Below, piece by piece: positions 1 to 64,000 of a stretch of DNA of 64,000 nt. A program made the position numbers and the translations under genes. The notes beneath the pieces were generated by a model that saw nothing but the letters and a program-made list of their open reading frames with translations, was not told the origin of the DNA and made no database searches. Position 1 is the stretch's first letter, and each line of letters begins with the position of its first letter. Source of the stretch: Hyphococcus sp. (GTDB lineage: Bacteria; Pseudomonadota; Alphaproteobacteria; Caulobacterales; Parvularculaceae); the NCBI GenBank assembly GCA_028284345.1, contig JANQRY010000003.1:248001-312000 (forward strand), read 5' to 3'.

Positions 1-1256
1 TCCTGCGCATTGTGAAAGATCACGTCGTTGATGGTGACGCCGCCCGAGGTGGTTGACGAAACGACGCGTCGCTCTTCGGCGCGGTCCGATCCGAAATAGT
101 AAAGCCCCAGCGGCCGGTCGTTTTCATTCACGTGACGGACGGCGTCGTCGATCGATCGATAGGGCTTCACCGGCAGGATCGGCCCGAAGATTTCATCTTT
201 CATGACGTCCATGTCGTCGCTCGGATTAAGCACGAGGGTCGGCGCCATTTTCCGGTGCGGCTGCTGCGACAAGTCTTCTGACTTCGGGTTGAGTTCGACC
301 AGCTCCGCGCCCTTGGTCCGAGCGTCGTCGAGATAGCCTTGCAACCGGTCGTAATGGCGCTGGTTGATGACGGACGTGTAATCGTCATTGTCTTTCAGGC
401 CGTCCGGAAACATGGTTGAAACCGCGGCGCGGGACGCATCGACAAAGTCGCCGACCTTGTCCTCGGGCGACATCACATAGTCGGGCGCGAGGCAGATCTG
501 GCCCGCATTCAATGTCTTTCCGGCCATGATGCGCGCAGCGGCCTTTTCCATATCCGCGGACGCGCCGAGAATAGCCGGCGACTTGCCGCCAAGCTCCAGC
601 GTCAGCGGCACGAGGTTTTCCGCCGCTGCGCGCATGATATGTTTGGCGACCGAGCCTGCGCCAGTGAAGATGATGTGGTCAAACGGCAGCTTCGTAAAAG
701 CAGCGCCGGTCTCCGGCCCGCCGGTGACGACGGTCGCCTCTTCCACGTCGAATTCCTGCGCAAATATCTGCTGCATCAGCGCGGAGGTCTGTTCGGTAAA
801 CTCCGACGGTTTGATCATCACGCGATTGCCGGCGGCGAGAATGCCGGCAAGCGGGGTAAACACCATGCCGACGGGAAAATTCCACGGCGCAATCAGACCG
901 ACAACGCCCTTGGGTTGAAAGTCGACGCGCGCCGCCCCGCCCAGCAGCCCCATGGGAAACTCCACCTCACGCCGCTCCGGCTTCATCCAGCGGCGGAGAT
1001 TTTTCTTCGCGTGTTTCAGCGCCGAAATGGAGACGGCGATATCGGCGACGTCGGTCGTGTCTCGCGACCGGTGCCCGAAATCCGCCGCGACTGCATCGTT
1101 GAGCGCGCGGCGGTTTTTGACAAGCGCGCTGACAGCGCGATCAAGGCGGTCCGCGCGCGCCGTCAGGCTGGGGGCGCCGTCGCGCAACTGCGCCGCTTTC
1201 TGTTTCGCAAGAACGCCGGCCATCTCGTCCGGGCTTGCCCCGTTCAGGTCGGACAT
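1..1256 (-). CDS. Coniferyl-aldehyde-dehydrogenase-like aldehyde dehydrogenase (3' end runs off window)
   Basis: Minus-strand reading frame open from ATG at 1256 to the window edge; contains FTGAGSVAKHIM, LELGGKSPAIL and NAGQICLAPDYV ALDH signatures. Confidence 0.85.
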   Translation of the reverse strand, partial: MSDLNGASPDEMAGVLAKQKAAQLRDGAPSLTARADRLDRAVSALVKNRRALNDAVAADFGHRSRDTTDVADIAVSISALKHAKKNLRRWMKPERREVEFPMGLLGGAARVDFQPKGVVGLIAPWNFPVGMVFTPLAGILAAGNRVMIKPSEFTEQTSALMQQIFAQEFDVEEATVVTGGPETGAAFTKLPFDHIIFTGAGSVAKHIMRAAAENLVPLTLELGGKSPAILGASADMEKAAARIMAGKTLNAGQICLAPDYVMSPEDKVGDFVDASRAAVSTMFPDGLKDNDDYTSVINQRHYDRLQGYLDDARTKGAELVELNPKSEDLSQQPHRKMAPTLVLNPSDDMDVMKDEIFGPILPVKPYRSIDDAVRHVNENDRPLGLYYFGSDRAEERRVVSSTTSGGVTINDVIFHNAQ

Positions 1257-1369
1257 GCGGAGGCTCCTGAAGGTTTGCGTTACCGCCGGCCCGGCTGGGC
1301 TTCGGCGTGCGATTGATGTACACGGGCGGTCACGCCTGACGCAACGCAATCGAGCAGCGGAGAGACCCA

Positions 1370-1828
1370 TTGCCGGGACTTTACTTTGAGGAATTCGAGG
1401 TCGGGCGCGTGTTCAAACACGCCCTTCATCGCACCATCACCGAAGCGGACAATACGTTCTTTTCCGCCATGACCCATAACCCGGCGGCGCTGCATCTCGA
1501 TGAGGAATATTGCCGCGAGCATTCGCAGTTCAAAACCCGCGTCGTGAACAGTTGCCTCACCTTGAGCTTTATGGTCGGCATCAGCGTCGGCGACACGACG
1601 CTCGGCACCACCGTCGCCAATCTCGGCTGGGACGAGGTGAAGTTTCCCCATCCGCTCTTTCACGGCGATACGATCCGCATCGAGACGGAAGTGATCGAGA
1701 TGCGCGACAGCAAATCGCGCCCCGACAATGGCATCGTCGTGTTTGAGCATCGCGCCTATAATCAGGACGACACGCTAGTCGGGATCTGCAAACGCTCCGC
1801 GCTGATGATGCGCAAGCCGAAGGCTTAA
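1370..1828 (+). CDS. MaoC-family dehydratase (mesaconyl-CoA hydratase-like)
   Basis: 152 aa; hot-dog hydratase motifs (ITEADNTFFSAMTHNPAALHLDEEYC, FPHPLFHGDTI). Confidence 0.8.
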   Translation: MPGLYFEEFEVGRVFKHALHRTITEADNTFFSAMTHNPAALHLDEEYCREHSQFKTRVVNSCLTLSFMVGISVGDTTLGTTVANLGWDEVKFPHPLFHGDTIRIETEVIEMRDSKSRPDNGIVVFEHRAYNQDDTLVGICKRSALMMRKPKA

Positions 1829-1831
1829 GCG

Positions 1832-2713
1832 ATGTATCGTTCCCTGCTTTTCGTTCCCGGCGACAGCGAGAAAAAAATCGCCAAATCCGAAACCGTTCCG
1901 GCGGATCTCATTATCTTCGATCTTGAAGACGCCGTGGCGGCCGATGCGCGACCCGAGGCGCGACTGCGCGTCAGAGACTATCTCAAGGCCCGCCACGACC
2001 GGTCCGCCGCGCTCTATGTGCGGATCAATCCCCTCGATACGGAGGATGCGCCGAAAGACCTCGACATCGTAATGGAAGGCGCCCCGGACGGGATCGTCCT
2101 GCCGAAAGCCCACGCGCCCGCCGACGTCCGCACGCTGGAAAAACTGCTGGACGCGGCGGAGAAAAAACACGGGGTTACGAAAGGCGCGACGCGCATCCTG
2201 CCCGTGGCGACGGAAACCCCGGCGGCGCTGTTTACGCTGGGCGAATACCGCCATGCGGCGACCCGCCTCGCCGGACTGACCTGGGGCGCGGAGGATCTCG
2301 CCGCGGCGGTCGGCGCCATGAGCAAGGCGGGCGATAATAACGAATGGAGCGATCCCTTCGCCCTCGCCCGATCGCTGTGTCTGTTCGCCGCCTCCGCCGC
2401 CGGCGTGCAGGCCATTGATACGCTTTATGCTGACTTTCGCGACGCGGCCGGCCTCGCCGCCTCCGCAGCCCGGGCCCGCCGCGACGGCTTCACTGGCAAA
2501 CTCGCCATCCATCCCGGCCAGGTCGAAACCATCAACGCCGCTTTTACCCCAAGCGCCGAGGAAATCGACGAGGCTCGCGCCATCATCGAACTCTTCGCCG
2601 CCAACCCGCAAGCCGGCGCCCTTTCTCACAAAGGCCGCATGGTGGACATGCCCCATCTGGTGCAGGCGCGGAAGATATTGGCGCTGGCGGAAAAGTCAGG
2701 CGGCGGGCGTTAA
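1832..2713 (+). CDS. HpcH/HpaI aldolase / citrate-lyase-beta-like CoA-ester lyase
   Basis: MYRSLLFVPGDSEKK, DLEDAVA, TWGAEDLAAAVG, GFTGKLAIHPGQV motifs; 3 bp after the MaoC gene. Confidence 0.85.
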   Translation: MYRSLLFVPGDSEKKIAKSETVPADLIIFDLEDAVAADARPEARLRVRDYLKARHDRSAALYVRINPLDTEDAPKDLDIVMEGAPDGIVLPKAHAPADVRTLEKLLDAAEKKHGVTKGATRILPVATETPAALFTLGEYRHAATRLAGLTWGAEDLAAAVGAMSKAGDNNEWSDPFALARSLCLFAASAAGVQAIDTLYADFRDAAGLAASAARARRDGFTGKLAIHPGQVETINAAFTPSAEEIDEARAIIELFAANPQAGALSHKGRMVDMPHLVQARKILALAEKSGGGR

Positions 2714-3177
2714 ACCGGCACGGAATTCGTCTGCTTCACTTCGCGAAGCGCAATCGACGAACGCACGTGGCTGACGCCGGGCAGTTCGAACAGAAAAGTC
2801 TGAATAAAGCGCTCATAGTCGTCAATGTCCTTGGCGACAACGCGCAGGGTAAAGTCCGAATCGCCCGTGGTCATATAACAGTCCAGCACTTCCGGCCGGT
2901 TCATGATCTTCTTTTCGATCTTCTCGATTATATCCTTATACTGACGTTCAACCGAGATATGCACGAAAGCGCAGACATGATATCCGAGCTTTTGCCGGTT
3001 GATCGTCGCGCGGTAACCTTCGACATACCCCGTTTCCTCAAGACTCTTGAGGCGACGCCAGCAGGTGGCGGCCGACGCGTGCCCGGTCGCATCGGCAAGC
3101 TCCTGCGCTGAGAGTTTCCCGTGGTCCTGCACGGCGCGCAGAATGCGCCGATCCACATCGTCGAGGCCCTCTGCCAT
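2710..3177 (-). CDS. Lrp/AsnC family transcriptional regulator
   Basis: LDDVDRRILRAVQDHGKLSAQELADATGHASAATCWRRLKSLEETGYVEGY HTH plus RAM domain. Confidence 0.9.
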   Translation of the reverse strand: MAEGLDDVDRRILRAVQDHGKLSAQELADATGHASAATCWRRLKSLEETGYVEGYRATINRQKLGYHVCAFVHISVERQYKDIIEKIEKKIMNRPEVLDCYMTTGDSDFTLRVVAKDIDDYERFIQTFLFELPGVSHVRSSIALREVKQTNSVPV

Positions 3178-3331
3178 GGTCTTCGCTCCGGAAATCAGCA
3201 CAATATGAAATATTAATATCGATTCTTAATGCATGATGCAATGAATATATCAAATTAACGCTGATAGACGGTCCGATTGAAACAAATCCCCGCGATTCTG
3301 CGCTAAATTCTGCAAAAATGCAGGAAATTTC

Positions 3332-6300
3332 ATGTCATCAACCGCCCTCGCCGCGCCGTCGGCCGTCGCCCTTGACGATTACGCACTGAACGACCGCTAC
3401 CGCCGCAAGGCGGGACGCGTCTTCCTGACCGGCACGCAGGCGCTGGTCGCCATCATGTTGATGCAGCGGCGGATGGACGAACGCGCTGGCCTGAATACGG
3501 CGGGCTTCGTCTCCGGCTATCGCGGCTCGCCCCTCGGCGCCGTCGATCAGGCCATGTGGGGCGCAAAGTCATTTCTCGAAGACGCGGACATCCGGTTCCT
3601 GCCGGCGATCAATGAAGACCTCGCCGCGACGGCCGTCCTCGGCACGCAGCAGGTTGAGGTCGAGAAAACAAAAACCGTCGATGGCGTTTTTTCCATGTGG
3701 TACGGCAAGGGCCCCGGCGTCGACCGCGCCGGCGACGCCCTCAAACATGGCAACGCATACGGATCATCGCCCCATGGCGGCGTCCTCGTCGTCGCCGGCG
3801 ACGATCATGGTTGCGTGTCGTCATCCATGTCGCACCAGTCCGACGTCGCTTTCATGGCGTTCTATATGCCGACCATAAACCCGGCGAGCATCAGCGAATA
3901 TATCGAGTTCGGCTTATGGGGTTACGCCGCCTCGCGCTATTCCGGCATGTGGATCGGCTTCAAGGCGATCTCGGAAGCGGTTGAAAGCGCCGCCTCGGTG
4001 GAGCTGCCGCCATTGCCTTCGTTCCACACGCCGGACGACTTCGCGCCGCCGCCGGAGGGCCTCAATTTCCGCTGGCCGGACCTCCCGGGCATGCAGATCG
4101 AAACCCGCATGCGGGCAAAGAAAAACGCCATTCGCGCCTTCGCCCGCGCCAACCCGATCGACAGAGTGATCTGGCGCAATCCCAAAGCCAAATTCGGCAT
4201 TGTCACCACGGGCAAAGCCCATTTCGACGTGATGGAGGCGCTGGCCCGACTTGGGATTGACGAGGAGCGCGCGCAAAAAATCGGCATTGAAATCTACAAG
4301 GTCGGCCTCGTCTGGCCGTTGGAGACCGACGGCGCGGAACGCTTCATGGCGGGCAAGGAAGAAGTCCTCGTCATCGAGGAGAAACGCGGCATCATCGAAA
4401 GTCAGCTTAAGGAATATATCTACGACCGCGCCGTGCGAAAACCGAAACTCATTCTCGGCAAGCACGATGAAGACGGCGAGGCGTTGATTTCCTGGGTCGA
4501 CGAGCTGACGCCGTCGATGCTCGCGCCGATCCTTGCGCGCCGGCTCAAACGCACCTTTTCGCGGCTCGACTTCAGCGACCGGCTGGCGGCGATTGCCCGT
4601 GCGGAAGCGGACGTCGCCGACGCGCCCGGCGGCGCGGCGCGCATTCCCTATTTCTGTTCGGGCTGCCCGCACAACACGTCGACGAAAGTGCCGGAAGGAA
4701 GCCGGGCGCTGGCCGGCATTGGCTGTCATTTCATGGCCTCGTGGATGGACCGGAAAACGTCCGATCTCATCCAGATGGGCGGCGAAGGGGTCAACTGGGC
4801 GTCGAAGTCCATGTTCCTCTCCGACAAACATATTTTTCAAAACCTCGGCGATGGCACTTATTACCACTCCGGCTACATGGCGATCCGGCAGGCCGTCGCG
4901 GCGGGCGCCCATATCACCTATAAAATTCTTTATAATGACGCCGTCGCCATGACCGGCGGCCAGCCCGTCGACGGCCAGTTGACCGTGCCGCAGATCACCG
5001 CGCAGCTTGTCGCCGAGGGCGTTCAAAAAGTCGCCGTCCTTTCCGACGAGCCGGCCCGCACGGAAGCCTACGGCGCCTATCCGCCAGGCGTTCAGGTGCA
5101 ACACCGCGATGACCTCGACGCCGTGCAGCGCGACTTGCGCGACATCAAAGGCGTGACGGCCCTGATCTACGATCAGACCTGTGCGGCGGAAAAACGCCGG
5201 CGGCGCAAACGGGGAACCTATCCCGACCCGGCCAAGCGCGTCTTCATCAACGAGCTTGTCTGCGAAGGATGCGGCGACTGCTCGAAACAATCGAACTGTC
5301 TTTCCATCGTGCCGAAAGAAACGAAATTCGGCCGTAAGCGGATGATCGACCAGTCCTCCTGTAACAAGGACTATTCCTGCGTCAAAGGCTTCTGCCCGAG
5401 TTTCGTGACGGTCGAGGGCGGAGAATTAAAGAAGCCGGAACCGCGCGCCTTCGACGATGCGCTGGAAAATCTGATCGCCGATCTGCCGCCGCCGGCCTTG
5501 CCCGCCATCGACCGCGCCTATGACATGCTCATTGGCGGCGTCGGCGGCACGGGCGTCGTCACCATCGGCGCCATCGCCACCATGGCCGCGCATCTGGAAG
5601 GCAAGGGCGCGAGCGTTCTTGACTTCATGGGCTTTGCGCAAAAAGGCGGCACGGTTTTGAGTTACGTGCGCCTCGGCAAAACGCCGGACCATCTTAACCA
5701 GGTGCGCATCGACATCGGCGAAGCCGAAGCGGTGATCGCCTGCGATCTCGTCGTCGGCACCGACCCGCGCGCCCTGCGCGTCATGAAAAACGGCCGCACC
5801 CGCGCCATCGCCAATATGGATATCATTCCCACAGCGGATTTCATCCGCGACCGCAATATCGACTTCCAGTCGCGCCTGCGTCTCAAGACCATTGAAAAAG
5901 CCTGTGGGCCCGATCATGTCGACCATCTCGACGCCAATGCGATCGCCGGTCGCCTCATGGGCGATCTTGTCTTTTCCAACATGCTGCTTTTCGGTTTTGC
6001 CTGGCAGAAGGGCCTTGCGCCCCTGTCACTCGCCGCCATTGAGCGGGCGATTGAACTGAACGGCGTCGCGGTCGAGAAGAACAAGCGCGCCTTTGCCCTC
6101 GGCCGCGCCGCTGCGGTCGATGCGGAGATCATTCACCAGGCCGCCGGCCTTGCGGGCGAAACGCCGGCGGAAGAAACCCTCGACGCCTTCATCGAAGAGC
6201 GCGCGGCGTTTTTGACCGACTACCAGAACGGCGCCTACGCAAACGACTATCGCAACTTTGTGACCGACATTCGCCGCAAAACATCGGCCATCGCCGGCGG

Positions 6301-6829
6301 GGAGACGTTCTCCCGGGCGGCGGCGCGCTATTTGTTCAAGCTGATGGCGTACAAGGACGAGTATGAAGTCGCGCGGCTCTACACGGATGGGTCATTCAGG
6401 AAAGAGATCGCCAAGACCTTCGCCGGCGACTATCGGCTGACATTTCACCTGGCGCCCCCGATGCTGAACAGCGAGACGGACGCGGAAGGCCGGCCGAAGA
6501 AAAAGAAATTCGGACCGTGGATGATGACGGCCTTCGCCGTTCTCGCAAAAATGAAATTCCTGCGCGGCACGGCGTTCGACCCTTTCGGGCGCACCGCGGA
6601 GCGCAAGATGGAACGCCGGTTGATCGCCGACTATCGCGCGCACATCAGCGCACTCGCGGATAAGATCACGCCGGACAATCTGGATGCGGCGGTGGCGCTC
6701 GCTTGCCTGCCCGACGAAATTCGCGGTTACGGCCCCGTTAAAGAGCAATCCGTGACGGAAGCCGAGGCGAAGCTGCCGCGACTGATGGCAGATTTTGAGA
6801 ATGCCCGCAGCCCGGCGAAAGTTGCGTAA
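3332..6829 (+). CDS. Indolepyruvate:ferredoxin oxidoreductase family protein (fused alpha/beta type, 1165 aa)
   Basis: TPP-binding domain (GIGCHFMASWMDRKTSDLIQMGGEG), CEGCGDCSKQSNCLS cysteine motif, C-terminal gamma-type domain IGGVGGTGVVTIG. Confidence 0.9.
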   Translation: MSSTALAAPSAVALDDYALNDRYRRKAGRVFLTGTQALVAIMLMQRRMDERAGLNTAGFVSGYRGSPLGAVDQAMWGAKSFLEDADIRFLPAINEDLAATAVLGTQQVEVEKTKTVDGVFSMWYGKGPGVDRAGDALKHGNAYGSSPHGGVLVVAGDDHGCVSSSMSHQSDVAFMAFYMPTINPASISEYIEFGLWGYAASRYSGMWIGFKAISEAVESAASVELPPLPSFHTPDDFAPPPEGLNFRWPDLPGMQIETRMRAKKNAIRAFARANPIDRVIWRNPKAKFGIVTTGKAHFDVMEALARLGIDEERAQKIGIEIYKVGLVWPLETDGAERFMAGKEEVLVIEEKRGIIESQLKEYIYDRAVRKPKLILGKHDEDGEALISWVDELTPSMLAPILARRLKRTFSRLDFSDRLAAIARAEADVADAPGGAARIPYFCSGCPHNTSTKVPEGSRALAGIGCHFMASWMDRKTSDLIQMGGEGVNWASKSMFLSDKHIFQNLGDGTYYHSGYMAIRQAVAAGAHITYKILYNDAVAMTGGQPVDGQLTVPQITAQLVAEGVQKVAVLSDEPARTEAYGAYPPGVQVQHRDDLDAVQRDLRDIKGVTALIYDQTCAAEKRRRRKRGTYPDPAKRVFINELVCEGCGDCSKQSNCLSIVPKETKFGRKRMIDQSSCNKDYSCVKGFCPSFVTVEGGELKKPEPRAFDDALENLIADLPPPALPAIDRAYDMLIGGVGGTGVVTIGAIATMAAHLEGKGASVLDFMGFAQKGGTVLSYVRLGKTPDHLNQVRIDIGEAEAVIACDLVVGTDPRALRVMKNGRTRAIANMDIIPTADFIRDRNIDFQSRLRLKTIEKACGPDHVDHLDANAIAGRLMGDLVFSNMLLFGFAWQKGLAPLSLAAIERAIELNGVAVEKNKRAFALGRAAAVDAEIIHQAAGLAGETPAEETLDAFIEERAAFLTDYQNGAYANDYRNFVTDIRRKTSAIAGGETFSRAAARYLFKLMAYKDEYEVARLYTDGSFRKEIAKTFAGDYRLTFHLAPPMLNSETDAEGRPKKKKFGPWMMTAFAVLAKMKFLRGTAFDPFGRTAERKMERRLIADYRAHISALADKITPDNLDAAVALACLPDEIRGYGPVKEQSVTEAEAKLPRLMADFENARSPAKVA

Positions 6830-6849
6830 CCTAACTCATCATCCCGTTT

Positions 6850-6907
6850 CCCCGGCGAAAGCCGGGGCCCAGAACACCCGCCGCATGGACCCCGGCTTTC
6901 GCCGGGG
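6850..6907. repeat. Paired palindromic repeat (REP-like / bidirectional terminator-like)
   Basis: ccccggcgaaagccgggg (6850-6867) and its reverse complement ccccggctttcgccgggg (6890-6907); each arm is itself a hairpin; lies between convergent 3' ends. Confidence 0.85.
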
Positions 6908-6926
6908 AGAACGAGAAAAAACGAAA

Positions 6927-7679
6927 CTACGCGGATACAGATTTTACGACGGCTTCGACCATCGCTTCCCATTCCGTCAGTAAGTCCGCATTCGGCCGGT
7001 GCCGCAGGCCGAATTTTTTCAGCAACGCAAACCGCGCTGAATCCCTACCGCCGAAACTCGCCGCGACGCGCGGGCGCCAATAGTCGAACGACGACGCCAG
7101 CGCCGCGTTGTCGGCGCCGGCGTCCTGAAGGCGCGCAAACCCTTCCTCGCCCAGCTCCATATGTCGTCGTTCTCGCAGCAGAATTTCGCGAAACGCCTCC
7201 GCCAGCGGCTGATAGGAGCAGCGTGAGAGTTCTTCGAGCTGAATGACCGTGGCCTTGCCCATGAGCACGTTCATGACGACCGCGTCGGTCCAGCTCTCGA
7301 TTGGATACCAGAAGACGTTGAGGCGCATATCGCCGCCCGGTCGTGTTGCGCCGATATCCTCGTCGCGATCAACACGCTCTGTCCAGGGATGAACCTGCAT
7401 ATAGCGATCGGTGTTCGCGCCGAATTCGCCCATGAGATCGAGAACGCGTTCGGCGTGATCGTGTTTTTCAAGAACGATGCGCGAGGCGGCGATGCGTTCC
7501 TTGACGCCCGGCCCCATATTAATGCAGTCGGCGAAGCCGGCGGCGCCGGCGAGTTCGGAATCGACAAAGCTCGCCATGATGCGCATCAGTTCGGCGCGAT
7601 AGCGCGGCGGCGCGTTGTCCGGCGCGGAGAGCTTGCCGCCCTCTGCGAGATAGTCGGTGATGTCGGTCTGCTCGCTCAC
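6927..7679 (-). CDS. PaaA-like ferritin-superfamily protein (phenylacetic acid catabolic protein family), additional paralogue
   Basis: LEELSRCSYQPLAEAFREILLRERRHMELG aligns by eye with [29 protein letters not shown] of PaaA; directly downstream of paaE. Confidence 0.7.
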   Translation of the reverse strand: MSEQTDITDYLAEGGKLSAPDNAPPRYRAELMRIMASFVDSELAGAAGFADCINMGPGVKERIAASRIVLEKHDHAERVLDLMGEFGANTDRYMQVHPWTERVDRDEDIGATRPGGDMRLNVFWYPIESWTDAVVMNVLMGKATVIQLEELSRCSYQPLAEAFREILLRERRHMELGEEGFARLQDAGADNAALASSFDYWRPRVAASFGGRDSARFALLKKFGLRHRPNADLLTEWEAMVEAVVKSVSA

Positions 7680-7688
7680 GATTCGCGC

Positions 7689-8759
7689 CTATTGATCGTA
7701 GTCGACGACGATTTTGTCCGTTCGCGGATAGCTCTGGCACGTCAGGATATAGCCACGCTCGACTTCGTAGTCCTCAAGGGCGTAATTGGCTTCCATGTCG
7801 ACCTCGCCCTCGACGATTTTCGCCCGGCAGGTCGAACAGACGCCCGCCTTGCAGGCGAATGGCGCGTCGATATCGGCGGCCAGCGCCGCTTCCAAAACCG
7901 ATTGCGCGCCCTTGTCGATATCGCATTCGCGCGCGGCGCCGTCGAGGATGATCGTCGCCTTTGTTTGCGCGCCTGCGTCGGCGCCGGCGCTGGCGGCGCG
8001 TTTCTTCGCCCGGCCCGGTTGCGCGCTCGCAAACAGCTCGAACTTGATCGCCTTTTCGTCCATGCCGTGGGCTTTCAGCGCTTCCGAAACCCCCAGCATC
8101 ATCGGCTCGGGACCGCAGATAAAGGCAAAATCGGCGTTTTTGACGTCGACCCAGCGCTCGAACAGAGCCTCGCATTTTTCTCGAGTCAGGCGACCGGAAA
8201 AGAGTTCGATATCGGCTTCGCTTTCGAGCACATGAACGATGTTGAAGCGCCCCATATAGACGTTCTTCAAATCCTCAAGCTCCTCGCGGAACATGATCGC
8301 GTTCGACGAACGATTGCCGTAGATCAGCGCAAAGGTCGATTTCGGTTCGGCGTCCAGCACCGTTCTGATCAGGCTGATCATCGGCGTAATGCCCGACCCG
8401 CCGGCAAAACCAAGATAGTTTCGCGCCGCATCCGGCTGTAACGCCGCATGGAAGTTCCCCATAGGCGGCATGGCGTCGATGGTCTCGCCGGCTTCAAGTT
8501 CGTCATTGGCCCAGCTTGAAAACCATCCGCCGTCGACCTTTTTAATCCCGACGCGCAAGATCCCGTCATTGACGCCCGCGCAGATGGAATAGGACCGGCG
8601 CATCTCTTCGCCGTCAAAGCTCCGCCGAAACGTCAGATACTGTCCCTGAATGAATTTGAACGCGTCCTCGTCGCCGACGGGCGGCGCCAGGGTCAAGACA
8701 ACGGAGTCGCGGGTGTCGCGTTTCACGTCGGTGACGCGGAGCGGATAAAATTGCGCCAT
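7689..8759 (-). CDS. paaE: 1,2-phenylacetyl-CoA epoxidase reductase subunit PaaE
   Basis: FNR-like domain plus C-terminal 2Fe-2S (CKAGVCSTCRAKIVEGEVDM). Confidence 0.9.
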   Translation of the reverse strand: MAQFYPLRVTDVKRDTRDSVVLTLAPPVGDEDAFKFIQGQYLTFRRSFDGEEMRRSYSICAGVNDGILRVGIKKVDGGWFSSWANDELEAGETIDAMPPMGNFHAALQPDAARNYLGFAGGSGITPMISLIRTVLDAEPKSTFALIYGNRSSNAIMFREELEDLKNVYMGRFNIVHVLESEADIELFSGRLTREKCEALFERWVDVKNADFAFICGPEPMMLGVSEALKAHGMDEKAIKFELFASAQPGRAKKRAASAGADAGAQTKATIILDGAARECDIDKGAQSVLEAALAADIDAPFACKAGVCSTCRAKIVEGEVDMEANYALEDYEVERGYILTCQSYPRTDKIVVDYDQ

Positions 8760-8762
8760 GGG

Positions 8763-9293
8763 TTAAAAGCTCTTGAAGTAGTCGAAGGGTTCAAGACAGG
8801 CGTTGCAGCGCCAGCTCGCCTTGCACGGGGTCGAGCCGAAGCGGCTGATTTCCGACGTGTCCGTTGAGCCGCAGCGCGGACATTCGATCTCGGCCGGCGC
8901 GGTCAACATGCCGGCGCAGGAGGCGCCTTTTGGCGGGGCGATGCCATAGGCTTTGAGTTTTTCTTTCGCGGCGTCGGTGATCCAGTCCGTGGTCCAGGCG
9001 GGCGAAATCTGCGTTTCAATGCGAACCGCGTCGACGCCGCGCCGCCGGATCGCCTCTTCGACCTCCATCGCAATCACCGCCGTCGCCGGACAGCCGGAAT
9101 AGGTCGGCGTCACGGTGACGATGAGCGTGTCGTCCCGCCATTCGACATTGCGAATAATGCCGAGATCGACCACCGACACGACGGGAATTTCCGGGTCCGG
9201 CACGTCTTCGAGCCAACGCCAGACGTCGTCCGTCGTCGGTTTGGCGAGCGCCGGCGTCACCACGTCGCTCCCGGATAAGCGCGCTGCAGCCAC
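8763..9293 (-). CDS. paaD: 1,2-phenylacetyl-CoA epoxidase subunit PaaD
   Basis: DPEIPVVSVVDLGI, PTYSGCPAT, C-terminal CPRCGS..CKASWRCNAC; paaABCDE order. Confidence 0.92.
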   Translation of the reverse strand: MAAARLSGSDVVTPALAKPTTDDVWRWLEDVPDPEIPVVSVVDLGIIRNVEWRDDTLIVTVTPTYSGCPATAVIAMEVEEAIRRRGVDAVRIETQISPAWTTDWITDAAKEKLKAYGIAPPKGASCAGMLTAPAEIECPRCGSTDTSEISRFGSTPCKASWRCNACLEPFDYFKSF

Positions 9294-10015
9294 TGCATGT
9301 CCGCAAGGATGTGGCCCATTTCCTCCGTATGGAGACCGGCCTTGCCGCCTTTGCGCACCGCCCCTTCGGGCGCGGTCAACGTCGCTTCGCTCAACACGCG
9401 ATCGAGGTAAGCGTCGTAGTGCTCGCCCAGGGCGTTGAGATCCGGCGCCAGCCCCGCCGCCGCCAACGCATCATCGGTTTCGTCAGGCGTCGTCAACTCC
9501 CCGGCGAAGGGGTAAAGCGCATCAAGGGCGTCTTGCATGCGGGCGCGGCTTTCGTCCGATCCGTCGCCAAGGCGGACGACAAAATCCGACGACCGCTCAA
9601 GATGATACGCCGCCTCTTTTGCGGACTTCTCCGCAATTTCCGCAACGCGCGCGTCGGCGCTGTCTTTCAGCCCGTTGAGCATCGGATAATGCCATGCGTC
9701 AAACAGGAACTGGCGCATCAGCGTAGCCCCGTAATCGCCATTGGGTTGTTCAACGAGCAGGCTGTTTCGGAACGCGCGCGCGTCGCGCAGGAACGCCACG
9801 TCGTCGGCGTTCGCGCCGGCGCCGAGATCAGCCGCAAGTCCGAGCCACAGCTTTGTCTGCCCAATCAGATCGAGGGCGACATTGGCCAGAGCGATGTCTT
9901 CCTCAAGCACGGGTGCATGACCGCACCAGGCGGAAACGCGCTGGCCGAGAATGAGGGCGTTGTCGCCCATGCGAAGCGCAAGGTCCCGAACAAGCTTGTC
10001 CGTATCGCCGGCCAT
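9257..10015 (-). CDS. paaC: 1,2-phenylacetyl-CoA epoxidase subunit PaaC
   Basis: LGDNALILGQRVSAWCGHAPVLEEDIALANVALDLIGQ; EEMGHILADMQWLQRAYPGA C-terminus. Confidence 0.93.
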   Translation of the reverse strand: MAGDTDKLVRDLALRMGDNALILGQRVSAWCGHAPVLEEDIALANVALDLIGQTKLWLGLAADLGAGANADDVAFLRDARAFRNSLLVEQPNGDYGATLMRQFLFDAWHYPMLNGLKDSADARVAEIAEKSAKEAAYHLERSSDFVVRLGDGSDESRARMQDALDALYPFAGELTTPDETDDALAAAGLAPDLNALGEHYDAYLDRVLSEATLTAPEGAVRKGGKAGLHTEEMGHILADMQWLQRAYPGATW

Positions 10016-10299
10016 TACATTTTTCCTACTTCATCGGGAATGTCGAAGAAGGTCGGGTGGCGATAGACTTTCGAATTCGACGGTTCATAAAGGGGCTCCT
10101 TGTCCCCCGGCGCCGAGGCGGCAATGTCTTTCGACTGCACGACCCAGATCGACACGCCTTCATTGCGGCGCGTGTAAACATCGCGCGCATTCTTGATGGC
10201 GATTTCGGCGTCCGGCGCGTGCAGCGATCCCACATGACGATGGGAGAGCCCGTGCTGCCCGCGGATAAAAACTTCCCAAAGCGGAAATTCGTTTGACAT
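10015..10299 (-). CDS. paaB: 1,2-phenylacetyl-CoA epoxidase subunit PaaB
   Basis: WEVFIRGQHGLSHRHVGSLHAPDAEIAIKNARDVYTRRNEGVSIWVV. Confidence 0.95.
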   Translation of the reverse strand: MSNEFPLWEVFIRGQHGLSHRHVGSLHAPDAEIAIKNARDVYTRRNEGVSIWVVQSKDIAASAPGDKEPLYEPSNSKVYRHPTFFDIPDEVGKM

Positions 10300-10312
10300 T
10301 ATCGCGCTTCCT

Positions 10313-11305
10313 CTATTCCGCGGCCATCTTGCGTGCTTCGCGCTTCTTGGCGTGGGCCATCAATCCATCGCGGAACCATTCGCCGTCGTCCCAAGCCTTG
10401 CGCCGGGCGTCGAGGCGCTCCTTGTTGCAAGGGCCATTGCCTTTCAGGACGTCATAAAATTCATTCCAGTTGAGTTCGCCGAAATCATAGTGGCCGCGGT
10501 CCTCGTTCCATTTAACGTCCGGGTCCGGCACGGTGAGACCGAGATACTCTGCTTGCGGAACGGTCTCGTCGACGAATTTCTGGCGCAACTCGTCATTGGT
10601 GTTCTGTTTGATGCCCCAGGCCATGGACTGGGCAGAATGAACGCTGTCGCCGTCGGGCGGACCAAACATCATCAGGGACGGCTCCCACCAGCGGTTCAGC
10701 GCGTCCTGCGCCATCTCCTTCTGCTCGGGCGTGCCGTCACAGAGCTTCATCATGATGTCGTAGCCCTGACGCTGGTGAAAGCTCTCTTCCTTGCAGACGC
10801 GGATCATCGCCCGCGAATAGGGTCCAAAGGAACAGCGCTGCAGCGGCACCTGGTTCATGATGGCCGCGCCGTCGACGAGCCAGCCAATGGCGCCGATATC
10901 GGCCCAGGTGAGCGTCGGGTAATTGAAGATCGAGGAGTATTTCGCCTTCCCCGAGAGCAACTGCTCCGTCATCTGATCCCGTGAAATCCCCAAAGTCTCC
11001 GCGGCGCAATAAAGATAAAGCCCGTGGCCGGCTTCATCCTGCACCTTGGCGAGAAGGATCGCCTTGCGCTCAAGGGTCGGCGCCCGGGTGATCCAGTTGC
11101 CTTCAGGAAGCTGGCCGACGATTTCGGAATGAGCGTGCTGGGAGATCTGGCGGATCAGCGTCTTGCGATAGCCCTCCGGCATCCAGTCCTTTGGCTCGAT
11201 CTTGATCTCGGCGTTGATCTTCTCCTGAAAGGCGCGCTCATCGGGCTCCATTTCCTCAAGAGATTTAACGCCTTGGCCGGTAGACTTCACTTCCTGTGCG
11301 TACAT
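10313..11305 (-). CDS. paaA: 1,2-phenylacetyl-CoA epoxidase catalytic subunit PaaA
   Basis: 330 aa; [20 protein letters not shown] and [14 protein letters not shown] ligand motifs. Confidence 0.95.
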
Positions 11306-11392
11306 GAAACAGGCCTCCTCTCAAGGCCAGATAATGCTGCGCCGAAACGTCCGGAACCCGACGCCGAGCCCGGGCGACCCCCACTTTCTATA

Positions 11393-11416
11393 ATAAACCG
11401 ACCGGTCGGTCAATGA
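11393..11416. promoter_or_regulatory. Candidate TetR-type (PaaR-like) operator upstream of paaA
   Basis: Palindrome accgaccggtcggt (11397-11410) followed by caatgaat; core shared with 16226-16247. Confidence 0.6.
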
Positions 11417-11519
11417 ATAAATCGCCGCGTCATAGCCTATATAGGAGCCGCGGCGATCGCTGTGTGGCCGGAATTTGCCGGCGCCGTCGCCCGCCGCCGG
11501 TAGAAAGGCGTCCATGCCG

Positions 11520-12203
11520 ATGCAAAAAACTTTCGCCCGATCCCTGGCCATCATCGCAGCGATCCTGTTGAGCGCCTGCGCATCGCCCAAAGCGCCGCCG
11601 CCGAATGCAGGCGATTGCACGACGATCCGCGTTTGGTCGAATGGCTGGCATGTCAATCTCGCCATGCGGGCGGAACATTTTGACGCCGATCATCCGGTCC
11701 GCGCGCTTTTTCCGGACGCAGGCTATTTTCTCATCGGCTGGGGCGAGCGCGGCTTTTACATGGCGGAAGACGCGAGCTTCTGGCAGGGGCTCGCCGCGGC
11801 GCTGCCGCCCAGCCCGGCGGTCATGCAGGTGATCGCGCATGACGCGCCGGTGGAAGAGACGATCTGGCGGGGCTCCGAGGTTCTGACCGTTGCGATTTCC
11901 GAAGCGGGCGCCGACAACCTTGCGGCGAGCATCGAACGCTATCTCCGCACCGATGAAAACGGCGCGCCAATCATACTGTCGCAAGGCCGCATCGCAAATG
12001 AGAGCGCGTTTGTTGCGGCCCGCGGCAATTTTCATGTGTTCAACATGTGCAATCACTGGGCGGCGAAGCGGTTGCAGGCGGCGGGCGTTCCCGTCAGCGC
12101 CCGCATTTCCTTTACCGCGCCGGGACTGATGAACGCGGTGCGGCGAAAAACTGCCGCCGAGTGTGCGAACCCAGCAAGTTTTTCCGAAGACTCCGCGAAT
12201 TAA
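11520..12203 (+). CDS. DUF2459-family lipoprotein-like protein
   Basis: Lipobox-like LLSACAS; VWSNGWHVNL, FLIGWGERGFY; start chosen at MQKTF inside the 11475 ORF. Confidence 0.7.
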   Translation: MQKTFARSLAIIAAILLSACASPKAPPPNAGDCTTIRVWSNGWHVNLAMRAEHFDADHPVRALFPDAGYFLIGWGERGFYMAEDASFWQGLAAALPPSPAVMQVIAHDAPVEETIWRGSEVLTVAISEAGADNLAASIERYLRTDENGAPIILSQGRIANESAFVAARGNFHVFNMCNHWAAKRLQAAGVPVSARISFTAPGLMNAVRRKTAAECANPASFSEDSAN

Positions 12204-12218
12204 CAATCCGTGCCCCGA

Positions 12219-12374
12219 TCATACCCGCTCGATGATGCTGGCGATCCCCTGCCCGACGCCGATGCACATGGCGCAAAGGGCGTAGCGACCGTTCCGACGA
12301 TGGAGTTCCTCGGTCGCCGTTTGCAACAGCCGCGCGCCGGACATGCCAAGGGGATGGCCAAGGGCGACGGCGCC
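12219..12374 (-). pseudogene. Truncated 3' fragment of a pcaF-type thiolase gene
   Basis: Encodes NGAVALGHPLGMSGARLLQTATEELHRRNGRYALCAMCIGVGQGIASIIERV*; about 145/156 nt identical to 14564-14719, hand aligned at a fixed offset of 2345 bp. Confidence 0.9.
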
Positions 12375-12417
12375 GTTTTTTGGGGGGAGTTTTCGGCGCC
12401 GCCGCCCCAGTACGCAG

Positions 12418-14235
12418 CTATCGCGCTCTTGGGCGCCCACGTTGCGGACTGTTCTCTCCATCGACGTAAAAAACGTTGTCCTGCAGTTCCTCGCCAATGC
12501 CGGTGTTACTGCGAATGACGCGCGCCAGCGTAACGCCATCAAGACGCTCAAGCTCGTCACGCTTCAGATCGCGCTCGAACCAGAAGCGGTCGCCATCGCG
12601 CAAGGCTGTAAATTGACGTATCAGGATTTCGCGGAATAGCGGCCCGAGTTGCGAGCCTTGCTCAACGAGGGGGTCCTCCGCAAGCCCGCCAATCCACAAG
12701 TCGATGTCGTCAACCGATCCATAGGTTGTCGAAAGCGCCAGCTGCAGATCGGTGTCTGAGGTGATTTCGTCAAAATCCGATGCCCGCGGCAGCCCAAGCG
12801 CTTCTCGCGTATCGTTATAGGAACCCGCCCCATGATCGCGGCCGCGCTGGATGTTGAGAGACGCGAGATCCAGGCCGCCGGCGCCGGGCGCGCCAAACAA
12901 GAAATTTCTCAGGGCATTGACGATTTTTACGTCAATCTGCTGATGCGCCTGACCCGCAAGGCCGCGCAGTATGGGGTCAAGATCGCTTTCTTCAAGCAGC
13001 AATTGCGGGGCTGTAAAAAAGGCGCTCTGCAAAGGGATATCCCCCTCGGGGATTTCATCGCCCGCAACGTCAAGTCGCAATATTTCATTGCTGAGCATAC
13101 TGTGACCGAGCCGATAGGCCGCAACAGAGAACTCGTTAAAGATGCTCGGATTGATCTCTGCATCGTATTTTCGATAAGCCTTGATGGCCTTTGGTCCGAT
13201 AAGAGCCGGCAAAAACTCGTTATAGGTGATGATCTGAATCTCGGCGATAACGAGACGCCGAGCTGCCTGAAAGATGTCTTCCGGACTCGCGTTCGGGCGT
13301 TCGTCCTGCAACTCACTCGCCAGGCGGTTATGTTCGCGCACGAACAAAGTATGCATGACCGCAAGCCCGACCTGTTCATTGGCGCGGACATCGCCCGCCA
13401 GAAAAAGCCCTGTCGGATCGGGGACAGGCCCATTTGCATTTGCAAGACCATCCACATTGAACGGCAATAGATTGCCGTCGCTGGTTTTCAGGAACGGACT
13501 GTCGGGACCGATCCGAAGCGCGGCAGCGCGTTCTTCATCGGAGCCATAGACCATCGACGCATCGATCCACGCGGTTATCTCGTTTTCCTGTTCGCGGGGG
13601 TTAGAGAGATCCGTTCCTGTCTCGACATCATACAATGCGCGAAAAAACGGTATGGTCTCAGCGCCTGTTCCGTCAGGATCAAAAAAAGGATCGCCGGGCG
13701 GTACGGCGATCGGGGCGGCTTCGTCGGTGGATCCGTCGGTCAAATCGATATCGTGATCAAGAAACTGCCCCCACTGCCACATGAAATCGCTGGCGCCGAA
13801 AGCATTCGGAACGGACTCGCCTTCCGCCTGAGCGACGATGTCATTGCTGATCGCGCGCGCGCTCGGCCGAAGCGGGCCAGCCAGCGTCGATATCCCGTCG
13901 GCGTAATCGGCCTGCCCGAAACGCTGCAGGTGAATAAAGGTTGCGCCCCATTCGGGATTGGCGACGTTGTTGCCGCTGCCGTCATAAGTGCGGCGCTCAC
14001 GCGTTCCGCCGCGACGCGATTTTTTTGATTCCCGTGCGCCTTTGGCGCGCTTGCGGCGCTCTTCCCGATCGCCCTCAATTCCCTGTGGCGAATTGGATTG
14101 CCGTTCAACCTGCCGCGCCGGATCCGGCCCGGACGCATTGACCGCGTCCTGCACTGTCGCGGCCGTCGCCAGACGAAAGCTCGCCAGTCCCAGCGCAATC
14201 GCGCCGACAGAGGCGACCGTGTAAAGAGTTTTCAT
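12418..14235 (-). CDS. Animal-type haem peroxidase family protein, secreted
   Basis: 605 aa with signal peptide; MWQWGQFLDHDIDLTDG, WIDASMVYGSD, NEQVGLAVMHTLFVREHNRLA, NIQRGRDHGAGSYNDTREALGLPR. Confidence 0.9.
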   Translation of the reverse strand: MKTLYTVASVGAIALGLASFRLATAATVQDAVNASGPDPARQVERQSNSPQGIEGDREERRKRAKGARESKKSRRGGTRERRTYDGSGNNVANPEWGATFIHLQRFGQADYADGISTLAGPLRPSARAISNDIVAQAEGESVPNAFGASDFMWQWGQFLDHDIDLTDGSTDEAAPIAVPPGDPFFDPDGTGAETIPFFRALYDVETGTDLSNPREQENEITAWIDASMVYGSDEERAAALRIGPDSPFLKTSDGNLLPFNVDGLANANGPVPDPTGLFLAGDVRANEQVGLAVMHTLFVREHNRLASELQDERPNASPEDIFQAARRLVIAEIQIITYNEFLPALIGPKAIKAYRKYDAEINPSIFNEFSVAAYRLGHSMLSNEILRLDVAGDEIPEGDIPLQSAFFTAPQLLLEESDLDPILRGLAGQAHQQIDVKIVNALRNFLFGAPGAGGLDLASLNIQRGRDHGAGSYNDTREALGLPRASDFDEITSDTDLQLALSTTYGSVDDIDLWIGGLAEDPLVEQGSQLGPLFREILIRQFTALRDGDRFWFERDLKRDELERLDGVTLARVIRSNTGIGEELQDNVFYVDGENSPQRGRPRAR

Positions 14236-14563
14236 CGTGTGCTACCTTCCATTTTACAAATGACGATGTCGCTTGCGACATCGTCGACGCCCCTCAAAAA
14301 TGTAGTGCAGCACGCGCAGCAACAGTTGCCGACATAGTGCAGTCGGACCCGACAAAACCACCGGGGCCTTCGTGAATAATCAGCAACTGAAAACTGGAAC
14401 GGCGACGAACGTATTGTCCGTCGCAAAATGGCGGATGAAATTTTTGAAAGAAAGCGACGCGCGTCGAAGCGTGTGACGTATTACCCGCCGCAAAATCGGA
14501 CATAGAACGCGTATGCGCGCATATTAACCTTGAGCGCTGCTTAAGTAATCAGCACGCGCAACA

Positions 14564-15766
14564 TCAAACCCGTTCAATCACGCTGGCGATCCCCTGCCCG
14601 ACGCCAATGCACATGGCGCAAAGGGCGTAGCGACCGTTCCGACGGTGGAGTTCCTCGGTCGCCGTTTGCAACAGCCGCGCGCCGGACATGCCGAGGGGGT
14701 GGCCAAGCGCGATGGCGCCGCCATTGGGGTTCACATGCTCGGCGTGGTCGGGAAGGCCGAGTTCGCGCAAGCTGGCGAGGGACTGCGACGCGAAGGCTTC
14801 GTTGATTTCGATGACGTCCATGTCGGCGACAGACAGGCCCGCTTTCGCCAGCACCGCTTTTGACGCCGGCGCGGGACCAATGCCCATAATACGAGGGGGC
14901 ACTCCAACGACAGCGCCGGCGACAAACCGCGCTCGCGGCGTCAGCCCGTTTCTTTTCGCCGCGTCTTCCGAAGCGATGATCAGCGCCGCCGCGCCGTCAT
15001 TAACGCCGGACGCGTTGCCCGCGGTGATGACGCCGTCCTTTTTAACGAAGGCTTTCAAGCTCCCGAGTTTTTCCAGCGTCGTTTCGCGGGGATGTTCGTC
15101 GCGGTCGACGACTTTTGGCTCGCCCTTGCGCTGCGGGATCGTGACGGGCGTGATTTCCGCCGCCAGCCGGCCATTCTTTTGCGCGACCGCCGCGCGTTGT
15201 TGCGAGCGAAAGGCGAAGGCGTCCTGATCTTCGCGGCTGACGGCGAAATCCTCAGCGACGTTTTCCGCCGTCTCGGGCATGGAATCGACACCGTATTGCG
15301 CTTTCAGAACCGGATTGACGAAGCGCCAGCCGATGGTGGTGTCAAAAACTTCCGCATTGCGCGAGAACGCCGTTTCCGCCTTGCCCATGACAAAGGGCGC
15401 GCGGGACATGGATTCAACGCCGCCGGCGATCATCAGCTCAGCCTCGCCCGCCTTGACGGCGCGCGCCGCCATGGTGACAGCGTCCATGCCGGAGCCGCAT
15501 AATCGGTTGACGGTCGTTCCCGGCGTTCCCTCGCCGAGCCCGGCGAGGAGCGCCGCCATGCGCGCCACATTGCGATTGTCTTCGCCCGCCTGATTGGCGC
15601 AGCCGAAGATCACGTCCTCGACAGCATCCCAGTCGACGCTTTCGTTGCGCTCTTTCAGCGCCTTGAGCGGTATCGCCGCGAGATCGTCCGCACGCACCGA
15701 CGACAATGCGCCGCCATACCGGCCGATGGGCGTGCGCACCGCATCGCAGATAAACGCTTCCGTCAT
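14564..15766 (-). CDS. pcaF: 3-oxoadipyl-CoA/3-oxo-5,6-dehydrosuberyl-CoA thiolase
   Basis: 400 aa thiolase, CGSGMDAV, NPNGGAIALGHPLGMSGAR, CIGVGQG; in the paa cluster. Confidence 0.9.
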   Translation of the reverse strand: MTEAFICDAVRTPIGRYGGALSSVRADDLAAIPLKALKERNESVDWDAVEDVIFGCANQAGEDNRNVARMAALLAGLGEGTPGTTVNRLCGSGMDAVTMAARAVKAGEAELMIAGGVESMSRAPFVMGKAETAFSRNAEVFDTTIGWRFVNPVLKAQYGVDSMPETAENVAEDFAVSREDQDAFAFRSQQRAAVAQKNGRLAAEITPVTIPQRKGEPKVVDRDEHPRETTLEKLGSLKAFVKKDGVITAGNASGVNDGAAALIIASEDAAKRNGLTPRARFVAGAVVGVPPRIMGIGPAPASKAVLAKAGLSVADMDVIEINEAFASQSLASLRELGLPDHAEHVNPNGGAIALGHPLGMSGARLLQTATEELHRRNGRYALCAMCIGVGQGIASVIERV

Positions 15767-15769
15767 TTT

Positions 15770-16198
15770 CTATCCCTCTTCATTGATCACTTCGCCGCCG
15801 CCAGTGCGGGACAAACCCTGAAACACCGCGACGACGCGTCCGTCATTCGCCGTCACCCGGACATCATAAACGCCGCTGCGCCCTGCGACCCCGGCTTCGC
15901 GCGCCTCGGCGACAAGGGTTTCGCCGGGCTCGGCCTTCGACAGGAACGATATCGTCGCCGCCTGCGCGAAAGTCACGACATTGCGCGCATTGCACGCCCA
16001 GGCGAAGGCGGTGTCCGCAAGCGCGAAAATCATCCCGCCATGGGCGACGCCGTGGCCGTTCAGCATGTCGTCGCGAATTTTCATGGAGGCGCGGGCCCAG
16101 CCCTCCCCGGCGCCGACAAGCTCCACCCCCCACGCCGCGGACGTTTTTTCCGCTGCATGCATGTGCCGGGCAATTTTGTTCGCCAGCGCGTCTGCCAT
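15770..16198 (-). CDS. paaI: Hydroxyphenylacetyl-CoA thioesterase PaaI
   Basis: Hot-dog thioesterase, MLNGHGVAHGGMIFALADTAFAWACN; in the paa cluster. Confidence 0.88.
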   Translation of the reverse strand: MADALANKIARHMHAAEKTSAAWGVELVGAGEGWARASMKIRDDMLNGHGVAHGGMIFALADTAFAWACNARNVVTFAQAATISFLSKAEPGETLVAEAREAGVAGRSGVYDVRVTANDGRVVAVFQGLSRTGGGEVINEEG

Positions 16199-16225
16199 TG
16201 AAACCCTCATCCGGCCGCCGTAGAA

Positions 16226-16247
16226 TTGACCGACCGGCCATTCAATT
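16226..16247. promoter_or_regulatory. Candidate TetR-type (PaaR-like) operator in the paaI/paaG divergent region
   Basis: attgaccgaccggccattcaat; shares attgaccgaccgg with the reverse strand of the paaA-upstream box. Confidence 0.6.
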
Positions 16248-16310
16248 ATATGAACGGCGCGTCGCGTTCAATCCCATTTGACGCCGCAACGAGAAAGGCG
16301 CGCCAACGCC

Positions 16311-17102
16311 ATGACCTACAACACTATTCAGTTCGAGATCGCCGACGGCGCGGCGCGCCTGACGCTGAACCGCCCGGACCGGCTCAACAGCTTCACGGTC
16401 GAGATGCATGAAGAGGTGCGTGACGCGCTCGACAAGCTCGAAGCCGACGAAACGGCGCGCACGCTGCTTATTACGGGCGCCGGGCGCGGGTTCTGCGCCG
16501 GGCAGGATCTCTCCGACAGGGCCGTGGCGCCCGGCGACGACGCTGTCGACCTCGGCGAGTCTGTCGAAAAACGCTACAATCCGCTGATCCGAACCCTGAC
16601 GTCATTGCCGATGCCGGTCGTATGCGCCGTTAACGGCGTCGCCGCCGGCGCCGGCGCCTCCATCGCCTTCGCCTGCGATATCGTGATTGCCGCGAAATCG
16701 GCGAAGTTCATCATGTCGTTCGCCAATATCGGCCTCGTCCCAGACTCCGGCGGGTCCTGGGTCATGCCGCGCCTCGTCGGCCAGGCGCGCGCCCTCGGCA
16801 TGGCGCTCACCGGCGATCCCGTTACGGCGGAACAGGCCGCCGACTGGGGCCTTATCTGGAAATGCGTCGACGACGACCAACTGTCAGATGCGGCAAATGC
16901 GCTGACGGCCAAATTCGCTTCGGCGCCGACGCGCGGCCTTGCCGAGACCAAAAAGCTGATCCGAGGCGCGTTTACGCGTCCCCTCGATGAACAGCTCGAT
17001 CTCGAACGGGATCAGATGCGCGCGCTTGGGTTCAGCGACGATTACAAGGAAGGCGTCGACGCCTTCATGAACAAGCGAAAACCGAATTTCAAAGGTCAAT
17101 AA
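16311..17102 (+). CDS. paaG: Enoyl-CoA hydratase/isomerase PaaG
   Basis: TLNRPDRLNSFTVEMH, GAGRGFCAGQDLSDR, NIGLVPDSGGSW; start chosen at MTYNT inside the 16278 ORF. Confidence 0.9.
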   Translation: MTYNTIQFEIADGAARLTLNRPDRLNSFTVEMHEEVRDALDKLEADETARTLLITGAGRGFCAGQDLSDRAVAPGDDAVDLGESVEKRYNPLIRTLTSLPMPVVCAVNGVAAGAGASIAFACDIVIAAKSAKFIMSFANIGLVPDSGGSWVMPRLVGQARALGMALTGDPVTAEQAADWGLIWKCVDDDQLSDAANALTAKFASAPTRGLAETKKLIRGAFTRPLDEQLDLERDQMRALGFSDDYKEGVDAFMNKRKPNFKGQ

Positions 17103-17120
17103 ATTTTTCAGGAGGACTCA

Positions 17121-19157
17121 ATGTCGATTCGCCAACTTGAAAACTACGCACTCGATAAATGGGTGAAAGGCGACGGCGCGCTTGCGGAAATTCCCTCCGC
17201 CGTCACCAATGATATCGTGGCGACAACGTCGTCGGGCGGTCTTGATTTCAAAGCCATGGCCAATCACGCCCGCAATGTCGGCGGACCGGCTTTGCGCAAA
17301 ATGACGTTTACCGAGCGGGCAACGATGGTGAAGGCGCTCGGCCTCGCCATTATGGAACGCAAGGAAGAGCTTTACGCCCTCAGCACCCATACGGGCGCAA
17401 CGCGGCGCGACGGCTGGATCGACATCGAAGGAGGCGCCGGCACGTTCCTATCAATCGCGTCGAAATCGAAACGCGAGCTTCCCAACGACACGATCATTCT
17501 CGACGGCGCGCTGGAGCAAATCTCCAAGACCGGCACGTTCATGGCGCAGCATGTCTACACATCCCTGCGCGGCGTCGCCGTTCACATTAACGCCTTCAAC
17601 TTTCCCGTCTGGGGCATGATGGAGAAACTGGCGCCAACGCTGATCGCGGGTCTGCCCGCCATCGTCAAGCCGGCGACCGCGACGGCCTATCTGGCGGAGG
17701 CGGCGTTCCGCATCATGATCGAAACGGGTCTCTTGCCTGACGGCGCGGTGCAGCTTGTTGCCGGCTCGACCGGCGACCTGCTCGATCACCTCAGCGGACA
17801 GGACGTCGTATCGTTCACCGGATCGGCGCAGACGGCGGCGAAACTCAAAAGCCATCCGACGATCATCCGCGAATCCGTGCGCTTTGTCGCCGAACAGGAC
17901 TCCTTAAACGCGTCGATGCTGGGGCCCGATGCGAGCAAGGACTCGCCGGAGTTTGAGCTTTTCATCAAAGAGGTCGCCAATGAGATGACCGTGAAGGCGG
18001 GCCAGAAATGCACCGCCATTCGCCGGGCGCTGGTTCCCGTCGCCATGCTGGATGCCGCTGAGAAAGCGCTTTCCGCACGGCTTGCCAAAACCACGGTGGG
18101 CGATCCGAAGCTTGACGGCGTGCGCATGGGCGCGGTCGTTTCCCAGTCCCAGCGCGCCGATGTGCGCGAGAAAGTGGCGACGCTTTCCAGCGAGGCAAAA
18201 GTTGTCTTCGGCGATCCGGACGCGGCGGATATTCTTGGCGATGATGCGCAGGCCGGCGCCTTTCTGTCGCCGGTGCTGCTCCGCTGCGACGATCCGTGGT
18301 CAGCGACATTCGTTCACGAAGTCGAAGCCTTCGGCCCGGTGTCAACGTTGATGCCCTACAAGAACTTTGACGACGCCATCGATCTCTGCAATCGCGGCGG
18401 CGGCTCGCTGGTCATGTCGCTCTTCACCCATGACGCGCAGATCGCGCGGGAAGTCGTGCGCAATACCGGCGCCTATCACGGCCGCATCGCCATCATCAAT
18501 CGCGACAGCGCCAAGGAATCGACCGGACACGGAAGTCCCCTTCCCGTTCTCATTCACGGCGGCCCGGGCCGCGCCGGCGGCGGCGAGGAAATGGGCGGCG
18601 TGCGCGGGGTCAAACACTATATGCAACGCACGGCCGTGCAGGGCTCGCCGGAGATTCTCGCCGGCGTCACCGGCGTCTGGCAGAACGGCGCGCCGGCTGA
18701 TGCGGAGGCGCCCCATCCGTTCCGATATTCGTTCAACGATCTTGAAATCGGCAAGACCATCGAAACGGCCCCGCGCAAAATCTCGCTCGAGGACATCGAG
18801 CATTTCGCCGAGTTCACCGGCGACACGTTCTACGCCCATATGGACGAGGACGCCGCGGCGGCGAACCCGTTCTTCCCCGGCCGGGTCGCGCATGGCTATC
18901 TCATTCTGTCTTTCGCCGCCGGCCTCTTCGTCGATCCGGCGCCGGGCCCGGTGCTTGCCAATTACGGGCTCGATGAATTGCGTTTTCTGAAGCCTGTCTC
19001 GCCCGGCGACTCAATTAAAGTGCGCCTCACGGCGAAATCGAAGAAAAAACGCAATGACGAATATGGCGAGGTCAGGTGGGACGTGCGCGTTACCAATCAG
19101 GACGACGAAGTCGCGGCGACCTATGAATTGCTGACCATGAACGCGATTACTAGGTAA
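17121..19157 (+). CDS. paaZ: Bifunctional ALDH / oxepin-CoA hydrolase PaaZ
   Basis: 678 aa ALDH domain plus C-terminal MaoC domain (FFPGRVAHGYLILSFAAGLFV). Confidence 0.95.
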   Translation: MSIRQLENYALDKWVKGDGALAEIPSAVTNDIVATTSSGGLDFKAMANHARNVGGPALRKMTFTERATMVKALGLAIMERKEELYALSTHTGATRRDGWIDIEGGAGTFLSIASKSKRELPNDTIILDGALEQISKTGTFMAQHVYTSLRGVAVHINAFNFPVWGMMEKLAPTLIAGLPAIVKPATATAYLAEAAFRIMIETGLLPDGAVQLVAGSTGDLLDHLSGQDVVSFTGSAQTAAKLKSHPTIIRESVRFVAEQDSLNASMLGPDASKDSPEFELFIKEVANEMTVKAGQKCTAIRRALVPVAMLDAAEKALSARLAKTTVGDPKLDGVRMGAVVSQSQRADVREKVATLSSEAKVVFGDPDAADILGDDAQAGAFLSPVLLRCDDPWSATFVHEVEAFGPVSTLMPYKNFDDAIDLCNRGGGSLVMSLFTHDAQIAREVVRNTGAYHGRIAIINRDSAKESTGHGSPLPVLIHGGPGRAGGGEEMGGVRGVKHYMQRTAVQGSPEILAGVTGVWQNGAPADAEAPHPFRYSFNDLEIGKTIETAPRKISLEDIEHFAEFTGDTFYAHMDEDAAAANPFFPGRVAHGYLILSFAAGLFVDPAPGPVLANYGLDELRFLKPVSPGDSIKVRLTAKSKKKRNDEYGEVRWDVRVTNQDDEVAATYELLTMNAITR

Positions 19158-19171
19158 TTTGGGAGCTTTCC

Positions 19172-19762
19172 ATGGCGCGCACGCAGGCGGCCGACTACGA
19201 CGCAAAGCGCGATGCAATCACGCACCACGCGGCGCGCCTCTTCGCCCGCAAGGGATTCGCCGCAGCGTCGCTTTCAGACCTTGCCGAACGCTGCAAGGTC
19301 TCAAAATCGCTCATCTATCATTACTACGCGTCGAAGGAAGCGATCCTCTTTGACGTCATGAACGACCATATTGACGAACTCTTGGATGTTGTGAGGTCCG
19401 CGGCTATCGATGAAAGCCGGCCCGAACGCGCGTTTCGCGACCTGACCCGGGATCTGCTGCAACATTATGTGGGCGCTGCGGACAAGCAAAAGGTCTTGCT
19501 CTACGAACTTGATTCGCTGCCGCGCGAGCGCAAATCGGAGATCATATCGAAACAGCGCAAGATCATTTCACGCGTCGAGGACGTTCTGACCGCAGCGAAA
19601 CCATCGCTGAAAAAAGATCGCGCCAACCTGCGCGCGAAAACCATGCTCTATTTCGGCATGCTGAACTGGACCCACACATGGTTCAGCCCCAAAGGCGCGA
19701 TTACGCGCGACGGCCTTGCCGACATGGCGGCGGATCTCGTCCTCGGCGGCGCTCAGGGCTAG
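19172..19762 (+). CDS. TetR/AcrR family regulator (PaaR-like)
   Basis: AARLFARKGFAAASLSDLAERCKVSKSLIYHYYASKEAILFDV HTH; directly after paaZ. Confidence 0.9.
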   Translation: MARTQAADYDAKRDAITHHAARLFARKGFAAASLSDLAERCKVSKSLIYHYYASKEAILFDVMNDHIDELLDVVRSAAIDESRPERAFRDLTRDLLQHYVGAADKQKVLLYELDSLPRERKSEIISKQRKIISRVEDVLTAAKPSLKKDRANLRAKTMLYFGMLNWTHTWFSPKGAITRDGLADMAADLVLGGAQG

Positions 19763-19921
19763 AACCGTCCGCGTCGGGACGGAATAGGCGGTTTTTCAGC
19801 GCTGTTGAGGCCCAGTCGCGCCTTAACCATCTGATAACCCCCCGATATTGTCAGCCTTTACATAAGATGTAACCATATCGAGGCAGCATCGCCGTTTGGG
19901 GGCGGGCTGAAAGGCCGAACG

Positions 19922-21364
19922 ATGCGCTATGGGATAGATGATCTCCTGGACGATATCCGGACCGATGAAAAAGGGCCGCGCGTCGCTGCGTTTTTCGACT
20001 ATGACAAGACACTGATCGCCGGCTATTCGGTTCAGGCGTTTTTCACCGAACAAATTCGCAGCGGAAAAATGTCTCCCGCCGATTTTCGCATTCAGGCGGC
20101 GGCCGCCATCAAATATTCGAGAAAAGAAATCGGGTTTTCCGACTTTGTCGCATCGACGGCGAAGTCGCTGCGCGGTCAGGCCGAATATGCGATGGAAGAG
20201 TTCGGCCAGCGCGTCTATGAGAAGAAAGTGGCGGGCGCGATCTATCCGGAAGCGCGCGCGCTGGTCGAAGCCCACAAGGACCAGGGCCACGAGGTCGTCA
20301 TCGTGTCGTCGGCGACGCGCTACCAGATCGAACCGGCGGCGCAGGAACTGGGCGTCGACCATGTTCTCTGTACGGAGCTTGAGGTCGAAGACGGCGTTTT
20401 CACCGGCGACGTCATCCGGCCTGCCTGTTTCGGCGACGGTAAACGCATCGCGGCGGAAGCCTATTGCGCCGGCAATGAAGCGGCGATTTCAGAGAGCTAT
20501 TTCTATTCCGATAGCGACGACGATCTGCCCCTGTTCGAGGCCGTCGGCAAACCCTGCGCCGTCAATCCGAACGACAAGCTGCGATCCATCGCACGGGGGC
20601 GCTACTGGCCCGTCTGCGATTTTGAAAATCGCGGCCGCCCGACACTGCAACAGATCGCGCGCACGGGGTCGGTTTTCGCCCTGCTGCCGGCGACGCTCGC
20701 CGCAACGGCGCCGCTCTGGCCGCTCAGCGGCAGCAAGCGAACCGCGCTCAACGCGGCGTCGGCCATCTGGAGCGAGGTTTCCGCCGCGATCGCCGGTCTC
20801 AAATTCGACGTCAAAGGCGAAGAACATCTGTGGTCGCATCGCCCGGCGGTCTTTATTTTCAATCACCAGAGTTCGATCGACCCTTTGATCCTGGCGCGAC
20901 TGATCCGGCGCGATTTCACCGGCATCGGCAAAAAGGAAATCCTGAATTTCCCAATCATCGGACCGGCGATGCAATACGCCGACGTGGTCTTTATCGACCG
21001 CGGCTCTACGGAAAAGGCGATCCGCGCGATCAAGCCCGTCATCAGCGCCATCAATGACGAGAAATTATCCGTGTGCCTCGCGCCGGAAGGCACGCGCAGC
21101 GCCGGCGCCAAACTTGGCCGCTTCAAAAAAGGCGCGTTTCATATCGCCATGCAGGCGGGCGTCCCCATTGTCCCCATCGTTATTCACAATGCCCGGGACT
21201 CCCTGCCGAAAGGCCGCCATATTGCGCGCCCCGCGACGATCAAGGTCACGGTCCTGCCGCCGGTTAAAACGTCGAAATGGACCGCAAAAAAACTCGACCA
21301 TCATATCGACAAGATCCGCCGCATGTATCTTGAAACGCTCGGGCAGTCCGAAGACGACGCCTGA
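19922..21364 (+). CDS. HAD-IB hydrolase / 1-acyl-glycerol-3-phosphate acyltransferase fusion
   Basis: FFDYDKTLIAGYS (HAD-IB) and FNHQSSIDP..APEGTRS (PlsC). Confidence 0.9.
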   Translation: MRYGIDDLLDDIRTDEKGPRVAAFFDYDKTLIAGYSVQAFFTEQIRSGKMSPADFRIQAAAAIKYSRKEIGFSDFVASTAKSLRGQAEYAMEEFGQRVYEKKVAGAIYPEARALVEAHKDQGHEVVIVSSATRYQIEPAAQELGVDHVLCTELEVEDGVFTGDVIRPACFGDGKRIAAEAYCAGNEAAISESYFYSDSDDDLPLFEAVGKPCAVNPNDKLRSIARGRYWPVCDFENRGRPTLQQIARTGSVFALLPATLAATAPLWPLSGSKRTALNAASAIWSEVSAAIAGLKFDVKGEEHLWSHRPAVFIFNHQSSIDPLILARLIRRDFTGIGKKEILNFPIIGPAMQYADVVFIDRGSTEKAIRAIKPVISAINDEKLSVCLAPEGTRSAGAKLGRFKKGAFHIAMQAGVPIVPIVIHNARDSLPKGRHIARPATIKVTVLPPVKTSKWTAKKLDHHIDKIRRMYLETLGQSEDDA

Positions 21365-21460
21365 CCGCCAGCGGGATCGCGTGGCTTGCCCCATGCTCAA
21401 CGCCTTTGCCTTGCCTCCGCCGCCGCGCTAGAGTGCGCGCTCGCCTGTTCTGGAGGCTGA

Positions 21461-22462
21461 ATGAATTTACGGGCAGCGGTTCTCGGCGCCGGGTCGTGGG
21501 GCACGACCGTCGCGTCCATCATGAGCGCCAACACGCCGACCGTCATCTGGGCGCGCGACCCGGCGACCGCCAACAATATCAATGAAAGAGGCGCGAACGA
21601 CCGTTACCTACCCGGCCTCAAACTGAATGCGAAACTGCGCGCCACCGGCGATCTTGAAGACGCGGTGAAGTCGGCCGACCTTCTGGTCATGGGCGTTCCG
21701 TCAAAGGCCATGCGTGAAACGCTCGCCGCCGCCCGCGAACATTGCCGCGCATGGATTCCGGTGATCAGCCTCGCCAAGGGCTTTGAGCCGAAAACCCGCT
21801 TTCGCATGACCCAAGTCATTGAAGAAGAAATGCCCGGTCATCCGCCGGGCGTTCTGACCGGGCCCAATCTCGCGCGGGAAATCGTGCAAGGCTTTGCCGC
21901 CGCTAGCGTGCTCGCTATGGAGGACGAGGTTATCCTCCGCAAGCTGAAACCGCTGTTCCAGTCGAGTCTTTTCCGCGTTTACACCAATACGGACATGGTC
22001 GGCGCCGAACTCGGCGGCGCGCTCAAAAACGTTATCGCCATCGCCGCAGGCATGGGCGACGGCGCCGGCGCGGGCGAGAATACGCGCTCGGCCGTCATCA
22101 CCCGGGGCCTTGCGGAAATTTCCCGCCTCGGAGTCGCCATGGGCGGCGACCCCGCAACCTTCGCCGGCCTCGCCGGTCTCGGCGACTTGATGGCGACCTG
22201 CACCTCAAGCCTCAGCCGCAACCATCATGTGGGCGAGGAGCTGGGCAAGGGCCGCACGGTCGATGAAATCATCGCTGACATGAACCAGGTCGCCGAAGGG
22301 ATCAATTCAAGCAAGATCGTCATGGAACTCGCCGACGAATACAGCGTTGAGATGCCCATCGCTCATGAGGTCTACAAAGTCTGTCACGAAGGCTCGACCG
22401 CGACCCGCGCGTTTCGCGGCTTGCTGCGCAGCGAATCCGGCTCGGAAGCCGATCCCGGATAG
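21461..22462 (+). CDS. gpsA: NAD(P)-dependent glycerol-3-phosphate dehydrogenase
   Basis: VLGAGSWGTTVA, LTGPNLAREI, LGGALKNVIAIAAGMGDG. Confidence 0.95.
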   Translation: MNLRAAVLGAGSWGTTVASIMSANTPTVIWARDPATANNINERGANDRYLPGLKLNAKLRATGDLEDAVKSADLLVMGVPSKAMRETLAAAREHCRAWIPVISLAKGFEPKTRFRMTQVIEEEMPGHPPGVLTGPNLAREIVQGFAAASVLAMEDEVILRKLKPLFQSSLFRVYTNTDMVGAELGGALKNVIAIAAGMGDGAGAGENTRSAVITRGLAEISRLGVAMGGDPATFAGLAGLGDLMATCTSSLSRNHHVGEELGKGRTVDEIIADMNQVAEGINSSKIVMELADEYSVEMPIAHEVYKVCHEGSTATRAFRGLLRSESGSEADPG

Positions 22463-22465
22463 ACG

Positions 22466-24916
22466 ATGGCCTCTGATGACAAACGCGCCAATCGCAGCCC
22501 CATTTCATTGCAAGGCATAGAAATCGTCGGCGCCGCGCCGGAGGGCGCCGAACAAACGCGAACGCTCTATGTTCTTTATGCGGACACTGAAACGGAGCGC
22601 GACATTTTGCGGGCGTTCGCTGAGGACGCACTGAAAAAGAGCGCCGCGGCTTCCATCGCCTGGGTCCGCGAAACGAAAGAGCGCGACAGCCTGCAGCATG
22701 AAGGTCTTGCCGGCGAACTGGACGGGATGGAGAACGCCCTGGTGACGCCGGTGGGCGTCGCTTGGAAACCGAAATCGCAACAGCAACAGTCCTGGCGCGC
22801 CATTATGGGGTGGACCCACCTCATCGGCAGCGACTTCCGACAGCGGCGCGTCGCGCAGGGCAAGCCCGAACGATGTGCAATTGTTATTGGCGAGGCGGCG
22901 ACGTTGGGCGAACTGCGGTTGCGCCACACAAAACATACCGCCCATGACGATGCCGGCGCCGAGGCGGGCGCCTTTGCCGACTACGTCGCGCTGCAAGCCG
23001 CGCTGACCATTGAGCGCGATGCGCGCAGCGTGACCGGCGAAACGATCAAATATCCGCGCTATGTGACGCGCGCCCTTTGGGGGCGTAACAGTTTTCAGGC
23101 GCAGCTTGAAAAAATCGCCGCCGAAAGCGGCCGCCCCATCGCCGATGTGCGTGAAGAAGCGCAGGTCTGTCTCAAAGAACTCGTCCCCAATGCGCGCGCG
23201 CCGCATATCAGCGCCGCCTGGGCGTTTTCCCGCGCCGTGTGTCGCCTCGGATATGAAGACAAGCTCGTTTACGACAAACAGAAAGTCGCGGAAATTCGCC
23301 GCATGGCGCTAACGCGGCCGCTGGCGCTGGTCTTTACGCATAAGACCCATATTGACGGCGTCGCGATTATTCTGGCGACACGCGATGAATCCTTTCCGCT
23401 TGTCCACATGATCGGCGGCGACAATATGGCGTTCGCCGGGGTCGGTTATATGATGCGACGGGCCGGCGCCGTTTTCATTCGGCGGTCTATCGACAGTCCC
23501 GTCTACAAAGTCGTCATGCGGCAATATCTTTCCTATCTGATGGAAAAACGTTTTCCCGTTTCCTGGGCGCTTGAAGGCACGCGATCGCGCAACGGCAAGC
23601 TGATGCCGCCGCGTTTCGGCATTTTGAAATATGTGGTCGAGGCGGCCGCGAAGGAAAACATGCGCGACCTGACGATCATCCCGGTGTCGATTTATTACGA
23701 CCTGATCGCAGAATTGAGCGACTACGCCGTCGAACAAACCGGAGCCAAGAAGCGAAAAGAGAGCCTGGCGTGGATGGCCGATTATCTGCGCAGCCTGCGC
23801 AAGCCGCTCGGCCGAATTTCATTCGGCTTCGGCGACCCCGTCGTCATCGACACGACGACGCCGGAAATCGCGAGCGCCGTCGCCGCGGGCGACGACAGTT
23901 TTTCTGTCCATCTGCAAAAATTCGCCTTCGAAGCGTCGGCGAACGCCAACGCCGTCACGCCGATGACGCCGACGGCGCTCTTCATGCTGATCCTCACCGG
24001 CGCAGCGCCGCGGGCCCTTACCGAGACGGAAATCAGCAGGCGCATGCTGGCCCTGCGCGACTGGGCGAAATCGCGAGCGCTGCCGGTTACGAACGATATC
24101 AAGAAACTCGACATCGACCGCATTCAGTCCGTAGCAAAAGCGATTATCGAAATGGGCGTTGTCTCCTGTTATGACAGCGGACCGGAACCGGTTTACTCGA
24201 TTGCGCCGGGCAAACATTTCGAGGCGAGTTACTATCGCAACACGGCCATCCATTTCTTTGTAACAAAGGCCATCGCCGAACTCGCGCTCGCAAAAGCCGC
24301 CGCGGCCGCCGCCGATCCCATGGAAACATTCTGGGCGGAAGCGGCGGAAATCCGCGATCTGTTTAAATTTGAATTCTTCTATCCGCCGCTCGATCAATTT
24401 AAGGCGGATATTGAGGAAGAACTGCGCCGATACGATCCTGACTGGACGCACAGGGTGAAGGCCGGCGAGGCGCGCGATTTCCTCGCCGAGATGACGCCGC
24501 TTGTGTCGCATGCGGCGCTGCGTCCTTTCGCCGAGGCCTATCTCATTGTCGCCGACGTCCTACTCGATGCGCGCATTGCGGGCGATGGAAGCGACAAAGC
24601 CGCGGTGGTCGACGCGGCGCTCAATTACGCGCGGCAAGCCCTGTTGCAACGCCGGATCGCCAGCGAGGAATCAATCGGCAAGCTGATGTTTGAAAACGGC
24701 TTCGACCTCGCCGCCAACCGCAACCTGACGTCGGGCGATGGGGCGACCCTCGCCGCCGCGCGGCGCGCCTTTCGCGCGCAACTGGACGACCTCAACAAAC
24801 GGATCGGCGTGATCGCCGACATCGCCGAGGCGCCGGCGGACGACGAGTTCGCAAAAGAAACGCCCCAATACAGCAACGGATCGGCGCGCGACCTCGGCGC
24901 GAACCCGCCGCATTAG
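22466..24916 (+). CDS. plsB: Glycerol-3-phosphate 1-O-acyltransferase (PlsB-type)
   Basis: 816 aa; FTHKTHIDG, RAGAVFIRRS, SWALEGTRSRNGKLMPPRFG. Confidence 0.9.
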   Translation: MASDDKRANRSPISLQGIEIVGAAPEGAEQTRTLYVLYADTETERDILRAFAEDALKKSAAASIAWVRETKERDSLQHEGLAGELDGMENALVTPVGVAWKPKSQQQQSWRAIMGWTHLIGSDFRQRRVAQGKPERCAIVIGEAATLGELRLRHTKHTAHDDAGAEAGAFADYVALQAALTIERDARSVTGETIKYPRYVTRALWGRNSFQAQLEKIAAESGRPIADVREEAQVCLKELVPNARAPHISAAWAFSRAVCRLGYEDKLVYDKQKVAEIRRMALTRPLALVFTHKTHIDGVAIILATRDESFPLVHMIGGDNMAFAGVGYMMRRAGAVFIRRSIDSPVYKVVMRQYLSYLMEKRFPVSWALEGTRSRNGKLMPPRFGILKYVVEAAAKENMRDLTIIPVSIYYDLIAELSDYAVEQTGAKKRKESLAWMADYLRSLRKPLGRISFGFGDPVVIDTTTPEIASAVAAGDDSFSVHLQKFAFEASANANAVTPMTPTALFMLILTGAAPRALTETEISRRMLALRDWAKSRALPVTNDIKKLDIDRIQSVAKAIIEMGVVSCYDSGPEPVYSIAPGKHFEASYYRNTAIHFFVTKAIAELALAKAAAAAADPMETFWAEAAEIRDLFKFEFFYPPLDQFKADIEEELRRYDPDWTHRVKAGEARDFLAEMTPLVSHAALRPFAEAYLIVADVLLDARIAGDGSDKAAVVDAALNYARQALLQRRIASEESIGKLMFENGFDLAANRNLTSGDGATLAAARRAFRAQLDDLNKRIGVIADIAEAPADDEFAKETPQYSNGSARDLGANPPH

Positions 24917-24918
24917 GC

Positions 24919-26403
24919 TTACGCAATAAGCCCAGGCTTTCGCGCCGCCCAAGGCATGGCCTCTTCCAGTTCATAGGCAAGTTCGATCAACGCGCCGTCG
25001 CCTCCCTGCACCGCCGACGCCATGACCCCAATGGGCAGGCCGTCTTCAGACTGAGCAAGGGGAAGCGAAATTGACGGCGCACCGGAAAGGTTTGCGTGGA
25101 ACGTATAGGCGGCGTAGGCGGCGATGCGTTCAAAGAGAACGGGAAACGCCGCCGAGGGCGACAGATGCCCGATTGGAGCCGGCGGCGTTGCAAGCACCGG
25201 CGACATCAAAATATCAAAATCGGCAAACGCCGCGCGCCAGTCCTCGGCAAAGCTCTGCAACCGGACAAAGGCGTCGGCGGCGGACCCCTGATACGCATTG
25301 TAGTAATCGACGAGACCGAACGTCCACGCTTCAAAGTCGCGATAGGTCGCCTTTCGGCCCGCGGCGGCCTCCCAGTCGGCGATGATGTTCACCGCGCCCG
25401 ACGCCCAATAAAGAATAAAGTCCTGACTGACGGCGCTCGAAAAAGGCGGCGCAATATCGACAACCTCGTGCCCGGCGTCAGCCAATACATCAGCTGCCTG
25501 CCGCACGGCGGCGGCGACTTGCGGGTCGACATCCGTTCCCGCCGCCGGGTCCATGGCGACAGCGATCTTTCGCCGCTCCGTTGACGACGCTTCGACGAGC
25601 CCGACCTTCGGCAGGTCGCTTTCGACTTCCATCATCGCAAAAAACGCCGCCGTATCGCGCACGGTGCGCGATACGATCCCGTGTTCGGAGATGCGCACCG
25701 GCCGGCCCGCGGCGCGTTCCGGTTCCGGGAAACGAAAGCTTGAGGGTTTCAGACCAACGAGCCCGCAACAGGACGCCGGGATGCGGATTGAGCCGCCGCC
25801 GTCGGATGCGTGGGCCACCGGCGCGACGCGGGACGCGACCAGCGCCGCCGCGCCGCCCGACGATCCGCCCGCAGAATGATCAAGGCTCCACGGATTGCGC
25901 GTGGCGCCGGTAAGCGACGTTTCCGTTGTCGCGTTCAGACCGAACTCAGGCGTTGCGCTCTTGCCGAGGCTGATCATCCCCGTATTCAAATAGGCGGCGA
26001 CAAAGTCCGATTGCGTCGCAGCGACATTGTTGGCGAAGGCCCGCGATCCATAGGCGGTGCGTTGCCCGATAACGTTGTTGAGATCCTTGATGAAGGACGG
26101 CACGCCAAACCACGCGCCCGCCGCGTTCTGCGCCGCCTGCTCCCTCGCGCTTTCGAAATAGGGCGAAACGATCGCGTTGATTTGCGGGTTTACGATCTCG
26201 GCCCGATCAATCGCAGCGCTGACGATTTCAACGGCCGTAACGTCGCCGTTTTTGACCGCCTGCGCCGTCGCGACCGCGTCAAGATCGGCGAGATCCGCCT
26301 TGGAAGACGGCGCGTCGTTGCCGCGACCGCAGCCGGCCGCCGCCAGCGCGCCGACAGCAGCGCCGGCCTTTAACGCGCAGCGGCGATTGATATGAACGCT
26401 CAT
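24919..26403 (-). CDS. Amidase-signature family enzyme with Tat/lipoprotein-like leader
   Basis: GVPSFIKDLNNV, DHSAGGSSGGAAALVASRVAPVAHASDGGGSIRIPAS; N-terminal NRRCALKAGAAVGALAAAGCGRG. Confidence 0.9.
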   Translation of the reverse strand: MSVHINRRCALKAGAAVGALAAAGCGRGNDAPSSKADLADLDAVATAQAVKNGDVTAVEIVSAAIDRAEIVNPQINAIVSPYFESAREQAAQNAAGAWFGVPSFIKDLNNVIGQRTAYGSRAFANNVAATQSDFVAAYLNTGMISLGKSATPEFGLNATTETSLTGATRNPWSLDHSAGGSSGGAAALVASRVAPVAHASDGGGSIRIPASCCGLVGLKPSSFRFPEPERAAGRPVRISEHGIVSRTVRDTAAFFAMMEVESDLPKVGLVEASSTERRKIAVAMDPAAGTDVDPQVAAAVRQAADVLADAGHEVVDIAPPFSSAVSQDFILYWASGAVNIIADWEAAAGRKATYRDFEAWTFGLVDYYNAYQGSAADAFVRLQSFAEDWRAAFADFDILMSPVLATPPAPIGHLSPSAAFPVLFERIAAYAAYTFHANLSGAPSISLPLAQSEDGLPIGVMASAVQGGDGALIELAYELEEAMPWAARKPGLIA

Positions 26404-26482
26404 TCGGCCCTCCCGTGTGCTTTAACGGGGAGGTATAGGCGCGTTTGCGGGGTTTAATCCAGCACGCTATGCAGGACCGGCG

Positions 26483-26794
26483 CTACAAGCGCTCGCACCC
26501 ACACGTCGGACTCTCATCGCCGTTGCGGCAAATGACCTTGTTCGTGTTCAGGTCAAGCACGTCCATACCTTTATTCTTCGAACAACAACCATTTAGCTTG
26601 CAAGAAAAGCGATTGCCTGCGTCATCTTCGAATTGCAATTCACTACGGGTAGTTTCACAAAACCAACTTACATTGTTTTCGCCGCATATATTTTTCACGA
26701 CCCAGTCGGCTTTTTCAGGATATTGGTTCGCGCCGAAATATGCGCCTGCGGCCAACACCGCGGTTATCAGTAAACCGATTAATAGACTTCGCAT
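26483..26794 (-). CDS. Small membrane-anchored cysteine-rich protein, unknown function
   Basis: 103 aa; N-terminal hydrophobic helix then 8 Cys residues; locally AT-richer than its surroundings. Confidence 0.6.
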   Translation of the reverse strand: MRSLLIGLLITAVLAAGAYFGANQYPEKADWVVKNICGENNVSWFCETTRSELQFEDDAGNRFSCKLNGCCSKNKGMDVLDLNTNKVICRNGDESPTCGCERL

Positions 26795-26868
26795 AATCCC
26801 TGCCCCATCATTAACGACGGGCGCATCATCGCAACGGCGTATCAGGAATGCAAACAGGCGCGTTGCGC

Positions 26869-27912
26869 TCAGGCGAGCGCTTCTGCAATGCGTCCGGCGA
26901 ACGCCTTGCAGCCGTCGGTTCCGCCGATATCGGCGGTTCCGTGGCCGGCCGCGAGCGCCGCTTCAACGGCGTTTTCAATCGCGGCGGCCGCATCCGGCGC
27001 GGCGAGGCTGATACGGAACATCATAGCCGCGGAGAGAATGGCGCCGACGGGATTCGCTTTGTCCTCGCCGGCGATGTCAGGCGCGGAGCCGTGGATCGGC
27101 TCATAAAGCCCCGCCTTGCCGGCGCCGATCGAGGCGGACGGCGCAAGCCCGATGGATGCGGCGATCACCGAAGCTTCGTCGCTCAAGATATCGCCGAACA
27201 TATTTTCCGTCAGGATCACATCGAAACGCGCCGGCGCCTGGATCAGTTTCATGGCCATGGCGTCGACGAGTTCGTGGTCAAGGTCGACATCGGAAAAGTC
27301 CGCGTCGCGCAACGCAATCACCGCCTTGCGCCATAACCGGCTGGTCGCCAGCACATTCGCCTTGTCGACCGACGTGACGCGCCCACCCCGCGCGCGCGCC
27401 GCCTCGAAGGCGACGCAGGCGACGCGCTCAACTTCTTCCCGGGAATAGGCGCATTCATCGCGCGCGATTTCGTCCCCTTCCTCGCGCGCGCCAAAATAAA
27501 TGCCGCCGGTCAGCTCGCGCACGATCAAGAGGTCAACGCCTTCCGCGCGCTCCGGGGTCAGCGGCGATTTTGCTTCATGGCCTTTGAAGATTTTGACCGG
27601 CCGCAGATTGGCGAACAGGCCAAGTTCTTTTCGCAGCGCGAGCAGTCCCTGTTCCGGGCGTTTCAGCCCGCCGTCCCATTTCGGCCCGCCGACGGCGCCC
27701 AAAAGAATGGCGTCGGCTTCAGCGCATGCGTCCCGCGTCGCCGCCGGAAACGGATCGTCGTGATGGTCGATGGCGACGCCGCCGAAATCGCAACCGATAA
27801 AGCCCAGCGCAATATCAAATTTGGCCGCCGCGGCCTCGCTGACCATGCGGGCGGCGCCAGCGACTTCGGGGCCGACGCCGTCGCCGGGCAAATAGGCAAT
27901 TCTGTGCGTCAT
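26869..27912 (-). CDS. leuB: 3-isopropylmalate dehydrogenase
   Basis: LPGDGVGPEV, LRKELGLFANLRPVK, GLAPSASIG, EPIHGSAPDIAG. Confidence 0.95.
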   Translation of the reverse strand: MTHRIAYLPGDGVGPEVAGAARMVSEAAAAKFDIALGFIGCDFGGVAIDHHDDPFPAATRDACAEADAILLGAVGGPKWDGGLKRPEQGLLALRKELGLFANLRPVKIFKGHEAKSPLTPERAEGVDLLIVRELTGGIYFGAREEGDEIARDECAYSREEVERVACVAFEAARARGGRVTSVDKANVLATSRLWRKAVIALRDADFSDVDLDHELVDAMAMKLIQAPARFDVILTENMFGDILSDEASVIAASIGLAPSASIGAGKAGLYEPIHGSAPDIAGEDKANPVGAILSAAMMFRISLAAPDAAAAIENAVEAALAAGHGTADIGGTDGCKAFAGRIAEALA

Positions 27913-28490
27913 GGGCGCGCGCTTTCGAAGGCTTTAATGGCGTCGATCTGGTTGAGCAGATGACCGAGCGGGTCGACGCCGTCAAGGAGGCAACGGCGGG
28001 CGAAAGGTTCGACCTCGAACACAGCCTGCCAGTCATCGCCAAAACGAACGGTCTGACTTTCAAGATCCACGCAGACCTCCGCCCCCGGGGCGCTCAGCAA
28101 TTCGCGATGGGTCTTTTGATCGACTTCCACCGGCAACAAACCGTTTTTCAGCGCGTTGCTTTTAAAGATGTCCGCGATGTCGGAACTGATCACGGCGCGA
28201 AAGCCGAAGTCATAAAGCGCCCAGGGCGCGTGTTCCCGCGACGAGCCGCAGCCGAAATTCGCGCCGGCGACGAGTATTTTATGGGACGCCGCGTCAACGC
28301 CGTTCAACGCGGATGAATTTTTCGGCGCGCCGTTTTCGTCATATCGCCAGTCATAGAAGGCGGCCTTGCCGAGCCCTTCCCGCGAGGTGGTGGTTAAAAA
28401 CCGCGCCGGGATAATCTGGTCGGTGTCGATGTTTTCCTGACGCATCACAACCGTGCGCGAGATCAACGTGCGGATCGGTTCAAACCCCAT
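27909..28490 (-). CDS. leuD: 3-isopropylmalate dehydratase small subunit
   Basis: [31 protein letters not shown]; start trimmed to MGFEPIRTL. Confidence 0.95.
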
Positions 28491-29895
28491 CGGTTTCCTC
28501 CAAAAAAGGACGCGGATCGGCGATGCGGCCTTCGATGGCGCTAGCCGCCGCCGTCGCCGGGCTCGCCAGCACGGTTCTAACGCCTTTGCCCTGACGGCCG
28601 ATGAAATTGCGGTTCGACGTTGAGACCACAAGATCGCCCGGCGCGCCCGCATCGCCGTTCATGGCGATGCACATGGAACAGCCCGGTTCGCGCCATTCGG
28701 CCCCGGCTTCGAGAAATATCTTGTCGAGACCTTCTTCCTCGGCGGCGCGGCGCACGGCTTCCGAGCCCGGCACGACCAGCGCAATGACGCCGTCGCGCAC
28801 CTTGCGCCCGCGCATGACGCCGGCGGCGAGGCGCAGATCGGAAAGGCGCGAATTCGTGCAGCTTCCGATGAAGACGCGGTCAACCTTGTTTTCCGTAAAC
28901 GGACGGTCTCCCTCGAACCGCATATAATCGGCGGCGCGGCGCGCTTCTTCCGTCGTCGGCGCCGGCGCGACGGCGTCCACCGGCGCGGCCGCATCCGGCG
29001 AGACGCCATAGGTAATCATCGGCGCGAGCGCGCTTGCGTCGATGGCGACTTCCTTGTCAAACGCTGCGCCGTCTTCGGTGGGCAGGGTTCGCCAGTCTTC
29101 CAGCGCGGCTTGCCAGGCCTCGCCCGACGGCGCGCGATCGCGCCCCTCAAGCCAGGCGAAGGTCGTCCCATCCGGCGCCACCATGCCGAACCGGGCGCCC
29201 GCCTCGATCGACATATTGCAGAGCGTCATCCGTCCTTCCATGGACAGCGCCTCAACCGCCGGGCCGGCGAATTCCACCGCATAGCCCTGCCCGCCATCGG
29301 CGCCGATCTCCGCTATGACCGCGAGCGCCATGTCCTTTGCCGTGACGCCCGCGGGCGTCGCGCCCTCAAACACGACGCGCATGGATTTCGGTTTCCGCTG
29401 CAAGACGCATTGCATCGCCAGCACGTGCCCGACTTCCGTTGTGCCGATGCCGAACGCGAGGGCGCCGAACGCCCCATGGGTCGACGTATGGCTGTCGCCG
29501 CAGACGATGGTCTTGCCGGGCTGGGTCAAACCAAGCTCCGGCCCGATCACATGGACAATGCCCCGGCGCGGATCGCCCATGCCGAAAAGTTCAACGCCAT
29601 GGGTCTCGCAGTTTGCAATCAGGGTTTCAACCTGGGCCTTCGCCTCCGCCGTCGCATAGGGAAGCTCGCCGTTTTCATCCGCCGGCAATGTCGGCGTCGA
29701 GTGATCGAGCGTGCCAATCGTAAGGTCGGGACGGCGCACTTTCAGTCCCCGTTCATTGAGAACCGAGAAGGCTTGCGGCGACGTCACTTCATGAATGAGA
29801 TGAAGGTCAATGAACAGGACCGCCGGGCTGTCGCTTGTTTCATCAACGACGACATGGCGTTCCCACAATTTGTCGAATAACGATTTCGCAGTCAT
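28480..29895 (-). CDS. leuC: 3-isopropylmalate dehydratase large subunit
   Basis: [55 protein letters not shown]. Confidence 0.96.
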
Positions 29896-29903
29896 GACAC
29901 GCC

Positions 29904-31466
29904 TCAGGAAACGTTTTCGATTTCAGACGATGAAGACCGTCCGGTCTGAACCGCGGCCGCCTGATTGACCGCAGCCACGAACGCGGCGACGGCGGCGTCG
30001 GCAATGTCGACTTCTTCGGCCTTGCCGGAGAATTGCTCGTCGCCGACATCGATAACGGCTTCGGCGCGCACGACGCCCTCCGTCGCCACATGGTGAAGGT
30101 CGAGAATGCTAATGCGCGCCGGCACGCCGGTGATGGCGCACACCGCCGCAAACGCCGCATCGATCGGCCCCTCGCCGCGGTGACGCACGGTGCGCCGGTC
30201 GCCATTGTCATGCTCCATCGTGATGCGGGCGTGGGGGCGGGTCTCGCCCTCCATATCCACATGCAGTTCCGTCTTGCGCATGCGCCACGGCCCGATGCGG
30301 CCGTCGCTTTCGGCGTTGCCCGTGAGCAGCTTGACGAGATCGGCGTCGGTCACTTCGCGGCACGTGTCGGCGAGGCGTTTAAAGGCGGGAAAGATGTCCT
30401 CGATTTTTTGCTTCGACACCTTGAAGCCGAGCGTCTTCGCCCGCGCCATGACGGCGTGCTTGCCGGAATGCTTGCCCAGCACGATGGAGTTGGAGGGCAT
30501 GCCCACCGATTCCGCATCCATGATTTCATAGGTGCGCTTGTCGGCGAGAACGCCGTGCTGATGAATGCCCGCCTCGTGGGCGAACGCGTTCTTGCCGACA
30601 ATCGCTTTGTTGCGCGGAATCGGATTGTGGGTGACGCGCGACAGGGCGCGGCTCGCCGGGTAGAGCTTGGTCGTGTCGATTTGCGTCGCGCACTGGAAGA
30701 AATCCCGCCGCGTCGCCAGCGCCATCACCGCTTCTTCCATGGAGCAATTGCCGGCGCGTTCGCCAATGCCGTTAATGGCGCACTCGATCTGGCGGGCGCC
30801 GCCGCGCACCGCCGCCAGCGAATTGGCCACCGCCATGCCGAGATCGTCATGGCAATGAACGGAGAACGTCACGTCCTTTGCGCCGGGAACGGTGTCGATC
30901 AGGAAGCGGAAGAGGTCGGTGATTTCTTCCGGCGTCGTATAGCCCACCGTATCGGGAATATTGATGGTCTTGGCGCCGGCTTCGATCGCCGCCTGCACTG
31001 CCTCGGCGAGATAGTCGCGTTCGGTGCGAATGGCGTCTTCCGGCGAAAACTCAACGTCGTCGCAGGCCGAACAAGCATAGGCGACGGTTTGCGATATCGC
31101 CTTCAGGATCTCATCCTTCGACATTTTCAGCTTGGCGTCGCGATGAAGCGGGCTCGTGCCGATAAAGGTGTGAATGCGTTTCTTGCGCGCAGGCTCCAAC
31201 GCCAGGGCCGAAGCGTCGATATCGGCCGGGTTGAGGCGCGACAGGGAGCAAATGCGCGGCCCTTCGATTTCTTCGGCGACGGTGCGGATCGACGCCGCGT
31301 CGCCGGGGGAAGCCGCAGCAAAGCCCGCTTCCAGAATATCGACATTCGCCGCCGCCAGCGCGCGCGCGACAACCAGCTTGGCGTCGGTGGACATGGAAAA
31401 CCCCGGCGCCTGTTCGCCGTCACGCAGGGTCGTATCGAAAATCTTTACGTGTGGTTCGTCGGTCAT
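29904..31466 (-). CDS. leuA: 2-isopropylmalate synthase
   Basis: [54 protein letters not shown]. Confidence 0.96.
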
Positions 31467-31507
31467 GTGATTAGTCCTTACCTGTTGATCGTTTCTCGGC
31501 TCAACAT

Positions 31508-31529
31508 GCGCGAGGGTCGGCCCTCACGC
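31508..31529. repeat. Stable stem-loop in the ilvN-leuA spacer
   Basis: gcgcgaggg-tcgg-ccctcacgc (9-bp stem with one G-U, 4-nt loop); no U-tract. Confidence 0.7.
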
Positions 31530-31561
31530 GGGACTAAGTCGATATGTGTAAACGCTTTCCA

Positions 31562-32128
31562 TCAGTCGCTCTCCGCGCCGCGGCGGATTGAAAGAACGCC
31601 GGTTCGCGAGACTTCCTTCAAGCCCAGCGGTTTCATCAGGTCAATAAACGCGGTGATCTTTTCCCGCGAGCCGGTTACTTCGAACACAAAGGACGAACGG
31701 GTCGTATCGATGACGCGGGCGCGGAAGATGTCGGCGACGCGCAACGACTCGACGCGATGGTCGCTTTCATTCAGGACCTTGACGAGCGCCAGTTCGCGCT
31801 CCAGCGCATCCGTCTCGGCAGTCACGTCGATGACGCGGCGAACCGGCACCAGCCGGCCGAGCTGCGCCTTGATCTGATCGATCTTCGCCGTCGTGCCGCG
31901 GGTGACGATGGTAATGCGCGAGGTGTGCTTTTCGACATCGGTCTCGGCGACCGTCAGGCTTTCAATGTTGTAGCCTCGCGCGGAAAAAAGCCCGACGACG
32001 CGCGAGAGCACGCCCGGTTCATTGTCGACAATGACGGCGATAATGGACTCCGCCGCCACGCCCTGATCGGGGCTGACCGGATAAACCGATTGCGACGGCG
32101 CCGCCTGTTGTGACTGGGAAGCGCTCAC
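31562..32128 (-). CDS. ilvN: Acetolactate synthase small subunit
   Basis: IIAVIVDNEPGVLSRVVGLFSARGYNIESLTV ACT domain; overlaps the ilvB stop. Confidence 0.95.
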   Translation of the reverse strand: MSASQSQQAAPSQSVYPVSPDQGVAAESIIAVIVDNEPGVLSRVVGLFSARGYNIESLTVAETDVEKHTSRITIVTRGTTAKIDQIKAQLGRLVPVRRVIDVTAETDALERELALVKVLNESDHRVESLRVADIFRARVIDTTRSSFVFEVTGSREKITAFIDLMKPLGLKEVSRTGVLSIRRGAESD

Positions 32129-33936
32129 ACCAGCACCTTTCCTTCATCGCTGATCTCATCGCCCGTCACCTTGCCGCCGAGGAGCATCTCGTTATGCGCC
32201 GCGCCGGACGGGATCATCGGGAAGACGTTTTCTTCATGGGTCACAACACAGTCGAACAGCACCGGCTTATCGACGGCGATCATTTCTTTGATCTTGTCGT
32301 CCAGCTCGTCCGGCGTTTCGGCGCGCAGGCCCACGCCCCCATAGGCTTCGGCCAGCTTGACGAAATCCGGCAGGCTGTCGGAATAGGAATGGGAATAGCG
32401 CCCGCCATGGAGAAGTTCCTGCCACTGGCGCACCATGCCGAGATAGGCATTGTTCAGGATAAAGATCTTGATCGGCAGGTCGTACTGAACCGCGGCTGAC
32501 ATTTCCTGCATGGTCATCTGCACGGACGCATCGCCGGCGATGTCAATGACCAGCGCGTCGGGGTACGCGACCTGCACGCCAAGCGCGGCGGGCAGTCCAT
32601 ATCCCATGGTGCCGAGGCCGCCGGAGGTCATCCAGCGATTGGGCTCTTCGAAGGAAAAGTGTTGCGCCGCCCACATCTGGTGCTGGCCGACTTCCGTCGT
32701 CACATAGACGTCCTTGCCGCGCGTCAGTTCATAAAGACGCTGCACCGCATGTTGCGGCTTGATGTGCTTGTCGCTGTTTTCAAAACTGTAGGACGCGCGC
32801 GCGCGCCAGCCGTCAATCTGCTTCAGCCAGTCGGCGATCCGGCCTTTGTCGTGCTTTTCTTTCTTCTCGCGCTTTTTCCATTCGTCATGAAGCGCTTCAA
32901 GGATGGCGCCCGCATCGCCGATAATCGGCAGGTCGACCGGCACGTTCTTGTTCACCGAGGACGGATCGATATCGATGTGGATCTTGCGCGAGCCCGGCGA
33001 AAAGGCGTCAAGCCGCCCGGTTACGCGATCGTCGAACCGCGCGCCGACGCAGATCATCAGATCGCAATCATGCATGGCGTTGTTGGCTTCGAGACTCCCA
33101 TGCATGCCGAGCATGCCCAGCCATTGGGGATCGGAGGCGGGAAAGGCGCCGAGGCCCATCAAGGTGGATGTCACCGGAAATCCGGCCGCGCGGGCGAGCG
33201 CGCGCAGCGCCGCGGACGCTTGCGGTCCGGCGTTGATGACGCCGCCGCCGGTATAGAAGACCGGTCGGCGCGCATAGCGCATCAGGTCGATCGCCTGGTC
33301 GATGTCGGCCGAATTGACGTCGGGAACGACAATGCAGTTCCGGTTCTTGGCGTTTTCGCGGCTCGTATAGGCCGCCTCCTCGAACTGCGTGTCCTTGGGA
33401 ATGTCGATCAGAACAGGACCCGGGCGCCCGCGCCGGGCCACATGAAACGCTTCGTGGACGACGCCGGAGAGTTCGGCCGCCGATTGCACCAGATAGTTAT
33501 GCTTGGTGCATGAACGGGTGATCCCCGTCGTATCGCATTCCTGAAAAGCGTCGGTGCCGATGAAGGCGCGCGCCACCTGGCCGGTGATGCAGACAACAGG
33601 AACGGAATCGAGCAGCGCATCGGCGAGACCGGTGACAGCGTTCGTGGCGCCCGGGCCGGAGGTGACCAGCACGACGCCAACCTTGCCGGTCGAACGCGCA
33701 TAGCCTTCGGCCGCATGAACGGCGCCCTGCTCATGGCGCATCAGAATGTGCTTGATCGTATCGCGCCGGATCAACGCGTCGTAAATCGGCAGCACGGCGC
33801 CGCCGGGATAACCGAAAATGACGTCGACGCCCTGTTCCTCGAGCGCATCGAGCAGGAGTTCCGCGCCCGGTTTCGCAACGCGGGCGGGCGCGCCTTTTTT
33901 GGTCCCGGCTTTCGGTTTCGCAGCGGCGTCGGCCAT
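32125..33936 (-). CDS. ilvB: Acetolactate synthase large subunit
   Basis: 603 aa; VDVIFGYPGGAVLPIYDAL, GDASVQMTMQEMSAAVQYDLPIKIFILNNAYLGMVRQWQ. Confidence 0.95.
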   Translation of the reverse strand: MADAAAKPKAGTKKGAPARVAKPGAELLLDALEEQGVDVIFGYPGGAVLPIYDALIRRDTIKHILMRHEQGAVHAAEGYARSTGKVGVVLVTSGPGATNAVTGLADALLDSVPVVCITGQVARAFIGTDAFQECDTTGITRSCTKHNYLVQSAAELSGVVHEAFHVARRGRPGPVLIDIPKDTQFEEAAYTSRENAKNRNCIVVPDVNSADIDQAIDLMRYARRPVFYTGGGVINAGPQASAALRALARAAGFPVTSTLMGLGAFPASDPQWLGMLGMHGSLEANNAMHDCDLMICVGARFDDRVTGRLDAFSPGSRKIHIDIDPSSVNKNVPVDLPIIGDAGAILEALHDEWKKREKKEKHDKGRIADWLKQIDGWRARASYSFENSDKHIKPQHAVQRLYELTRGKDVYVTTEVGQHQMWAAQHFSFEEPNRWMTSGGLGTMGYGLPAALGVQVAYPDALVIDIAGDASVQMTMQEMSAAVQYDLPIKIFILNNAYLGMVRQWQELLHGGRYSHSYSDSLPDFVKLAEAYGGVGLRAETPDELDDKIKEMIAVDKPVLFDCVVTHEENVFPMIPSGAAHNEMLLGGKVTGDEISDEGKVLV

Positions 33937-33941
33937 TTTTT

Positions 33942-34955
33942 CTACTCGTCTTTTGTGTTGGCGCCCGGTTTCAGCCAGGACATCATTTCACGCAATTCCT
34001 TGCCGGTTTTCTCGATCGGATGATCAAGATCGGCCTGCAGCATCTGTTGATAGCGCGGTTTGCCCGCCTGGTTTTCAAGGATCCATTCGCGGGCGAAAGA
34101 CCCGTTCTGAATGTCTTTCAGAACTTCACGCATACGCTCTTTCGTCTCCGCGTTGATCACCCGCGGTCCGGACACGAAGTCGCCATACATGGCCGTTTCG
34201 GAAATGAATTCATGCATGCGCGTGATTCCGCCTTCGTAGAACAAGTCTACAATTAGCTTCAGTTCGTGAAGACATTCGTAATAGGCAATTTCCGGCTGGT
34301 AGCCGGCTTCCACCAGGGTTTCGAAGCCTGCGATAACAAGCTCCGACGCCCCGCCGCACAAGACCGCCTGTTCGCCGAAAAGGTCGGTTTCGGTTTCTTC
34401 CCTGAACGTCGTTTCAATAGCGCCGGCCGCCGTACCGCCGATCAGGCTGGCGTAAGCGAGCGCGCGCTCCTTGGCCTTGCCGGTGGCGTCCTGATGAACA
34501 GCGAACAGGCAGGGCACGCCCCGGCCGCGCTCATATTCGCGGCGGACGAGATCGCCGGGCCCCTTCGGCGCGACGAGAACAACGTCGACATTTTTCGGCG
34601 GCGTCACGCGACCATAAAGAACGGTAAAGCCGTGCGCGACGAGGACCGTGTCGCCCTCGCTCAAATTCGGTTCGATCTCCGCCTTGAAGATCTCTTCATG
34701 GGTCATGTCCGGCGTCAGGATGGCAATCAGCTTCGCCTGCTTGACGGCGCTGGCGATGCTCGTCGTTTCGAGCCCGTCTTCGGCGGCTTTCTTCGCGCCG
34801 GCGCCGCCGTCGCGCACGCCGACAATCACCTGACACCCCGACGCGGCGAGGTTCATCGCATGCGCGCGTCCCTGACTGCCATAGCCAATGACGGCGACCG
34901 GCGCGTCTTTCACCGCCGCCGGATTGGCGTCATTTTCCGTATAAAGCTTAATCAT
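33942..34955 (-). CDS. ilvC: Ketol-acid reductoisomerase
   Basis: [44 protein letters not shown]. Confidence 0.96.
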
Positions 34956-34978
34956 GATCTTTCCTTCTCTCTAATCCT

Positions 34979-36649
34979 TTAAGGCAATTCGATGGTGACG
35001 GCGCCTTTCGACGCCGAGGAAACAAGCCGGGCGAATTTATCAAAGGCGCCGCCCATTTTCCTTGGCGGTCGTGGTTTGATTTCCTTAGCCCGCGCCGCCC
35101 AGTCCACATCGGCGTCGATGCGGCGCCCTTCTGCGTCAATGGTGATGCGGTCGCCCTCTTTCAACAATCCGATCGGCCCGCCGACCGCCGCTTCCGGCGA
35201 GACGTGGCCGATAACGAAGCCGTGGCTGGCGCCGGAAAACCGGCCGTCCGTGATCAAGGCGACCTTACCGGCGAGCCCCTGCCCGGCGACGGCGGCGGTC
35301 ACGGCCAGCATTTCGCGCATGCCCGGCCCGCCTTTGGGGCCTTCATAGCGGATGACGACGACATCGCCCTTGACGATCTTGCCATGGGTAACGGCGTCGA
35401 AAGCTTCTTCCTCGCTTTCGAAAACCCGCGCCCGGCCCTCAAAGGCGCCGTCGCTGTAGCCGGCGGTTTTGAGAACGGCGCCCTCCGGCGCAACGTCGCC
35501 ATAGAGAATGCGCAGGCCCCCCGTTTCCTTGAACGGGTTCTCGACGCTGTGGACGACTTTCTGACCCGGCGCCTCTTCGGCGTTCGCCAGTTCCTCGAAC
35601 AGCGTCTTGCCGGTCACCGTCGGCGTATCAACGATCTTCCCGGCTTCCATCAGGCGTCTGCCAAAGAGCGGGTTTCCGCCCGCCGCATAGAGGTCTTTCG
35701 CAAGATACCGGCCGCCGGGCTTCAGATCCGTGATCACCGGCGTCGTGCGCGAGAGGGCGTCAAACTCGTCGATGGAAAAGGCGACGCCCGCCTCCGCGGC
35801 GATGGCCGGCAGGTGCAACACCGCATTGGTCGACCCGCCGCTGGCGACGACCGCGGTCGCCGCATTCCGGAGCGAGGCTTCGGTAATGAAAGACCGGGCC
35901 GTTTTTCCTTCCTGCGCCAGCGACGCGACGATGCGGCCACACCGTTCGGCTTCTTTGACCTTGGCGCTGGCGGTCGCCGGCGGATCGGCCGCGCCCATGG
36001 GACTGATCCCGAGAAAGGTCAGCGCCATGGCCATTGTATTCGCCGTGAACTGGCCGCCGCAGGCGCCGGCGCCCGGGCACGCCGCCCGTTCGATGGCGTC
36101 GAGTTCTTCGTCGTCGATATCGCCCTTGGCGTGGGCCCCGACGGCTTCGAACACATCCTGAATGGAAAGATCCCGGTCGCCGAGATGGCCGGGCATGATG
36201 GTGCCGCCATAGAGAACGACGCCCGGAATATCCATGCGCGCCAGCGCCATGGCGGCGGCGGGGATGGTCTTGTCGCAACCGACCAGAATGATCGCTGCGT
36301 CGAGGGAATGTCCGCGCACGGCGAGTTCAATCGAGTCCGCGATCAACTCGCGGCTCATCAGTGAGGCGCGCATGCCCTCCCCGCCCATGGTGATGCCGTC
36401 GGAAACGACGATGGTGTTAAAGTCGATGGGCGTCGCGCCGCCGGCGCGCACGCCGGCGCGCACTGGTTCGGCAAGGGCGCCGAGATGCAAATTGCACGGC
36501 GTCACCGTCGACCAGGTGTTGACGACCGCAATCATGGCCTGGGCGAAATCCTTGTCGCCATAACCCGCCGCGCGCAGCATCGCCCGCGCCGGCGCCTTTG
36601 CAGGGCCTTTTGTGATGGCGTCGGAGCGTTTGATTTTCAGTTCTGTCAT
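34979..36649 (-). CDS. ilvD: Dihydroxy-acid dehydratase
   Basis: [58 protein letters not shown]. Confidence 0.96.
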
Positions 36650-36695
36650 TCGTGAATTTCGCTATCGTTTCGCTGTCGTTTCGCTGTTGCCGGTC

Positions 36696-36726
36696 AAAAA
36701 AAATCCCGCTTCCTTTCGGGAGCGGG
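36696..36726 (-). terminator. Attenuator-type intrinsic terminator between the BCAA leader peptide and ilvD
   Basis: Minus-strand RNA CCCGCUCCC-GAAA-GGAAGCGGG-A-UUUUUUUU. Confidence 0.9.
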
Positions 36727-36752
36727 CTGTCTGGAGATCGTGTGTGCGTTCG

Positions 36753-36896
36753 TTAACGCGCTCGCTCCATGGCCGCTCCCCGGACGGGGCTGATAAGGAC
36801 TACGAGAAGAAGGACGAGGACCAGCGCGAGCGGCAGCGAAGTCGCGGACAACTCCGCGACATCGCCGATCCCTCCCTGATGCAGTATGCTCTGCAC
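36753..36896 (-). CDS. ilv leader peptide (attenuation), GTG-start candidate
   Basis: Frame reads MQSILHQGGIGDVAELSATSLPLALVLVLLLVVLISPVRGAAMERAR*; 12 of 13 residues in LALVLVLLLVVLI are Leu/Val/Ile; upstream of the terminator and ilvD; start codon uncertain (GTG 36896 or TTG 36851). Confidence 0.85.
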   Translation of the reverse strand: MQSILHQGGIGDVAELSATSLPLALVLVLLLVVLISPVRGAAMERAR

Positions 36897-37057
36897 TGAC
36901 TTGACCTTTTTTGCTGCGTCGCAAACGCTGCAACGCGGAACCGGCTTTACAACAGCTTTACGTCAAAACACAACCATAAACTGGCTGGTTTCATCAATTA
37001 ATTTGCGGGCGCTGTCGAATTTGCGACATATTTAGCATGATCTGCCATCGCCCGCCG

Positions 37058-38320
37058 TCAGGGCCTGATCTGGCCCTCGCCGCGGACGACATTTTTGTAG
37101 GTGGTCAGCTCCTCAACGCCCACCGGCCCGCGCGCATGGAGCCGCCCGGTGGCGATGCCAATCTCGGCCCCGAGGCCGAACTCGCCCCCGTCGGCGAACT
37201 GGGTCGAGGCGTTGACGAGGACGATGGCGCTGTCGACGCCGGCGACGAATTGATCGGCGGCGTCGGCGTTTTCGGTGACGATGGTTTCCGTGTGCCCCGA
37301 CCCATAGCGGGCGATATGGGCGACCGCCCCGGCGACGCCGTCGACAGCGGCGACGCTGATTACGGCGTCGAGATATTCCGTCTGAAAATCTTCCTCCGTC
37401 GCCTTCCCGGCCGCGCTATCGAGAGCGTGGATGGCGTCGTCGACGCGCAATTCGCAGCCCGCCTCCCGCAGCGCCGCGGCGATGGGCGGCCACAGTCGGT
37501 CGAGCGCCCCCTTGTCGATGAGCAGCGTTTCCGCCGCGCCACAAACGCCGGTGCGCCGCATCTTCGAATTGACGGCGATGGCGACGGCTTTCTCCGGGTC
37601 GGCGTCGCCATCGATATAGACATGGCAGATGCCGTCGAGATGGCTCAGCACCGGCGCGCGGGCGTCGGACTGCACCCGCGCGACCAGCGACTTGCCGCCG
37701 CGGGGAATGACGAGATCAACGGCGCCGTCAAGGCCGGACAGCAACGCACCGACCGCCGCCCGGTCAGGGGTCGTGATAAATTGCGCCGCGGTTTCCGGCA
37801 GGCCAGCGTCGGCGCAGGCGTTGCGAAAGCACTTGTAAAGAGCGCCGTTCGTTTCGATACATTCCGATCCACCGCGCAGGATCACCGCGTTGCCAGCCTT
37901 GAGCGCAATCGCCGCCGCATCGACGGTGACGTTGGGTCGGCTTTCATAAATCACCGCAACGACGCCGATGGGCGCCGCAACGCGGGCGATGGAAAGCCCG
38001 TTGGGCCGGTTCCATTCGCGAAGGGTCTTGCCGACCGGATCGTCCAGCGCCGCGATGTCGCGCAGGGCGCTGCAAACGCCGTCAATGCGTCCGTCATCAA
38101 GCGCCATACGGTCGATGAAGGCGTTCGTTTTGCCGGCCTCGCGCGCCGCGGCGACTTCCGCGGCGTTGACGCGAAGGATATCCGCCCGCGCGGCGTCGAT
38201 GTTGTCCGCCGCCTGGATCAAGGCGCGGTTCTTCGCCGCCGCGGACGCCGCCCGCATGGCCCGCGCCGCGTCCTTTGCGGCGACGCCAATGGCGTTCATG
38301 GTTTCATCAAGCGCAGTCAT
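37058..38320 (-). CDS. proA: Glutamate-5-semialdehyde dehydrogenase
   Basis: VAAPIGVVAVIYESRPNVTVDAAAIALKAGNAVILRGG, HARGPVGVEELTTYKNVVRGEGQIRP. Confidence 0.96.
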   Translation of the reverse strand: MTALDETMNAIGVAAKDAARAMRAASAAAKNRALIQAADNIDAARADILRVNAAEVAAAREAGKTNAFIDRMALDDGRIDGVCSALRDIAALDDPVGKTLREWNRPNGLSIARVAAPIGVVAVIYESRPNVTVDAAAIALKAGNAVILRGGSECIETNGALYKCFRNACADAGLPETAAQFITTPDRAAVGALLSGLDGAVDLVIPRGGKSLVARVQSDARAPVLSHLDGICHVYIDGDADPEKAVAIAVNSKMRRTGVCGAAETLLIDKGALDRLWPPIAAALREAGCELRVDDAIHALDSAAGKATEEDFQTEYLDAVISVAAVDGVAGAVAHIARYGSGHTETIVTENADAADQFVAGVDSAIVLVNASTQFADGGEFGLGAEIGIATGRLHARGPVGVEELTTYKNVVRGEGQIRP

Positions 38321-39468
38321 CGTTCCGGTTTCTCATGCAGGGCCAGGTCGTTTTTCTCAATCACGGCGGGCCGGCGTTTATAGCCCAGCAGTTTTTCAAT
38401 GTCGTCCGATCGGCGCCCGGCGACGCGGATTATTTCATCGCTGTGATAGGCGGAAAGGCCCTTGCCGATGGCGCGGCCGTCAGGACCGACAATGGCGACG
38501 GCGTCGCCGCGGGCAAAGGCGCCGTCCACCTTGGTCACGCCCGCCGGCAACAGGCTGGCGCCGGACCGCAGGGCTTTTTCAGCCCCGGCGTCGATATGAA
38601 TTTCGCCCGCGGGTTTCAGCCGGCCGGCAATCCAGCGCTGGCGGGCGTTGGCCGCCGCATTGTCGGCCTCAATCAGCGTCGCCGCGCCGCCGGAGAAAAT
38701 CCGCGCAAGGGGCGCATCCACATGGCCGGCGGCGATGATGGTGGCGCATCCGTTCTTCGCCGCGATCTTCGCCGCGGCCAGTTTCGACGCCATACCGCCG
38801 GCGCCGACGCCGCGCGCCGTATTCGGTCCGGCGGCGGCGCTTTCGATCTCCGGCGTCATCTTCTCAATGACGTCAAATCGCACGGCGTCGGCGTTTGTTC
38901 GGGGGTCGGCGTCATAGACGCCGTCCACATCAGAAAGGACGAGGAGCGTATCGGCCTCCACCAACTGCGCCGCGTGCGCCGCGAGGCGATCATTGTCGCC
39001 ATAGCGGATCTCGCTCGTGGCGACGGTGTCGTTTTCGTTGACGACCGGTATGGCGCCAAAATCAAGCAGGGTGCGGAATGTCGCGCGCGCATTCAGATAA
39101 CGGCGGCGGTCTTCCGTATCGTCGAGGGTGAGGAGAATTTGCGCAACGGGCGCGTCATGGGCGGCGAAGGCGGATTGCCAGGCATGGGCGAGCGCCGCCT
39201 GTCCCGCGGCCGAGGCCGCCTGTTTTTCATCGAGGCGCAAGCCGCGCCCCAGCTTCAATCGCGTTCGCCCCAGCGCAATGGCGCCCGACGAAACAATCAC
39301 GATCTCAACACCCGCCTTGCGCAACGCCGCCAGTTCCGCCGCCAGGGCGGAAAGCCACGCCTCGCGCACGCCGTCGGCCCCACACAAAATGGCGGATCCG
39401 ACTTTCACGACAAGTCGCTTCGCGCTGCGGAGGCGTTCCGCCGCAGCCGATGTCTTTTCCTTGGACAT
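38317..39468 (-). CDS. proB: Glutamate 5-kinase with C-terminal PUA domain
   Basis: LVVKVGSAILC, VSSGAIALGR, NENDTVATSEIRYGDNDRLAAHAA; start trimmed to MSKEKTS. Confidence 0.94.
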   Translation of the reverse strand: MSKEKTSAAAERLRSAKRLVVKVGSAILCGADGVREAWLSALAAELAALRKAGVEIVIVSSGAIALGRTRLKLGRGLRLDEKQAASAAGQAALAHAWQSAFAAHDAPVAQILLTLDDTEDRRRYLNARATFRTLLDFGAIPVVNENDTVATSEIRYGDNDRLAAHAAQLVEADTLLVLSDVDGVYDADPRTNADAVRFDVIEKMTPEIESAAAGPNTARGVGAGGMASKLAAAKIAAKNGCATIIAAGHVDAPLARIFSGGAATLIEADNAAANARQRWIAGRLKPAGEIHIDAGAEKALRSGASLLPAGVTKVDGAFARGDAVAIVGPDGRAIGKGLSAYHSDEIIRVAGRRSDDIEKLLGYKRRPAVIEKNDLALHEKPER

Positions 39469-39478
39469 GGGTCTGCAG

Positions 39479-40477
39479 CTAGTTCGATTCGCGCGGCGGC
39501 AGCGCGGCGCGCACCGTTTCAAGATCGGAGAACAGGCTCGCCACGGTCGGCGCGCGGCCGGCGCCCTTGTCGACGCAAGTGAAGTCGCGGCCGTCGGCGG
39601 TGACAATGCGCAAGGCGTTGCCCTCGTCCTTGACGCCGGCGAAGAAATCACTCTCCGGCACTTTCACAATTGCAACGGAGGCGGAAGATGCGACGCCGTC
39701 CGTCAACGTAACGCTCGTCAACTGTCTGAATACGCCGCCATCCGCCGCGATCTTGCGCGCGAGGTCCGCGTCGAGGGCCTCGGTCGAAATCGCGTTCCCG
39801 TCCACTTCGGCGCCGAACGCCTCGTAGCTCAGGATCGAGATTTTCGCCCGGGCGTCGTCGCCGGAAAGGTCCGCCGTCGGGTCGGGCTCGGCAAAGCCGG
39901 CGTCCTGGGCGCGGCGCACAGCGTCGTCAAAACCGGCGCCGCCAGCCAGCGCCGTCAAAATGTAATTGACGGTGCCGTTGAGGATCGCCGTCATCTCCAC
40001 GATGTCGCCATGGGCCCGCGCGCGCTGCACGGTTTCGATCATCGGCGCGCCGCCGCCGACGGAAGCGTCATAAAAAAATTGCGCGCCGGTCCGGCGCGCA
40101 ATCGACGTCAACACGTCAAGCGACCCGGCCACCGCCTGTTTATTGGCGGATATGACGCTGACGCCGCGGGCCAGCGCCTTTTCAATCAGCGCGCGGCCGA
40201 TCTCGCCGTCAGGCAGCGCATCAATGACGACGTCGGCCCCTGCATCGAGAAAGTCTTGGATGCTGTCAGTAATCAGGACGCCCGCGGGCATGGCCTCGCG
40301 CGGCTTCGATGCATCGCGCACTAGCGCGCCGCAGAACGCATAATCGTCGTCCGCGATCAGACGCAACGCCGCCCCCTCGCCGATCAGGCCAAGGCCGGCG
40401 ACGCCGACGCGCAACTGTCCCGCCTCGTCTTTCACAATCGGTTCAGACGATCCCTTGTCGACAACGTCTAGGCACAT
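39479..40477 (-). CDS. hom: Homoserine dehydrogenase
   Basis: VGVAGLGLIGEGAALRL, VISANKQAVAG, YDASVGGGAPMIETVQRA, ILNGTVNYIL, EPDPTADLSGDDARAKISIL. Confidence 0.9.
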   Translation of the reverse strand: MCLDVVDKGSSEPIVKDEAGQLRVGVAGLGLIGEGAALRLIADDDYAFCGALVRDASKPREAMPAGVLITDSIQDFLDAGADVVIDALPDGEIGRALIEKALARGVSVISANKQAVAGSLDVLTSIARRTGAQFFYDASVGGGAPMIETVQRARAHGDIVEMTAILNGTVNYILTALAGGAGFDDAVRRAQDAGFAEPDPTADLSGDDARAKISILSYEAFGAEVDGNAISTEALDADLARKIAADGGVFRQLTSVTLTDGVASSASVAIVKVPESDFFAGVKDEGNALRIVTADGRDFTCVDKGAGRAPTVASLFSDLETVRAALPPRESN

Positions 40478-41673
40478 GCTCCAACCGCCTGTTCATTCAG
40501 GTATGTGACATTGCCGTCTGCGACGGCGCCGTCAAGAGCCGCAAAGACATCGCGAACCAGATCTTCGCTGTGCTCAAGGCCGATGGAGAACCGCACGAGC
40601 CGATCGGAAATCCCCGCGGTCTCGCGCGCCTCCGGCGTCATCGCCGCATGGGTCATGGCCGCGGGCACGCAGACAAGGCTCTCAAAACCGCCGAGGGACT
40701 CGGCGATCGTAAATATCTCAAGGCGCCGCAAAAGCTCCAGCACGTCGATGCCTTCCGTAAACTCGACGGAGAACATCGACCCGAAGCCTGATTGCTGGCG
40801 CGCGGCGATGTCATGGCCCGGATGGCTTTCAAGGCCCGGATAAAAGACTTTGGCGACGCGGCGGTCGTCATTAAGCCGGTTGACAACGTCATGGGCGGTC
40901 GCCTGCTGTCGTTCCAGCCGCGTAAACAGCGTGCGCAGTCCCCGCAGCGTCAGGAAGGAATCAAACGGCGCGCCGGTGACGCCCGTGCAATTAGCCCACC
41001 AGGCAAGCTCCTCGCCAAGCTCGGCGTCTTTGGCGATGACCGCGCCGCCGACCACGTCCGAGTGACCATTGATGAATTTCGTCGTCGAATGGACAACGAT
41101 GTCGCAGCCAAGCTCCAGCGGGCGTTGCAGCGCCGGCGACAGAAACGTGTTGTCGGCGACGACAATGGCGCCGACCTGCCGCGCGTAGCCGACGACTTTT
41201 TCGACGTCCGTGACGCGCAGCAGCGGGTTGCTCGGCGTTTCAATGAGGACAAGTTTCGGCTTCTTGGCGAAGCCGGCGGCGAGCGCGGCGAGATCAGTCT
41301 GGTCGACGTAGACAATCTTGAAGTGGCCGCGCTTGGCGCGCGCGGTCAGAAGCCGGTGCGTGCCGCCATAGCAATCATGGGGCGCCAGAACGACGTCGCC
41401 CGGATCGACAAGATTGAGAACGAGATCGACCGCCGCCATGCCGGACGACGTGACGACGCCGCGCGCGCCGCCTTCAAGGGACGCCAGCGCCTCGGCGAGC
41501 TGCGTGCGGTTGGGATTGCCGGACCGCGAATAGTCGTATTCCGGTTTCTCGCACGGATCGTTCCAGTAAAAATTCGCCGACAGATGAAGCGGCGGCGAAA
41601 CCGAGTTGTGCGCGCGGTCGGTCGAGACCCCCGCGCCGGCAACCAGGGTTTCACGGTGAAATTTATCGGTCAT
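40468..41673 (-). CDS. metB: Cystathionine gamma-synthase-like PLP enzyme (trans-sulfuration family)
   Basis: SLEGGARGVVTSSGMAAVDLVLNLV, VVHSTTKFINGHSDVVGGAVI, SLGGFESLVCVPAAMTHAAM; 4-bp overlap with metX. Confidence 0.85.
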   Translation of the reverse strand: MTDKFHRETLVAGAGVSTDRAHNSVSPPLHLSANFYWNDPCEKPEYDYSRSGNPNRTQLAEALASLEGGARGVVTSSGMAAVDLVLNLVDPGDVVLAPHDCYGGTHRLLTARAKRGHFKIVYVDQTDLAALAAGFAKKPKLVLIETPSNPLLRVTDVEKVVGYARQVGAIVVADNTFLSPALQRPLELGCDIVVHSTTKFINGHSDVVGGAVIAKDAELGEELAWWANCTGVTGAPFDSFLTLRGLRTLFTRLERQQATAHDVVNRLNDDRRVAKVFYPGLESHPGHDIAARQQSGFGSMFSVEFTEGIDVLELLRRLEIFTIAESLGGFESLVCVPAAMTHAAMTPEARETAGISDRLVRFSIGLEHSEDLVRDVFAALDGAVADGNVTYLNEQAVGACA

Positions 41674-42653
41674 TTGCCGGGCTCCTTCAAAAAACGGTCA
41701 ATGAACGGGCCGATGGACGCGGCTTCCTTGAGAAAAGCGTCATGGCCATATTGAGAAACAATTTCGACATAGCGTGCGCGCGCGACAGCGGCGGCGCAGC
41801 GGCGCACTTCCGCCGGCGGCGAAAGCTGGTCGCCCTGCGCCGCGACGAACAGCGCCCGGGCGCGGATTTTCGACAGATCGACCGCATGCCGGTCGATGGA
41901 GTCCGAAAGCGTGATGAACCGCTGCGGATCCATGCCGAAAGCCTCCCCCCGCGCGATCAGATAATCGCAAACGGCGTAAGGATCGCCGGCGGCCGCGCCG
42001 GGCGCATGGTCAAAGCGCGCGGAGAACTCGCCCGGCGTGCGATAGCTCACCATGGCGAGCTGGCGCGCAAGCGCGACGCCCTCGTCGGCGTCGCCGTTCT
42101 TTCGCGCAAAATCGACAATGCGCCGCTGCACGCCGCGCAGCGCCGTGCCAAAGGCGTGCGGCCGTTCGGCAGCGGAAACGACGATGAGATTCTTGATCCG
42201 GTCCGGATAAGCGGCGGCGAAAGCGAGTGCGACCATGCCGCCATAGGAAGACCCGACAAACGCATCGAGGCCCTTAACGCCGAGCGCATCGAGCGCGACC
42301 GACAAGGCGCGCGCCTGATCAAGCGTTGAAATCGTCGTCGCCTGTTCCTCAGCATTCGGAAGGAAATCAAATCCGAGAACACAGTATGTGTTGAGGTCGA
42401 TGACCCGGCCGGGGGCGACGTAATCGGCCCACCATCCTTTTTCCTCGCCCGCATCCGCGACCACGCGGCCGGCGGAGATGCCGCCGGCGACGGCGATAAC
42501 CGGTTTCGCAGGATCGCCGTAAAGCCGCACGGCGATGCGCGGCTCGCTGAGAGACTCGCCGCCATCGAGCGTAAATTCCGCCGGCAGCGCAATGACCGCG
42601 TCGCGCCAGGCGCCGCGACAGTCGCTGTCCTCAACTTTCAATACGGCTGACAT
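41670..42653 (-). CDS. metX: Homoserine O-acyltransferase, alpha/beta-hydrolase MetX type
   Basis: VIAVAGGISAGR, FVGSSYGGMVALAFAAAYPDRIKNLIVVSAAERP, C-terminal YGHDAFLKE; ATG at 42653 with AGAGG SD. Confidence 0.9.
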   Translation of the reverse strand: MSAVLKVEDSDCRGAWRDAVIALPAEFTLDGGESLSEPRIAVRLYGDPAKPVIAVAGGISAGRVVADAGEEKGWWADYVAPGRVIDLNTYCVLGFDFLPNAEEQATTISTLDQARALSVALDALGVKGLDAFVGSSYGGMVALAFAAAYPDRIKNLIVVSAAERPHAFGTALRGVQRRIVDFARKNGDADEGVALARQLAMVSYRTPGEFSARFDHAPGAAAGDPYAVCDYLIARGEAFGMDPQRFITLSDSIDRHAVDLSKIRARALFVAAQGDQLSPPAEVRRCAAAVARARYVEIVSQYGHDAFLKEAASIGPFIDRFLKEPGK

Positions 42654-42659
42654 CAAAAT

Positions 42660-42697
42660 GCCTCTTGCTCGCGTCGTTTCCGTCGCTCATCAGAGGC
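42660..42697 (-). promoter_or_regulatory. Hairpin sequestering the metX Shine-Dalgarno (riboswitch expression platform candidate)
   Basis: RNA GCCUCU-GAUGAGCGACGGAAACGACGCGAGCA-AGAGGC; the 3' arm contains AGAGG, 7 nt before the metX ATG. Confidence 0.65.
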
Positions 42698-42740
42698 AAT
42701 TCGCTAGAGACCGATCGAACGAAAGCTTATCTTCGTTCGA

Positions 42741-42858
42741 CTCATCTCTCGGGAATCTCTTCCCGAAGGAATTGGCACCTTTCCAAAGAAGTCGGTCAGA
42801 CTTTTCCGGCGGTTGCCCCAGCGTCAACGGGCCTGTCCCTCAGCTGGTCTTGATGAGT
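42741..42858 (-). ncRNA. SAM-I (S-box) riboswitch aptamer
   Basis: RNA ACUCAUCAAGACCAGCUGAGGGACAGGCCCGUUGACGCUGGGGCAACCGCC...AAAGGUGCCAAUUCCUUCGGGAAGAGAUUCCCGAGAGAUGAGU; P1 ACUCAUC/GAUGAGU, conserved GAGGGA, GGCAACC and GGUGCCAAUUCC. Confidence 0.93.
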
Positions 42859-42957
42859 TGGCGGGTGACTTACTTCGCAGACGCGGAAACGTCAACCGAA
42901 TATCGTGCCGAGGGCGCTGTTTTAGCAGAATTCTCCAACCGGTTGGCCGGATACGCC

Positions 42958-44154
42958 TTAGGCCGCGAAGACCTTTTTCAGGTTACGCGCCGCCTGACGA
43001 ATGCGCTGCTGGTTCTCGACAAGGCCGATGCGCACGTGACCGTCGCCCATCTCGCCGAAGCCGAGGCCCGGCGCGACGGCGACCTCGGCCTTTTCCATCA
43101 GCATCTTGGCGAAGGCGACCGAGCCCATGTTGCGAAACGTCTCCGGGATCGGCGCCCAGGCGAACATGGACGCCTCCGGCGCGGGGATCTCCCACCCGGC
43201 CTTGCCGAAATGCTCGATCAGCACGTCGCGTCGCGCCCGGTAAATATTCCGTATGCCGTCAATGACGTCGGGCGGGCTGTCGAGCGCGGCGACCGCCGCA
43301 ACCTGGATCGGCGTGAAAGCGCCATAGTCGAGATAGGATTTCACCCGCGCCAGCGCCGCAATGAGCCGCGCATTGCCCACCGCCATGCCGACCCGCCAGC
43401 CGGCCATGGCGAAGGATTTGGACAGTGAATTGACCTCGACCGCATTGGCGATGGCGCCGGGGACTTCGAAAATCGACGGCGGCGGATCGCCAAAATAGAT
43501 CTCAGAGTAAGCAAGGTCCGACAGGATGATGATGTCGTGCTTGCGCGCCAGCGCCAGCGCCTCCTTGTAGAAATCGAGGCCGACCATCTGCGCCGTCGGG
43601 TTCGACGGGTAGTTCAACACCATCGCACGGGGCGTTTTCGGCAACCGCGCCACCGCATCATGAAGGCCTTTAAGATACTGCTCCGGCGTCAGCGCCGGCG
43701 CCGCCTCGATGACGCCGCCGGCGATGATGAAGCCATAGGCGTGTATCGGATAGGCGGGATTGGGCGACAGGATGACGTCGCCCGGCGCGGTGATCGCCTG
43801 GGCGAGATTGGCGAAGCCCTCTTTCGAGCCGAGGGTCGCGACAATCTCCGTCTCCGGATCAAGGCGCACGTTGAAACGGCGCTCATAATATCGCGCCATG
43901 GCGCGCCGAAGGCCGAGGATGCCGCGGGAAACCGAATAGCGATGGGCCTTCGGGTCATGGGCGGTCTCGCAGAGTTTTTCGACGATATGCGGCGGGGTCG
44001 CCATGTCCGGATTGCCCATGCCGAGGTCGATAATATCGCGGCGCTGGGCGCGAAGCTGCGCCTTCACGCGGTTTACCTCCTCAAAAACGTAAGGGGGCAA
44101 CTGCTTAATGCGATAAAACTCTTCGTCGATCATCGGATTCAAATTCGGCGTCAT
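42958..44154 (-). CDS. Class I/II aminotransferase, LL-diaminopimelate/alanine aminotransferase (AlaC) type
   Basis: IDLGMGNPDMATPPHIVEKL, NPAYPIHAYG, NYPSNPTAQ, SLSKSFAMAGWRVGMAVGN; start chosen at MTPNLNP. Confidence 0.85.
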   Translation of the reverse strand: MTPNLNPMIDEEFYRIKQLPPYVFEEVNRVKAQLRAQRRDIIDLGMGNPDMATPPHIVEKLCETAHDPKAHRYSVSRGILGLRRAMARYYERRFNVRLDPETEIVATLGSKEGFANLAQAITAPGDVILSPNPAYPIHAYGFIIAGGVIEAAPALTPEQYLKGLHDAVARLPKTPRAMVLNYPSNPTAQMVGLDFYKEALALARKHDIIILSDLAYSEIYFGDPPPSIFEVPGAIANAVEVNSLSKSFAMAGWRVGMAVGNARLIAALARVKSYLDYGAFTPIQVAAVAALDSPPDVIDGIRNIYRARRDVLIEHFGKAGWEIPAPEASMFAWAPIPETFRNMGSVAFAKMLMEKAEVAVAPGLGFGEMGDGHVRIGLVENQQRIRQAARNLKKVFAA

Positions 44155-44255
44155 TGCCGGACTGGATTGCGCGGGGACACACCCAGGAACGACATGCTCT
44201 AATTTTTGTCCTGGATGCAATCGTAAATTCGCGCGATTGCAAAGTTTCGTTTTCG

Positions 44256-47200
44256 TCAGGCTGATTTGGCGGCCGCGGCGACGCCCTTGCGGGCCAGGAT
44301 TTCGAGCGGCTCGACGACCCAGAATTTCAGCGAGGCCGTGGCCCAGTCGTCAAGGATCTGACGGGCGCGCGGCGACCGGGTCTCGCGCCAGTGCCGTTCA
44401 ATAAGGGCCCGGCACGCAATCATGTCGTCGGCGTCAACGAACCGGCGCCAAGCGACATTGTCCGGATTAACGACATTTTCAAAGCCGACGTCGTCGTCAT
44501 AGACATAGGCGACCCCGCCCGTCATGCCGGCGGCGAAATTGGCGCCGACCGACCCGAGGATCACGGCCGCGCCGCCGGTCATGTATTCGCAGCCATTGGC
44601 CGCGCAGCCTTCGATGACCGTCATGACGCCGGAATTGCGCACGGCAAAGCGCCCGCCGGCACGGCCGGCCGCGAACAGATATCCGGCTGTCGCGCCGTAA
44701 AGACAGGTATTGCCGATAATGGCGTCATTGGCGCTGCTCGCGGCGTCCGCCGGGCGCACCACGATGGTCGCGCCGGAAAGGCCCTTGCCCACATAGTCAT
44801 TGGCGTCGCCGTCGACGACGATGCGCAATCCGTGTGCGGAAAAGGCGCCGAGCGATTGCCCGGCCGAGCCTTTAAGGCGCAGGGTCAGGTGATCTTCGGA
44901 CAAGTCCTTCGCGCTGTATTTGCGCACGATGTGCGATGAAATCCGCGCGCCGATGGCCCGGTCGGTATTCTTGACCGGGTAGGAGAGCTGGAGTTTTTCG
45001 CGGCGCTCCAGAAACGGCGCCAGTTCCTCGAAGATGCGCTGATCGAGCGTATCGGCGACGTCGTTTCTGCCCGTGCGCGTCGATCGTTGCGGCCGACCGC
45101 CGGCGTCGACGCGAATGAGAATGGGGTTGAGATCGAGGTCGTCGAGATGCGCCGCGCCGCGGCTTACCTGATCGAGGAGATCGGCGCGGCCGATCACGTC
45201 TTCGAGCGACGTCGCGCCGAGCGACGCGAGGATCTCACGGGTTTCCTCGGCGATGAAGGTCATCAGGTTGACCACATTGTCCGGCGTGCCGACGAATCTT
45301 TCGCGCAAGGCGTCGTCCTGGGTGCACACGCCCACCGGGCAGGTGTTCGAATGGCATTGCCGCACCATCAGGCATCCCATGGCGACGAGGGAAATCGTGC
45401 CGATGCCGAATTCCTCCGCGCCCAGCATCGCCGCAACAACGACGTCGCGGCCGGTGCGAATGCCGCCGTCGGTGCGCAGCGTCACCTGCGAGCGCAGATT
45501 GTTCAGCGTCAGGACTTGGTGCGCTTCAGCAAGGCCAAGCTCCCAGGGCCCGCCGGCGAATTTGATCGATGTCTGCGCGCTGGCGCCGGTGCCGCCCACA
45601 TTGCCCGAGATGAGGATGGTGTCCGCCTTCGCCTTGGCGACGCCGGCGGCGATGGCGCCGATGCCGGACATGGAAACCAACTTCACGCAGACCCGCGCCT
45701 GCGGATTGATCTGTTTCAGATCGTAAATAAGCTGCGCCAGATCCTCGATCGAGTAGATGTCGTGATGGGGCGGCGGGGAGATCAGCGTGACGCCCGGCGT
45801 CGAATGACGCATGCGCGCGATAAACTCGGTCACCTTGAAACCGGGAAGCTGTCCGCCCTCGCCGGGCTTCGCGCCCTGGGCCACCTTGATTTCGATCTCG
45901 CGACACTGGTTGAGATATTCCGCCGTGACGCCGAAGCGACCGGAGGCGACCTGTTTGACCGCAGAGTTTTCATTGTCGCCATTGGGATGAGGCGTATAGC
46001 GTTCGGGCACTTCGCCGCCCTCGCCCGACACGGACTTGGCGCCGATCCGGTTCATGGCGATGTTGAGGGCGCCGTGGGCCTCCGGCGACAGCGCGCCGAG
46101 GGACATGCCGGGCGTTACAAACCGCCGGCGAATGTCATTGGCGGTTTCCACGCGATCGACCGGGAGCGCATCGCCGAGCGACCGCGCGCGCAACAGATCG
46201 CGGATCTGCGCCGGCTCCTGGCGTTCCAGCAATTCCGAATACTGCGCATAAGCGCCCGCGTCTTCGTGACGAACAGCCTCCTGCAAGGCGCTGACGATGT
46301 CGGCTTCGAGGATGTGATGTTCGCCCCGCCGGCGTTGCCGGTAAAAACCGCCCACAGGCAGGCGCGGCGCGTGCTCATCCCAGGCTGTTGCGTGCAGCGC
46401 CGCCGTGTTTCTTTCGAGCCCGGCGAGACCGATGCCGGATATGCGGCTGGTCATGCCCGGGAAGAAATCTTCAACGAGCATGCGCGACAGGCCGAGCGCC
46501 TCAAAATTGCCGCCGCCGCGATAGGCGGAGATGATGGAAATGCCCATCTTGGAGATGATTTTCATCAACCCCGCTTCGAGCGCAGCCTTGTAGTTAACCG
46601 TACACTGACTAAGCGTCAGGTCGCCATAGCGCCCGCGCGCCTGATTCTCAGCAAGCGTGTCAAACGCCAGATAGGGATTGACGGCGGTCGCGCCCACGCC
46701 GACCAGGACCGCACAGTAATGTGCATCGACGCATTCCGCGGAGCGCACAATGATGGAACAGTAGCTGCGCTTGCCCACATCCGTGAGGTGCGCATGGACG
46801 CCGCCCGTCGCCAGGATCATCGGCACGGCGATCTTGCCGCTGTCCTGATACTCGTCGGTCAGGATGACGTGCCCGGCGCCCGCTTTGACGGCGGCTTCGG
46901 CCTCGGCCTTGATCCGGTCAAGGGCGCGGCCGAGCGCCGCGCCGTCGCGCCGCACGTCGGCGATTGCATAGGTGCAGTCGATCTCGACCGTTTTCTGGTC
47001 GAGCCGTTCTTTCAGACGATAATACATGCCGTTCGGGAGGACCGGGCTCTCCAGGACGAATACGTCGGTCTGCGTCTTTTCCGTAACGAGAATATTGCCG
47101 AGATTCTTGAACCGCGTTTTGAGGCTCATGACGCCGTCTTCGCGCAAGGGGTCAATCGGCGGATTGGTCACCTGGCTGAAATTCTGGCGGAAAAAGTGCG

Positions 47201-48770
47201 ACAGCGGCCGGTAATTGTCCGACAACACCGCGATCGGCGTATCGTCGCCCATGGAACCGACGGCTTCCTTGCCCGTCTCCGCCATCGGCCGCAGGATAAG
47301 GTCCAGCGCTTCGAGATCATACGCCGCCCCGGCCTGACGTCGCGCAAGCTCCTCGCCCTGAAACAGCCGCGGCTCCGGGCCCGGGCCGATTTCGGGCTCA
47401 AGCTCGACAATATTGCTGATCCACTCCGTATAGGGATGTTTATTGGCCAGGAAGTCGAGGATTTCCCTGTCGGTGTAGAACTTCGCCTCGTCGAAATCGA
47501 CGGCGATCATGCGACCGGGCTCGACGGCGCCGCGGACATTCACCTTCCGCTCGCCAAGCGGACACATGCCGGTTTCCGACCCGACCGCGAGGATGCCGTC
47601 TTCGGTGACGGCGTAGCGGAGCGGCCGCAGCCCGTTGCGATCCAGTCCCGCAATCGCCCAGCGCCCGTCAAAGGCGGCAATCGCCGCCGGCCCGTCCCAG
47701 GGCTCCATCACGGCGTTGCAGTATTCGTAAAGGGCGCGCCATTCGTCGGGAATCTGGCTGGCGCGTTTCGACCAGGCCTCGGGGATCAACAGCGTCTTCG
47801 CCGCCGGCGCGGACCGGCCGGCGCGGACGAGCAATTCAAACGTCTGATCGAGCGCCGCGGAATCGGATGAGCCCGGCTGGATGACCGGCTTGACGTCGCG
47901 CGCCTCGTCTTCGCCGAAAACCTCCGCCGCCATCTTGATTTCGTGGCTTTTCATCCAGTTGCGGTTGCCCTTCAGCGTATTGATTTCGCCATTATGGGCG
48001 AGCATCCGGAAAGGCTGGGCGAGACGCCATTCAGGGAACGTGTTGGTCGAATAGCGCTGGTGGAAGATCGCGAAGCGGGAAACGAAGCGCGGATCTTTTA
48101 GATCCGTATAGAAATTATCGATGTCCTCGGCGAGGAACATGCCTTTGTAGACGACGTCCTGCGACGACAGGGAGCAGACGTAAAGCTCGTGCATCCCCTG
48201 CTCGCGGGCGCGCTTTTCGATGCGCCGGCGCACAATGTACAAGATCCGGTCAAGTTCTTCCTGCGGCCGTCCGGCCGGATCACAGAACAGCACCTGCTCG
48301 ATGTCGGGCCGGGTCGCATTGGCCTTTTCGCCGAGGCAGCTTGCATCGACCGGCACCTGGCGCCAGCCATAGATATAAAAGCCGCGCCGCAATATTTCGG
48401 ATTCGACAATGGTGCGCGCCGCATCCTGCATGGCGAAATTCGTCCGGGGCAGGAACACCATGCCGACGCAGATGTCCTGTTCGCCGGCTTTATGACCGGT
48501 GCGCTCAACGAAGGCGTGAAAAAGATCCTGCGGCACGCCGAGGCGAATGCCGGCGCCGTCGCCGGTCTTGCCGTCGGCGTCGACGGCGCCCCGGTGCCAG
48601 ACGGCCTTCAAGGCGGCGATCGCCATCTCAACGATTTCCCGGCGCGGACTGGCGTCGAGCGCGGCTACGAGACCAACGCCGCACGCATCGCGTTCGGACG
48701 CCGGGTCATAAGCCCGGGCGGCGGTCAGCGCATCACGGCGCGCCTTGTAGGTGGTGACGCAGTCTTCCAT
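44256..48770 (-). CDS. gltB: Glutamate synthase large subunit
   Basis: Starts ...ERDACGVGLVAALD; GMDLxSP-type GMSLGALSPEAHGALNIAMNRIGAKSVSGEGGEVPERY; CHSNTCPVGVCTQD; start trimmed to MEDCVTTYK. Confidence 0.96.
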   Translation of the reverse strand: MEDCVTTYKARRDALTAARAYDPASERDACGVGLVAALDASPRREIVEMAIAALKAVWHRGAVDADGKTGDGAGIRLGVPQDLFHAFVERTGHKAGEQDICVGMVFLPRTNFAMQDAARTIVESEILRRGFYIYGWRQVPVDASCLGEKANATRPDIEQVLFCDPAGRPQEELDRILYIVRRRIEKRAREQGMHELYVCSLSSQDVVYKGMFLAEDIDNFYTDLKDPRFVSRFAIFHQRYSTNTFPEWRLAQPFRMLAHNGEINTLKGNRNWMKSHEIKMAAEVFGEDEARDVKPVIQPGSSDSAALDQTFELLVRAGRSAPAAKTLLIPEAWSKRASQIPDEWRALYEYCNAVMEPWDGPAAIAAFDGRWAIAGLDRNGLRPLRYAVTEDGILAVGSETGMCPLGERKVNVRGAVEPGRMIAVDFDEAKFYTDREILDFLANKHPYTEWISNIVELEPEIGPGPEPRLFQGEELARRQAGAAYDLEALDLILRPMAETGKEAVGSMGDDTPIAVLSDNYRPLSHFFRQNFSQVTNPPIDPLREDGVMSLKTRFKNLGNILVTEKTQTDVFVLESPVLPNGMYYRLKERLDQKTVEIDCTYAIADVRRDGAALGRALDRIKAEAEAAVKAGAGHVILTDEYQDSGKIAVPMILATGGVHAHLTDVGKRSYCSIIVRSAECVDAHYCAVLVGVGATAVNPYLAFDTLAENQARGRYGDLTLSQCTVNYKAALEAGLMKIISKMGISIISAYRGGGNFEALGLSRMLVEDFFPGMTSRISGIGLAGLERNTAALHATAWDEHAPRLPVGGFYRQRRRGEHHILEADIVSALQEAVRHEDAGAYAQYSELLERQEPAQIRDLLRARSLGDALPVDRVETANDIRRRFVTPGMSLGALSPEAHGALNIAMNRIGAKSVSGEGGEVPERYTPHPNGDNENSAVKQVASGRFGVTAEYLNQCREIEIKVAQGAKPGEGGQLPGFKVTEFIARMRHSTPGVTLISPPPHHDIYSIEDLAQLIYDLKQINPQARVCVKLVSMSGIGAIAAGVAKAKADTILISGNVGGTGASAQTSIKFAGGPWELGLAEAHQVLTLNNLRSQVTLRTDGGIRTGRDVVVAAMLGAEEFGIGTISLVAMGCLMVRQCHSNTCPVGVCTQDDALRERFVGTPDNVVNLMTFIAEETREILASLGATSLEDVIGRADLLDQVSRGAAHLDDLDLNPILIRVDAGGRPQRSTRTGRNDVADTLDQRIFEELAPFLERREKLQLSYPVKNTDRAIGARISSHIVRKYSAKDLSEDHLTLRLKGSAGQSLGAFSAHGLRIVVDGDANDYVGKGLSGATIVVRPADAASSANDAIIGNTCLYGATAGYLFAAGRAGGRFAVRNSGVMTVIEGCAANGCEYMTGGAAVILGSVGANFAAGMTGGVAYVYDDDVGFENVVNPDNVAWRRFVDADDMIACRALIERHWRETRSPRARQILDDWATASLKFWVVEPLEILARKGVAAAAKSA

Positions 48771-48783
48771 GGCTTGGGTCTTT

Positions 48784-50214
48784 TTATTCGGCCGCAATCG
48801 GGCGGATGTTTTCCGTATCGAGTTTGTCGATAATCGCCTCGGCGGCGACGCGACCATCGCGGATCGCCCATACAACGAGCGACGCCCCGCGCACAATATC
48901 GCCGGCGGCGTATACGCCAGGGACTTTCGTCTCCAGCGTCAACGGATTGGCCTTGACCGTGCCGCGCGCGGTGACGGCGAGGTCCTTTTCCCCAAAGAGC
49001 GTCGGCAGGTCTTCAGGCTCGAACCCCAGCGCCTTGATGACAAGATCCGCTTCGAGATCGAAATCCGCGCCGGGGACTTCAACGGGCGCGCGCCGCCCGC
49101 TTTCGTCAGGCTCGCCCAGTTCCATGCGCGCAGCGCGCACGCCCGTCGCCTTTGCAGCATCGCCGGACACCGCCTTGGGCGCGGCCAGCCACTCAAAGAC
49201 AACGCCTTCTTCCTCAGCGTTGGCGACCTCCCGGGCCGAGCCCGGCATGTTCTTGCGGTCGCGGCGATAAAGACAGGTGACCGACTTCGCCCCCTGCCGC
49301 ACGGCCGTGCGCACGCAATCCATCGCCGTATCGCCGCCGCCGATGACGACAACCCGTTTGCCGTCGGCGTTAAGGGCGCCGGACTCAAATGACGCCACGT
49401 CGTCGCCGAGACCCTTCCGGTTCGACGCCGTGAGGTAATCGAGCGCCGCAACGACGCCGTCATTGCCGACGCCCGGACAGATCAGATCGCGCGCCTTGTA
49501 AACGCCAGTGGCGATCAGCACCGCGTCATGGTCAGCGCGCAAGTCGGCGAGCGACGCGTCGCGACCGACCTCAAAGTTCTCAACGAACTTGACGCCGCTT
49601 TTTTTAAGGTGCTCGGCGCGTCGAGCGACCACGTGTTTTTCAAGTTTGAAATTCGGAATGCCGTAAACCAGCAATCCGCCGACGCGGTCATAACGATCAT
49701 AGACCGTGACCTGCACGCCTTCCCGGCGCAATTCCTCCGCGGCGGCGAGCCCCGCCGGTCCGGCGCCGATGATCCCGACTGATTGCGGACGTTCGCGGGC
49801 CGGCGCAACGGGCTTGATCCACCCCTCTTCCCAAGCCGTTTCGGTGATATATTGCTCGACAGCGCCGATCGTTACCGTTCCGTGTCCGGACTGTTCGATC
49901 ACGCAGGCGCCTTCGCACAACCGGTCCTGCGGACAGATGCGCCCGCATACTTCCGGCATGTTGTTGGTCGCCGATGAAACCGCATAGGCTTCTTCAAGCC
50001 GATCCTCAGCGACGAGTTTCAACCAGTCGGGAATGTCGTTCCCGAGCGGGCAATGATTGGAGCAGAAAGGCACGCCGCACTGGGAGCAACGCGCGGCCTG
50101 CGCGGCCGCATGATCCTCTGCAAACGCCTTATATATTTCGTCAAAATCCCGGCGCCGGGCGCCGGGATCTCTTTTTTTAGGCGTCTCGCGGTCAAGCGAG
50201 ATGAATTTGAGCAT
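48784..50214 (-). CDS. gltD: Glutamate synthase small subunit
   Basis: RCSQCGVPFCSNHCPLGNDIPDW, CGRICPQDRLCEGACV, two Rossmann motifs; start trimmed to MLKFISL. Confidence 0.95.
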   Translation of the reverse strand: MLKFISLDRETPKKRDPGARRRDFDEIYKAFAEDHAAAQAARCSQCGVPFCSNHCPLGNDIPDWLKLVAEDRLEEAYAVSSATNNMPEVCGRICPQDRLCEGACVIEQSGHGTVTIGAVEQYITETAWEEGWIKPVAPARERPQSVGIIGAGPAGLAAAEELRREGVQVTVYDRYDRVGGLLVYGIPNFKLEKHVVARRAEHLKKSGVKFVENFEVGRDASLADLRADHDAVLIATGVYKARDLICPGVGNDGVVAALDYLTASNRKGLGDDVASFESGALNADGKRVVVIGGGDTAMDCVRTAVRQGAKSVTCLYRRDRKNMPGSAREVANAEEEGVVFEWLAAPKAVSGDAAKATGVRAARMELGEPDESGRRAPVEVPGADFDLEADLVIKALGFEPEDLPTLFGEKDLAVTARGTVKANPLTLETKVPGVYAAGDIVRGASLVVWAIRDGRVAAEAIIDKLDTENIRPIAAE

Positions 50215-50245
50215 GCGTTCCGTTATCTGGAACTCTCCCTCACCC

Positions 50246-51568
50246 CTATCCAGGCGAAAATTCCGGATAGGCTTCCAACCCAAGTTCGGACTTGTCCAGT
50301 CCGATGCGTTCTTGATCAGCCGACGCACGCACGCCGAGCGTGAATTTGAGCGCGTACCATACAGCAAGGCTAATGACAAAAACAAATACGCCGATGGAGA
50401 TAACGCCAATGAGTTGGTTAAGATAGCTGATGCCGTCGCTTTTGTTGGTCAGCGGCACAATCAGCGTGCCCCAGATCCCGCAGAACAGGTGGGCCGGAAT
50501 GGCGCCGACAACGTCGTCGATTTTCAGCTTATCAAGGAGCGGAACCGCCAGCGTCACAATGACGCCGCCAACGGAACCGATCAGCACGGCCTGCCAGATG
50601 GCGGGGGCCAGCGGTTCGGCGGTGATGGAAACAAGACCGCCGATGGCGCCGTTGAGAACGATCGTCAGGTCGACTTTCTTATAGAGGACCTGCGTCAGAA
50701 TGAGCGCCGTCACGACGCCGCCGCAGGCGGCCATGTTGGTGTTAACGAAGATATTGGCGACGGAGGCGGCGTCTTCGATGGTGCCAAGCGCCAGTTGCGA
50801 GCCGCCATTAAAGCCGAACCAGCCGAGCCAGAGAATAAAGGTGCCGAGGGTCGCCAGCGGCAGGGACGATCCCGGCAAGGGATGAACCCGGCCGCCCTCA
50901 TATTTGCCGGTCCGCGAACCGAGCACGATGGCGCCGGCGAGCGCCGCCCAGCCGCCGGTGGAGTGAACAAGCGTCGACCCGGCGAAATCGTCAAAGTTCG
51001 CGTCGAGCCAGCCGCCGCCCCAGACCCAGCCGGCCTGGATCGGATAGATGACCCCGGTGAGAACCGCGACAAAGATCAGGAACGGAAAAAGTTTGATGCG
51101 TTCAGCGAGCGTGCCGGAAACAATCGACGCGGCCGTCGCCACAAACACCATCTGGAAATACCAGTCCGAACTCGCCGAGTAACCGGTGCCGACGGGATCA
51201 GAGTCATCTGCGCTCCAGAGAAAATCCAGCGGCGCAATGACCCCGCCTTCGGCGACGCCGTAAATAAGCTGATAGCCGATAAGGTAAACCATCAGGCCGG
51301 CAACAGAATAGAGTGCGATATTTTTCAGGCAGATCGTCGCGGCGTTTTTGGAACGCACGAGACCGACTTCCAACATGCAAAAGCCCGCGGCCATGAACAT
51401 GACGACCATGCCGGAAATCAGGAACAGCAGCGTGTTGAAGACAAAAACAGTAGAATCCGACGCCGGAGCCGGCGTTGCGGCGGCGTCCTGCGCGAAAGCA
51501 GCGGTCGACAGTGCAGCGGCAATCGAGACCGCCGCCAGAGCGGTTTTCTTGATCATTTTATTTCTCAT
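50246..51568 (-). CDS. amtB: Ammonium transporter
   Basis: MVVMFMAAGFCMLEVGLVRSKNA; HSTGGWAALAGAIVLGSR; FILWLGWFGFNGGS. Confidence 0.94.
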   Translation of the reverse strand: MRNKMIKKTALAAVSIAAALSTAAFAQDAAATPAPASDSTVFVFNTLLFLISGMVVMFMAAGFCMLEVGLVRSKNAATICLKNIALYSVAGLMVYLIGYQLIYGVAEGGVIAPLDFLWSADDSDPVGTGYSASSDWYFQMVFVATAASIVSGTLAERIKLFPFLIFVAVLTGVIYPIQAGWVWGGGWLDANFDDFAGSTLVHSTGGWAALAGAIVLGSRTGKYEGGRVHPLPGSSLPLATLGTFILWLGWFGFNGGSQLALGTIEDAASVANIFVNTNMAACGGVVTALILTQVLYKKVDLTIVLNGAIGGLVSITAEPLAPAIWQAVLIGSVGGVIVTLAVPLLDKLKIDDVVGAIPAHLFCGIWGTLIVPLTNKSDGISYLNQLIGVISIGVFVFVISLAVWYALKFTLGVRASADQERIGLDKSELGLEAYPEFSPG

Positions 51569-51574
51569 TCTCTG

Positions 51575-51913
51575 TTAAAGCGCAGCCGCGCCGGTTTCGC
51601 CGGTGCGCACCCGCACCGCGTCCTCAAGGTTCAGGACAAAGATTTTACCGTCGCCAATGCGATCGGTCTTCGCCGCGGTGCGGATCGCATCAACGACCGC
51701 CGCCGCGCGGGAAGCCTCAACAGCAATTTCAAGCTTTACCTTGGGCATGAAGTCGACCTGATACTCCGCACCCCGATAAACTTCGGAGTGGCCTTTCTGA
51801 CGGCCAAAACCCTTCACGTCCGTAACAGTCATTCCCTCGACGCCAAGGCTGGTCAGCGCATTGCGCGCATCGTCGAGTTTCTGCGGTTTGATCACGGCAA
51901 TAATGTATTTCAT
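51575..51913 (-). CDS. glnK: P-II nitrogen regulatory protein GlnK/GlnB
   Basis: MKYIIAVIKPQKLDDARNAL, KGFGRQKGHSEVYRGAEYQVDFMPK T-loop with conserved Tyr; adjacent to amtB. Confidence 0.94.
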   Translation of the reverse strand: MKYIIAVIKPQKLDDARNALTSLGVEGMTVTDVKGFGRQKGHSEVYRGAEYQVDFMPKVKLEIAVEASRAAAVVDAIRTAAKTDRIGDGKIFVLNLEDAVRVRTGETGAAAL

Positions 51914-52223
51914 CGTTTTTTTTGCCTCTTTCGTTGCCCGTATCGCCCTCGCGATTCGTGGTAAGCGTATTACAGGAATTATTGCGACGCAATATTCTCT
52001 GTTGCGACAGCAAATTTCTCAGTGCAAAAATTAGCATAATCCTCTTTAAAATTGGACTATAATTGCTAATAAGACGCTTTTTAGGTCTTTTTTGCGACTT
52101 TATGCGTCAATTCGTCCACCCGATCTTGTGCATCGCAACAATTTGGGTCAACGTTCGTCCGGTAACAGATGAACATGCTCCGTATGCAGTCATTCGCGAG
52201 GGGTAAATGAAATGGAGAAAAAC

Positions 52224-52982
52224 ATGAAAAAAACAGCTTTGTTGGCGCTGGCGTTCGTTGGCGCGTCCACCGCCGCCAGCGCCGAGGGGATCGGCGTTTC
52301 AACAACCCTGGGATTTGAATCGCGCTACATTTTCCGCGGCGTGCAGTTCGCCGAGACAAGCGTTCAGCCTGCGGTGGAACTGTCTTACGGCGGATTTTAC
52401 GGCGGCGCCTGGTTCAACCTGCCCATCGGCGACGACGATCTTGTCGCGACGCCCGGCGGGGAAGAGCTTGACCTCTACGCCGGCTACAGCGGCGATCTGG
52501 GCGAAGGCTGGAGCTTTGACATCGGCGTCACCTACTACACCTTCCCGGATCTCGCGAGCGGCTTTTTCGACATCTTCGAGGAAGACGGCGACGGCCTCGG
52601 CGCCAATACGGTCGAGATTTTCGCCGGACTTGCGCTGGACGCGCCGTTAGCGCCGTCCGTTTATGTCTATCGCGACTTCATGTTCGATACGTTCACGATT
52701 GAAGGCGGCGTCTCCCATTCCTTTCCGGTGGCGGAAAAAACCAGCTTCGATCTTGGCGGATCGATTGGCTATGTCATCGATGACGACGCCGGCGGCGACT
52801 ATCTTTACGGCGCCGCGAGCGCCGACCTCAGCTATGCGGTGACCGACGATGCCTCCCTCGCCGCGGGCGTGCGTTATGGCGGCTCCGACATCGCCGGCGG
52901 ATCGTTCATTGACGATTCGATCGCCGGAACGACGAAAAGCAGCGGATTCTGGTGGGGCCTCAGCGTCTCCGCGAGCTTCTAA
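52224..52982 (+). CDS. TorF-family putative porin
   Basis: Signal peptide; STTLGFESRYIFRGVQFAETSVQPAVELSYGGFYGGAWFNLP..EELDLYAGYSG. Confidence 0.8.
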   Translation: MKKTALLALAFVGASTAASAEGIGVSTTLGFESRYIFRGVQFAETSVQPAVELSYGGFYGGAWFNLPIGDDDLVATPGGEELDLYAGYSGDLGEGWSFDIGVTYYTFPDLASGFFDIFEEDGDGLGANTVEIFAGLALDAPLAPSVYVYRDFMFDTFTIEGGVSHSFPVAEKTSFDLGGSIGYVIDDDAGGDYLYGAASADLSYAVTDDASLAAGVRYGGSDIAGGSFIDDSIAGTTKSSGFWWGLSVSASF

Positions 52983-53007
52983 GCGCGCTACTAGCGCGCT
53001 GACCGGA

Positions 53008-53045
53008 CCCCGTTCGCCGCGCCTAGGGCGAACGGGGTTCCGTTG
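53008..53045 (+). terminator. Terminator-like hairpin after the porin gene
   Basis: accccgttcgcc / ggcgaacggggt, 12-bp perfect stem, followed by tccgttgttt. Confidence 0.75.
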
Positions 53046-53071
53046 TTTCGCAATATAGGCGTTTACGGGCG

Positions 53072-53218
53072 TTACCCGCCGGAAATGGTCGATGCGGCGT
53101 AGCGCAGGCCGATGACGATCAGCGCAATCAACACCGCATATTCAATAAGCGTCACGCCGCCGCGATAGGCGAGGAAACGACGGACCGCCGTCCAGGATTT
53201 CGACCAACGTTTCGCCAC
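53072..53218 (-). CDS. Flp/Fap-type IVb pilin, orphan (48 aa, GTG start)
   Basis: MAKRWSKSWTAVRRFLAYRGGVTLIEYAVLIALIVIGLRYAASTISGG*; Flp prepilin motif G/VTLIEY then hydrophobic helix; missed by the ORF track because of its length. Confidence 0.8.
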   Translation of the reverse strand: MAKRWSKSWTAVRRFLAYRGGVTLIEYAVLIALIVIGLRYAASTISGG

Positions 53219-53371
53219 TGGCGTCCCCGCCCAAAGTATGAGACGCCCGCAAAGACAGGGCGCATTCCGCCGCTAAGTTACCACAGCGGCGCGTTCATTA
53301 CAATCTAGTAATGAAAAAATATCGGGATTTCAATGAATAAGCGCCCCGGAACGGCGCAATTCCGACATACC

Positions 53372-54544
53372 TCAATCAATAAGCGAGCGCAATCGCGCAA
53401 TATCCTTATAACGCGAATTGACGTCCGGGCGGTCCGCGGCGAGGCGAAGATCCCGGAGAATCTCAAGAGCACTCAGGAGCACGGGCAGCGGCGGCCCGCT
53501 CGCCGTCACCTGCTCAAGACGGTCCGCGCCGAGCGCCGTCGACGGCGCCGTAATGAACCGCGCCACGAGATTGTCGTGATGTTGCGCGGCGATTTCGCCA
53601 AAAAGGTCGCAAACAGATAAAAATGCGGCGAGGTTTTCGCGAAACCACGATCGACCGGAGTAGTCCGACGCGCAGCCCAGAAATTCATCAAGCAAGCTGA
53701 CGCGCCGCATCGCGTTTCGCAAATTGGCCTGATCGTCCGGCGTCATAAACAACATCTTGTCGACGAGCAGCTGCGAGTAATAGGGATCGTTGGCCTGGCA
53801 AAGGCCCAGCAACAGGTCGAGTTCGTTGATCTCGGAAAAGTCGCCCGCATTGGCGCCGCGATATTCGTGCCGCCCGACCCGATACGGTTTGTAATAAGGC
53901 CTTACGCAATAAAAAAACCGATCGACGTCGAGGCGAGCGAACAGCGTTTCGTTCGATCGCATCACGGAACGCAGCGCGTCGGCGGCGTCCGCGAGCAACG
54001 ATATCGTCACGGGATGCGACACGCCCAGGGGCAAAACGCGGCGGACGGCCTCAGCGGCGCGTTTATAGCCGAAGATGCCGATGGTGTTGTAGGTGATAAA
54101 CAGCGCTTCATCGTCAAGCGACGTGAACGTTTTCGGTTGCCCGTCAATGGCGCGGTTCAGCATGGCGAGATGGCCGGTCGCAAATCTCGGCACGACGCCG
54201 AGCGACGCAGCGATATGCATGCCGAGGGCCGAGGCTTCGCGATGGGGCGATTTTTCCTCGCGCGCCGGGTTGGTCAGTTCGTGGCGGCGCAGGCTCGCCA
54301 TATAAAGACCGAGATTGCCGAGGAGATCAAAGGCGCGGTCGAACCCTTCATCCGTATTCCCCTCCTCCACCAATGGCGCGATCAGCGCGCGGCCCTCCTC
54401 CAGCAATTTCGACTTGATGTCGTCGCCGACGCCTTCAACGGCGGATTTGTCGTCCTGCGCGAAGTATTTCGCTTCCAGTTCCGAGTTCATGGCCACGAAA
54501 TCGGCGCGGATCCAGGCGTCGAATTTTTCGGCGTTTTTACTCAT
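53372..54544 (-). CDS. PrnB/DUF1864-like protein (indoleamine-2,3-dioxygenase-superfamily haem protein candidate)
   Basis: [39 protein letters not shown] resembles the PrnB core; start trimmed to MSKNAEKF. Confidence 0.7.
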
Positions 54545-54648
54545 TGCGCGCTCTCCGCCGGGCGTCCCCCTGCAGCCCGCATTTGACAGCCGGCGCCCCG
54601 CGGCGCCACAGCATGCGTGTCGTAAACGGTGTAGCGAAAGAGACCAAG

Positions 54649-55854
54649 ATGCGCGAGCAGTTCTACCGCCGGATCGAGGGCGCCGTCGCCGAACTGCGCG
54701 AACAGGGCCTTGAAAAAATCGAGCGCGAGATCGCCTCGCCACAAGGGCCCGAAATCGAGGTCGAGCACAAGGGCAAGCGGGTCAGGGTCCTCAATTTCTG
54801 CGCCAACAACTATCTCGGTCTCGCCGATCATCCGGAGATCGTCGCCGCTGCCAAGGCGACCATGGACGACTACGGATTCGGCATGGCCTCGGTGCGCTTT
54901 ATCTGCGGCACGACGGACCTCCACCGCCAAGTCGAACGCGAGATCGCCGATTTCCTCGGCTATGAAGACTCGATCCTATTCGCTGCATGTTTTGACGCCA
55001 ATGGCGGCGTTTTCGAGCCCCTGCTGGGCGCTGAAGATGCGATCATTTCCGACGCCCTCAATCACGCCTCGATCATTGACGGCGTGCGGCTGTGCAAAGC
55101 CAAACGCTATCGCTTCGCCAATTCAGACATGGACGATTTGCGCGCACAGTTGCAACAGGCGGACGCCGACAGCGCGCGCACGAAACTGATCGTCACCGAC
55201 GGCGTCTTTTCCATGGACGGCTATATCGCCCGGCTTGCTGAAATTTGTGCGCTTGCGGATGAATTCGACGCGCTCGTTATGGTCGACGACTGCCATGCGA
55301 CCGGCTTCATGGGCGACGGCGGCAAGGGCGCGCCAGCCCATTGCGGCGTCGCGGAACGGGTCGACATTCTGACGGGCACCCTCGGCAAGGCCCTGGGCGG
55401 CGGCATGGGCGGTTATATCTGCGCGTCAAAAGAGGTCGTGCATCTGTTGCGCAACCGCGCCCGCCCCTATCTCTTTTCCAATGCGCTGACGCCGGCGCTG
55501 CTCGGCGCGACCCTGAAAACGCTGGAGCTTGTCCGCAAGGGCGATGCCTTGCGCGCGCAGCTCTTCCGCAACGCCGAACGGTTCCGGGCGCAGATGACGG
55601 CGGCCGGGTTCGACCTCCTCCCCGGGGAGCACCCGATCATTCCGGTGATGATCCCCGACGCGCGCAAGGCCGGCGAAATGGCGAACGCCATGATGGAGGA
55701 AGGCGTCTATGTGACGGCCTTCTCCTACCCCGTCGTCCCCAAGGGCAAGGCGCGCATTCGCACCCAGATGTGCGCGGCCCATTCAGACGAACAGGTCGAC
55801 CGGGCGGTGACGGCGTTTGTCAAAGCAGGTAGAAGGGTTGGCGTAATCGCCTGA
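54649..55854 (+). CDS. kbl: Glycine C-acetyltransferase (2-amino-3-ketobutyrate CoA ligase)
   Basis: [42 protein letters not shown]; start trimmed to MREQFY. Confidence 0.95.
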
Positions 55855-55884
55855 AACGACGCCGTGCCCCCGCAAGGAGATCTT

Positions 55885-56472
55885 ATGAACCTTCGCCCAA
55901 CGCTCGCCGCATTCGCCGCGACGCTTCTCTTCGCCTTCCCCGCCGCTGCGCAATGGGAGCTTTCATCGGATGAATCGCGCATCGGCTTTGTCTCGGTCAA
56001 GGCCGGCGAGATTCCCGAAAGCCACCACTTCAAGCAATTGCAGGGCTCGGTCGACGCGTCAGGCGAGGCGGAAATCACCATCGCCCTCGACAGCATCGAG
56101 ACATATATCGACATTCGCAACGAGCGCATGCGCGAATTTCTGTTCGAGACGGACGAATACCCGACGGCGAACGTCGCCGCAACGATCGATATGGACGCGC
56201 TGAACGATCTCAAAACCGGCGCGCGCGGCAGCGTCGATTTCGCCGGCGAGCTGACCCTTCGCGGCGAAAGCGTTCCGTTCGAAACGACGCTGACGGTGAC
56301 GCGTATTGCGGACAATCGCGTTCTTGTTGAAACAACCGATCCTGTAATTTTGTATGCGGATTTTTTCGAAATGACGCCCGGGATTAATAAGCTGGCGGAG
56401 CTCGCAAGTCTGCCGTCGATTACATCGGCGGTCCCGGTCGCGGCCTCGCTCGTCTTCGAGCGACGGGAGTAG
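55885..56472 (+). CDS. YceI-family secreted protein
   Basis: Signal peptide; WELSSDESRIGFVSVKAGEIPESHHFKQLQGSVD; RNERMREFLFETDEYP. Confidence 0.88.
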   Translation: MNLRPTLAAFAATLLFAFPAAAQWELSSDESRIGFVSVKAGEIPESHHFKQLQGSVDASGEAEITIALDSIETYIDIRNERMREFLFETDEYPTANVAATIDMDALNDLKTGARGSVDFAGELTLRGESVPFETTLTVTRIADNRVLVETTDPVILYADFFEMTPGINKLAELASLPSITSAVPVAASLVFERRE

Positions 56473-56529
56473 CGCGGCCAAAGACAGTCTGCGCGGCCGG
56501 CGTGAGCAATCAGGGATTGAAGGCCCGCC

Positions 56530-57564
56530 ATGAAAGCCTTGATGAAAGCAAAGCCCGAAGAAGGGATCTGGCTCGCCGATACGGCGCGGCCGACCATCGG
56601 CCCCAACGACGTGCTGATAAAGGTGAAGCGCTCGGCCATCTGCGGCACGGACGTCCACATCTATAACTGGGACGCATGGGCGCAAAAGACGATCCCCGTG
56701 CCGATGACCGTGGGCCATGAATTTTCCGGCGAGGTCGTGGAGATCGGATCGGAAGTCCATCCCGAACACGCGACCTTCAAGATCGGCGACCGGGTGTCGG
56801 CGGAGGGCCATGTGACCTGCGGCTATTGCCGCAACTGCCGCGCCGGCAAGCGCCATCTCTGCCGCAATGCGCTCGGCGTCGGCGTCAACCGCCCCGGCTC
56901 CTTTGCCGAATATGTGGCCGTGCCGGCCTTCAACGTCTATCGCCTGCCCGACGACGTCTCCGACGATATGGGCGCGATCTTCGACCCTTACGGCAACGCG
57001 GCCCACACGGCGCTCGCTTTCGACCTTGTGGGCGAGGACGTGCTGATCACCGGCGCCGGGCCCATCGGCATCATGGCGGCGGCGATCGCCAAATTTGTCG
57101 GCGCCCGCCACGTAGTGATCACGGACGTCAACGACTATCGCCTCGACCTCGCAAGACAGATGGGCGCGACCCGCGCCGTCAATGTCGCGAACGACTCCTT
57201 ACGCGACGTCATGTCGGATCTTAAAATGACCGAAGGCTTCGACGTGGGCCTTGAAATGTCCGGCGTCGTCTCGGCGTTTCAGTCCATGCTGGAGACCATG
57301 AACCATGGCGGCAAGATCGCCATGCTGGGCATCATGCCCAACGGCGCCGGGATCGACTGGGACAGGGTGATTTTCAAAGGGCTCGAGATCAAAGGCATCT
57401 ACGGCCGGCGCATGTTCGAAACCTGGTACAAAATGGGCGCCATGCTGCAAGGCGGCCTCGACCTCTCGCCCATCCTCACCCATCGCTTCCCGGTCGACGA
57501 CTATCAGCAGGGCTTCGACGTCATGCGGTCGGGTCAGTCGGGAAAGGTGATTTTGGAGTGGTAG
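56530..57564 (+). CDS. tdh: L-threonine 3-dehydrogenase
   Basis: [50 protein letters not shown]-type [11 protein letters not shown]. Confidence 0.96.
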
Positions 57565-57642
57565 GGTGGGTTAGCCGTGAGGCGTAACCCGCCATCCAAA
57601 CATGTCAGCAATCGGCGGGTTACGCTATGTTAACCCGCCTAC
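57561..57642. repeat. Two REP-like palindromic units
   Basis: gtagggtgggttagccgtgaggcgtaacccgcc and ggcgggttacgctatgttaacccgcctac; the first overlaps the tdh stop codon. Confidence 0.75.
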
Positions 57643-57710
57643 TCGCTGCCCATGAACTATGTTACCACGCATTTCTGTAAAGACGCCGGAAACGACATTT
57701 GGGAGTTTGA

Positions 57711-59525
57711 ATGTTGATGAAATCCATGCGCGGCATTCGACTTGGCCTTGGCGCCGTCGCTGCGGCTTCAGTCTTCGCAGCCGGCGCGGCGCTGGCCCAG
57801 AACGATGAGAAAGAAACGGGACGATATATTGTTGTCCTGAAGGATGACGCCGGCGCCCCGGCCCGCATTGCCGCCGACATTGTGCGAGCGGCGAAAGGCC
57901 GGGTCGGACACATCTATGGTCGCGGCGCGCGCCGCGCGCTGCGCGGCTTTTCCGCAACCATGCCGAAAGCGGCGCGGGATCGGATCGCAAAGGACCGACG
58001 GGTCGCTTATATCGAAGAAGACCTGCCGGTGAGCATCTTTGCGCAAGAGACCCCGACGGGGCTCCGCCGCAGCTTTGCCGCCTCGAACCCAAATCTCGAT
58101 ATCGACGGCGTCGACGACTGGCGCGTCGACGTTGACATCGCGATCCTCGATACCGGCATTGACCTTGAGCACCCTGACCTGAACGTCGTCGGCGGCGTTG
58201 ACTGCACGCTATTCACCGGCCGGTGGCCGTTCAGAAGGTATTTTTGCGGGACCGGAAACGGCGGCGACGATGATCAATTTCACGGCACGCATGTGGCGGG
58301 AACGGCCGCGGCGCTCGACAACAACATCGGCGTTGTCGGGGTCGCCCCGGGCGCGCGCCTGTGGGCGGTAAAGGTGCTGAATTCACGAGGGTCGGGTTTT
58401 ACCTCCGGGATCATCGCAGGCCTTGATTGGGTGGTGGCCCGGGGCGATATCGAAGTTGCAAATCTGAGCCTCGGCGGCGCCGGCGTCAGCGCCGCCTATC
58501 AGGATGCGATCGATAACGCGGTTGCCAATGGCGTGACCATCGTCGTCGCGGCGGGCAACGAGAACGACGACGCGAACAATTATTCCCCCGCCTATGTGCC
58601 AAACGCCATTACCGTTTCGGCCCTCGCCGATTTCGACGGGTTAGCGAACGGGACCGGTTCGCGCACATGCCGAATCGATCAGGATGATACGCTGGCGAAT
58701 TTTTCCAACTGGGGCGACGCTGTCGATATCGCCGCGCCGGGGGTTTGCATTCTGTCCACCTTCCCGATTGAAGAAGGCGAGTATGGCGTCATCAGCGGCA
58801 CGTCGATGGCCGCGCCCCATGTCGCCGGCGCAGCGGCGCTGCTTGCAAGCGGCCCGAACGCGCCGTCCAACGCAAACGGCGTTCAGGCGATTCGCAACAC
58901 GCTCGTTAATCAGGGCAACTTTAACTGGTTCGACGATTCCGGCGACGGCGTTCAGGAAAGCCTCCTGGACCTCGGCAATACATCCGTCTTCGATCCGGTT
59001 CTCATTCAAACCGGCGGGACGTCCAATGAGCCGCCGGTCGCTGCTTTCACGGTCGACTGCACCGATCTCGTCTGCGATTTCACAGACGGATCGAGCGACG
59101 GCGACGGCTCCATCGCGTCAAGGAGCTGGAGTTTTGGCGACGGCGCAACGTCGATGGCGACAAATCCCTCCCACGCCTATGCCGCAGCAGGCGATTACAC
59201 CGTCACCCTCGCCGTCGCCGACGATCAAGGGGCGATGGCGAGCGAGATGCAAACCGTATCCGTTACGGACGGGTCCTCGGGCGGCGATATCACGCTTTCA
59301 GCAAGCGGTCGCAAAATCAGAGCCTTTGTCAGGGTGAGCCTCGCCTGGGACGGCGCCGCGTCAGGCAATGTCGATGTCTACCGCAATGGCAATGACATCG
59401 TCACAACGTCCAATGACGGCGCCTACATTGACATCGCGCGCGCGGGCGGCGCCAGCGAATTTACCTATCAAGTCTGCGAGGCGGGAACCAACACCTGCTC
59501 AAATCAGTCGACGGTGTCGTTCTGA
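57711..59525 (+). CDS. Secreted S8 (subtilisin/proteinase K-like) serine protease with I9 propeptide and PKD domain
   Basis: AILDTGIDLEHPDL, HGTHVAGTAAA, SGTSMAAPHVAGAAALL; PKD SFGDGATS..YTVTLAVADDQG. Confidence 0.92.
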   Translation: MLMKSMRGIRLGLGAVAAASVFAAGAALAQNDEKETGRYIVVLKDDAGAPARIAADIVRAAKGRVGHIYGRGARRALRGFSATMPKAARDRIAKDRRVAYIEEDLPVSIFAQETPTGLRRSFAASNPNLDIDGVDDWRVDVDIAILDTGIDLEHPDLNVVGGVDCTLFTGRWPFRRYFCGTGNGGDDDQFHGTHVAGTAAALDNNIGVVGVAPGARLWAVKVLNSRGSGFTSGIIAGLDWVVARGDIEVANLSLGGAGVSAAYQDAIDNAVANGVTIVVAAGNENDDANNYSPAYVPNAITVSALADFDGLANGTGSRTCRIDQDDTLANFSNWGDAVDIAAPGVCILSTFPIEEGEYGVISGTSMAAPHVAGAAALLASGPNAPSNANGVQAIRNTLVNQGNFNWFDDSGDGVQESLLDLGNTSVFDPVLIQTGGTSNEPPVAAFTVDCTDLVCDFTDGSSDGDGSIASRSWSFGDGATSMATNPSHAYAAAGDYTVTLAVADDQGAMASEMQTVSVTDGSSGGDITLSASGRKIRAFVRVSLAWDGAASGNVDVYRNGNDIVTTSNDGAYIDIARAGGASEFTYQVCEAGTNTCSNQSTVSF

Positions 59526-59543
59526 CGCTGCCGGATTTTTAGT

Positions 59544-59575
59544 AGGGCGGGTTACGCTTGGCGCTAACCCGCCCT
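59544..59575. repeat. REP-like palindromic unit
   Basis: agggcgggtta-cgcttggcgc-taacccgccct, 11-bp perfect arms; related to 57561-57642. Confidence 0.8.
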
Positions 59576-59644
59576 GCCCGACGCCGCACCTTTGACATTC
59601 TTCCCCCTCCCGCTTACGCCGTCGCGGAAGCAGGAGAAGACGCG

Positions 59645-60949
59645 ATGATCCCCCGTTACGCCCGGGCCGAAATGGCCGACATCTGGTCGCCGGAGACGAA
59701 GTACCGGATCTGGTTTGAGATCGAGGCCCATGCGGGGCTCGCCATGGCCGAGCTTGGCGTCATTCCGAAAGACGCCGCGCAAAGCGTCTGGGAAAAGGGC
59801 AAGGACGCAAAATTCGACGCGGACCGCATCGACGAGATCGAGCGCGAGGTCAAACACGACGTCATCGCCTTCCTCACCCATCTTGCTGAACTCATCGGTC
59901 CCGAGGCGCGCTTTGTTCACCAGGGCATGACGTCGTCGGACGTGCTCGACACCTGCCTTTCGGTGCAGTTGGCGCGCGCCAGCGACATTCTTCTCGCCGG
60001 CCTTGATCGTTTGCTCGCGGCGCTCAAAAAACGCGCGCAGGAACACAAAGACACGGTCTGCGTGGGGCGTAGCCACGGCATTCACGCCGAGCCCACGACC
60101 TTCGGCGTCAAGCTGGCGACGTTCTACGCGGAGTTCGAGCGGGCCCGGCGCCGTCTGGAAACCGCGCGCGAGGAAATCGCGGTCTGCGCCATTTCCGGCG
60201 CCGTCGGCACCTTCGCCAATGTGGACCCGTCCGTCGAAGCCTATGTGGCCGAGAAGATGGGCCTCAGCATCGAGCCGGTTTCAACGCAGGTGATCCCCCG
60301 CGACCGCCACGCCGCCTATTTCGCTGCGCTCGGCGTCATCGCGTCCTCCATTGAACGGCTCGCCGTGGAAATCCGACACCTGCAACGCAGCGAAGTTCTG
60401 GAGGCGGAGGAATTTTTCTCCAAGGGCCAGAAGGGCTCGTCTTCGATGCCCCACAAGCGCAACCCGATCCTGACCGAAAACCTCACCGGTCTCGCGCGGC
60501 TCGTGCGCATGAGCGTGACGCCGGCCATGGAGAATGTCGCCCTCTGGCACGAACGGGACATTTCCCATTCCTCCGTCGAACGGGGCATTGCGCCGGACGC
60601 CACGGTGCATCTCGACTTCGCCCTGCAGCGTCTCGCCGGCGTCGTTGAAAACCTCGTCGTCTATCCGGAAAGGATGCAGTCCAATCTCGACCGGCTTGGC
60701 GGGCTCATCTTTTCGCAAAGGGTGCTGCTGGCGCTCACCCAGGCGGGCGTCAGCCGCGAGGATTCCTATGCCTACGTTCAGCGTAACGCCATGCCCGCCT
60801 GGCGCGGCGAAGCGGCGTTTCTCGATCTGTTGAAGGCGGACAAGGACGTCGCCGCGCATCTCACGGCCAAAGACCTCGACGCGCTCTTTGACCTCGCCTG
60901 GCACACCAAGCATGTGGACACGATCTTCGCCCGGGTGTTCGGCGGTTAG
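59645..60949 (+). CDS. purB: Adenylosuccinate lyase
   Basis: MIPRYARAEMADIWSPETKYRIWFEIE, KGSSSMPHKRNPILTENLTGLAR. Confidence 0.95.
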   Translation: MIPRYARAEMADIWSPETKYRIWFEIEAHAGLAMAELGVIPKDAAQSVWEKGKDAKFDADRIDEIEREVKHDVIAFLTHLAELIGPEARFVHQGMTSSDVLDTCLSVQLARASDILLAGLDRLLAALKKRAQEHKDTVCVGRSHGIHAEPTTFGVKLATFYAEFERARRRLETAREEIAVCAISGAVGTFANVDPSVEAYVAEKMGLSIEPVSTQVIPRDRHAAYFAALGVIASSIERLAVEIRHLQRSEVLEAEEFFSKGQKGSSSMPHKRNPILTENLTGLARLVRMSVTPAMENVALWHERDISHSSVERGIAPDATVHLDFALQRLAGVVENLVVYPERMQSNLDRLGGLIFSQRVLLALTQAGVSREDSYAYVQRNAMPAWRGEAAFLDLLKADKDVAAHLTAKDLDALFDLAWHTKHVDTIFARVFGG

Positions 60950-61413
60950 GTCGCGTTACGCTGCACGAACAAGTTGATGATCGCAGCGGCGAGCCCAGCA
61001 AGGGCGATGATGAACAGCGCCATGGACGCGCCTTCGGAAAAATCTGACCGGGCGAACGGGCCGCCGGCGGCGAGAACCTCGACCGGTTTCGGGTCAGCGT
61101 AGCCGTCCGGCGTCGTCACCCCGAGAAACGGCGACAGGTGAAACCCCACGGCGCCAAGAAACGGCAGGACGGCGAGTTTCGACCCGATCCCCCGCGTCGC
61201 CGGAACAATGAGCAGGAGCCCGGCGATGAGTTCGAGCGCGCCGGTGGCGTAATTGCCGAGCGGGTAAGCAAATTCCGCGAAAGGAACGCCGGCCCCGGCC
61301 GCCTTGTATTCGATATAGGGAAAAATATGCGCGCCGCCGGTGAATTTCATCACGCCGAAGAAAATCAGAAATCCGCCGACCGCCAGCGCCAGCACCCATC
61401 GCAGAACTGTCAT
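60946..61413 (-). CDS. DoxX-like small integral membrane protein
   Basis: 155 aa, four predicted TM helices, FFGVMKFTG, GALELIAGLLLI. Confidence 0.7.
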   Translation of the reverse strand: MTVLRWVLALAVGGFLIFFGVMKFTGGAHIFPYIEYKAAGAGVPFAEFAYPLGNYATGALELIAGLLLIVPATRGIGSKLAVLPFLGAVGFHLSPFLGVTTPDGYADPKPVEVLAAGGPFARSDFSEGASMALFIIALAGLAAAIINLFVQRNAT

Positions 61414-61691
61414 CGGACCAGCCTCCTCCCGTTTACGGCCCCGCGGGGGATGCGGGGCTTTCCATCGCGCTGGGAAAATGGCCCGCGCCAGCCGTTAACG
61501 CCAATGACGGTTCTACACATCCCTGTGACCCTGCGGCCCTCAAGGGCTTCAGGCGGCGGGCCACCGCTCCGGACCACTTTCTCGCCGGGCCCGGCGGCCC
61601 CTGCGGACAGGGGACGCCCACGCCTTGACATCAAGGCGCGCCTGAGTAATTTCCGCCGCTCGCCGCGACGGGCGACCACGGGAGCTGAGAG

Positions 61692-61859
61692 ATGGCCAAG
61701 CCGACCACCGTTAAAATTCGCCTCAATTCGACGGCGGACACGGGGTATTTCTACGTCACGAAGAAAAACACCCGGACGATGACCGAAAAAATGGTCGTGC
61801 GGAAATATGACCCGATCGCGCGCAAGCACGTCGAGTTCAAGGAAGGCAAGATCAAGTAA
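61692..61859 (+). CDS. rpmG: 50S ribosomal protein L33
   Basis: [55 protein letters not shown]. Confidence 0.97.
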
Positions 61860-61888
61860 GGGGCGCTCGCCTCAGAAACGATCCGACG

Positions 61889-61912
61889 GGCCGCCATTTT
61901 GGCGGCCTTTTT
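61889..61912 (+). terminator. Intrinsic terminator of rpmG
   Basis: ggccgcc-atttt-ggcggcc-ttttt. Confidence 0.92.
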
Positions 61913-61939
61913 GTTTGTTGAAGAGGCAAGGCGAGAAGC

Positions 61940-63313
61940 TTACGCGGCCCGGTTGATCACCCGGTTGCGGCCGGCGCTTTTCGCCTCGTAAAGCGCCTCG
62001 TCGGCGCGCTTGATCAGCTTTTGCGCCGTGTCGTCTTCCGGTCCGTTCTCCGTCGACGCAATGCCGATCGACGCCGTGACGTCAAGCTCGTCGCGGGCGC
62101 TGTTCACGACGAACTTCACTGTCGCAATTTCCTGACGCAGTCGTTCCGCCACCACGGCGGCGAAGCTGGCGTCCGTGTCGGGCATGGCGATCAGAAATTC
62201 CTCCCCGCCGTAACGGCAGGCGAGATCGATGCCCCGCACCGACCGCGAAATGCGTTCGGCGAATTCCTGAATGACCTTGTCGCCCACATCATGGCCATGG
62301 GCGTCGTTGATTTTCTTGAAATGGTCGATATCGAGAATCATCACCGCCAGCGGCCGTCCGGTCCAGTAGGCGCGGTCGAACATTGCCGTCAGATGGCTTG
62401 CTAGATAGCGACGATTGTAAAGGCCGGTAAGCTGGTCCGTCACCGCCATTTCGAGGCTGGCCTGGAACGAGGAGCGCAACTGGTCGACATAATGCTTGCG
62501 GCGCAGCTGGGTCGAGACCCGCGCAATCAGTTCGTTCTTGTCGACCGGCCGCGTCAGATAGTCATTGACGCCGATATCAAGCGCGCGCACGAGCTTGCGC
62601 GTATCGCCCTGGCGGACGACGGCGAGGATCGGCGTCAGCCGTGTTTCGTCAAACGACCGGATGGACGAGCAAAGGCGCAGCGGGTCCATCGCTTCAAGGG
62701 ACATATTGACCACGATAAGGTCGAAATCACCGGACCGCGCGCGGCCGAGCGCCACTTCCGGATCTGTCTCGTGGGCGACGGCGTATTCTTCGCCGAGCGC
62801 CCGTTGCAGACGTTCAATCTGCTCCTCATTATCGTCGATCAGGAAGATCCGGCTTTCCTTCGCCGCCTTGTCGACATCGATGGTTTCGACAACGCCGAGA
62901 CCCTTTCCGGTGGCATAGCGGGCCCGTAATTCGTCGGTCATCATTTTCAGACGCGTCAGGCTGCGCACGCGCGCAAACAGCGCCAGATCCTCGACCGGTT
63001 TGGTGAGGAAATCGTCCGCGCCCGCTTCAAGGCCGGCCACTCTGTCCGCCTGCTGATCAAGGGCGGTGACCATCACGATGGGGATATGCGTGGTTTCGGG
63101 ATCGGCCTTGATGCGCCGGCAGGCTTCAAACCCGTCCATGCCCGGCATCATGACGTCAAGCAGAATAATGTCGGGTTGTTCGGATGACGCCTTCTGAACC
63201 GCTTCTTCGCCGGAAAGAGCGCCCAGCACGTCAAAATACTCGGCGCGCAATTTCGCTTCGAGCAGTTTGACGTTCGGTTCAAGATCGTCGACGACTAGGA
63301 CGCGCGCCGTCAT
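61940..63313 (-). CDS. pleD: PleD: dual receiver domain plus GGDEF diguanylate cyclase
   Basis: VLVVDDLEPNVKLLEAKLRAEYFDV, second REC domain, RYGGEEFLIAMP. Confidence 0.95.
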   Translation of the reverse strand: MTARVLVVDDLEPNVKLLEAKLRAEYFDVLGALSGEEAVQKASSEQPDIILLDVMMPGMDGFEACRRIKADPETTHIPIVMVTALDQQADRVAGLEAGADDFLTKPVEDLALFARVRSLTRLKMMTDELRARYATGKGLGVVETIDVDKAAKESRIFLIDDNEEQIERLQRALGEEYAVAHETDPEVALGRARSGDFDLIVVNMSLEAMDPLRLCSSIRSFDETRLTPILAVVRQGDTRKLVRALDIGVNDYLTRPVDKNELIARVSTQLRRKHYVDQLRSSFQASLEMAVTDQLTGLYNRRYLASHLTAMFDRAYWTGRPLAVMILDIDHFKKINDAHGHDVGDKVIQEFAERISRSVRGIDLACRYGGEEFLIAMPDTDASFAAVVAERLRQEIATVKFVVNSARDELDVTASIGIASTENGPEDDTAQKLIKRADEALYEAKSAGRNRVINRAA

Positions 63314-63356
63314 GCAGCCCCCTGACAGATGGGATTATCCAGTTCTGGTCAGGAGC

Positions 63357-63752
63357 CTAGTCCAAATATCTTTTCACTTTCTCAAGAAACGAACTGACGG
63401 AAATTGGTTTTGCAATATAGTCTTCACAACCGCCCTGACGAATGCGTTCTTCGTCGCCCTTCATCGCGAAGGCCGTGACGGCGATGATGGGGATGTCAAC
63501 CAATTCTTCATCATTCTTAATTTTTTGCGTGACTTCGAGGCCGGAAACCTCCGGGAGCTGAATATCCATCAGGATGAGATCCGGCCGTCGCTCCGTCGCC
63601 AGCTTCAGGGCCTCCGGCCCCGTGCGCGCCTCGATGGTGGTATAGCCATGAGCCTCAAGCAGATCATGAAAAAGCTTCATGTTCAGCTCGTTGTCTTCGA
63701 CAATCAGGACCGTTTTGGTCGCCGCCGGCGTTTCTGTTTTCACCATCGCGGA
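63357..63752 (-). CDS. divK: DivK single-domain response regulator
   Basis: [55 protein letters not shown]; adjacent to pleD. Confidence 0.93.
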
Positions 63753-64000
63753 CATTAACATGCTTTAATACCTTTGCCGCGCGCACCGATTCGGGCGTTG
63801 CGTTGGTTACGTTTTGCATCAAAGGTCTTAATTGAATGTTTATCCTCTCAGGACGGCGCGCCGCGATTTCCGCATTTGCGCGCGCAATATCGCGCCGTCC
63901 GGTAACCTTTTGTTAAGCCATGGAGTTTGCGACCGCTTTTTGCACAGCCTGCGAATCACCCGCTGATTCGGGCGCCCGACGCTGCGCGTCCTGCGGCCGC

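Follow-up and report, generated by a model that had tools for sequence, protein, structure and literature searches.

How the branched-chain amino acid genes of Hyphococcus sp. are controlled is the question raised by the DNA directly upstream of ilvD in the stretch analyzed here (64,000 nt at its full length, hereafter the window). The genes concerned are arranged as follows:

36649-34979, minus strand: ilvD, dihydroxy-acid dehydratase (TIGR00110, 631 bits, above the cut-off), presumably the first regulated gene
34955-33942, minus strand: ilvC
33936-32125, minus strand: ilvB, acetolactate synthase large subunit
32128-31562, minus strand: ilvN, acetolactate synthase small subunit, overlapping ilvB
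31466-26869, minus strand: leuA, leuC, leuD and leuB, probably co-transcribed with the ilv genes

The gaps along the series ilvD-ilvC-ilvB-ilvN-leuA-leuC are 23, 5, -4, 95 and 8 nt, with overlaps after that, and no minus-strand terminator-like or promoter-like site was found in the 95 nt that separate ilvN from leuA.

The first-pass annotation had proposed that a leader frame rich in Leu, Val and Ile precedes ilvD and probably starts at GTG or TTG. The frame was confirmed, with GTG as its start, and the following elements were located at its 5' end and within it:

36973-36946, minus strand: candidate promoter TTGTGT-N16-TGTAAA, read by eye
36910-36897, minus strand: likely ribosome-binding region, AAAAGGTCAAGTCA before the GTG
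36896-36753, minus strand: leader peptide ORF of 47 codons, GTG start, TAA stop
36830-36792, minus strand: control codons (residues 23-35), 12 of 13 being Leu, Val or Ile and one Ala

The minus-strand translation of the ORF is VQSILHQGGIGDVAELSATSLPLALVLVLLLVVLISPVRGAAMERAR, followed by the stop. In the four sister ORFs that were aligned to it, both start and frame are kept (three are of equal length and one is a codon longer), as is the sequence RAGGTCAAGTC ahead of the start codon. The window and three of the sisters have GTG as this codon; the leader start is best placed here because the fourth sister species has ATG at the same codon. An ATG within the leader at 36862, with GGGAGG ahead of it, was rejected as the start, since the ORF of 20 codons that begins there is in a different frame from the conserved one and ends in a stop within the control run. 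A consensus scan upstream of the leader found no sigma-70 site; the candidate promoter has a counterpart of like spacing in congeners (TTGTTT-N16-TGTAAG, by eye).

Within the window the composition of this frame is unique. When all six frames were searched for 12-residue stretches with at least 11 Leu, Val or Ile residues, only three overlapping ones were obtained among 99,311, all of them in the leader. Similarly, a 420-nt test box was placed at 636 sites over both strands, and a Leu/Val/Ile-rich frame followed by a terminator appeared in just one of them, the leader site. The leader exemplifies a class of small ORFs that routine gene prediction is prone to overlook.

The region following the control codons contains two mutually exclusive RNA structures, whose parts are:

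36780-36773, minus strand: region 2, the 5' strand of antiterminator helix 1, GGGAGCGG, encoding the end of Arg, Gly, Ala and the start of Ala
36769-36765, minus strand: 5' strand of antiterminator helix 2, UGGAG, from consensus folding
36764-36739, minus strand: inner antiterminator hairpin enclosing the stop codon (GCGUU/AACGC in the window, GCU/AGC elsewhere), from individual folds and the consensus
36736-36732, minus strand: 3' strand of antiterminator helix 2, CUCCA, from consensus folding
36726-36705, minus strand: terminator hairpin, CCCGCUCCC (36726-36718)-GAAA-GGAAGCGGG (36713-36705), then A
36725-36718, minus strand: region 3, which is the terminator 5' arm CCGCUCCC, an exact 8-nt complement of GGGAGCGG
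36703-36696, minus strand: terminator U8 tract, read from the sequence

The terminator begins 26 nt after the end of the leader ORF, and ilvD starts (36649) 46 nt past the U tract. Both the intrinsic terminator and the 8-nt antiterminator of the first-pass annotation were thus recovered, the former with one internal C.A mismatch in its stem (36720 vs 36711) and the latter extended by two helices that had gone unmentioned. Consensus folding of the 19 same-genus loci gave the order GGGAGCGG/CCGCUCCC, UGGAG/CUYCA and the inner hairpin, so that the antiterminator exceeds 8 nt and encloses the stop codon. In these loci, 98.7% of cells are paired in the helix 1 region and 78.9% in the inner hairpin. 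The predicted folding energy of the antiterminator (-22 to -35 kcal/mol) exceeds that of the terminator alone (-13.5 to -16 kcal/mol). An unpaired position occurs at the same place of the terminator stem in all 19 loci (C.A or C.C; a bulge in L006), and the C at this mismatch has a G as its partner in the antiterminator, as though to keep the terminator the weaker of the two structures.

Covariation within the genus is slight because the terminator arms are nearly invariant there: three pairs show two-sided changes, and 5 of 500 shuffles attained the covariation score observed. In L002, the closest relative (95% IlvD identity), helix 1 contains a U.U mismatch (GGGUGCGG). Support is weak for a protector 1:2 hairpin, which would shield region 2 when no ribosome is present (mean z -0.71 across the 19 same-genus loci, with the best values in L003-L005, sisters of the window). 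A local hairpin between CCCC (36789-36786) and GGGG (36781-36778), considered as a reason for the conserved Ser-Pro, was rejected: it is paired in 85.5% of cases, lacks covariation and does no better than shuffled sequence.

We assign the leader to the attenuator class because it combines an ORF rich in codons for the pathway products, an intrinsic terminator, and an exclusive 2:3 antiterminator placed just after the control codons. We consider it highly probable (roughly 93%) that the leader before ilvD is a ribosome-mediated transcription attenuator; translation, stalling, termination and the extent of the operon are what we infer from the sequence. The attenuator very probably controls ilvDCBN and probably, with it, leuACDB. 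The first-pass annotation had read the locus in much the same way, and its attribution of ilvDCBN to the attenuator stands, while the evidence for control of the leu genes consists of their spacing and the lack of a terminator-like or promoter-like site before them.

The mechanism proposed is drawn from the established attenuation of trp, his and ilv operons. RNA polymerase would start upstream of 36896, and a ribosome would translate the leader of 47 residues. Under a shortage of Leu-, Val- or Ile-tRNA, this ribosome would stall in the control run at 36830-36792, leaving region 2 (36780-36773) free just ahead of it to pair with region 3 (36725-36718). The UGGAG/CUCCA helix and the stop-codon hairpin would strengthen the antiterminator thus formed, and transcription would continue into ilvDCBN and probably on into leuACDB. 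With an ample supply of the amino acids, the ribosome would reach the stop codon and, because this codon lies within the antiterminator, would prevent that structure from forming, so that the terminator at 36726-36696 would end transcription.

Other leader peptides are known to act through translation or through Rho-dependent termination, and stalling in a translated ORF could in principle act here mainly in one of these ways and not on the intrinsic terminator. This seems highly improbable. A strong hairpin with a tract of U6 to U9 follows the ORF in 18 of the 19 same-genus loci by scan, and in the nineteenth (L006) by eye; the arm of this hairpin pairs with the tail of the ORF, and the start of ilvD lies past the U tract, at the distance given above.

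A lack of conservation of the peptide frame and of the pairing in relatives was one of the grounds on which the first-pass annotation had been prepared to see its reading fail, and no such lack was seen. The leader was found directly before ilvD in all 19 same-genus loci with 5' flanks (the window and 18 congeners). In one further congener (G021, listed as 100% complete), neither an ilvD match nor a leader was found. Nine control positions were aligned across the 19 loci; Leu, Val or Ile occupies 168 of these 171 sites, and the three interchange freely. The N-terminal half of the leader varies within the genus in both length and sequence, and the codon differences among the five closest leader ORFs comprise 139 nonsynonymous and 78 synonymous ones. 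The peptide tail ISPxRGAAMEPAR is conserved in the genus, and in its paired portion the conservation extends to the nucleotides. The Gly codon of region 2 is GGA in 18 of 19 loci, yet GGA makes up only 7% of the Gly codons in window genes; the third base of the Ala codon two positions further on, which runs out of helix 1, varies.

The choice of control codons is also skewed. CUU and CUC account for 82% of the control Leu codons in leaders L001-L019 vs 47% of Leu codons in window genes, and AUU for 89% of the control Ile codons vs 32%, samples that are not independent because the leaders are related. This preference may mark the tRNAs that are most sensitive to starvation.

The genes preceding the leader bear on a different explanation of the locus. 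They are:

42859-42739, minus strand: SAM riboswitch (87.5 bits), preceding metX
42656-41670, minus strand: metX
41673-40468, minus strand: metB
40477-39479, minus strand: hom, homoserine dehydrogenase
39651-38317, minus strand: proB
38320-37058, minus strand: proA, ending ∼160 nt upstream of the leader start

The genes metX-metB-hom-proB-proA are closely spaced, on the same strand as ilv, and reach almost to the ilv leader. Between proA and the leader no clear terminator was found, and therefore transcripts reading through from metX-proA may also be stopped at the ilv terminator. This arrangement would suit a leader ORF that encodes a functional small membrane protein, with the terminator merely ending the upstream proBA transcript, for which no better terminator lies in between; the hydrophobic run followed by RGAAMERAR indeed resembles a single membrane helix with a charged tail. 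We regard this explanation as very unlikely. The run is made up of Leu, Val and Ile almost to the exclusion of the Ala, Gly, Phe and Met that are usual in membrane helices, and the variable N-terminal half and the excess of nonsynonymous differences in the sister ORFs do not fit a functional protein. The third positions of the tail codons are fixed where they are paired and free where they are not, and the tail varies together with the terminator arm (see below). Furthermore, the leader precedes ilvD in other families, where proA was found nearby in 0 of 44 loci.

The attenuator reading was then assessed across families. Loci of two further families were fetched by IlvD protein alone, which avoided selection by the feature itself, and the resulting set comprised 63 ilvD loci from three families of one alphaproteobacterial order, the genus included. 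A leader, defined as a frame upstream of ilvD in which 8 or more of 12 residues are Leu, Val or Ile, was present in 59 of the 63 loci; 55 also had a scored terminator, and in 40 of these the tail and the arm were in addition exactly complementary over at least 6 nt. In a simple scan, the exact complement in the other 15 loci with leader and terminator was just 3-5 nt. Among the 37 loci outside the genus that have both leader and terminator, with kinship ignored, tails fitted their own arms over 6.65 nt on average, compared to 6.01 nt (sd 0.13) when permuted, a value reached in none of 5000 permutations. Compensated tail/arm pairs included CGGAGCGG/CCGCUCCG (L004, L137 and L144), CCGGAGCGG/CCGCUCCGG (L138 and L143), UGGGAGCGG/CCGCUCCCA (L106) and AAGCGGG/CCCGCUU (L125). 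Tail and arm thus co-vary in loci chosen by IlvD alone, and the pairing, like the frame, is conserved in relatives. Three loci of one genus (L124, L128 and L130) have no leader before ilvD; in both genomes of this genus that were checked (G061 and G079), a leader precedes ilvC.

A structured leader with a terminator ahead of a biosynthetic operon could also be a ligand-binding riboswitch or a T-box, acting without translation, and the regions upstream of ilvD and ilvB in other phyla have been put forward as weak riboswitch candidates (PMC8632094). A search with Rfam 15 (amino acid leaders, riboswitches and T-box) gave no match to the leader at the gathering score, the best sub-threshold hit having E ≥ 1.7, which is no better than chance. 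The conserved structure lies, in every same-genus locus, in or just after an ORF with codons for the pathway products, and we find a riboswitch or T-box here scarcely credible.

The distribution of the attenuator was analyzed with a covariance model built from the 19 same-genus leaders. At E ≤ 1, it matched 170 of 397 genomes from the order. In a class-wide sample of 387 genomes, one match was obtained at E ≤ 0.01 besides the window's own, and there too the leader stands before ilvD. The window's genome has one real copy; a second candidate (L062, E 1.5) falls within a long coding frame whose product resembles a penicillin-binding protein and was taken as a chance match. The nearest named relatives by IlvD belong to the alphaproteobacterial Parvularculaceae (Marinicaulis, Parvularcula), and named carriers include Marinicaulis, Parvularcula, Maricaulis, Robiginitomaculum and Brevundimonas. 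This order-wide set, which Rfam 15 does not cover, is a basis for building a family model.

Like leaders also occur before ilvD in Lysobacter, Luteimonas and Aquimonas records. Among gammaproteobacterial (mostly Lysobacterales) ilvD genes, ∼60% identical to that of the window, Leu/Val/Ile leaders were observed at L209, L212, L213, L217, L221, L222, L225 and L226, mostly with the motifs LVLVLIT and GAG. Most Dyella and Luteibacter records have no such leader directly before ilvD.

The ilvD-leader model also matched Thr/Ile-rich leaders (for example VTTIITITTTG and ITMITTTSW) before genes of a fused aspartokinase-homoserine dehydrogenase:

L068, 2602-2713: Thr/Ile-rich leader (family f5)
L082, 6349-6442, minus strand: Thr/Ile-rich leader (family f5)
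L084, 1857-1949, minus strand: Thr/Ile-rich leader (family f5)
L101, 387-482: Thr/Ile-rich leader (family f5)

These are apparently threonine attenuators with a like scaffold. It is conceivable, though we lean against it, that one scaffold has been handed down by descent in the order with its control codons swapped, to Leu/Val/Ile before ilvD or ilvC and to Thr/Ile before the aspartokinase-homoserine dehydrogenase gene. Convergence on a common CCCGCUCC...GGAGCGGG terminator is the alternative. As a separate observation, leaders rich in Ile, Thr and Met (for example KTTMMIIITPT), followed by a terminator of the same kind, precede the gene for a protein of ∼110 residues, which gave no Pfam match in the one case tested:

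L081, 1839-1945, minus strand: Ile/Thr/Met-rich leader (family f3)
L092, 1958-2067, minus strand: Ile/Thr/Met-rich leader (family f3)
L098, 1926-2033, minus strand: Ile/Thr/Met-rich leader (family f3)

Among known systems, the first-pass annotation had pointed to a likeness to the tail of IlvL of Escherichia coli MG1655 (NC_000913; MTALLRVISLVVISVVVIIIPPCGAALGRGKA). The likeness extends to the layout: ilvL of the ilvXGMEDA operon is likewise a Leu/Val/Ile-rich leader with a similar GAA tail and ilv genes downstream, with an exact 8-nt pairing of region 2 and the terminator 5' arm directly after the control codons, and with a terminator that has a GAAA loop and U8. It does not extend to the pairing letters (GUGCGGGG/CCCCGCAC in E. 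coli vs GGGAGCGG/CCGCUCCC in the window), and because these differ, common descent is not established. In addition, IlvL has 32 residues compared to 47 in the window leader, and only in the window is ilvD the first gene.

Closer to the window in taxonomy, attenuation of ilvBN in Caulobacter crescentus has been published (Tarleton et al., 1994, as cited in PMC4117421), and the latter study mapped the leader CDS by ribosome profiling. As described there, this attenuator of a related alphaproteobacterium likewise has tandem branched-chain codons and a Rho-independent terminator; it precedes ilvBN, whereas that of the window precedes ilvD. An alphaproteobacterial ilvB leader peptide, found by genome comparison, is cited in PMC1273637 as previously described by Vitreschak et al. 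(2004); going by that citation, it is likewise a case of branched-chain attenuation in the same class, before ilvB and not ilvD. In another phylum, the branched-chain operon ilvBNC of Corynebacterium is likewise reported to be regulated by a leader peptide or uORF (PMC10272879, PMC11857589). The kind of attenuator is therefore already known, from enteric ilvL, Caulobacter ilvBN and the alphaproteobacterial ilvB leader. To this kind the window leader adds a case preceding ilvD, although such a case may already stand in Vitreschak et al. (2004; 10.1016/j.femsle.2004.04.005). Our understanding of attenuation itself is unchanged by the leader, which would supply the main branched-chain operon of an alphaproteobacterial family with a control mechanism of known kind and exact, testable parts.
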